A DNA stretch of 33,291 bases from a virus. The notes beneath the pieces are model-generated. The model ran no database searches. It was given only the letters and a program-made list of their open reading frames with translations, and was not told the origin of the DNA. The position numbers and the translations under genes are program-made. The stretch covers positions 1-33,291 of the IMG/VR virus record IMGVR_UViG_3300020183_000274. One strand, 5' to 3'. Below are positions 1-33,291 of the stretch, piece by piece (position 1 is the first letter of the stretch; the number at the start of each line of letters is the position of its first letter).

Positions 1-5
1 CAGAA

Positions 6-1598
6 ATGACTGACAACTTTGATTATTTCAATCAAAAGTATTTTGTCTCACCGGTCACACCAACACCAACAAACACACCAACAATAACCCCAACAAATAC
101 ATCTACTCCCACACCGACAACAACTCCAACAGTAACTCCGACAATATCAGTCACACCATCCAATACTCCCACCCCAAGTGTAACACCATCAATATCAGCA
201 TCCGCAGTTCCACAAGTTAATATAAACTTCAAGAAGATAGCAGACGATTTTGAATCAATGTCAACTTATCACAAACAAATTAATTCTTTTGGTTTAGGTA
301 ATATTGATGGAATAAGTTATTGGACCACAAAAAGGGATCAACAAGATAATCCGCATTTTCAACCACCCATATTTCCATTATTATATGTTGTTCCTTCTCA
401 AGTAACGAATGACCTCAAATATAAGACATGGGATTTTAATACCATAGTAATGGATATAAGTGAAAGAGATCTTAGCAATCAAGTGGATACTCTCTCTGAT
501 ACATTACAAATGTTACAAGATGTTATATCTCAATTTAGATTATCTGTAACACAAGCCGAGGGGCTCTATAACAATTTATATTACCTTGATGATGAAGTAA
601 CATGTGTTCCATTCACAGAAAAAGAGGTGGATCTAACAAATGGTTGGACTGGTCTCATGAAAATCAAAACAATGACACCTCTCAATAGATGTGCAGCAGC
701 ATTTAATACTTGGAGCGGGACACCAATTATTCATGATACAATCAACTTCAAAACTTTCCACGATGATTTTAGAGTTCTATCTGAATATCATAAGCAGATA
801 AATTCGTTTGGATTCGGTCAAGAAGAGGATCTATCGTATTGGACCGAGATGAGAGATAAGGTGGATAACGAACATTATAACTCTCCAATTTTCCCCCTAC
901 TATATGTTATACCTGGTGATGTTCAACAGAAATTCGGATTTATGGAATATTCCTTCACACTCATAGTGATGGATATCATAACAAGAGATTTATCAAATCA
1001 AATTGATGTGTTATCCGACACCAATCAAATGATGGATGATATAATTTCACAGTTCAGATTGTCAGTCACAGATTCTCTTGGCAATTTTAATGCAAAATAT
1101 TATTTACAAAATCCTGTTATCTGTAGTCCGTTCATTGAGCAGTATTCTGATCTCACCGCTGGTTGGACAGCTAATATCATTGTATCTGTTGCTAACTCTC
1201 TTGATAGATGTGCTGCAGCATTTAATTCTTGGTTAACACCAACAGCTACATTAACACCAACAAACACACCTTCATTAACGCCAAGTATAACACCGACAAC
1301 AACAATCACATCCACACCGAGCAATACACCTACCAACACAAATACTCCAACTCCTAGTGTTACAAATACACAAACACCTACTAGCACAAATACTCCAACT
1401 CCTAGTGTTACAAATACACAAACACCTACCAATACAAATACTCCTACTAATACAGGATCATTAACGCCTACTCCAACTATAACACCAACAAACACTAAAA
1501 CTCCCACACCAACTCCATCATCGGGTGTTGTGATAGCGGTTTGGAATACAACTAATGTAAATTGGAATAATGAAACAGGATTATGGAATACAATATAA
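6..1598 (+). CDS. PT-rich virion (tail/adhesin) protein with a duplicated domain
   Basis: Product of 530 residues. Residues 17-65 are a Thr-Pro repeat linker. Residues 71-236 and 245-409 are two copies of one domain: both contain YHKQINSFG, SYW, PIFPLLYV, RDLSNQ, ISQFRLSVT and a final RCAAAFN. Residues 411-515 are a second Thr-Pro linker with an exact 48-nt-period repeat, and a short Trp/Asn-rich tail ends the protein. I do not recognise the duplicated domain. Such linkers in phage structural proteins usually join folded modules on the particle, so a tail or adhesin role is inferred from them and from the following tail genes. The ATG at 6 is not secure: no stop lies upstream within the window, and the frame matches the gene leaving the right end (33156), so this may be the body of a longer protein of about 577 residues. 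Confidence 0.7.
   Translation: MTDNFDYFNQKYFVSPVTPTPTNTPTITPTNTSTPTPTTTPTVTPTISVTPSNTPTPSVTPSISASAVPQVNINFKKIADDFESMSTYHKQINSFGLGNIDGISYWTTKRDQQDNPHFQPPIFPLLYVVPSQVTNDLKYKTWDFNTIVMDISERDLSNQVDTLSDTLQMLQDVISQFRLSVTQAEGLYNNLYYLDDEVTCVPFTEKEVDLTNGWTGLMKIKTMTPLNRCAAAFNTWSGTPIIHDTINFKTFHDDFRVLSEYHKQINSFGFGQEEDLSYWTEMRDKVDNEHYNSPIFPLLYVIPGDVQQKFGFMEYSFTLIVMDIITRDLSNQIDVLSDTNQMMDDIISQFRLSVTDSLGNFNAKYYLQNPVICSPFIEQYSDLTAGWTANIIVSVANSLDRCAAAFNSWLTPTATLTPTNTPSLTPSITPTTTITSTPSNTPTNTNTPTPSVTNTQTPTSTNTPTPSVTNTQTPTNTNTPTNTGSLTPTPTITPTNTKTPTPTPSSGVVIAVWNTTNVNWNNETGLWNTI
1337..1429 (+). repeat. Exact 45-nt direct repeat, period 48 nt, in a Thr-Pro linker
   Basis: Bases 1337-1381 and 1385-1429 are identical, and the 3 bases between break the match. 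The period of 48 nt keeps the frame and gives a 16-residue protein unit containing TNTPTPSVTNTQTPT. Such tandem DNA can gain or lose whole units by slippage without disrupting the gene. Confidence 0.85.
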
Positions 1599-1620
1599 AT
1601 TAAATTAAAAAAAATAATAC

Positions 1621-2427
1621 ATGGCAACTCTTAGTGGACAAACCATACAATCAACATACCAAGGCTTACTCAAATTAGCTGATAGTTCAACAGGTATAAC
1701 ATCAAACCTACAATCAGTTCAAGATGGTCTCGGAAATGAAACTCCAATTAGGGTTTCAACAAATAGATTAAACATTAATAATTTTTACTCTTATCAAAAT
1801 CTAAAACCAAGATACACTGGAAATGGTTATTCAAGTAGTATAGGTGTTCAACAAGCATCAGGAGTTCAAAATATATTATTTACATACCCATTTTACGACA
1901 CGGGCATCTATTCATATTCAGCTATGACCTATCGTGTAGGAACAATCACATCAACATCTGATGTGGTGGAAATAGCTTTTTACACTCCACAAAGTGGTGA
2001 GTTTGGATTATTTCCTCACCAAAGAGTGGGTTCAGTCCAAACACTATCAGGATTAACCTCCGCAGCAGAACATACAATACCTTTTAGTGGTGGTAATATT
2101 AGTTTTTCGGGAACAGGGTCAGGTTTATATTTTGCAATGTTGAAATATAGTAATGCGGGAGTGCAACCAACAGTAAGATTTAATTCACAAGTTACAACGA
2201 TCCTTGGCACGGGGTTATTTGAATCATCTACATTCGGTTTCGCTCCACTTATCGGGACTACTGCATATAATGGTATTTGTAGATTTACAGGTAGTAGGCT
2301 TGTTTTTTCAGGTGCTTCTACATTTGACTCATCTTTTTCATACTCTACAATTTCATCAGCTCAATCTTTATCTTCATCGATTCCGGGTGGTTTAACAGGG
2401 TTTCTATTACATGTAAATAACTACTAA
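1621..2427 (+). CDS. Putative virion protein (beta-rich, Ser/Gly/Thr-rich)
   Basis: 268 residues with no recognised family. The sequence is rich in Ser, Gly, Thr, Tyr and Phe with alternating polar and apolar residues, as in beta-structured tail or fibre proteins. There is no signal peptide, no membrane segment and almost no Cys. It starts at an ATG 22 nt after the preceding stop, with an A-rich leader and no Shine-Dalgarno sequence. It sits between the PT-rich gene and a tail-completion-like gene (2 nt gap to the next), so a place in the tail module is likely. Its exact function is unknown. Confidence 0.7.
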   Translation: MATLSGQTIQSTYQGLLKLADSSTGITSNLQSVQDGLGNETPIRVSTNRLNINNFYSYQNLKPRYTGNGYSSSIGVQQASGVQNILFTYPFYDTGIYSYSAMTYRVGTITSTSDVVEIAFYTPQSGEFGLFPHQRVGSVQTLSGLTSAAEHTIPFSGGNISFSGTGSGLYFAMLKYSNAGVQPTVRFNSQVTTILGTGLFESSTFGFAPLIGTTAYNGICRFTGSRLVFSGASTFDSSFSYSTISSAQSLSSSIPGGLTGFLLHVNNY

Positions 2428-2429
2428 TA

Positions 2430-3119
2430 ATGTGGGAACTAACCGATAGAGAATTACAAAGATTTGGAACTCTTTTTGTTCAGTTGATGAAGAAAAAGAT
2501 AAAGGAAAAGATATACCCTTATGGTAATCCTGAAATAAAAGGTAGAGGTGATAAGTATTCATCTGGTCAACTTTATAATTCACTGACCGCTACTGTTGTT
2601 CCTGGTGATCAAGGACAACCATCTGAACTTGTAATAACCTATCAAGATTATTTCCAATCAGTAAATGAAGGAAGAATAGCTGGTAAAAGGAAAGTTCCAA
2701 TTGTAAATTTGTTGAATTGGATAAAAATCAGGGGATTAAAACTCTCAGCTGAACAACAACAAAAAGGGATCGCATACGCAATAAATGCTTCAAGAAAGAA
2801 AAATAATAAACATCCAATACCTTATCCTGACTTACAGGAATGGGTTAAGAAAAGGGGACTTAGACAAACACCGGCTCAAGCTTCAATGAGTTTAGCTTTT
2901 GCAATCCAAAAGAATATTTTTCGCTATGGTATCCGTTCTGCTAATATTTATGATAAAGCACTTGGTGATTTTGGGAATGTTCTCAATGACTTTCCCAAAA
3001 ATCTACCACAGAGTGTGAGAGCGGAATATCAAGCTTTAATAAATGCTGTTGAAGAAGATGTGAATCAATTTTTAGACAGAGAAATACAAAAGTCCATTGA
3101 AACAATAGAATTAGAATGA
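2430..3119 (+). CDS. Putative tail completion / neck protein (HK97 gp10-like)
   Basis: 229 residues, mixed alpha/beta and basic. Features resembling gp10-type tail completion proteins of Bacteroidota phages are the early block with GDKYSSGQLYNSLTATV (about residues 40-56), a central NEGRIAGKRKVPI segment followed by NWIKIRGLKL (about 79-102), and a repeat-like EWVKKRGL with SMSLAFAIQKNIFRYGI (about 135-167). Such proteins join the tail tube to the head or finish its end. The start codon follows the upstream stop by 2 nt and the stop overlaps the next start (ATGA), so it is in a translationally coupled cluster. Assignment rests on motif resemblance only. Confidence 0.5.
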   Translation: MWELTDRELQRFGTLFVQLMKKKIKEKIYPYGNPEIKGRGDKYSSGQLYNSLTATVVPGDQGQPSELVITYQDYFQSVNEGRIAGKRKVPIVNLLNWIKIRGLKLSAEQQQKGIAYAINASRKKNNKHPIPYPDLQEWVKKRGLRQTPAQASMSLAFAIQKNIFRYGIRSANIYDKALGDFGNVLNDFPKNLPQSVRAEYQALINAVEEDVNQFLDREIQKSIETIELE

Positions 3120-4756
3120 GCTTCAATTTAACGATAAAACAAATGCCACTCGCTATGACACCAGCACATGCTGATCATACCTATAATGTGGCTCTCAATA
3201 GTTATTCTGCTTATACAGATATAAGATTGGTTGTAGATATCTATAAAAATCCATATAGGAATGATAGTGGTTCAACTCAAGATTATGGTAAAGTTGGAAG
3301 AATACTTGTCCCATCAAATGAATTAGGTAATTGTATTTTCAATTTAGAAACTATAATTACAAATCTCGTAGATAAGAATCCAAGAAATCTTGGAGCTATC
3401 CCAACATCAGCTACAACTTCAGCTCAGACCAATCCTTATTTGGTTAGAGTAGCTAATTCCGATACAACATCTATTGAACTATCAACATCACAAGCAACAG
3501 TAGTAAATGATAGAACCTCCACCATATCGTTTTCTAACGGGTTTAATGGAGGTTATGAAGGATTTACTAATATCTATCAGATCAATGAATATCGTTGTTT
3601 ATTTGGGGTTCAATACACCTCTGGTGAAACTACAACAACCATAGTCCCAACTAATTTCTCAGCGTATACATCTTATACAGGTGGAACAATATCACCACTC
3701 TCAGCAGAGACACAACCATATGGTGTAATGATCTGGCCTGGCGTTCAACAGAACAAACAAATGTCAGAGAAATATTATTATTCGGGGAACAATCTGAGTG
3801 GTCAATATAACTATCTTGACACAAGTGTTTATTACTGGTCCGCAAGCACAGGGACAACAAGAGCACTATTCATGTCAACATATGGTGATGAAACGATACC
3901 AATGACAATACTTGGATCTAATGTCTATAATACAAGATTTAGAACGCATTATTACAAGTGTCCGATCATAGTAGGATTTATGTATGCGGGTAATCCACTT
4001 TATGATAATACAAACACCATCAAATCAATTGTTTATTGTCAAAAGATACAAGGTAATGGTCAGTATAATTACGACGCGATACAAAATGCTCCTGTAGATT
4101 ATACATCAAGAACAAACCCACAAACAACAGCACCATATGGTTATATGCAACAAAGAATAGCCTATGGTATATTTAAACCAAATCCAGTCCTCAGAACAAA
4201 CTCAGATGTCGCAATATATCTAACAAACGATGTATTAGGAATTGACTATGATGAATACGGATCATCAGAGATTGTTCAATACAAAATGGTTGGCGATGAA
4301 TGTTTCAATGATCCAATATCATTTTTATTTATGAATAGAAATGGTATATGGGATACATATACCTTCACCAAAAAATCACAGAAGAGATATGGTGTTAATA
4401 AGAAAACATATTCACAACAAAAATCTCTGAATACATTATGGTGGAACAGACAATCATATGATTCAAGTGAGACAGTATTTTGGGGTTCTGTAGATGAGTT
4501 ATTGACTGTTGATTCAAACTTTGTAACACAAAATGATGCGAGAGTAATTGAGGAATTATTAATGTCCCCTTATGTTTATATTATTGAAGACAACTGGCTT
4601 CCTCAAGATGGTCAGGATTTCATATATCCATATCTTATTCCGTGTGTGGTGCAGAATAAGGAAGTGGAAGTATTCCAACAAAAATATCAGAGAATATTTC
4701 AATATACCATAGACCTTAAAATGACACCATATAGGAACTACTCGCTCCCAATCTAA
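3116..4756 (+). CDS. Putative tail/baseplate-associated protein
   Basis: 546 residues. The N-terminal 100 residues (after MSFNLTIKQMPLAMTPAHAD) look like a beta-sandwich domain often found at the start of Bacteroidota phage tail proteins. It includes a segment ending in FNLETIITNLVDKNP, which resembles the F-x(3-5)-I-x(3)-Y/V pattern of that family. The rest is Tyr/Asn/Thr-rich and beta-like, ending in QKYQRIFQYTIDLKMTPYRN. The ATG overlaps the previous stop (ATGA) and only 1 nt separates it from the 1377-residue tail protein downstream, so the two are probably made together and assembled together. The role is inferred from position and composition. Confidence 0.55.
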   Translation: MSFNLTIKQMPLAMTPAHADHTYNVALNSYSAYTDIRLVVDIYKNPYRNDSGSTQDYGKVGRILVPSNELGNCIFNLETIITNLVDKNPRNLGAIPTSATTSAQTNPYLVRVANSDTTSIELSTSQATVVNDRTSTISFSNGFNGGYEGFTNIYQINEYRCLFGVQYTSGETTTTIVPTNFSAYTSYTGGTISPLSAETQPYGVMIWPGVQQNKQMSEKYYYSGNNLSGQYNYLDTSVYYWSASTGTTRALFMSTYGDETIPMTILGSNVYNTRFRTHYYKCPIIVGFMYAGNPLYDNTNTIKSIVYCQKIQGNGQYNYDAIQNAPVDYTSRTNPQTTAPYGYMQQRIAYGIFKPNPVLRTNSDVAIYLTNDVLGIDYDEYGSSEIVQYKMVGDECFNDPISFLFMNRNGIWDTYTFTKKSQKRYGVNKKTYSQQKSLNTLWWNRQSYDSSETVFWGSVDELLTVDSNFVTQNDARVIEELLMSPYVYIIEDNWLPQDGQDFIYPYLIPCVVQNKEVEVFQQKYQRIFQYTIDLKMTPYRNYSLPI

Positions 4757-4757
4757 T

Positions 4758-7700
4758 ATGTTACAAATAAGAACAACAATATCGGGAAGTGATGTTTATC
4801 TTGATCTCTATCAAGATGAACCAGTCAATGTAAATTTATCTTTTGCGGAATTACAAGATATTACAAAGAAGAACTCAAATTATTCACAAAGTTTCAGTAT
4901 ACCTGGCACCAAAAAAAATAACGAAGTATTCAATTTCTTTTATGATGTAAATTCCGTTCCACTAACATTTGATCCTAATGACAAATTTGATGCTGTTCTA
5001 ATGTGGGATGGTTATGAAATCATGCAGGGTCATATTCGTCTCAATGGTGTTTCAATAAATAAAGGAGAGATCATTTATTCTGTTACATTTTACAATCAGA
5101 TTGGGGATTTGATGGCTAATATCGGAGATAAGTTTCTTTATGAACTGAATCTATCAGGTTTATCACATCCATATACTGACGCTGTAATTTTTGAATCACA
5201 AATAGATCCTGATCTGTTCGCAATAACAGGAGCAACAAATTATTCATATCAGAATGGGAAAACATTTTGGGGATTATACAACATAGGTTATGAATATTAT
5301 GCATTTAATAACCAAGAATTTGTTAATTCCGATACAACTCCATTAGTTCAATTCTCACCATTTTCAGCAACCACATCAGGTATAAGTTATACACCTGTAA
5401 ACCCATATTTTGATTTTTCGGGAACACCACTCAATAACTATTATTTTAAGCCAACAATACAAGTAAAAACATTATATGAAGAAATATTCAATGAGGCGGG
5501 TTATGAATTAGAATCTGATTTCATGAATACATCATATTTTAAAAAATTCTATGTTCCACAAAAATTTTTAGATGAAACCATATATCCAAAAAATGCTTTA
5601 CCTGCTTGTTATTCATTTACCAATGACATATTAACGCCATCAATAATGACACCGAGTTGGGTCAATCCCATAAGTGCAATTACTTGTAATGATCTTGGAT
5701 TCACAGGGACAACAACCGGAATAACGATACCTGAAGAATATGTTGAAACATATCAATTCAGGTTCACATTTACAGTTGCTCCCACACAAGCCTGTGATTA
5801 TGGATTGTTTCAGTTCCCATATGCGGTATTATATTTTTATGATGGAATAACTACGGAAGTAATATATTCAAACACATTTTGTGATGAACAAGCATCAACT
5901 GTATCAATAGACAGATCTCTAATAATAACGGGAACATCAACATTTGGATTTTATTTTTTAGGTGAGTATTCTGTTATATCAGGATATACACAACAAATTA
6001 TTAACCCCCCAAGATTTATCCCTACGGGTTCAACTATAGATTATGCTGAGGAATTTCCAACAAACGATTACAAACAAATAGATTTTATAACATCAATTAA
6101 TAAGATGTTCAATTTTGTTGTTGTTCCAAATCCTGACGCTCCACAAAAATTGATGGTTGAACCGATTGTGGATTATATCGGTAAAGGAGTGGTATTAGAT
6201 TGGACAAACAAAGTAGATTATTCACAGCCACAAAACCTTATCCCAACATCAGCACTCGTAAATGGAACACTTGAGTTTGAGTTTAAAAAAGATCAGGACT
6301 ATGCTAATGATGATTTCTTCAAACAAGCCAATAGGGTATTTGGATCTGATCAATTTAATTTGGGTTTACCATATAAAAATGACACAACCAAATTTGATTT
6401 CATATTCTCCTCACCAATTGATATCACAATTGGTAATGTATTTACCCCATACATTACGGTATCATCAATGTCAAAAGTCCAAACACAAGATGCATCAGGA
6501 ACTACATTACAGACATTCAAGCCCTTTAAGATTCTACCAAAAATTATATTTAGAGGATTAACATTACCAAACGATAACTACGGATATATCGGTGGAACAG
6601 GAACAACAACTGGATCTTCTACTTGTAAAAGTGGTGTTACATTTAACACCAACACCACTTGTCCGATATATTATAATGATTGTTTCGGTATACAACAAGT
6701 ATATTATCCAACTGTCGGATCTAACACAATACCTGGTTGTCTTGATCCATCATCAGTTAGAGCTGCTCTTGTATGTTTCCCCTATCCAATTGTAACTATT
6801 ACAAATACAGGAACAATATGCGGAACTGTAACACAGCCAACCAAATATCAAACCTATTTTATTGAATCTCAACAGATGGATAGATTTCAAAACTTAAACA
6901 GGTTTACAACTTACCCATTTAATTATTCTGGTTTCAGTCATTACATAAATTATCGTGGTGAAGATCAATCAAATGTAACACAGAGAAACTTTCAATTCTT
7001 AGCAGAAGATCTATATGACATATATTATAAGCCTTATGTTGACGATTTAACTAGTGATGAAAATAAGATTTATTCTTGTAAGATATATCTACTACCACAA
7101 GATGTTCAGCGTCTGAGATGGAACGAGAAAATTCTAATCAACAACACCTATTTTAGAATTAACAAAATCACAAATTTCAATATGCTTGAACCAAACATTT
7201 GTGATATTGAACTAATCAAGTTGACAAGAGAATACGAAGGTCATAGAAAATTAGGATATACTCTTATACCTTGTTCATCGGGAGATACAAAATATTCAAA
7301 CTCTGATTTAAACTATCACTTATACGCTTATGGTGGTAATTATGTTGAATTGTATGATGATAATCTAAACTCACTCGGATGTCATCAAGTTAATGTTGGT
7401 CCATATGTTGATGGTTATGACTATCAACATTATTATATTTCATCCGCCTATACATTCTCAGGGGTAAGTGTTTTTAAGGATTGTAGCTGCACAGGTAGAA
7501 CACAAATGAATTTGACACAACAAAGTCAATCACAGGTTTATTATTATTATCAAGGAATAGAATGTTCTGGTTCTACCGAATATGTATTCAGATCAACAGG
7601 TTCAACATTAGACATAACAGGACTCGTTTATAGAATTACAAATCTCAGCACAGAATCATTTGTCTGCGTAAGTGCAATAACTTCTACTTATGTTCAAAGT

Positions 7701-8891
7701 GTTTCTTATGAAATGACATCAGGATATACTGATTGCACAGAATGTAATTTAATTATACCTACTCCAACACCAACTCCTACCCTAACTAATACACCCACAC
7801 CAACATCAACCCCTTGTATAAATTGTTATGGTTATACTTACACAGCAACTACATCAGGTATCCTTTCTTGGCTTGATTGTGATGGTATATTACTTGACGC
7901 ATTTGTAAATGCTGGAGACACATATTCTATTTCATGTGGTTCAGGTGGTGCTAGAGAAGGAACAGTATCAGGTAATGGGACAATTGTTCAAGGAGCATTA
8001 TGTTCAACAACTTGTGTTACTCCAACACCAACAACCTCACCAACAAATACTCCAAGTATCACACCAACGAGATCCGCCACTCCAACGCCAACTCCAACAT
8101 TTACACCTACTCCAAGCACAACACCAATAAATTATGATGCAGACGCAGCAAGCTATTTGGGTCGTATCTTACAAAGTGGTGGAACATTAAACAGCACAAT
8201 ATCAGCAGCTACGAATACCTTATTTATTACTCTCAAAAATGATGGTGTATATTCCAAACTTGATGTTATGTATCCAATGCTTGGTGCAACATCAGGATCT
8301 TGTTCAATCAACGCTATTGGAACAGGAAATACAATGACATGGGCAGGAACAGGATGGACATTCTCAACATCAGGGGCTAGTTCAACTGGTGGATCTAACA
8401 CTTATGGTAATACAAACTTCGCTGTGAGTGCCAATTCTCTTGGTGATATGAGTATGTCAGTTTATATGTTAAATAACCTTGTTATTACAGGATCAGGTAG
8501 AAACTATATCGGAGCGGCTAGTTCAACACCAAGATACTTTGTTATCGGTCAGGACGGAACACCTAAAGAGTTCTATGGTGTGAATACTGCAGGAACATCA
8601 ACTGCTAATTCACCACAACCACAAGGTTGGTATGGTATCTCAACAACCGGAACAACAAGTGGAGCACTTTATAGAAACGGATCACTTGTCAACTCAGCTG
8701 CCACATCAACACAATCAACGATAGGACAAACTATTTATCTTGGAGCAATGAATAGTAACGGAACAGCTATACAGAATTATCAGAATGTCTATGCCTTCGC
8801 ACACATAGGTAATGGACTAACAGCAGCAGAAATGTCATCTCTTTATACCGCTGTTCAAACATTTAATACATCATTATCAAGACAAGTTTAA
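4758..8891 (+). CDS. Large tail protein (baseplate/tail-tip hub with PT-linked C-terminal modules)
   Basis: 1377 residues. Residues 1-140 (with SQSFSIPGTKKNNEVFNFFY and a later FDPNDKFDAVL, WDGYEIMQGHIRLNG) match the N-terminal domain common in large tail proteins of Bacteroidota phages, which I take as a tail-tip or hub domain. The middle (about 250-880) is a long beta-rich body. Two Thr-Pro linkers (about 999-1020 and 1089-1125) flank a Cys-containing module of about 70 residues that includes LDCDGI. The last 250 residues begin DADAASYLGRIL and contain VYSKLDVMYPMLGA, a domain recurrent at the ends of Bacteroidota phage tail proteins and probably exposed for host contact. The next gene starts 1 nt after the stop. 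Confidence 0.75.
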   Translation: MLQIRTTISGSDVYLDLYQDEPVNVNLSFAELQDITKKNSNYSQSFSIPGTKKNNEVFNFFYDVNSVPLTFDPNDKFDAVLMWDGYEIMQGHIRLNGVSINKGEIIYSVTFYNQIGDLMANIGDKFLYELNLSGLSHPYTDAVIFESQIDPDLFAITGATNYSYQNGKTFWGLYNIGYEYYAFNNQEFVNSDTTPLVQFSPFSATTSGISYTPVNPYFDFSGTPLNNYYFKPTIQVKTLYEEIFNEAGYELESDFMNTSYFKKFYVPQKFLDETIYPKNALPACYSFTNDILTPSIMTPSWVNPISAITCNDLGFTGTTTGITIPEEYVETYQFRFTFTVAPTQACDYGLFQFPYAVLYFYDGITTEVIYSNTFCDEQASTVSIDRSLIITGTSTFGFYFLGEYSVISGYTQQIINPPRFIPTGSTIDYAEEFPTNDYKQIDFITSINKMFNFVVVPNPDAPQKLMVEPIVDYIGKGVVLDWTNKVDYSQPQNLIPTSALVNGTLEFEFKKDQDYANDDFFKQANRVFGSDQFNLGLPYKNDTTKFDFIFSSPIDITIGNVFTPYITVSSMSKVQTQDASGTTLQTFKPFKILPKIIFRGLTLPNDNYGYIGGTGTTTGSSTCKSGVTFNTNTTCPIYYNDCFGIQQVYYPTVGSNTIPGCLDPSSVRAALVCFPYPIVTITNTGTICGTVTQPTKYQTYFIESQQMDRFQNLNRFTTYPFNYSGFSHYINYRGEDQSNVTQRNFQFLAEDLYDIYYKPYVDDLTSDENKIYSCKIYLLPQDVQRLRWNEKILINNTYFRINKITNFNMLEPNICDIELIKLTREYEGHRKLGYTLIPCSSGDTKYSNSDLNYHLYAYGGNYVELYDDNLNSLGCHQVNVGPYVDGYDYQHYYISSAYTFSGVSVFKDCSCTGRTQMNLTQQSQSQVYYYYQGIECSGSTEYVFRSTGSTLDITGLVYRITNLSTESFVCVSAITSTYVQSVSYEMTSGYTDCTECNLIIPTPTPTPTLTNTPTPTSTPCINCYGYTYTATTSGILSWLDCDGILLDAFVNAGDTYSISCGSGGAREGTVSGNGTIVQGALCSTTCVTPTPTTSPTNTPSITPTRSATPTPTPTFTPTPSTTPINYDADAASYLGRILQSGGTLNSTISAATNTLFITLKNDGVYSKLDVMYPMLGATSGSCSINAIGTGNTMTWAGTGWTFSTSGASSTGGSNTYGNTNFAVSANSLGDMSMSVYMLNNLVITGSGRNYIGAASSTPRYFVIGQDGTPKEFYGVNTAGTSTANSPQPQGWYGISTTGTTSGALYRNGSLVNSAATSTQSTIGQTIYLGAMNSNGTAIQNYQNVYAFAHIGNGLTAAEMSSLYTAVQTFNTSLSRQV

Positions 8892-8892
8892 T

Positions 8893-10701
8893 ATGAGTTG
8901 CACAACATACATACATAACGGACCAGTAGGAACAACTAAATATATTTCAGGAACAACCTGCTCAGGAACAGTTGCGTTTTATTATTTGACTTTGGGTCAA
9001 TCAGTTTGTATGTCTGATGACAAACCAATTATCAATCTTAATAATTTGAGTGTTAGTGGATCTTGTCTACCCGTCACGCCAACACCAACTCCAACAGCAC
9101 AATTTATTTGTTATTACTCAGGACTAACTTATGAGTATGCAGATTTTGAATGTCCGAATGATGGCTTGATATACAATGATGTTTATGGAAAACTTACTTT
9201 CAGTGTTGCTGGTGGATCTTATGCGGGAGATCATCCACAAATAACAATAATTGTCAGCAACGGATTGGATTATGAAACAATCATTTTACCAAGAGGACAG
9301 GAATTTATTGAATATGTATATTTAAAAACAAATTTTGAATATACATCAACAGGTTGCACATCTACGACATATCCTGATTGGACTTTTACTTCAGTATTAC
9401 CATCGTTAGTTGATTGTTTCGCTACACCAACACCAACACCCACTTATACTCCAACTGTTAGCCCTACCATATCAGTCACACCAAGTGCTACAGATTTGAC
9501 ACCATTTTATCCTGACATTTGGTTAGATTTTGATGATGCATCAAATATGACAGTGGTTAATAATATTCTCACTCGTATTGAGAATAAAGCATATGGAAAA
9601 CCAATTACATATTTTTCTAATACCGACTATAATGAATTACCTTATGTAAATTCAGGCACTTGTTTTTTCTATAATTCAATGTCAGCAATGACGATCTCCA
9701 CTTCAAGAATCCAATCAAATGTTAATATGTATGGGACTGTTTGGACATCATTTATCGCAATTGTATTGGATGAAAATACACAGCAATGTATACCAATTTC
9801 AGTGGATAATGGAGGTAAACAAGCAGATCCAAACAATGGTAAACAAAAATTCTGGAATGCTGGTTCAGCCCAACCTAATAATCCAAACAAGAAAGTTTTG
9901 ATGCAAATCATTAGACCAGGTAATACCCCAAGCAATGAACAAGCTTGGTTAGGTCCTTATACTCAATGGGGTTGTAGTTATCCAATGGTTTGGAAAACAT
10001 ATATGAATGCAACAACATCATCTGTAAATGTAATATTTGAAATCAATCAAGTCGGTATAGGTTTATCAGATGATCCTGACAAACATTATCCATTTGCAGG
10101 TTATCCTGGTTCAATTGGGTATCCATTATCAATCGGTAATCAGTATACACAGCCTGACAATGTTAATGGTTATATTGGGGAAATTATCATGTTTAATAGG
10201 TTAGTATATGCTGGTGAAGCAAACAATGTTTACAATTATCTTAATACAAAATGGAACATTGGTTCTATAAAACCAACTTTCACACCAACACCTACACTTA
10301 CAAAAACACCAACAGTTACACCAACACCATCAATTACAGCAACTAAAACACCAACACCAAGTATAACTGCTAGTAACACTCCTACTATTTCAATAACACC
10401 ATCAGTTACAAAAACACCAACTGTAACTCCTACTAATACACCAACACAAACTGTAAGTATAACCCCGTCTGTTACACCACCTTTAAAATATTTTAATGTT
10501 AGAAGATATAATAATTCTTGTGTTTCATTTAATATAATAAAAGTTCAGACAGGTGTTCAATTACAATTAACTAAATGGTATCGTTTTAATAGTGATGGAT
10601 GGAGATATCAAGTTCTGAATCAAACTTTAGATTCATTTGGTGCTACAAGCATTGTAATAGATTGTGGACCTGTAAGTAGTTGTTATTCGTTACCTTGTTA
10701 A
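8893..10701 (+). CDS. PT-rich tail adhesin with LamG-like (concanavalin-fold) domain
   Basis: 602 residues in clear modules. Residues 1-58 are a Cys-containing beta module related in style to the one inside the preceding protein. Residues 61-69 and 178-198 are short Thr-Pro linkers around a second module. Residues 203-456 are a LamG/concanavalin-like domain, opening with PDIWLDFDDASNMT and closing with GYIGEIIMFNRL and YLNTKWNIG. Residues 458-530 are a long Thr-Pro linker, and 531-602 are a C-terminal domain with five Cys. The lectin-like domain is clearly paralogous to that of the 18574 gene. LamG folds commonly bind glycans, so surface or capsule adhesion is a reasonable inference. It sits at the end of the tail cluster, just before the tape measure. 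Confidence 0.75.
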   Translation: MSCTTYIHNGPVGTTKYISGTTCSGTVAFYYLTLGQSVCMSDDKPIINLNNLSVSGSCLPVTPTPTPTAQFICYYSGLTYEYADFECPNDGLIYNDVYGKLTFSVAGGSYAGDHPQITIIVSNGLDYETIILPRGQEFIEYVYLKTNFEYTSTGCTSTTYPDWTFTSVLPSLVDCFATPTPTPTYTPTVSPTISVTPSATDLTPFYPDIWLDFDDASNMTVVNNILTRIENKAYGKPITYFSNTDYNELPYVNSGTCFFYNSMSAMTISTSRIQSNVNMYGTVWTSFIAIVLDENTQQCIPISVDNGGKQADPNNGKQKFWNAGSAQPNNPNKKVLMQIIRPGNTPSNEQAWLGPYTQWGCSYPMVWKTYMNATTSSVNVIFEINQVGIGLSDDPDKHYPFAGYPGSIGYPLSIGNQYTQPDNVNGYIGEIIMFNRLVYAGEANNVYNYLNTKWNIGSIKPTFTPTPTLTKTPTVTPTPSITATKTPTPSITASNTPTISITPSVTKTPTVTPTNTPTQTVSITPSVTPPLKYFNVRRYNNSCVSFNIIKVQTGVQLQLTKWYRFNSDGWRYQVLNQTLDSFGATSIVIDCGPVSSCYSLPC

Positions 10702-10710
10702 AATGAGCCT

Positions 10711-10875
10711 ATGAAAATTAGAATATTTCTAGAAGAACAGCAGATAGAAGAGAATGATCTGATTGAAAATTCCATTGTTAAATACATGGATCAATTAAAG
10801 GATTATTTACCATCATTAGTTGTAGAACCTGAGGTGGCTAAAATGTTGAAAACAATAATGGACAATGGCAGCTAA
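10711..10875 (+). CDS. Small conserved-position protein before the tape measure
   Basis: 54 residues, acidic with amphipathic helices (starts MKIRIFLEEQQIEENDLIE, ends MLKTIMDNGS). It begins 9 nt after the preceding stop, and its last 11 nt overlap the start of the tape measure gene, so it is probably translationally coupled to it. Tape measure genes are commonly preceded by small tail assembly genes, and a chaperone or tail-assembly role is a guess from position. No frameshift site is apparent here, and a better chaperone candidate exists at 32399. Confidence 0.6.
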   Translation: MKIRIFLEEQQIEENDLIENSIVKYMDQLKDYLPSLVVEPEVAKMLKTIMDNGS

Positions 10876-13873
10876 AAAAATACAATTAGTTTTTGATTTA
10901 AACTCCAATGATGTAAACATTGCGACGGATAGGACACTCACGCTCACACAACAAGTCAGAATATTCAAACAAGAATTACAGAAATTACCCGAAGGAACAA
11001 GGGAATTTGAAATTCTCAGAAATAAAGTTAATGATACTCAGGATTCATTAGCTCGTGTAAATACAAAGAGTGGTGAGTTCTTCAATACCTTATCTTTAAT
11101 ACCAGGTCCAATTGGTGATGTGTCCAATCAACTTGATAATTCAATTGGTTTATTAAAGACATTTTCAAGCTTCTCTTTAAAGGATATTGGTAATCAATTC
11201 AAAGGACTAATCAACGATTTAGCTGGTGTCTTTGATAATCTTACAGGTGTAAATAAAGCAGCTAAAGAACTCGGAGAAGGTAATACTAGTTTAGCACAAT
11301 CAGCAAAACAAGCAGCTGATGGTATAAATCTTAGTGAGGCTGCCGCTTTAGGTAATGTTGTAGCAACCACACAACAAACTGACGCAATTCAAAAACAAAC
11401 TGAACAATTACTCAAACAAAAACAAACCATTGAAGATAATATTGATGTTGGATTAAATCAGTTGGATTTATCAGAAAAACAATTTACAGCCTTCGGTGAT
11501 CAAATCATGGCTGGTAAACAAAGTGTTACACTAACCAAAGAACAAACTGAGGAGTGGGAAAAATTGAATGATCAATATATTGCTAATCTTGATAATATTG
11601 TTAATTTAGCGGATGAACAGGAAAAAGTTAATACACAACTTACAGAACTTGGTGTCACTCAAAAACAAACAACAAAAGAAACACAGAAAGCAACCATTGC
11701 TACTGAAGGTCAAACAGCTGCAGAAACACAAAATACAGGAGCTTTAGCCGCAAATACCGCAGCAGAAAATACAAACACTGCGGCAATTAACACTAATACA
11801 GCTTCGGAAGTTAAAAATACAACCACAAAAAAGACAGGAACTGTTGTTACAAAACTATTAGCAACAGAAACGAGGTTACAGGCGGCAGCGGCAGAGCAAG
11901 CAGCACTCGGTAATACTGTATATGCAGGAACACTTAGAGCGGTTGGGGTCGCTGCAGGTGCCGCAGCAACTGCGATCAGGGTTTTCAAAGCTGTGTTGAT
12001 ATCAACAGGTATCGGTTTGTTAATTGTTGGTTTGAGTGAATTGATTGCTAAAGTTTATGAATGGGTAAGTGCTTCAGACGATGCGACAAGTGCTGCTGAT
12101 GCTCAAGCCGCAGCAAATGAAAAACTACAAAAAGCACAAGAAGCCGTAAGGAAATCTACTCAACAAAGTATCAATACAATTGAGGCAGAAACAAAGGCTC
12201 AAATCACAAGGGCGAAAATTGCTGGTAAGACCGCTGAGGAAATATTCAGAATAGAACAAAATTTCCTCAACAAAAGGATCGCTGTATTAGAAGCGGCTAA
12301 CAAAAAACTCAAAGGTGCTGAACAAAATTATACAGATGAGATAATCAAACTCAGAAGGGATTTTGCACAGAATCAGTTGGATTTCCAATTGGAACAGAAA
12401 AAAGAAAGAGAAAAAAATCAACAAAATGAACTTGATGCCGCGATCAAACTTGAAATTGATAGTGCTACTACAAGAAAAGATGTATTAAAAAAATTACTTG
12501 ATGAAAGATTAGCACTTGAACTAAAAGAGTTAGGTAATAATGAAAATCAGAAAGAGTTAGCTCGTCAGGAATATGCAAAGAAATTAGAAGATGCTATAAA
12601 TGCTGATGAGAAGAAAAGAAATGATAGAAAACTCAAAGAACTTGACGCATTAGCACAACTTGAAATAGATAAGAGGGATACTGATCTGAAAACATTACAA
12701 AGTTTTTACGATCAAAAACTAGCAATTGAATTACAAAATGAAGAATTATCTGAGGCAGAGAAAGCGGCACTTAGAGAAAAATATTCCAAGTTAGCACAAG
12801 AAGCAATCAACAAGGATATAATCACGAGATTACAACTTGAACTTGAAGCTAATAGAGGAAACTATCAAGAACAACTAAGAATATATGCTGAACTCCAACA
12901 AGAACTCACAAAAAATTTAAATCTTGGAGAACAAGAAAGAGCACAATTGATAAAACAATATCAAGATGCTCTATTATCAACTTTGGATTTATCATATCAA
13001 AATCAGGTTGATAAATTGAACTCACAATATGATGAGTTTAGAAGATTTGATAAGGAATATTTTGACGGACAAAGAGCAGCTCAGACACAATATCAAGCTG
13101 ATATTGATGCTCTCAAAGAAAAGGGTGCAATAAACGATCAAGAATATTTGGCTCGTTCAATAAAGATTTCAAAATCTCGTAGAGAACTTGATCTTTTAGA
13201 AAGAAAAACTAAACAGGATACAGTATCAGCTATTGGAGATGCATTTGGGAATTTATCTAAGATTGTTGGGGAAGACACAAAGGCTGGTAAAGCTTTCGCA
13301 ATTGCTAAAACGACAATTGATACTTATTCATCTGCCGTAGCTGCCTATAGATCTTTAGCGGGTATTCCTGTTGTTGGTCCTGTTCTTGGTGCCATCGCAG
13401 CTGCAGCCGCAGTCGCTGCAGGTATTGCAAATGTTAAAAAGATTTTGGCAGTTCAAGTTCCAACTGATTCGGGGGGAACTGGTGGTGCTACTGCTCCAAG
13501 TCCCCCTCCACCACCAATACAAGTAAATGCAGTTAAAAGATCTCAGGGAGGATTAGTTAGTGGCTATGGTGGATCACAATCGGATTCAATACCAGCACAA
13601 TTGTCAAATGGGGAGTTCGTTGTAAATGCTAGATCCACAAAGATGTTTGGTGGATTGCTTGAACAAATAAATTCATATGGGATGCTTCCACAATTATCAA
13701 CTCAAACAATTGGCAGTATGTCAAACAATAATATGAGAGAAGGTAGAGACACATTCGGAGATGTTATAGCTGAAAAATTAAGTGAGAGACCAATCAGAAC
13801 TTATGTCACAGCAACAGAAATATCAAATCAACAACAATTTGATAGAGTTATTAGACAAAGATCTTTAATATAA
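10865..13873 (+). CDS. Tail tape measure protein
   Basis: 1002 residues, the second-longest product. It sets tail length and is threaded through the tube. Features: an N-terminal segment with TLTQQVRIFKQELQKLPEG, Gln/Thr/Asn/Ala-rich helical repeats (about 150-350), a hydrophobic segment around residues 373-395 (VLISTGIGLLIVGLSELI), long Lys/Glu coiled coils (about 415-800), and an Ala-rich hydrophobic stretch around 830-865. The C-terminus carries QGGLVSGYGGSQSDSIPAQL and GEFVVNARST, typical of tape measure C-termini. The ATG lies inside the end of the small 10711 gene. I see no lytic transglycosylase or peptidase domain. Confidence 0.9.
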   Translation: MAAKKIQLVFDLNSNDVNIATDRTLTLTQQVRIFKQELQKLPEGTREFEILRNKVNDTQDSLARVNTKSGEFFNTLSLIPGPIGDVSNQLDNSIGLLKTFSSFSLKDIGNQFKGLINDLAGVFDNLTGVNKAAKELGEGNTSLAQSAKQAADGINLSEAAALGNVVATTQQTDAIQKQTEQLLKQKQTIEDNIDVGLNQLDLSEKQFTAFGDQIMAGKQSVTLTKEQTEEWEKLNDQYIANLDNIVNLADEQEKVNTQLTELGVTQKQTTKETQKATIATEGQTAAETQNTGALAANTAAENTNTAAINTNTASEVKNTTTKKTGTVVTKLLATETRLQAAAAEQAALGNTVYAGTLRAVGVAAGAAATAIRVFKAVLISTGIGLLIVGLSELIAKVYEWVSASDDATSAADAQAAANEKLQKAQEAVRKSTQQSINTIEAETKAQITRAKIAGKTAEEIFRIEQNFLNKRIAVLEAANKKLKGAEQNYTDEIIKLRRDFAQNQLDFQLEQKKEREKNQQNELDAAIKLEIDSATTRKDVLKKLLDERLALELKELGNNENQKELARQEYAKKLEDAINADEKKRNDRKLKELDALAQLEIDKRDTDLKTLQSFYDQKLAIELQNEELSEAEKAALREKYSKLAQEAINKDIITRLQLELEANRGNYQEQLRIYAELQQELTKNLNLGEQERAQLIKQYQDALLSTLDLSYQNQVDKLNSQYDEFRRFDKEYFDGQRAAQTQYQADIDALKEKGAINDQEYLARSIKISKSRRELDLLERKTKQDTVSAIGDAFGNLSKIVGEDTKAGKAFAIAKTTIDTYSSAVAAYRSLAGIPVVGPVLGAIAAAAAVAAGIANVKKILAVQVPTDSGGTGGATAPSPPPPPIQVNAVKRSQGGLVSGYGGSQSDSIPAQLSNGEFVVNARSTKMFGGLLEQINSYGMLPQLSTQTIGSMSNNNMREGRDTFGDVIAEKLSERPIRTYVTATEISNQQQFDRVIRQRSLI

Positions 13874-13909
13874 AATGGTAAATTTGACACAATCAAATAC
13901 TTATAGATA

Positions 13910-15928
13910 ATGAATACTACAAAGATCGTTGAATTATTCATTGATGACGAATTTGAAGACGCTGGTATTGAAACTATATCTCTAGTTTCACGACCTGCTC
14001 ATGATGAGCCTTGGATGGCTTTCAATTCACAAAAAGATGATGGAAGTGAGGAGATAAATCCTTATACAATTGTTGAAGGTGATTTCTGTAATCATCATCC
14101 TGAATTAGATGAACTTGGTGAATCATATTCTGATTTAATCAATGATGGTTGGGAAATTGTTAAAGTTGAAAAGATTACTCCGACAATGGTATACAAAATG
14201 CAACAACAAAAGTTCTCAGATCCAAATGCTGACTCCCAACTTGATACAGATGGTATAAGAGTTCGTTATAAGTATTTTGGACCTCGTGATGACAAAAACA
14301 GACAATTCTGTGCTGATATGTTAGCCAAAAATAGAGTGTATAGAATTGAAGATATTGAGAGATTATCCAATCCTGATTTCGGTTCATACAATATTTTTTT
14401 ATGGAGAGGTTCATTTAACTGTCGTCATGCGTGGGTTAGATTAATCTATAAAAAACAAGGTAAGATTGTTAACAAAGGATCATCTCAACAGGGACTTGAT
14501 TCAAGTGATGTAGTAATAGGTCCTGACACAAGAAATGACAATACAAAAGTTAATCCTGGTCCTACATCATGGAAACCAGGAACACCAAGAACAGGTATAG
14601 ATTTCGTTCCTGAGGTCAATAGAGAATTTGCTGAAATAGGACCAAGAGGTGGTATTAGAAAAAGTGATAAAGCACCAAAGAGTGACACACCAAATCCTGA
14701 ACCAAAAGGGGAAGGAACAGCAAAAGGAGATGCATCGGGTAAAAGAGGTGCTAAAGTTTCTGCTGAACAAGAAAAAACTCTACAAAAAAAGGTTGACGAT
14801 TTTAATGAAAAAGATAGTAATACCAAAAACGGAAGAGCAACTCTTGGAGCATTAAAGTCAGTATTCCAAAGAGGACTTGGTGCATATAATGTTTCACATT
14901 CACCAACAGTAAAATCAGCGGAACAATGGGCATATGCTCGTGTTAATGCATTTCTTTATTTATTAAAAAATGGTAGACCTGAAAACAAGAATTATAACAC
15001 CGATTTTGATCTTTTACCTAAAGGTCATCCAAAGGCAGAGAAGATGTCAGATGATGATCCTTGTTGGGAAGGGTATGAAATGATCGGTCTGAAAGATGAT
15101 GGGACACCGAATTGTGTTCCAATCAAAATGACTGAGGATGATTTCGCAGAATCAATTTCTGATTATCCCGAAGGAGTCAAAAAAGCAGCTGCGAGAGCTG
15201 TGAAATATGCTGATGAAAATGGTTGGGGATCTTGTGGAACTGATGTTGGAAAACAAAGAGCTAGTCAATTAGCTAAGGGTGAAAATATTTCAGTGGATAC
15301 TTTGAAACGCATGTATTCATATCTATCAAGACACAAGGTTGATTTAGATAGTTCAAAAAGTTATGAAGATGGTTGTGGCAAACTTATGTATGATGCTTGG
15401 GGTGGTGAAGCAGGTTTGGTTTGGGCTGAAAGAAAGCTCGGACAACTAGCCAAAGAAAAGATGACCTTCGCATATGACGAAGAAAAGAAAATCCTAATTG
15501 GAGCTGCTATGGTGCCAAATAGGATGATCCATCGTTATGATGCTCTTGGAAACCTGTATTATGTTTTCTTCTCTAAGAAATCAATAAAAAAGATGGCTGA
15601 CAGGTTCTTGAAACAAAAGAGAACGGATGAGACATCAATTGAACATAATGGTATCAAGCTTGGTTCAGACAAAGTTTACATAACAGAAAGTTGGGTAAGT
15701 GAAGATCCTGTGTATGATAAGTCAAACAAATATGGATTTGAACTTCCATCTGGAACATGGTATGTAGCAATGAAAATAGAAGACGATAAAATTTGGAACT
15801 TAGTAAAGTCCAAAGCACTAACTGGTTTTTCTGTGGAAGGTTTATTCGCAGAGAAATCAATATTCTCCAAAGAGGATAAACAAATAAACCAAATAAAAGA
15901 AATACTTAAATCTGTTAACGATGACTAG
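13910..15928 (+). CDS. MuF-like / XkdF-type prohead protease fusion
   Basis: 672 residues combining several head-assembly modules. Residues 1-38 (VELFIDDEFEDAGIETISLV, SRPAHDEPWM) are the usual opening of Bacteroidota phage protease proteins. Residues 120-180 hold FGPRDDKNRQFC and FNCRHAWVRLIY, which resemble the C-terminal part of MuF/SPP1 gp7-type minor head proteins. Residues 305-370 contain SVFQRGLGAYNVSHSP and WAYARVNAFLYLL. Residues 405-510 contain SYLSRHKVDLDSSKSYEDGC. Residues 520-648 are an XkdF-like serine protease domain (Peptidase_S78_2 type) with IGAAMVPNRMI, EHN at 578-580, ESW at 593-595 and GFSVEGLF at 639-646; His579 and Ser594 are my candidate catalytic residues. It lies just upstream of the scaffold and capsid genes and probably matures the prohead. 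The stop overlaps the next start. Confidence 0.8.
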   Translation: MNTTKIVELFIDDEFEDAGIETISLVSRPAHDEPWMAFNSQKDDGSEEINPYTIVEGDFCNHHPELDELGESYSDLINDGWEIVKVEKITPTMVYKMQQQKFSDPNADSQLDTDGIRVRYKYFGPRDDKNRQFCADMLAKNRVYRIEDIERLSNPDFGSYNIFLWRGSFNCRHAWVRLIYKKQGKIVNKGSSQQGLDSSDVVIGPDTRNDNTKVNPGPTSWKPGTPRTGIDFVPEVNREFAEIGPRGGIRKSDKAPKSDTPNPEPKGEGTAKGDASGKRGAKVSAEQEKTLQKKVDDFNEKDSNTKNGRATLGALKSVFQRGLGAYNVSHSPTVKSAEQWAYARVNAFLYLLKNGRPENKNYNTDFDLLPKGHPKAEKMSDDDPCWEGYEMIGLKDDGTPNCVPIKMTEDDFAESISDYPEGVKKAAARAVKYADENGWGSCGTDVGKQRASQLAKGENISVDTLKRMYSYLSRHKVDLDSSKSYEDGCGKLMYDAWGGEAGLVWAERKLGQLAKEKMTFAYDEEKKILIGAAMVPNRMIHRYDALGNLYYVFFSKKSIKKMADRFLKQKRTDETSIEHNGIKLGSDKVYITESWVSEDPVYDKSNKYGFELPSGTWYVAMKIEDDKIWNLVKSKALTGFSVEGLFAEKSIFSKEDKQINQIKEILKSVNDD

Positions 15929-16907
15929 TAAGCAAGCAATAGACAAGATAATGAGGATTCTGAATCTAACTCCACAAAAGTTTTATACAGCAAAAACTGA
16001 ACAAGGTATGGCAGTTGAGATTGAGGGAGAGTTGGAACTCGGATCACCAATTTATGTTGCTACAGAAGAAGGAATGATTCCTGCTCCCGATGGAGTTCAT
16101 AAGCTTGACGATGGTGCTGAGATTGAAGTTTCTGATGGAAAGATCTCCAAAATTAAAATGGGCGAAACACCCGATAAGAAAATGGAAGATAAGAAAGAAG
16201 AAGAATCAATTGCAGACGAAGACATGTCAGCTTCTGAAAAGTTTGGAGATGTTAAGTTGAAAGATGGTTCAATGATGAGAGTTGGCGGAGATTCACCTGC
16301 TGTGGGTCTTTATGTCAAAAAAGTATCTTATGATGGAACTCTTACAGCTATGACAGATGGTGTCTACGAAACTGCTGATGGTAAATCCATTTCAGTTGTT
16401 GGTGGTGCTATTGAAGGAATACAATCTGAAAAGGACAGAGAGGCACAAGGTGGTAAATTCACCATTGCTAAATCTGCTCAAGGTGCAAAACTTGAATCAC
16501 CAACATTTGATGTAGGTGAAAAGGTTGAAGTTCTAGGTGAGGATGGTGAAAAAACACCAGCTTCTGATGGGGAACATCAAGTTGTTTTAAAAGACGAAAG
16601 TGGAAACGAGAATAAAATCAGAATTATGACCAAAGACGGAGTAATCACACAAAGAGAAAATGTTGAGGAAAAGATGTCTGAAGAAGAAATCGCAGAAATT
16701 TTCGCATTGGCTCTCAAGAAAATTGAGGTTAAGATTGATGCTATCTCAAACAAACAATCTGAGTTAGAATCAAAATTCCAAAAGTTCTCAAAGGAACCAG
16801 CAGGTCAAAAGGTTTATAACCAAAAGACCATAATTGAAAAAGCTACTGAAGTTGGTTCACGATTTGAACAATTCAAGAGGCTTAGAGAAGCACTTTCTCA
16901 TAATTAA
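15921..16907 (+). CDS. Scaffold-like head assembly protein with Gly-rich beta repeats
   Basis: 328 acidic residues. Three degenerate beta repeats of the pattern G...DG....V.DG.I..I lie at about 37-76 (PAPDGVHKLDDGAEIEVSDG), 112-172 (TDGVYETADGKSISVVGG) and 185-245 (ASDGEHQVVLKDESG), separated by Lys/Glu-rich disordered stretches. The C-terminal 90 residues are a predicted coiled coil (SEEEIAEIFALALKKIE, then NKQSELESKFQKFSKE). Position between the protease fusion (8-nt overlap) and the major capsid gene, together with high charge, matches a scaffold. Repeats of this type are seen beside prohead proteases in Bacteroidota phages. No catalytic motif is visible, so I do not call it the protease. 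Confidence 0.65.
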   Translation: MTSKQAIDKIMRILNLTPQKFYTAKTEQGMAVEIEGELELGSPIYVATEEGMIPAPDGVHKLDDGAEIEVSDGKISKIKMGETPDKKMEDKKEEESIADEDMSASEKFGDVKLKDGSMMRVGGDSPAVGLYVKKVSYDGTLTAMTDGVYETADGKSISVVGGAIEGIQSEKDREAQGGKFTIAKSAQGAKLESPTFDVGEKVEVLGEDGEKTPASDGEHQVVLKDESGNENKIRIMTKDGVITQRENVEEKMSEEEIAEIFALALKKIEVKIDAISNKQSELESKFQKFSKEPAGQKVYNQKTIIEKATEVGSRFEQFKRLREALSHN

Positions 16908-16933
16908 AAAAATAAAATAAAATCTATACTAAA

Positions 16934-17893
16934 ATGAAAAAAACATTAGTAAGACAAAAATTTGACTACGATTTGGGTGGACTTTCTGCCTATGTAGATC
17001 AATTATCATCTGATATTATATCAGAGGCAGTATTGTCTCCTGTTACTATGAAGTATTGTAATGTGATTCCTAACATCAAGGGAACACAAAATGTGAATCT
17101 TCTTTCTGAGACATTATCTGTTCAAACGGGAACTACATGTGGATTCAATGACGCAGGAAATGTGACATTTACTACAGTTCCAGTCACAGTTCAGGCACTA
17201 AAGGTGAATCAAAGTTTGTGCTTGGAGGAGCTAAATTCTCTCTGGCTTGGACAATATTTGAACAGCGGGTCGTATAACGAAAATGCACCATTTGAAGCTG
17301 CTATCACAGATCTTCAAACTAAACAAATCAAAAGATACAATGAGGATTTATTGTGGAATGCATCATCTGCAACTTCTGCTTTTTCAGGTTTCATTGAGCT
17401 TTTGGATAACACAGCTGGTGTTGTTAAATTGACTGGTGCTACAGCACTTTGTTCAGTCACAGGATCTTCAATTCAAAATAAAGCTGAGAATGTTCTTCAA
17501 CAAATTGATAATATAATTGAAGCTTTGGATAGAAATATCTATGGTCGTGAGGACATAGTAATTTTCATGTCACAAGCTCAGTTTAAATGTTATCTCAGAT
17601 CGATTAGACAGGTCAATAATTTTCACTTCAGCGAACCGACACTTGGACAAGTTTATGAGGTTTTTCATCCACAAACTAATATCAAAGTTGTAGGTGTTCC
17701 AGGTCTCTATAATTCTGATTTGATCGCAGCTGGTCCTCAACAATATTTTATTGTTGGAACTGACTTAATGTCAGATGAAGATTCTTTCAGGGCCTGGTGG
17801 AGCATTGATTTTCAAGAAGTTAGGATGATGTCGGCATGGAAGTTGGGAACCGCTATCTCATTTCCTGAGTTTTTTGTGACTAACGGTCTGTAA
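16934..17893 (+). CDS. Major capsid protein (HK97-fold inferred)
   Basis: 319 residues. It has an N-terminal helix (AYVDQLSSDIISEAVLSP), a central alpha/beta body, and the late segments DIVIFMSQAQFKCYLRSI and AGPQQYFIVGTDL, followed by FRAWWSIDFQEVRMMSAWKLG. This order fits HK97-fold capsid proteins of Bacteroidota phages, and the length is usual for the family. It is immediately downstream of the scaffold-like gene (26 nt, A-rich leader) and is followed by a strong hairpin, fitting a highly expressed transcript. The identification combines position, length and motif style; I could not run a structural comparison. Confidence 0.8.
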   Translation: MKKTLVRQKFDYDLGGLSAYVDQLSSDIISEAVLSPVTMKYCNVIPNIKGTQNVNLLSETLSVQTGTTCGFNDAGNVTFTTVPVTVQALKVNQSLCLEELNSLWLGQYLNSGSYNENAPFEAAITDLQTKQIKRYNEDLLWNASSATSAFSGFIELLDNTAGVVKLTGATALCSVTGSSIQNKAENVLQQIDNIIEALDRNIYGREDIVIFMSQAQFKCYLRSIRQVNNFHFSEPTLGQVYEVFHPQTNIKVVGVPGLYNSDLIAAGPQQYFIVGTDLMSDEDSFRAWWSIDFQEVRMMSAWKLGTAISFPEFFVTNGL

Positions 17894-17916
17894 TTTTGTC
17901 AGAAAAAAAACAAAAT

Positions 17917-17942
17917 ATGGGGAGGAGTAAAATCCTCTCCAT
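17917..17942 (+). promoter_or_regulatory. Stem-loop after the capsid gene (no T-run)
   Basis: A 10-bp stem (arms 17917-17926 and 17933-17942, one G-U pair) closes a 6-nt GTAAAA loop. No T-run follows, so it looks more like an mRNA end-protecting or processing hairpin than an intrinsic terminator. A similar GGGGAG-containing hairpin follows the next gene at 18530. Confidence 0.6.
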
Positions 17943-17979
17943 TATAAAAATAAACTTACAAATAATAAATTGATATACA

Positions 17980-18516
17980 ATGGCTTGTAATTTAACAAAT
18001 GGGATCGTCCTTGATTGTCGTGACAATGTCGGAGGTATTAAGACTCTTTATATCACGGATTGGGATAATATCACTTCAATCACAGAAACCACAACAGGTT
18101 CAACTGCGGGAACAATCACAGCAATTTCAGGTTCGGGCATTTTTTACGAATTTCAATTAATCAGAACAACTAGTTCTTACACTTCAACGATCAATGCATC
18201 ACTTGAAGCAGGAACAGTTTTTTATAGTGATGAATTGGTTGCTTATTTCAATAAAATGGAACAAGCGAAGAGAAATATCGTTAAAACATTGGCACAATCT
18301 CAAAGATTAGCTTTAGTGTTTGAAGATAACAACGGGGATTCATTCTTTATGGGGCAGAGCTACGGAAGCTTTATCACAGCGGGAACAATCGTTAGTGGTT
18401 TAGCCTTAGGCGACGCTAATGGTTATAACCTAACTTTCGGTGCTCTTGAACCATATCCAGCAAATCAGTTGTCAGGAGATTTGAGTTCAATTGTTCAAGG
18501 TATCACTGTTCAATAA
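17980..18516 (+). CDS. Major tail (tube) protein
   Basis: 178 residues with the layout of the tail tube protein found in many Bacteroidota siphoviruses: an N-terminal GGIKTLYITDWDNITSI strand pair, a central IFYEFQLIRTTSSYTSTI segment, GTVFYSDEL, a helix with AKRNIVKTLAQSQRLALVFED, then FMGQSYGSFITAGTIVSG and LALGDANGYNLTF near the end. It has no signal peptide. It stands alone between two hairpins, which suggests a separately stabilised, abundant mRNA segment, as expected for a tube subunit made in many copies. Location right after the capsid gene supports a major structural protein. Confidence 0.75.
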   Translation: MACNLTNGIVLDCRDNVGGIKTLYITDWDNITSITETTTGSTAGTITAISGSGIFYEFQLIRTTSSYTSTINASLEAGTVFYSDELVAYFNKMEQAKRNIVKTLAQSQRLALVFEDNNGDSFFMGQSYGSFITAGTIVSGLALGDANGYNLTFGALEPYPANQLSGDLSSIVQGITVQ

Positions 18517-18529
18517 TCTCTCAAAATAC

Positions 18530-18561
18530 TAACACGGGGAGACATAGATCTCCTCGTGTTA
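18530..18561 (+). promoter_or_regulatory. Stem-loop after the tail tube gene (no T-run)
   Basis: A 13-bp stem (arms 18530-18542 and 18549-18561, one G-U pair) has a 6-nt CATAGA loop. It is followed by ATTAAT rather than a T-run. It is analogous to the hairpin at 17917, so the tube gene is bracketed by two GC-rich hairpins in an otherwise AT-rich region. Confidence 0.65.
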
Positions 18562-18573
18562 TATTAATCTGAC

Positions 18574-20130
18574 ATGTTAATAATTAAAACAAACCAGCAG
18601 AATACATTGGTGGTTACAGTATCACAAAATGCTGAACTACCAAATCCTGAATGGTTATTTTCTTTTACACACATTTTCACAAAACAAAGGGTAACTTTCA
18701 TATTACCCAATACATCATCGTATCAAAATAGGTATGATGAATTTGTGTTTACAGAAGGTCAAGGTGTAGGTGAGATTGCTTTCCCATATGAGGGTCAGTA
18801 TATCTATACTGTGAGCGAACAGATTGCTCAGAACCCACCGAATTTAGATCCTTCTTTAGCCTATAATGTGGTTGAAAATGGTATTGCTCAAGTCATTGCA
18901 ACTTCAGCAGAGACCACAAATGATTATTACATTGAGTTTGTATCGTCAAATGAGGACAATTCAAATTATCTCTTTGCTCCTGATGAATTGAATCCTCCAT
19001 CACCAACTCCATCAGTTACAGCAACACAAACTCAAACTCCTTTCGTTACACCGACAACCACACCTACGACAACACCAACTCCGAGTGTAACAGCAACCAA
19101 TACGGGAACTCCGACACAAACACCTACCAATACTCAGACAAATACCCCTACGAAAACAGGGACTCCTACGCCTACCCCAAGTGTTACTCCAACAAAGACA
19201 CCAACAGGAACGCCAACTAACACCCCAACTTCTAGTGCCACGCCAACAGTAACACCATCAAATACTCCAACTCAAACAAATACATCAACACCATCAATGA
19301 CACCAACTCAGACCAATACTCCGAGTGTGTCTCCAACTACCACACAAACACCAACCTTGACAAACACAACGACACCAACACCTACCCCGAGTCCAACCCC
19401 ATTCAATCCGAGTTCTCTAAATCCACAAATATGGGTTGATTTCTCTGATACTTCCACAATGACATTTAGAAGTGGAACAACTAATTTGGAAAAAATTGTC
19501 AATAAGGGTTCATACGGAAGTTTAACTGCGTTCACACAAACAACCGTGTCCCTACAACCATTAATTGGTGCAACAACACAATTTTCTGGATCAGGACTTT
19601 CTGCCGTAACAATATCGAACGATTATTTGACATCGATTGTAAATACAACAGGATCTACGAATTGGACAAGAGTTGTCGTTTCTACCAATCTTGGTAATAA
19701 CGCTGCTTTTAAATATGACGATGGAAGTGGTTCAGTTTTCGCAGATTACATGAGACAAACCACTACATCTGTTAGAAAAGCGTTTTTCGGTGGTGGAGCA
19801 TTTTTCAGAATAGATTGTTCTTTATCAAATCGACCAACATCGGGACAAACTTTTATTGAATATACATCAACATCGGGTGGAACACAAATTTCTTATTCTT
19901 CATTCAATGGTAGTGGAACTACTGAATCCATAGTTGCGGGATCAAATTATGGAACTGCAGCACAGAATAACCCACCTTCATCAACATTATATTTATTAAA
20001 TGACCCAACTGATGGCAGTTTATATTCAGGTGAAATCGGTGAAATGTATTTCTTCACGAGAGAACTCACTTCGACAGAAACAACGAATCTATTAAACTAC
20101 TTGAAAACCAAATGGAATTTAAAATATTAA
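18574..20130 (+). CDS. PT-linker virion protein with C-terminal LamG-like domain
   Basis: 518 residues. Residues 1-138 are a beta-rich N-terminal domain ([16 protein letters not shown] region, then [18 protein letters not shown]) common at the start of Bacteroidota phage structural proteins, and they probably dock the protein onto the particle. Residues 140-279 are a very long Thr-Pro repeat linker. Residues 284-518 form a LamG/concanavalin-like domain, opening with [15 protein letters not shown] and closing with [13 protein letters not shown] and [10 protein letters not shown]. The last domain is paralogous to residues 203-456 of the 8893 product. Its position between tube and portal genes suggests decoration of head, neck or tail for glycan binding. 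The linker could be glycosylated; that is speculation. Confidence 0.75.
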
Positions 20131-20131
20131 C

Positions 20132-20431
20132 ATGAAAGGTTTTATAAAATACTCTGAGGACCAAACACGAGAAGCACTAAATTTAATTGAAAGAATAAAT
20201 AATTGTTTGGGATTACCGACAAAAGATGGATTATCTCTTACATGGCAGAACGGAGTTCTCGCATATTGTTCTCTCGATACAAATAGTGGTTCTACTATAT
20301 TTTGGGGGACGGTTGTAAAAATTGATACAGAACAATTAAAAGATTGTTTGACACCGCAACAAATATCTGAGATTATACAATTACCTGATGATGTCTATAT
20401 TTGTGGGACAAATATGATCTCAGGTGATTAA
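20132..20431 (+). CDS. Hypothetical protein, 99 residues
   Basis: No family recognised. A small, slightly acidic alpha/beta protein with an N-terminal helix (EDQTREALNLIERINNCLG), a central hairpin (LSLTWQNGVLAYCSL) and a C-terminal helix with LTPQQISEIIQL. It starts 1 nt after the preceding stop and lies before the portal gene, so it is in the head/neck cluster. No signal peptide or membrane segment is present. Confidence 0.6.
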   Translation: MKGFIKYSEDQTREALNLIERINNCLGLPTKDGLSLTWQNGVLAYCSLDTNSGSTIFWGTVVKIDTEQLKDCLTPQQISEIIQLPDDVYICGTNMISGD

Positions 20432-20444
20432 ATCAGAAAAAAAC

Positions 20445-20453
20445 TATATTTAT
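20445..20453 (+). promoter_or_regulatory. TATATTTAT box before the portal gene
   Basis: The 9-nt TATATTTAT is 4 nt upstream of the portal start. The same word occurs at 23087, 27193 and 27314, always in intergenic DNA, and once in a coding region (19988). I see no TTG 18-21 nt upstream here, so a promoter role is uncertain. Confidence 0.3.
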
Positions 20454-20457
20454 AAGT

Positions 20458-21663
20458 ATGAGTGAAAATAAAGATTCCAAATTGGAAGTTTTTGAATTTG
20501 GTGGACAAGCTAGAGTTCCGATCATTGAGGAAAATCTTATTGTCAATACTAGAACGCCATGGGTCTATTATGGTCCTACCAACCAAGCACCTCAAGAATT
20601 AATTAGATTATACAATTCAAGTCCCACCCATCGTGCATGTGTCATGAGTAAGTGGTTTGGAGTGCGTGGGGAAGAATTAAATATTGTTGACGGAGATGCA
20701 TCTCGTCTATTAATGGTAAACTCAACAGGTGAAAGCCTTTACGATTTGTGGCAGAAAGCATGTCTTGACTTCATTTTATATGGTTCATTTTCAATCAATT
20801 GTGTTTGGCGTAAAGATCGTGATGCCGGATTTGATATGTATTATATGGATCTTTCAAAATTGAGAGCAGGTAAATCAGATATGCACGATAGAATTAATGA
20901 TTATTATTATTCTGCTGATTGGTTATATCCCAAGAAAGAACCATTCGTTCCAAGAAGATTGCCAGCATTTGATATAAATAGAGATGAGCCAAGCCAGATT
21001 TTCTATTATACTACACATAGCGTTGGTAATCAATACTATGCAACACCCAGCTATTGGGGAGCAGCTACTGCAATTTCAACAGAACTGGAAATATACAACT
21101 GGTGGTATAACGGAATTTTGAATAATCTTCAGCCATCTCTGTTTGTGGCTATCAACTCTGGAATTCCTGATCCAGAACAGAGGGAAGACATTTATAAAAC
21201 TCTTACTCAGAAGTATGCAGGAAGTAACTCACCTTCGAAACTCATGCTGACCTTTTCAAACTCCAAAGAAGAAGCCCCTGAAATTACTCAGATCCAAACC
21301 AATGGTTCAGACAAAATGTGGATTGAGATGTCAGCATCGGTTCAACAAGCGATCTTGACCTCGCATCAGATATCCTCTGCGGAACTCTTGGGAATTCAAA
21401 CTCCTGGTGCTTTATCATCAAGAGATCATCTTGAGGCACAAGATCACTTCAACCACTTGGTAATCAAACCTTTACAAACTGAAATACTTGGTGTATTTGA
21501 GCGCCTATTAACTCTTCGTGATGGTGAATCTACAAAACTTGAGGTGAAACAATTCGAGATGGTATCACTCCCCGACGCAGCACCAATTGAAACTGTTAAT
21601 GTAAACAAGGTTGAAGGTGTTGATGTCAATAAAGATGAAACTATAAATAACCAACCCAACTAA
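20458..21663 (+). CDS. Portal protein
   Basis: 401 residues. The portal forms the dodecameric ring at the capsid vertex through which DNA is packaged and to which the neck attaches. Features fitting HK97-type portals: an early helix block with ELIRLYNSSPTHRACVMSKW, GESLYDLWQKACLDFILYG (wing), a central YYATPSYWGAATAISTELEIYNWW segment, KLMLTFSNSKEEAPEITQI followed by a stem-like helical region, and HQISSAELLGIQTPGALSS, then LVIKPLQTEILGVFERLL. The start codon lies just after a TATATTTAT box (20445-20453). The next gene begins 2 nt after the stop. The Asn/Val/Asp-rich tail is typical. Confidence 0.85.
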   Translation: MSENKDSKLEVFEFGGQARVPIIEENLIVNTRTPWVYYGPTNQAPQELIRLYNSSPTHRACVMSKWFGVRGEELNIVDGDASRLLMVNSTGESLYDLWQKACLDFILYGSFSINCVWRKDRDAGFDMYYMDLSKLRAGKSDMHDRINDYYYSADWLYPKKEPFVPRRLPAFDINRDEPSQIFYYTTHSVGNQYYATPSYWGAATAISTELEIYNWWYNGILNNLQPSLFVAINSGIPDPEQREDIYKTLTQKYAGSNSPSKLMLTFSNSKEEAPEITQIQTNGSDKMWIEMSASVQQAILTSHQISSAELLGIQTPGALSSRDHLEAQDHFNHLVIKPLQTEILGVFERLLTLRDGESTKLEVKQFEMVSLPDAAPIETVNVNKVEGVDVNKDETINNQPN

Positions 21664-21665
21664 TT

Positions 21666-22268
21666 ATGTCTCAAGCACTTGTGCCTCAAAATATCCTTTT
21701 GGTTTCTGAGCAGAAACTCAAAAACTTTACAGACATTGATCCCAATGTAACTAGTAGTGTTCTCTTACCTTTCATAAGTGTAATTCAGCAGACCAAATTA
21801 GAATATATCATTGGTGGAAAATATTATAGACAATTACTAGACGAAGTATCAGGAGGAACACTTACCAACATTAATAACAATTTCTTACAGTATTTTTGTC
21901 AACCAATGCTCATATGGCACGGATACCGAGAGGCGCTTCCCTCTATCTTCATGAGAATCAAGAACAACGGCATTGTATCTGCCTCTCCAAATACTGTTTC
22001 AATGAAGGAGATGGAATGGATGTATACTCGTGCTGATGATAGAGCTCAATTCTTTGAGCAGAGAATGATTGACGAATTGATATACAATTCAGGAAACTAT
22101 CCTTTGGTGTATAACTACAATTCAAGTGACGGATTATTTCCTCACTTGGGTAAAAATTATTTTAGTGGTGTGCACTTAACAAATGGTGGTAGAAGAGGAA
22201 CATATGATCAGATACCTAATGGATTACCGATCTATGCCGACCCAACATATATGTGTTGTGGATTTTAA
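21666..22268 (+). CDS. Head-tail adaptor/connector-like protein
   Basis: 200 residues. The N-terminal half (ILLVSEQKLKNFTDIDPNVT, LLPFISVIQQTKLEYIIGG, YYRQLLDEVSGG) matches the helical pattern of head-tail connector proteins that follow the portal in Bacteroidota phages. These proteins extend the portal channel and join it to the neck. The second half is less ordered and ends in an aromatic, Cys-containing PTYMCCGF. It starts 2 nt after the portal stop, as expected for an adaptor. The function is inferred from order and the SEQ-LK...Q...I pattern. Confidence 0.6.
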   Translation: MSQALVPQNILLVSEQKLKNFTDIDPNVTSSVLLPFISVIQQTKLEYIIGGKYYRQLLDEVSGGTLTNINNNFLQYFCQPMLIWHGYREALPSIFMRIKNNGIVSASPNTVSMKEMEWMYTRADDRAQFFEQRMIDELIYNSGNYPLVYNYNSSDGLFPHLGKNYFSGVHLTNGGRRGTYDQIPNGLPIYADPTYMCCGF

Positions 22269-22270
22269 TA

Positions 22271-22531
22271 ATGAATAACGAATTAATTTTAATATTATCA
22301 AATGCTATTACAGGTGTGGCTGCTTGGTTCGTGGGGAGACGAAAGGTCAATGCAGATACTGATAACGCTATACTCAAGAATTTGGAGGTTAGTATGGGGA
22401 TCTATCAACAGATCATTGAAAATCTTAAAGTTGAGATTGAAGCATTGAATATCAAGATTCAACAACTTGAGACCAAGATAGATGAACTATACAAAGAAAA
22501 TAAGGAATTAAAATACGGAAAAGGTTTATAA
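22271..22531 (+). CDS. Small membrane-anchored coiled-coil protein (holin-like or spanin-like candidate)
   Basis: 86 residues using the ATG at 22271, 2 nt after the adaptor stop; an upstream in-frame start would overlap the adaptor gene. Residues 5-22 form one hydrophobic segment (LILILSNAITGVAAWFVG) followed by a positively charged RRK. Residues 38-82 are a heptad-patterned coiled coil (IYQQIIENLKVEIEALNIKI). This build, one N-terminal membrane segment and a coiled coil, is common for a small protein of Bacteroidota phages annotated as holin or membrane protein. No endolysin was recognised nearby, so a lysis role is only a possibility. Confidence 0.6.
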   Translation: MNNELILILSNAITGVAAWFVGRRKVNADTDNAILKNLEVSMGIYQQIIENLKVEIEALNIKIQQLETKIDELYKENKELKYGKGL

Positions 22532-22532
22532 T

Positions 22533-23033
22533 ATGCCGATCAAACCATTAGCTTCAGAAGACGAAAAAACATTTATAGGTAGATGTATGAGTGAGGAAAA
22601 AGATGCTTTTCCTGATCAATCACAAAGATATGCTGTTTGTAAATCATCTTGGGATAAGACCAATATGAGCAGAGATTTCGCTGAGGAAAAACAGCTCTTT
22701 GTTATCAAACCTCGTAAAAATGAAACGAGAGGTATGTATCTGACCCGTTGTTCTCGTAATTCCAAAATGAGGGAGCAATATCCCAACATGAAAGAGAGGT
22801 CAATATTCTGTCTTACATCGTTTAACAATTACTATAAATGGTGGGCTAAGTTGGAAGAGTTTGGTGATATACCAAAGGATAGTGCTCTTGGTGAATGTAT
22901 TGCAAAAGAGAAAGCCGCTGGTAAAGATTATAGGACAGCTTATGCTGCTTGTTCAACAAAGGTTGTGTCTCCGAATACAACAATTGTTCTATCAGAAGAT
23001 GATGACTTATTGATTGAACCAGTAATGTTCTAA
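22533..23033 (+). CDS. Triple Cys-repeat protein, virion-module associated
   Basis: 166 residues. Three repeats each carry a Cys pair: residues 10-40 (FIGRCMS ... QRYAVCKSSW, Cys18/Cys36), 64-97 (YLTRCSRN ... ERSIFCLTSF, Cys73/Cys93) and 113-142 (ALGECIAKE ... TAYAACSTK, Cys122/Cys140). The spacing is 17, 19 and 17 residues. The first repeat resembles a short motif (F-I-x-R-C-M ... F-P-D ... Q-R-x-A-V-C) that also appears in phage head-region proteins. Function is not known to me; disulfide or metal-bridged helical hairpins are possible. It is the last gene of the structural run, followed by the intergenic cassette at 23087. Confidence 0.6.
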   Translation: MPIKPLASEDEKTFIGRCMSEEKDAFPDQSQRYAVCKSSWDKTNMSRDFAEEKQLFVIKPRKNETRGMYLTRCSRNSKMREQYPNMKERSIFCLTSFNNYYKWWAKLEEFGDIPKDSALGECIAKEKAAGKDYRTAYAACSTKVVSPNTTIVLSEDDDLLIEPVMF

Positions 23034-23086
23034 AAAGAAGTTTTGTTAAATTTTGATTTTTTTCTTGAAACTATCAAGTAATATCT

Positions 23087-23095
23087 TATATTTAT
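23087..23095 (+). promoter_or_regulatory. TATATTTAT box with upstream TTG (promoter candidate for the 23096 RNA)
   Basis: TTG at 23065-23067 is followed by 19 nt and TATATTTA (23087-23094), matching the spacing of Bacteroidota promoters with an A in place of the last G of TAnnTTTG. It would drive the structured segment that starts immediately downstream. Confidence 0.4.
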
Positions 23096-23173
23096 GGATA
23101 TCAGGTTTGACCTGATTCTAATAAGCTATCCATAGAAAAGGCAGGGACTCCTAAAAAAAGTTCCTGTTTTTTT
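23096..23173 (+). ncRNA. Candidate structured small RNA A
   Basis: Non-coding segment of about 78 nt with a clear fold. An outer stem pairs 23093-23100 with 23127-23134 (8 bp). A nested hairpin pairs 23101-23105 with 23111-23115, and an 11-nt unpaired stretch contains TAATAAGC. It ends in an intrinsic terminator (23142-23173). It shares TATATTTAT-N23-TAATAAGCT with the segment at 27193. It could be an independent phage sRNA, or the structured 3' end of the structural transcript. No open reading frame with a plausible start is visible. Confidence 0.4.
23142..23173 (+). terminator. Intrinsic terminator after the structural genes / RNA A
   Basis: An 8-bp stem (23142-23149 with 23159-23166, one G-U pair) and a 9-nt loop are followed directly by seven Ts (23167-23173). 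Confidence 0.8.
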
Positions 23174-23182
23174 ATGCTTTTA

Positions 23183-23214
23183 TTTGGATATACCAACCTA
23201 TACCCCTATCTTTG
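23183..23214 (+). promoter_or_regulatory. Bacteroidota-type promoter P1
   Basis: TTTG (23183-23186), 20 nt, TATCTTTG (23207-23214) is an exact match to the TTTG-N19/20-TAnnTTTG form. Transcription should start near 23221, giving a leader of about 12 nt to the ATG at 23233. The spacer contains TATACCAACCTATAC (23189-23203), repeated with one change at 27299. Confidence 0.8.
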
Positions 23215-23232
23215 TAATCTAAAATCAAAGAT

Positions 23233-23457
23233 ATGTCAAACAAACAAAAATCAAAAGACGAAGTAATCATTTTCCAAAATCAATCACACCTTGTTCAGAA
23301 GTGGTTTCAGGACTGTAATATTTGTCCTACCTTATTTGAGATCGCATTGGCAACAGATGTCATGGTGGATTTCGCAATGTATGGTCCAACCAAAGATGTA
23401 ATAGACAGATTTACAAAGCTTGAGAATTACATTAAATCAAATCGTGAAAAGAAATAA
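23233..23457 (+). CDS. Hypothetical early protein, 74 residues
   Basis: No family recognised. A mostly helical, soluble small protein with segments HLVQKWFQDCNICPTLFEIA and FTKLENYIKSNREKK. It is the first gene of the small early block, directly downstream of promoter P1, so it is probably expressed immediately after infection. The next gene starts 1 nt after its stop, and the two likely share a transcript. Confidence 0.65.
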   Translation: MSNKQKSKDEVIIFQNQSHLVQKWFQDCNICPTLFEIALATDVMVDFAMYGPTKDVIDRFTKLENYIKSNREKK

Positions 23458-23458
23458 T

Positions 23459-23617
23459 ATGAGCAACACAAAACGACTATACGAAGAAATGGAACTCAAT
23501 GTATTTGACATTGATCTTGAGGACGAGGAATATCAATTCCGTCAATGGATAGAAAAAGAATATGAAAAATATTTGGCGGAGAATCCAAATAGTCCTATCT
23601 TAGCTCCTCACAATTAA
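23459..23617 (+). CDS. Hypothetical early protein, 52 residues
   Basis: Very acidic small protein (ELNVFDIDLEDEEYQFRQWI, then EKYLAENP). I start it at the ATG at 23459, 1 nt after the preceding stop, rather than at upstream in-frame codons inside that gene. The C-terminal codons for YLAEN through the stop carry promoter P2 of the following gene. Small acidic early phage proteins often inhibit host enzymes or mimic DNA, but nothing here identifies a target. Confidence 0.55.
   Translation: MSNTKRLYEEMELNVFDIDLEDEEYQFRQWIEKEYEKYLAENPNSPILAPHN
23572..23603 (+). promoter_or_regulatory. Bacteroidota-type promoter P2 (inside the upstream gene)
   Basis: TTTG (23572-23575), 20 nt, TATCTTAG (23596-23603). 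It is embedded in the end of the 23459 gene and precedes the ATG at 23630. The 25 nt from 23596 to 23620 are identical to 24371-24395. Confidence 0.7.
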
Positions 23618-23629
23618 AACTATACAACT

Positions 23630-23839
23630 ATGGAAAAACAAAAAATTATGCGTGTTTTTCAGGATATCAAAATGGATGCCCTTCTGGCAATCAGAGAACA
23701 CAACGAAGGTGATTACTCACAGGAGGAAAAAGATTGGAATACTCAACATTGGAATGGAATAATCATAGGTGCTGAAACGATGATGAAAAAACTTTTTGAT
23801 GAACCAACCAATTATTTTAACTTAGCACTTTATCAATAA
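23630..23839 (+). CDS. Hypothetical early protein, 69 residues
   Basis: No family recognised. Helical and soluble, with KIMRVFQDIKMDALLAIREH and TMMKKLFDEPTNYFNLALYQ. The leader ends ACTATACAACT before the ATG, the same as before the gene at 25239. Its own promoter is P2, and its last codons contain promoter P3. Confidence 0.6.
   Translation: MEKQKIMRVFQDIKMDALLAIREHNEGDYSQEEKDWNTQHWNGIIIGAETMMKKLFDEPTNYFNLALYQ
23795..23825 (+). promoter_or_regulatory. Bacteroidota-type promoter P3 (inside the upstream gene)
   Basis: TTTG (23795-23798), 19 nt, TAACTTAG (23818-23825), upstream of the ATG at 23851. It lies in the last codons of the 23630 gene. The sequence after it (CACTTTA then A-rich) resembles that after P8. 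Confidence 0.65.
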
Positions 23840-23850
23840 AAACAAACAAA

Positions 23851-24033
23851 ATGAAAATTATCATCACAGAAGAACCGAAAACAGCAACAGAAGCTGCGGG
23901 TTTACTAAATCTTATCTCTTCACAAATACTCAATGGTTGCACTCGGGGTTACTACCCACATTGGTATTTGGATATGGATATGGAAGAAAGTATGAAAATA
24001 AATGAAGAAATGAATGAATGGTTACCTGAATAA
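23851..24033 (+). CDS. Hypothetical early protein, 60 residues
   Basis: No family recognised. Starts MKIIITEEPKTATEAAGLLN and ends in an acidic helix (DMDMEESMKINEEMNEWLPE). Soluble, with no membrane segment. Expressed from P3. Confidence 0.6.
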   Translation: MKIIITEEPKTATEAAGLLNLISSQILNGCTRGYYPHWYLDMDMEESMKINEEMNEWLPE

Positions 24034-24037
24034 TCCT

Positions 24038-24045
24038 TATCTTAG
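24038..24045 (+). promoter_or_regulatory. Promoter -7-like box P4
   Basis: TATCTTAG 4 nt after the preceding stop and 19 nt before the ATG at 24065. No TTTG is found 19-21 nt upstream, so this is weaker than its neighbours. Confidence 0.5.
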
Positions 24046-24064
24046 CAATTCAAATAACAACACT

Positions 24065-24364
24065 ATGAGAAAGTTAAACAAAAAACAAATTAAATGGGTT
24101 CAACAAAATGTTAAACCTGGTATGACCATTTTCAAAAATGATGTTCAAGAAATCAGAGTTATTGATATCGCAATGGGGTATTATGTTGTGAATGAGATTA
24201 TTACTTATATTGCTGACGAAGATAACTATAACATGGGTTTAATTACTAAAGAAGAATTAGAAAGTGGAAGAGGAAGGATTGTAAGTCGGGATAGAGGAAT
24301 TTCAATTACGAGCGAAGAATGGAAAAAATGGTTTCCAAATATTTTGGAAATCGAATCTAAATAA
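24065..24364 (+). CDS. Hypothetical early protein, 99 residues
   Basis: No family recognised. Beta-rich with a basic N-terminus (RKLNKKQIKWVQQNVKPG), then VIDIAMGYYVVNEIITYIAD and ISITSEEWKKWFPNILEIE. I prefer the ATG at 24065, downstream of box P4, to an in-frame ATG at 24014 inside the preceding gene. Its last codons carry the TTTG of promoter P5. Confidence 0.6.
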   Translation: MRKLNKKQIKWVQQNVKPGMTIFKNDVQEIRVIDIAMGYYVVNEIITYIADEDNYNMGLITKEELESGRGRIVSRDRGISITSEEWKKWFPNILEIESK

Positions 24365-24378
24365 TTTCCTTATCTTAG
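24343..24378 (+). promoter_or_regulatory. Promoter P5 (long spacer) with duplicated leader
   Basis: TATCTTAG (24371-24378), with the nearest TTTG at 24343-24346 (24-nt spacer, longer than usual). Bases 24371-24395 are an exact copy of 23596-23620. The ATG at 24403 follows. Confidence 0.5.
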
Positions 24379-24402
24379 CTCCTCACAATTAAAACAACAA
24401 CA

Positions 24403-24930
24403 ATGACTACCACCCAAACAACGAACAATTATCAAGAGTTACCGATTTCTGAAGCTTCCAAAAGAAATTTAAGTGTATTAAACCTATTCGGTCACAAATT
24501 AGCAGACGAATTAGGTTTTGAACCTCATGCATCAATTTATAGAAGTAAATCGGTTACTGTGATGAAGGTCAGAGGTAAGGGTCAGTATAAAGAAAAAAAG
24601 TTCAAGGTCCCAACTTTAGACTGGGAAACAGATTGTTATAGATTACAGTTTATTCCTTCAACTACAAATTGTGTTGAACTTTATTGGATTGAGGTTAAAG
24701 ATGGTCAAGAATGTAAGGGAATTGGAACGAAGTTGATAAATACTATTTTAGATATCGCTGATGAATCCGGCATTAGAATAAAAGCTATTCCATGCAATTT
24801 CAAAAATCAAGGGAATGTAGAAGATTTGTATCGTCTTCGGGATTGGTATCGTTCATTTGGTTTCAGACCCTCAGCCATTGAAGGTTGTGTTTTTTATTAT
24901 ACACCGAAAAAAAATATAAAAAAATTTTGA
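24403..24930 (+). CDS. GNAT-family N-acetyltransferase
   Basis: 175 residues. The acetyl-CoA-binding motif is visible at residues 96-123 (IEVKDGQECKGIGTKLINTI), with the Q/R-x-x-G-x-G/A form read as CKGIGTKL. Near the end (145-154) LRDWYRSFGF is the typical GNAT C-terminal helix-strand. Residues 1-80 are less typical and include a basic segment (RGKGQYKEKKFKVP). GNAT enzymes transfer an acetyl group from acetyl-CoA to an amine. Phage copies can modify host or phage proteins, antibiotics or tRNA, and the substrate cannot be read from the sequence. It is driven by P5 in the early block, fitting an early host-modifying role (inference). Confidence 0.75.
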   Translation: MTTTQTTNNYQELPISEASKRNLSVLNLFGHKLADELGFEPHASIYRSKSVTVMKVRGKGQYKEKKFKVPTLDWETDCYRLQFIPSTTNCVELYWIEVKDGQECKGIGTKLINTILDIADESGIRIKAIPCNFKNQGNVEDLYRLRDWYRSFGFRPSAIEGCVFYYTPKKNIKKF

Positions 24931-24956
24931 GGATATTAGATTAAGTATTAACTTTG
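24926..24956 (+). promoter_or_regulatory. Bacteroidota-type promoter P6
   Basis: TTTG (24926-24929, sharing its last bases with the upstream stop TGA), 19 nt, TAACTTTG (24949-24956). Precedes the ATG at 24974. Confidence 0.75.
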
Positions 24957-24973
24957 TGTAAAATTAAGAAACA

Positions 24974-25225
24974 ATGGATATTAAAAATCTTAACGACCTT
25001 GAATGTCTACATTTCGTAGGAGATAAAGTTAATCTCCTTTTTTACACACCATTGGGTGAGACAGAACTACACGCACAGTTCTATCTGAATAACACTTCTG
25101 AAGAGGTTGTTCACGAAGAAATCGTAAGGGAGTTCTATACTGCTCTATCTTGTATTGAGGTTTTTCGTTCTCAAGAATATCAAAATTCTTTTTTTCAATT
25201 CGAAAGTATTTCCTTATCTTTGTAA
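24974..25225 (+). CDS. Hypothetical early protein, 83 residues
   Basis: No family recognised. Alpha/beta and acidic: LNDLECLHFVGDKVNLLFY, then HEEIVREFYTALSCIEVF. Expressed from P6. Its last codons form the -7 box of P7. Confidence 0.6.
   Translation: MDIKNLNDLECLHFVGDKVNLLFYTPLGETELHAQFYLNNTSEEVVHEEIVREFYTALSCIEVFRSQEYQNSFFQFESISLSL
25215..25222 (+). promoter_or_regulatory. Bacteroidota -7 box P7
   Basis: TATCTTTG overlapping the end of the 24974 gene (stop TAA at 25223-25225), 16 nt before the ATG at 25239. The -33 position is a T-run rather than a clear TTG. Confidence 0.6.
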
Positions 25226-25238
25226 AAACTATACAACT

Positions 25239-25430
25239 ATGAAAAAGACAAACAAAAAAACTAACTTTATTATCGTAAGAATCATGGAAGGAACTAAATG
25301 TATTCACGCTCACGAGATTACCAATCTCTATGGTGAGTTGGCTAAATATACAAAGTCATCTTATCCCAATGAAGGAGGTGGTTATACTACCATCGTTGAA
25401 ATCCAAGCATCACAATCAAACCTTGACTAA
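25239..25430 (+). CDS. Hypothetical early protein, 63 residues
   Basis: Basic N-terminus (MKKTNKKTNFIIVRIMEGTK), then alternating strands and YPNEGGGYTTIVEIQ. The ATG at 25239 is chosen because it follows P7 and carries the same ACTATACAACT leader as the gene at 23630. An in-frame upstream start would lie inside the preceding gene and before the promoter. No family recognised. Confidence 0.6.
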   Translation: MKKTNKKTNFIIVRIMEGTKCIHAHEITNLYGELAKYTKSSYPNEGGGYTTIVEIQASQSNLD

Positions 25431-25431
25431 T

Positions 25432-25548
25432 ATGAAACAAAAACTACTACAACAAATCAAAGAAATTAGTTTAACCGACTACTGGTATTTTCTCGGACAA
25501 AACTCGTCAGTAAAAGTTCTCAGACAATATTTGGCAGAGTCGAACTAA
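25432..25548 (+). CDS. Very small early protein, 38 residues
   Basis: Short helical product (MKQKLLQQIKEISLTDYWYF, ending RQYLAESN). It starts 1 nt after the preceding stop. Its last codons, for YLAES, carry the TTTG of promoter P8, in the same way that the YLAEN codons of the 23459 gene carry P2. Real coding status is moderately supported by its tight coupling. Confidence 0.45.
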   Translation: MKQKLLQQIKEISLTDYWYFLGQNSSVKVLRQYLAESN

Positions 25549-25561
25549 CTTCATATCTTAG
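25530..25561 (+). promoter_or_regulatory. Bacteroidota-type promoter P8
   Basis: TTTG (25530-25533), 20 nt, TATCTTAG (25554-25561), before the ATG at 25590. Local sequence ATATTTGGC(A/G)GAG is shared with P2. Confidence 0.7.
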
Positions 25562-25589
25562 CACTTTAATTAATAAAAAAATATACATC

Positions 25590-25865
25590 ATGGACAACAT
25601 AAAAGCAATTTATGTAACTAAAGACAAATCTTGGTTTTCAACGAGAAGATATAACGGATCTTGGCATCCAATAAATATGGATACTACTGATGGTTTGGAT
25701 CACTCAATAATGGTCTACGAAAGTTGGTATCAATTTATTGACATGATGGAAGAAGATGTTGAAAATGCACATGAAGAATTGACTGATCAACAAGTTGAAG
25801 AATATTTCAATATGTTTATTGATCATATGGAAAATTGGGGTTGGGAAGTTAAAATATCAAACTAA
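25590..25865 (+). CDS. Hypothetical acidic early protein, 91 residues
   Basis: No family recognised. It has an N-terminal strand pair (AIYVTKDKSWFSTRRYNGSW) and an acidic helical C-terminal half (FIDMMEEDVENAHEEL, EYFNMFIDHMENWGWEVKIS). It is the last gene of the promoter-rich early block and is followed by an intrinsic terminator. Confidence 0.6.
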   Translation: MDNIKAIYVTKDKSWFSTRRYNGSWHPINMDTTDGLDHSIMVYESWYQFIDMMEEDVENAHEELTDQQVEEYFNMFIDHMENWGWEVKISN

Positions 25866-25871
25866 ATTAAT

Positions 25872-26300
25872 CTATTTCAATCCCCTTTGTGAATAACTTA
25901 GGGGATTTTTTTCACCATTGGGTAACCAAATTGATGCATTTTTTGCTGGTCTAATTTTTTCCTGCAATCCATATTTCAAACAAAAATCTTTGTGAACATT
26001 GTTCGGATCAAATCCCAACTTCTCCATAAACTCATACATCTCCATATAGTCCTGTTTGGTGCAAGCTGTCATCTTAGCCATGCTGCCTGAATTGGTCATA
26101 CCTCTTTTCTTTTTGGGTTTTGGTTCTCTAACTTCAACCTTCCATCGTTGGAAACAAATCTTACATCTTTTCATGAATCCGCCCTTACAATGTTCACACT
26201 TATAGAAATGTTCCAATCCTTTCAACCTTTTACAATCAGCACAGACCCTATTTATTTCCCCATTAGTCGTCTGTAATTCTTTTTTTGATATCTTACTCAT
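25872..26300 (-). CDS. Zinc-finger-like protein (only minus-strand gene)
   Basis: 142 basic residues. Three CxxC pairs lie at Cys20/23, Cys35/38 and Cys46/49, in a frame (CxxCKRLKGLEHFYK ... CKICFQRWK) resembling the zinc ribbon found in phage HNH-type endonucleases and small DNA-binding proteins. A Lys/Arg stretch follows (PKPKKKRG, 61-67), then a helical part (EFMEKLGFDPNNVHKDFCLK). No HNH catalytic His-Asn-His signature is visible, so I read it as a DNA- or RNA-binding zinc protein, perhaps a regulator. It is the only gene on this strand, converging on the early block and diverging from the initiator-like gene at 26390. This arrangement suits a control protein. Confidence 0.65.
   Translation of the reverse strand: MSKISKKELQTTNGEINRVCADCKRLKGLEHFYKCEHCKGGFMKRCKICFQRWKVEVREPKPKKKRGMTNSGSMAKMTACTKQDYMEMYEFMEKLGFDPNNVHKDFCLKYGLQEKIRPAKNASIWLPNGEKNPLSYSQRGLK
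25879..25912 (+). terminator. Intrinsic terminator of the early block
   Basis: An 8-bp stem (AATCCCCT 25879-25886 with AGGGGATT 25900-25907) with a 13-nt loop and a T-run reaching 25912. It lies inside the 3' end of the convergent minus-strand gene. Confidence 0.75.
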
Positions 26301-26315
26301 ACTAAAAAAAATAAT

Positions 26316-26333
26316 GTCTTAAATCGTCTTAAA
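26316..26333 (+). promoter_or_regulatory. Possible operator: two GTCTTAAA repeats
   Basis: GTCTTAAA at 26316-26323 and 26326-26333, a spacing of 10 bp (one helical turn), in the divergent region between the minus-strand zinc protein and the initiator-like gene. This arrangement would suit cooperative binding by a regulator. Confidence 0.4.
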
Positions 26334-26341
26334 ATAAATAG

Positions 26342-26373
26342 TTGGAAAATAAAAATTATTTTCCTTATACTTA
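26342..26373 (+). promoter_or_regulatory. Promoter candidate P9
   Basis: TTG (26342-26344), 21 nt, TATACTTA (26366-26373), before the ATG at 26390. It is a weaker match than P1, P2, P6 and P8. Confidence 0.4.
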
Positions 26374-26389
26374 TCAAAAACAATTTAAC

Positions 26390-26791
26390 ATGAAAAAATT
26401 TAAGAATGATGACCAAGAGCTTATTCGTAGCATTCTTGGGAAGGACAAATTCCTTATGTTGAACACGAAATTATTAATGAACTTAGGTCCAAATGCTGCG
26501 TGCATGATTACATATCTTTTGGACAAATTAGATTTCCTGTTGATGACAAAACAAATCGCATCAGCAGATGAGCCCTTCCAAGTTTATAGAAGAGATTTCA
26601 AAAGATCTCTTTCACTAAGCCCTTATCAGCAAAAAGTAATTGAGAAAGATTTATACAATTTCGGTATTCTTCTCGTTGAAGAAAAAAGATATCAAGGTGA
26701 GACATGGAATGATTACCAAATCAACTTAGAAGCTTTAGTTGAAGTTATAGATTCAACTCATTATTCGTTGGAACTACCTGAAAAAATATGA
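26390..26791 (+). CDS. Replication-initiator-like winged-helix protein
   Basis: 133 residues from the ATG at 26390; an upstream in-frame TTG at 26342 lies before the promoter and is less likely. It has a helical N-terminus with LMLNTKLLMNLGPNAACMIT and LLDKLDFLL, then a winged-helix pattern: FQVYRRDFKRSLSLSPYQQK, VIEKDLYNFGILLVEEKR and a wing ending in YQINLEALVEV. This layout (recognition helix starting at LSPYQQ, then LEELG-type helix and YxINxExL wing) is that of phage replication initiation or organiser proteins. It is followed within 40 nt by a large AT-rich dyad, which fits an origin or autoregulatory site. It is the best replication protein candidate in the window. Confidence 0.55.
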   Translation: MKKFKNDDQELIRSILGKDKFLMLNTKLLMNLGPNAACMITYLLDKLDFLLMTKQIASADEPFQVYRRDFKRSLSLSPYQQKVIEKDLYNFGILLVEEKRYQGETWNDYQINLEALVEVIDSTHYSLELPEKI

Positions 26792-26865
26792 AGCAGTGGG
26801 TTAAGTTTTTTGAGGCTGGGTTCTATATCTATTCTATATTATATTTTAATATTAAAAGAATATAG
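26788..26865 (+). CDS. Possible 25-residue hydrophobic peptide
   Basis: The ATG overlaps the initiator-like stop (ATGA). The peptide starts MKQWVKFFEAGFYIYSILYF and is hydrophobic and basic-ended. Its second half is encoded by the left arm and centre of the 26829 dyad, so the coding appearance may be accidental. Confidence 0.2.
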   Translation: MKQWVKFFEAGFYIYSILYFNIKRI

Positions 26866-26870
26866 AATAG
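26829..26870 (+). repeat. 42-nt AT-rich dyad (origin or operator candidate)
   Basis: Perfect 12-nt arms (CTATTCTATATT 26829-26840 and its complement 26859-26870) enclose a perfect 14-nt palindrome (TTTTAATATTAAAA, 26844-26857). Only ATA and G break the symmetry. No long T-run follows and the stem has almost no GC, so an intrinsic terminator is unlikely. It sits right after the initiator-like gene. Confidence 0.7.
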
Positions 26871-26915
26871 TTTTAGATAGGGTTAAAAAATTAGAGGGGG
26901 TGGTGAAAGAAACTT

Positions 26916-27188
26916 ATGTCCAAGATTGATGATTTACTTTTGACACAATTTGATGTTCCGGTATCGGCATACTTTTCTCTAACTGAAAAGCAGAAAGAAG
27001 AGATTACAAGAATCATCATAACCCAATATTTGAAAACCTTATCAAAAGAACCAGAACTAGCACCACACTACACTTATCATTTAGATTATCAATTATCCTA
27101 TGCGATAAAAAGAGAAGATTTTGAAAAAGCAGATATGATAAAAAGGGTAATAGAAAAAATTGAAGATCTGTTTGGAAAATTTGAATGA
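26916..27188 (+). CDS. Small protein with UVR-like C-terminal motif
   Basis: 90 residues. The C-terminal LSYAIKREDFEKADMIKRVI (about residues 64-83) resembles the UVR motif (L-x2-A-x4-D-F/Y-E-x-A-x2-I/L-R-D-x-I) seen in UvrB, UvrC, McsA and ClpC, where it makes a helical-hairpin protein contact. The N-terminal part is helical (SLTEKQKEEITRIIITQYLK). A role in replication, repair or protein contact is possible but not shown. It stands alone between the dyad and the cassette at 27193, 50 nt after the end of the 26788 peptide. Confidence 0.6.
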   Translation: MSKIDDLLLTQFDVPVSAYFSLTEKQKEEITRIIITQYLKTLSKEPELAPHYTYHLDYQLSYAIKREDFEKADMIKRVIEKIEDLFGKFE

Positions 27189-27192
27189 TGAT

Positions 27193-27201
27193 TATATTTA
27201 T
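27193..27201 (+). promoter_or_regulatory. TATATTTAT box with upstream TTTG (promoter candidate for the 27202 RNA)
   Basis: TTTG (27171-27174), 18 nt, TATATTTA (27193-27200). Mirrors the box at 23087 and likewise precedes a terminator-ended non-coding segment. Confidence 0.4.
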
Positions 27202-27283
27202 CAATGTGGGATTTTAGTCATTATTAATAAGCTCATCTTGAATTTTTTTTACCCACAACCCAGTATTCTTACTGGGTTTTTTT
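27202..27283 (+). ncRNA. Candidate structured small RNA B
   Basis: About 82 nt of non-coding DNA between a TATATTTAT box and an intrinsic terminator. TAATAAGCT (27225-27233) lies exactly 23 nt after the box, as in candidate A. Pairings are weaker than in A: 27201-27204 with 27238-27241, and 27203-27206 with 27219-27222, which cannot all form together. The shared geometry is the main argument. It could instead be the 3' untranslated end of the 26916 gene. Confidence 0.35.
27257..27283 (+). terminator. Intrinsic terminator after RNA B
   Basis: A perfect 9-bp stem (AACCCAGTA 27257-27265 with TACTGGGTT 27270-27278), a 4-nt TTCT loop, then Ts to 27283. Confidence 0.85.
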
Positions 27284-27298
27284 ATTTAATATACAACT

Positions 27299-27322
27299 TA
27301 TACCTACCTATACTATATTTAT
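27299..27322 (+). promoter_or_regulatory. TATACCTACCTATAC element plus TATATTTAT box before the winged-helix gene
   Basis: TATACCTACCTATAC (27299-27313) differs by one base from 23189-23203 in promoter P1, and begins 15 nt after the terminator T-run in both places. TATATTTAT (27314-27322) follows directly, 11 nt before the ATG at 27334. Likely promoter/operator of the 27334-28970 operon. No clear TTG is found at the usual distance. Confidence 0.45.
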
Positions 27323-27333
27323 AAAAAAAAGAC

Positions 27334-27597
27334 ATGGAAAAATTAACAAACCCAAGACACAAAGAAATCTACAGAATTTTGATGGAGGATATAAAGAAGA
27401 ATCCATCAGGATATTCAACACTCACAAACAACGAGATTTATGAATTGATGGATTTCAAGGTATCCCCATTCTCAATCAGAGATCATATCATAAAACTAGC
27501 CAACAAAAGAGTTATCCAAAAAGTTAATAATACTTGGATTGATGACAACTATCACCCGAGAGTAATCTATATGGGAACAAATAATGTTGTTGGATGA
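27334..27597 (+). CDS. Winged-helix DNA-binding protein
   Basis: 87 residues. A helical start (NPRHKEIYRILMEDIKKNPS) is followed by a helix-turn-helix-like TLTNNEIYELMDFKVSPFSI, then RDHIIKLANKRVIQKVNNTW, where the second half has the helix-strand-wing look of small winged-helix regulators. It probably binds DNA and may regulate its own operon, since a duplicated TATACC(A/T)ACCTATAC element lies just upstream. It overlaps the sigma-like gene by 14 nt, so the two are coupled. Confidence 0.6.
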   Translation: MEKLTNPRHKEIYRILMEDIKKNPSGYSTLTNNEIYELMDFKVSPFSIRDHIIKLANKRVIQKVNNTWIDDNYHPRVIYMGTNNVVG

Positions 27598-28114
27598 AAA
27601 CATAATTGATAGAATCTTGAATGACCTTTGGATTACTTCCAACTATGAAGAATTAAAAAAGATATGCAGATTTGTGTCAAAGAGTTATGATGTTGATGAT
27701 CTGCTTCATACTTGTGTGGAACAATTTTTAGTCAACAAAAAGGTAGGAGAACTTGACAACGCACAAAAACTATATTTCTTTACAAAGATTGTTAAGAACC
27801 AATTTCATTCACAAACATCCAAATATTATTACCAATTCAAAAAATCACAATCAGAAAATTTATTTGATATTGAAATAGTAGATGAACAATATGAAGAAGA
27901 TCCATTCAACATGAATTGGGTTCGAAAACAACTTGATGATATGAAACAAACCAAAGATTGGTATTACGGAAGATTGTTTGAATTATACATTGAAGAAGGA
28001 TGTTCAATAACAAATGTTTCCAAGAGAACAACAATACCAATCAACTCAGTATCAAGGGACATAAATAAAGTTAGAAAAGAATTAAACAAGAAAAGAAATG
28101 GGTTGCGGATGTAA
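27584..28114 (+). CDS. RNA polymerase sigma factor-like protein (ECF-like)
   Basis: 176 residues with a two-domain layout. Residues 23-80 resemble sigma region 2: YDVDDLLHTCVEQFLVN stands where sigma factors have D-x-x-D-L-x-Q, then LYFFTKIVKNQFHSQTSKYY. A linker (90-110) is acidic. Residues 126-168 resemble region 4: LFELYIEEGCSITNVSKRTT then PINSVSRDINKVRKEL, a helix-turn-helix that would read the -35 element. The N-terminal half is short and divergent, so it could bind RNA polymerase weakly or work as a regulator. Sigma-like proteins are frequent in Bacteroidota phages. It may direct the variant TATATTTAT promoters, which is speculation. It overlaps its neighbours on both sides. Confidence 0.6.
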   Translation: MLLDENIIDRILNDLWITSNYEELKKICRFVSKSYDVDDLLHTCVEQFLVNKKVGELDNAQKLYFFTKIVKNQFHSQTSKYYYQFKKSQSENLFDIEIVDEQYEEDPFNMNWVRKQLDDMKQTKDWYYGRLFELYIEEGCSITNVSKRTTIPINSVSRDINKVRKELNKKRNGLRM

Positions 28115-28385
28115 GCAAGCACGAGCAGAATCTTCAAAGATACAAGTCCTAAGACATGAAGATGCAATACAGATAATTGATCCTGAACCAATCACATATA
28201 CACAACAGGATATAAACAGAGCGAGAGCCTATCTCTTAATGTCAGGACACCCCCCAATGGAAAAGGAATGGTTCATAAGTTTTGTATCACATTACCTGAA
28301 AGAAACAATACAAGGATATTGTGATCAAATATGCAAAAAGAGAATAAATGAGAGATTGGATAAACTACAACAAAAATTAACATAA
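28098..28385 (+). CDS. Small protein with N-terminal MGCGC motif
   Basis: 95 residues. The N-terminus MGCGCKQARAESS has a closely spaced Cys pair, seen in small phage proteins of Bacteroidota, possibly for metal binding. The rest is helical (PITYTQQDINRARAYLLMSG, KEWFISFVSHYLKETI) with a late Cys pair (GYCDQICKKR). Function unknown. It overlaps the sigma-like gene by 17 nt, and its stop codon shares a base with the next start (TAATG), so it lies in a tight operon leading to the small terminase gene. Confidence 0.6.
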   Translation: MGCGCKQARAESSKIQVLRHEDAIQIIDPEPITYTQQDINRARAYLLMSGHPPMEKEWFISFVSHYLKETIQGYCDQICKKRINERLDKLQQKLT

Positions 28386-28798
28386 TGAAATTTGGAAGAC
28401 CAAAAAAGAAATTGAGTGACTTCCCGAAAGGATGGGAACTTAAACTATTGGAGATGGGTAGAGAAGGAATGATGGATGTTGATGCGAGAGTGTATCTTGG
28501 AGTTGCAAAGGATACATTCTATAGATTAATGGATGAAGAACCTTACTTTTTGGAAACCGTCAGCGCGATGAGGGAAGCATCACATACATGGTGGGCATCA
28601 ATCCCAAGAAAAGGCTTCAAAGATGGAACATCAAAGAACCTAAATTCAAACTTATATTCACTAGTAATGAGAAACAAGTTTGGTGATGAATGGAACACAG
28701 AAAAGAGAGTTGATATAACATCAGGTGGAGAAAAAATTGATTCAAATAAAAAAATTGAAATAGAAATAATCAAATCAAAACTTGAAAACAATGACTGA
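28385..28798 (+). CDS. Terminase small subunit
   Basis: 137 residues. The pattern is typical: a basic start (MKFGRPKKKLSDFPKGWELK), a helix-turn-helix region (DARVYLGVAKDTFYRLMDE), a segment around EASHTWWASIPRKGF, then LNSNLYSLVMRNKFGDEW and a polar tail with VDITSGGEK. The -WW- box and the N-x(5)-V/M-x-N-K/R-F-x-x-E-W motif recur in Bacteroidota phage small terminases. The protein recognises phage DNA and activates packaging with the large subunit, whose gene lies 2.4 kb downstream after two methyltransferases; usually the two are adjacent. Confidence 0.75.
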   Translation: MKFGRPKKKLSDFPKGWELKLLEMGREGMMDVDARVYLGVAKDTFYRLMDEEPYFLETVSAMREASHTWWASIPRKGFKDGTSKNLNSNLYSLVMRNKFGDEWNTEKRVDITSGGEKIDSNKKIEIEIIKSKLENND

Positions 28799-28970
28799 AG
28801 ACAAAGTGAAACTTAATCTGACCTTCTTACAATATAGGTTCTTATACAGAACTTTATTGGATAAATTGGAATACCTACAGAATGAGGATCAAACTCCTGC
28901 CATAAAAGAGTATTTCAAAATAATAAACTCAGTTAAAGAACAACTGTGGAAAAAAATGAATGACGAATGA
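28791..28970 (+). CDS. Hypothetical protein, 59 residues
   Basis: Starts at the ATG at 28791, overlapping the small terminase stop; an in-frame TTG 9 nt upstream is less likely. Helical, with LTFLQYRFLYRTLLDKLEYL and YFKIINSVKEQLWKK. No family recognised. Its stop overlaps the next start (ATGA). Confidence 0.55.
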   Translation: MTEDKVKLNLTFLQYRFLYRTLLDKLEYLQNEDQTPAIKEYFKIINSVKEQLWKKMNDE

Positions 28971-29581
28971 ATACAAGTCCAAACATGGAAAGATGTGATC
29001 TACCCATCATTAAAGAAATGGTAGATAAGTATGGTCTCAAAGGAGACATAATTGAATTTGGAACATTTACCTGTGAGTCAACTCTATTTCTGGCATCTCA
29101 GTTCCCCGATAGAAAGGTCTTTACGGTAGATCATTTTAAGGGATTGGAAAAGACATCAAAGTCATTACCATCAAGTAGTGATTGGACCGAAGGAGCATTC
29201 GCTCTTGGTCACCCTGATTATCAAGCAGGACATATCCCAAAGAACATTGAAGAAGCAAAAGAAAAATTATCAAGGAAGGAGAATATTAAACTCATTCTTT
29301 CTGATGTTCATGATCTGAGATATCCAAGTGATTATGGTATAATGGATATAGCAGCAGCAAACATTGATGTTGACATCTATGAACCAACAGTATCATCACT
29401 CAAATTCTTAATGGGTTGCAATTGGAGAGAGATCTTTATTCGTTTTGATGACTGGCACGGAAATGAGGCTGAGTATGATGAACATGAAAGACTGGCATTT
29501 ATTGAATGGATTGAGAAAACAGGATATGAATATGAAATAACTCATGGGGGTTACATCGGAGGTGTATTTGTAAAACGATAA
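28967..29581 (+). CDS. SAM-dependent methyltransferase, TylF/macrocin O-methyltransferase-like
   Basis: 204 residues. Motif I for S-adenosylmethionine binding is visible at residues 26-42 (GDIIEFGTFTCESTLFLA), with the acidic end of the next strand at Asp55 (FTVDHFKGLEKTS). Later IDVDIYEPTVSSLKFL and EIFIRFDDWHGNEA, followed by ERLAFIEWI, match the TylF/MycF-like O-methyltransferases, where the Asp residues bind a metal and position the hydroxyl substrate. The target here is unknown; sugars on virion or host surface are conceivable. It is embedded between small terminase and DNA methyltransferase genes in one operon. It is not a DNA methyltransferase of the D-P-P-Y kind. Confidence 0.7.
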   Translation: MNTSPNMERCDLPIIKEMVDKYGLKGDIIEFGTFTCESTLFLASQFPDRKVFTVDHFKGLEKTSKSLPSSSDWTEGAFALGHPDYQAGHIPKNIEEAKEKLSRKENIKLILSDVHDLRYPSDYGIMDIAAANIDVDIYEPTVSSLKFLMGCNWREIFIRFDDWHGNEAEYDEHERLAFIEWIEKTGYEYEITHGGYIGGVFVKR

Positions 29582-29582
29582 T

Positions 29583-30944
29583 ATGAATATAGATTTAAGA
29601 TTGGGGGATTGTTTGGAAGTCCTCAAGACATTACCTGATAATTCTGTTGATAGTGTAATTACAGACCCACCATATCACCTAACATCAATAGTTAAAAGAT
29701 TTGGTAAAGATGGTTCAGCACCAGCACAATTTGGAACTGATGGAGCATACGCAAGGGCATCAAAAGGTTTTATGGGAAAAGAATGGGACGGGGGAGATAT
29801 AGCATTTAGAACTGAAGTATGGGAAGAATGTTTAAGAGTATTAAAGCCAGGAGGTCATCTCATATCCTTCAGTCATAGTAGAACATATCACAGAATGGCT
29901 GTGGCAGTTGAAGACGCAGGGTTTGAGATAAGAGACCAAATACTTTGGCTTTACGGCAGCGGATTCCCGAAATCACATAACATCGGTAAATCGATTGATA
30001 AGATTGAAGGTAATGAGAGAGAGGTTGTTGGAACATCAAATGGAAAAGGATATTCAAGTATTCAAGAAAAAAACTTGGAACACGACAATAGACCCTATGT
30101 AGATGGATTGCCTTATCTAAAGGCTGATAGGACTTTAACCAAAGGTAATAGTGAATGGGAAGGTTGGGGAACAGCATTAAAACCAGCACACGAGCCTATG
30201 GTCTTGGCGAGAAAACCTTTAAGTGAGAAATCAATTGCGGAGAATGTATTAAAGCACGGAACAGGTGGAATCAATATTGATGGTAGTAGGATTGAATATG
30301 TTAGTGATTATGATAAAAAACATCAAGAAGATATAAGAAAAGGAACAGGAACATTTTTTGGTGGTGAAGGAGAAAGTAGATGCGAACAAATTGATATGAA
30401 TGGTAGATTTCCAGCAAACATAATCTTTGATGAAGAGGCGGGACAACTATTGGACGAACAGAGTGGGATTAGTAAGAGTGGAAAGAATAAATTAGAGAAA
30501 GGAACAGGTGGTATTTGGAATAAAGGGACAAACTTACCTATTGGACCAGAGTATGGAGACAAAGGGGGTGCGAGCCGCTTTTTTTATTGCGCTAAGGCAT
30601 CAAAGAAAGACCGAAACGAGGGATTAGATAATGAACCTAATAAAACAAAAAATAGAGTTAATTCTGGTGGATTAGAAAATGACCCAAGATGGGCACCAAT
30701 ACAAGTTAAGAACAATCACCCAACAGTTAAACCTACTGACCTAATGAGATACCTTATCAATCTTATTACCCCACCAAATGGAGTGGTATTAGACCCGTTT
30801 ATGGGTAGTGGTTCAACAGGTAAAGCAGCGATTAGATGTGGAGTAAGTTTCATCGGTATTGAGAAAGAACAGGAGTATATGGATATTGCGAAAGCGAGAA
30901 TAGAACACGAAAAGAATAAACCAATTCAAGGAAAATTATTATAA
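29583..30944 (+). CDS. DNA methyltransferase (N6-adenine/N4-cytosine type)
   Basis: 453 residues. The catalytic motif DPPY is at 28-31 and the SAM-binding motif DPFMGSGSTG is at 404-413, so DPPY precedes FxGxG with a long target-recognition part between, the beta-class order. Other supporting segments are VWEECLRVLKPGGHLISFSH near residue 90 and PTVKPTDLMRYLINLIT at about 379-395. DPPY is usual for N6-adenine methylation, while SPPY is more usual for N4-cytosine. No endonuclease partner is present nearby, so protection of phage DNA from host restriction is likely (inference). Its stop shares a base with the next start (TAATG). Confidence 0.9.
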   Translation: MNIDLRLGDCLEVLKTLPDNSVDSVITDPPYHLTSIVKRFGKDGSAPAQFGTDGAYARASKGFMGKEWDGGDIAFRTEVWEECLRVLKPGGHLISFSHSRTYHRMAVAVEDAGFEIRDQILWLYGSGFPKSHNIGKSIDKIEGNEREVVGTSNGKGYSSIQEKNLEHDNRPYVDGLPYLKADRTLTKGNSEWEGWGTALKPAHEPMVLARKPLSEKSIAENVLKHGTGGINIDGSRIEYVSDYDKKHQEDIRKGTGTFFGGEGESRCEQIDMNGRFPANIIFDEEAGQLLDEQSGISKSGKNKLEKGTGGIWNKGTNLPIGPEYGDKGGASRFFYCAKASKKDRNEGLDNEPNKTKNRVNSGGLENDPRWAPIQVKNNHPTVKPTDLMRYLINLITPPNGVVLDPFMGSGSTGKAAIRCGVSFIGIEKEQEYMDIAKARIEHEKNKPIQGKLL

Positions 30945-31075
30945 TGGCTAAATCAATAGCATCAAGTAGGAAAACTACATTTGGAAAAAGAAAAGGTGGT
31001 AAGGCAGTTAAAACTTATAACAAACATTCAAGTAAATCCACTTATCATAAACAATCTGCACGAAGACAAAAATAA
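30944..31075 (+). CDS. Small basic protein, 43 residues
   Basis: Very Lys/Arg/Ser-rich: it starts MAKSIASSRKTTFGKRKGGK and ends YHKQSARRQK, with about a third Lys or Arg. It is coupled to the methyltransferase by TAATG. Similar tiny FGKRK-type basic proteins occur near packaging genes of Bacteroidota phages. Nucleic-acid binding is likely, but its job is unknown. Confidence 0.6.
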   Translation: MAKSIASSRKTTFGKRKGGKAVKTYNKHSSKSTYHKQSARRQK

Positions 31076-31081
31076 TGAACC

Positions 31082-31249
31082 ATGCCAAGAAGTAGAGTAA
31101 GAGGAGGTCGTAAGGCTCACAACAAAAGAATTAAATTTAGAAATCAAATGTCTAAACATTATACAAAGATGTTTCAGAAAAAACTAAACGAAGCTATACA
31201 AGAAAAATTAAAGAGTGCCGATCAAAATACAAACAACACAAGTATTTGA
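31082..31249 (+). CDS. Small basic protein, 55 residues, overlapping the large terminase start
   Basis: Begins MPRSRVRGGRKAHNKRIKFR and then has a helical segment ending LNEAIQEKLKSAD. It is basic at the N-terminus, so nucleic-acid binding is plausible. Its last 35 nt overlap the start of the large terminase gene, so it probably sets the translation rate of TerL. It begins 6 nt after the preceding stop. Confidence 0.55.
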   Translation: MPRSRVRGGRKAHNKRIKFRNQMSKHYTKMFQKKLNEAIQEKLKSADQNTNNTSI

Positions 31250-32360
31250 GGACCTGAATCAAACAGATTATCGGAACTATATTTTTCAGGGATCTTCAAG
31301 GGCGGGTAAGACATGGAACATTGTTCTTTGGATGGTGATTGATATTCTAAACAGAGAAAGTGTAACTTACTCAATTGTGAGGAAAACCTTACCTGCTCTT
31401 AAAGGTTCAGTATTAAGAGATCTGAAAGAAATCTTAATCAAACTAGATCTATACAAAGAATCAGATTGGCACTCTGTTGATGGTTATTATCAACTTGGAA
31501 CAAATATAATTGAATGGTTCTCCCTTGATTCAGAAGAAAAAATAAGGGGTCGCAAAAGAGATGTGTGTTTCGTGAACGAAGCTACTGAAATAACATACGA
31601 TGAGTTTGTTCAGTTATCACTCAGAACATCTGATAAAATGATTATGGATTTCAATCCATCACTGTGGCAATCTTACCTATATGATATGGAAGGACAACCT
31701 GATACATTCTATAGAGTTGTTACATTCAAAGACAATCCATTTCTACCACAACAACAGATTGATGAGTTATTGAAATTAGAAACCCGTGATCCGAATCTAT
31801 GGAGAATATTTGGGCTTGGACTTAAAGGCGTTCCCACAAGAGCAGTATTTAGTCATCAAAAAACTTATGAAGATCTACCACCATCTGTCAAAAAGTTGGG
31901 CTATGGTGTGGACTTCGGTTACAATGACCCCACAACATTAATAGAGGTCCATAAAGACAATGAATCCATTTATGTGAGGGAATTACTCTATTTAAAAAAC
32001 ACGACCATAAATGATCTTATTTACAAGATAAAAGATCTCGGTCTCAATCTCCGAGAGGATTTCATTTGTGATTCTGCCAACCCACAAGGTATTGCTGAAA
32101 TGTATAGAGCGGGGATAAATGCGAAACCAGTCAAAAAAGATACAATACTAGCAGGAATAGATCAAATCAAAAGACATAATCTTTTTGTTCATAAGGATTC
32201 AAAAAATGTATTGGAAGAGTTGCAGTTCTATGTTTGGAAACAAGATAAGAATGGTAATAACTTGGACGAACCTGAGGATCACGATAACCATTGTTTAGAT
32301 TCTCTGAGATATGTGATGACCATGAAAGCAATGAGGAATACGGGAATCTATGTAATGTAA
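31215..32360 (+). CDS. terL: Terminase large subunit (TerL)
   Basis: 381 residues from a GTG start overlapping the upstream basic gene; the first ATG would fall far inside the protein, after the ATPase P-loop. ATPase: Walker A GSSRAGKT at 26-33, Walker B VCFVNEAT at 117-124 with Glu122 as the catalytic acid, and motif III DFNPS at 145-149. Nuclease (RNase H-like): Asp233 in VDFGYNDP, Asp286 in ICDSANPQG, and Asp357 or Asp362 in HDNHCLDSLRY. The protein pumps DNA into the capsid and cuts it into units. The length fits the family. The small subunit lies at 28385, separated by a methyltransferase cluster. Confidence 0.95.
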   Translation: MPIKIQTTQVFEDLNQTDYRNYIFQGSSRAGKTWNIVLWMVIDILNRESVTYSIVRKTLPALKGSVLRDLKEILIKLDLYKESDWHSVDGYYQLGTNIIEWFSLDSEEKIRGRKRDVCFVNEATEITYDEFVQLSLRTSDKMIMDFNPSLWQSYLYDMEGQPDTFYRVVTFKDNPFLPQQQIDELLKLETRDPNLWRIFGLGLKGVPTRAVFSHQKTYEDLPPSVKKLGYGVDFGYNDPTTLIEVHKDNESIYVRELLYLKNTTINDLIYKIKDLGLNLREDFICDSANPQGIAEMYRAGINAKPVKKDTILAGIDQIKRHNLFVHKDSKNVLEELQFYVWKQDKNGNNLDEPEDHDNHCLDSLRYVMTMKAMRNTGIYVM

Positions 32361-32398
32361 AATGTATGTCCCATAAAAATAATATTTATTAATATAAG

Positions 32399-33159
32399 AT
32401 GAAAAACAAAATTGAAATTGACGGAATTGATTATGCCGTTAAAGAGCCAACAGTAACAGATTGGGCTAATGTAATGAAGTATAAAACCATATTGGACGAA
32501 GAGGAACTTTATTATAAGATGCTTGAGGAATTTACTGGTATGTCAAAAGATGAGATCCTATCCAAAGATGCAGGAACTATCGTTAAAATAGGGGATATTG
32601 TTCAAACAATGCTTTTGAAAGAAAATCAAAAACTATATCCAAGCATAGAACACAATGGTATAAAATATAATCTTGTAGATGTCCATTCAATATCATTTGG
32701 ACAATATGTAGATATAGACACATTTCTTAGAAAAAACGAACAATATAAAGTTCAAAATATGAATGAACTAGCAGCCTATTTATATTGTGAAGCAGAAACA
32801 AAATATGCTGATTCAAATATCAAAAACAGAATTGAGAAGATGAAAGATCTCCCAATAAAATATGTTAACTCCAGCCTTTTTTTTTTATTGAATACAGCAA
32901 AAGCATCACACGATCTTACAAATCTCTTTTCCAAGAGCAAGCTGATGTGGAAGGTCCTGAAGATACGACTAGTTTTTCATATCATTGGGGATGGTATCAA
33001 GCAATTAGTTCACTCGCAGAAAACAAAGTTTGGCAGATTGATAATGTGGTTAATCTCTCCCTTATTAGCGCTCTCAATCATCTTAGTTACCTTGTTGACC
33101 TCAATAAGGAAAAGGAGAAAGAAATTAAAAAGCAGCAACAACAATTAAAGCGTAGATGA
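32399..33159 (+). CDS. Tail assembly chaperone, two frames joined by a -1 shift
   Basis: Read as frame 0 from 32399 to 32884 (162 residues), then the -1 frame to the stop at 33157-33159, giving 253 residues. Frame 0 opens MKNKIEIDGIDYAVKEPTVT and contains LEEFTGMSKDEIL and FGQYVDIDTFL, typical of tail chaperones. The -1 frame continues FIEYSKSITRSYKSLFQEQA and then FSYHWGWYQAISSLAENKVW and LSYLVDLNKE, also typical; in contrast, frame 0 beyond 32884 is a hydrophobic, shadow-like sequence. The -1 frame is closed upstream by a TAA at 32866, so the shift must occur at the T10 run. The correct end makes an ATGA overlap with the next gene. Chaperones of this kind often use -1 frameshifting. A 1-base assembly error in the T-run is the alternative. 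Confidence 0.65.
32876..32887 (+). other. T10 slippery site for the -1 shift
   Basis: Frame 0 reads CTT TTT TTT TTA over 32876-32887. Two tandem TTT codons preceded by T allow re-pairing at -1, or RNA polymerase could slip on ten Ts. No strong downstream pseudoknot was evident by eye. Confidence 0.6.
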
Positions 33160-33291
33160 GTTTCATTACATCAGGTTTAACATGGCAGGTTGACTTTACA
33201 AATCAATCATCACTTATTATTTCCACATCAGGAGGAGGTAATCCTCAGATTGACAAAGCGACAAACCTTGCAAATCAATCATTATTTTTTT
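33156..33291 (+). CDS. Start of the next gene, cut by the window end
   Basis: The ATG at 33156 overlaps the chaperone stop (ATGA). It opens MSFITSGLTWQVDFTNQSSL, and 45 codons are visible with no stop before the end. Joined end-to-start, the frame runs TCA (33291 plus 1-2), GAA (3-5) and then the ATG at 6, so it may be the N-terminus of the first protein in the window. No family is recognised from this fragment alone. Confidence 0.6.
   Translation, partial: MSFITSGLTWQVDFTNQSSLIISTSGGGNPQIDKATNLANQSLFF

Follow-up and report, generated by a model that had tools for sequence, protein, structure and literature searches.

Operon-boundary cassettes of an uncultured phage and a candidate family of same-strand antisense RNAs

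Cis-encoded antisense RNAs are transcribed from the strand opposite to their target, and their complementarity to it is automatic. Two short phage antisense RNAs (asRNAs), lambda OOP and P22 sar, repress a neighbouring gene by antisense pairing, according to PMC12197685. In phages P1 and P7, the antisense RNA C4 (RF01695; Citron and Schuster, 1990, as relayed in PMC2864571, PMC8198154, and PMC12197685) and its target are encoded together in one operon region (c4, icd, ant). The stretches complementary to the target are thought to be located in loops of the RNA and to pair with the surroundings of the ribosome-binding site, thereby blocking translation (PMC8198154 and PMC12197685). In Bacteroides, where no Hfq or ProQ is known, intergenic small RNAs (sRNAs) of the GibS type have their own Bacteroidota promoter, with TAnnTTTG at -7 and TTTG at -33, as well as a terminator, an AT-rich sequence, and an extended single-stranded pairing region (PMC7366714).

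The window analysed here is the whole of a 33,291-nucleotide stretch (IMG/VR record IMGVR_UViG_3300020183_000274) from an uncultured phage whose host probably belongs to the Bacteroidota. At two operon boundaries, it carries a cassette made up of a promoter (P1), a predicted short RNA ending at an intrinsic terminator, and a second promoter (P2; Table 1). As in C4, the RNA would be a phage antisense RNA encoded next to its target, and a loop complementary to the start region of the target is found in the family of the first cassette taken as a whole, not in the window's own copies. C4 shares an operon with its ant/icd target, whereas the cassette RNA is set apart from its target by a terminator and a second promoter. 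The cassette RNA also differs from C4 by a single closing stem with a large loop; it has a promoter and a terminator of its own, and the target has a separate promoter. The target of C4 is an antirepressor gene, whereas that of cassette 1 would mostly be a small acidic protein of unknown function, and the cassette viruses show no sign of lysogeny. The C4 covariance model (RF01695) has no match at E<=5 in the window, nor any in two relatives, and a scan of the same three sequences with 4227 Rfam families gave no match at gathering score. By analogy, the best-supported view is that the cassette RNA would work like C4 without being a C4 member, since it has no Rfam match and its own promoter and terminator.

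The comparison with the other systems is also instructive. The cassette RNA would come from the same strand as its target, so that, unlike for OOP and sar, complementarity must be maintained by covariation. It shares with GibS-type sRNAs the Bacteroidota promoter, the terminator, AT-richness, and a single-stranded pairing region; however, GibS-type sRNAs are host-encoded, act in trans on targets located elsewhere, and are not neighbour-targeting. The literature searched contained no paper describing the cassette RNAs, and the complementarity of their loops across relatives is indicative of a new phage antisense RNA family whose members would silence the downstream neighbour.

Cassette anatomy and its conservation in related viruses

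The best relatives of the terminase are from Bacteroides and Parabacteroides phages, at 32-34% identity. A search of the phage collection for DNA close to the window gave no match, nor did the sigma-like and winged-helix proteins in the same collection. Among 84,980 bacterial and archaeal species genomes, neither a relative of the sigma-like protein nor a copy of the P1 element was found. Related virus contigs were reached through the sigma-like protein and through a 166-aa protein encoded upstream of copy 1, and a search with the P1 element returned 46 stretches, most of which hold true cassettes. In total, 35 cassettes were collected from related virus contigs: 26 of cassette 1, 5 of cassette 2, and 4 reached via the downstream gene. 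The tabulated 26 and 5 include the window's two copies, the other tabulated cassettes being 29 in number. Cassette 1 lies after the 166-aa gene or after other genes ending the structural operon, and the window's copy is homologous to those of L018 and L048 by position and terminator. Cassette 2 lies ahead of the genes for the winged-helix and sigma-like proteins; in L055 and L056, its second promoter is kept and the RNA is absent there.

Table 1. Positions of the cassette elements and of the adjoining genes in the window
Feature	Start	End	Strand	Description
P1, cassette 1	23065	23095	+	TTG 23065-23067, 19-nt spacer, -7 box TATATTTAT 23087-23095
RNA 1 (predicted)	23095	23173	+	About 79 nt from box end to T-run end; closing stem TGGATA/TATCCA (23095-23100 with 23127-23132), inner hairpin TCAGG-TTTGA-CCTGA, then terminator
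9-mer TAATAAGCT, copy 1	23119	23127	+	
Intrinsic terminator, RNA 1	23141	23173	+	GCAGGGACTCCTAAAAAAAGTTCCTG-T7; homologous terminators in L018, L048, L099
P2, cassette 1	23184	23214	+	TTG 23184-23186, 15-mer TATACCAACCTATAC 23189-23203 in spacer, -7 box TATCTTTG 23207-23214
First gene past cassette 1	23233	23457	+	74 aa, unknown function; candidate RNA 1 target
P1, cassette 2	27172	27201	+	TTG 27172-27174, 18-nt spacer, box TATATTTAT 27193-27201
RNA 2 (predicted)	27201	27283	+	About 83 nt; stem TGTGGG/CCCACA (27205-27210 with 27252-27257), large loop, terminator
9-mer TAATAAGCT, copy 2	27225	27233	+	
Intrinsic terminator, RNA 2	27258	27283	+	
P2, cassette 2	27299	27322	+	15-mer TATACCTACCTATAC 27299-27313 directly before box TATATTTAT 27314-27322
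First gene past cassette 2	27334	27597	+	87-aa winged-helix protein; weak similarity to LexA DNA-binding domain (Pfam PF01726, E=0.0022, below cut-off)
Sigma-factor-like gene	27584	28114	+	176 aa, in operon of winged-helix gene; PHROG 1740 sigma factor, E=0.0073; no Pfam family

The order P1, RNA of about 70-150 nt, intrinsic terminator, and P2 of the next gene is conserved. P1 is of the Bacteroidota type, TTG-N19/20-TATATTTA. In cassette 1, it is strongly conserved (TTGATTACCAAGATACTAT-TATATTTA), with the TTG located 19 or 20 nt ahead of the box in 25 of the 26 copies, and the box of L048, TAGATTTG, is a perfect TAnnTTTG. Cassette-1 P1 has both elements of the Bacteroidota sigma-ABfr promoter (TAnnTTTG at -7, TTG/TTTG near -33). 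In the cassette-2 copies of L017, L018, L020, and L047, no -33 element was found at P1 spacing, which makes the P1 of cassette 2 in the window less certain. In the P2 of relatives, the 15-mer again lies between TTGAC and the -7 box; the form seen in cassette 1 of the window, TTG-N20-TATCTTTG, also occurs in L018, L037, L043, and L048. Within viral_contigs, TAYACCNNCCTAYACTATAYTTAT was found solely in relatives, in 9 stretches. P1 carries ACCAAGATA and P2 a TATACC motif; regulation therefore probably differs between the two promoters.

The original prediction rested on fixed words and spacings, and in the window these are exact. Indeed, the window has two perfect matches to TATATTTAT-N23-TAATAAGCT, at 23087-23127 and 27193-27233, and no third one (chance expectation 0.22, allowing up to 3 mismatches), both occurrences of TAATAAGCT lying 23 nt past TATATTTAT. 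Likewise, TATACC(A/T)ACCTATAC has only its two 15-mer occurrences, again without mismatch. The gap of 15 nt between terminator and 15-mer holds at both window copies, but it is 15, 16, 18 or 19 nt in relatives. Presented as conserved constants, the 9-mer and the spacings of 23 and 15 nt turn out to be peculiar to the window genome; hence, TATATTTAT-N23-TAATAAGCT, proposed as a search pattern, retrieves from viral_contigs only near-identical copies and unrelated chance matches. If this pattern were a single recognition site of strict geometry, both window copies would be expected to have one and the same 9-mer at an equal distance from the box, as is observed (p=0.0025 in shuffles of both regions, against p=0.16 for any offset). 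Yet TAATAAGCT is present in 0 of the 29 other tabulated cassettes, including those of 60%-identity relatives that keep both boundaries, which makes such a site very improbable. The more general claim of a selected architecture was right, since relatives with about 60% protein identity retain promoter, structured RNA, terminator, and second promoter. As for the suggested pair of small RNAs with a regulated promoter behind each, the comparative architecture and the operator-like 15-mer in the P2 spacer speak for it; the constants named in the prediction are not conserved.

Predicted structure of the RNAs and complementarity to the next start codon

Nearly all cassette RNAs have a closing stem enclosing an open loop of roughly 20-60 nt. 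The loops are usually large and U-rich, and U-rich stretches as well as CCCAUUU are common to many of them. The closing stems are unrelated in sequence between clades and complementary within each RNA, for example AGAGGGGAAG with CTTCCCCTCT in L069 and TGAGGTGAG with CTCACCTCA in L030; in cassette 2, the stem is AGATGCT/AGCATCT in L017, L018, and L020, and GGTATTGGT/ACCAATACT in L047. Because MAFFT cannot align such variable stems in register, covariation was tested by swapping strands rather than by counting columns. The 5' and 3' strands of the same RNA give -16.4 versus -10.0 for strands swapped between clades (z -8.8). In the window, the body of RNA 1 folds with -10.5 kcal/mol (z -2.2).

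Complementarity between the RNA loop and the start region of the next gene, the main feature of the cassettes, had escaped the original prediction. Downstream genes often begin with AUGGGA, which suggested the pairing. When loops only are considered, RNAs pair more strongly with their own start regions than with swapped ones: with one representative per clade, clades being assigned by hand from RNA similarity, z is -5.2 (p<=3e-4) for the 16 clades of cassette 1 and -6.0 (p<=1e-4) for the 23 clades of both cassettes pooled. For the window copies, L048, L037, and the new set, some loop limits were placed manually, and the duplex energies ignore accessibility. When the own start is compared with every 45-nt window of the same locus, 20 cassette-1 clades give a Fisher p of 4e-5. 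The signal depends on the restriction to the loop: whole-body duplex energies, dominated by the GC-rich stem, show none within genomes (Fisher p 0.54). An earlier ranking against the other gene starts of the same genome gave only p=0.02.

The antisense hypothesis arose on part of the data on which it was tested, the fully new set consisting of four viruses fetched via the target protein and not via the RNA. Their own start regions rank 4, 3, 4, and 1 of 35; a swap test among these four alone, three of which are closely related in the target gene, gives p 0.17 for energy and 0.08 for the start-codon complement. In some cases, RNA and mRNA change together, as in L074 (UUAUCUUU with AAAGAUAA) versus L084 (UUGUCUUU with AAAGACAA). 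Further examples of RNA-mRNA covariation are L113 (UCCCAUUUUU with AAAAAUGGGA) and L123 (UCCCAUUGU with ACAAUGGGA), as well as L111, with 12 contiguous base pairs, and L103 and L037, with longer interrupted duplexes.

The window's own copies behave differently from the family. RNA 1 offers GUUUGAC to a GUCAAAC at the start codon of its neighbour, 7 bp that are not significant alone, and RNA 2 shows no pairing with the start of its neighbour. Compared with 45-nt windows of the window genome, p is 0.79 for RNA 1 and 0.78 for RNA 2, and higher scores are reached by other genes. As a group, cassette 2 shows no significant pairing either (p about 0.38 for own versus swapped, Fisher p 0.60 for 45-nt windows) and has the anatomy of an RNA gene without pairing support. 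Since their own pairing is not significant, the window copies are regarded as family members by position, promoters, and terminator, and an antisense action of these copies would follow from the family.

These negative results are what would be expected of an ordinary operon boundary, in which a terminator is combined with tandem promoters, the short P1 transcript has no role, and complementarity is an accident or an effect of composition, all the more as A-rich leaders and U-rich loops pair easily. However, composition would raise pairing at all offsets. When the target region is moved along the mRNA, just three positions around the start codon show an excess, namely the windows with their centres at -10, 0, and +10 (z -3.6, -4.7, and -3.4, respectively), and there is none from -70 to -20 and from +20 to +140. 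This confinement to about 10 nt on either side of the start codon argues strongly against a composition effect. With a clade-level permutation p<=1e-4 and unrelated stem sequences that remain complementary, we regard an ordinary boundary as rather unlikely. Moreover, the starts of some other genes in the window (e.g., those at 26916 and 22533) are better partners for RNA 1 than that of its neighbour, as would be expected of a small RNA acting in trans on host or other phage targets, with an incidental complementarity to the neighbour. The family-wide excess favours the neighbour, and we consider targets elsewhere improbable.

A possible translational switch at operon boundaries

The best explanation, to which we give a fair though far from overwhelming probability, is that of a same-strand antisense small-RNA gene, driven by P1 and located at an operon boundary, that blocks translation of the downstream neighbour. 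Each cassette would be an independent small-RNA gene. A P1 of the Bacteroidota type would drive a short RNA ending at the intrinsic terminator, and directly behind this gene the differently marked P2 would drive the next operon. Within the family of cassette 1, the loop displayed by the closing stem would usually be large, rich in U, and unpaired, and it would be antisense to the first gene of the next operon, on the same strand, over the start codon and its surroundings. The RNA would most likely pair in trans with the P2-driven mRNA and block ribosome entry, so that P1 output would lower translation of the operon transcribed from P2. Anatomy, conservation, stem complementarity, and the neighbour-specific start-codon complementarity of the family are computational observations; from them we infer production of the RNA, its action in trans, repression and its timing, and action by the window's two copies.

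The same pairing might also occur in cis. In mRNA that reads through the boundary, the loop would sequester the start codon, and only mRNA starting at P2 would be translated. At all boundaries examined, element and target share a strand, with the element located upstream, and intramolecular pairing would equally be neighbour-specific and centred on the start codon. However, an insulator of this type could do without a promoter of its own, whereas the P1 of cassette 1 is strongly conserved; the combination of a terminator with a loop enclosed by a stem also resembles a discrete RNA. The conservation of P1 is the reason for which a separate RNA is favoured, and the cis version appears unlikely, although it is the most serious of the competing readings. 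A riboswitch or attenuator was dropped as an interpretation because P2 lies beyond the terminator.

More tentatively, and with slightly less than an even chance in our estimation, the separate small RNA may represent a boundary-specific and swappable translational off-switch of Bacteroidota phages, in which a same-strand small-RNA gene is antisense to the first start codon of the next operon; no Hfq or ProQ is known from the Bacteroidota studied so far. If so, an antisense RNA family whose members evolve together with their targets would extend across a group of uncultured virus contigs. Same-strand silencing of a neighbour, known from C4 of P1/P7, would also exist in a separate, promoter-driven form at operon boundaries. 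The cassettes would then provide RNA-target pairs of natural origin with which sRNA action in the absence of Hfq could be studied.

Finally, the winged-helix protein encoded past cassette 2 may possibly bind the 15-mer. The motif is present in 11 of 20 records with the winged-helix gene versus 3 of 16 without it, a link between protein and 15-mer that is suggestive only. In L047-L052 and in L055/L056, the 15-mer motif is inverted, which would fit the expectation for a protein-binding site.

Variants of the cassette in related contigs

In four related virus contigs (L036, L039, L116, and L118), the RNA cassette is separated from the usual target gene by a 35-aa ORF (MERTKN...), and the starts of this ORF and of that gene are both complementary to the RNA loop. 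In a further related contig, L025, the ACCAAGATA element 3' of the 166-aa gene is retained without the TATATTTA box, and is immediately followed by a terminator-like hairpin.

Boxes elsewhere in the window

In the operon 3' of cassette 1, a promoter-like box, TATCTTAGC, recurs ahead of small genes, with TCCTCACAATTAAAAC coming after it in two copies. A further TATATTTAT is found immediately 5' of the portal gene, where there is no cassette.

Other proteins of the window

An endonuclease-VII-like small zinc protein is encoded in the window, and in relatives a similar gene often adjoins the sigma-like gene. Several tail-region proteins carry long Pro/Thr repeat stretches (TPTPTxTPT).

Positions of the features (window unless stated)
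Feature	Position	Strand
Zinc protein	25872-26300	minus
TATCTTAGC copies	23594-23620, 24370-24395, near 24036 and 25553	
TATATTTAT	20445-20453	
Portal gene	start 20458	
Pro/Thr repeats	1-1600, 18574-20130	
ACCAAGATA element and hairpin	L025 861-930
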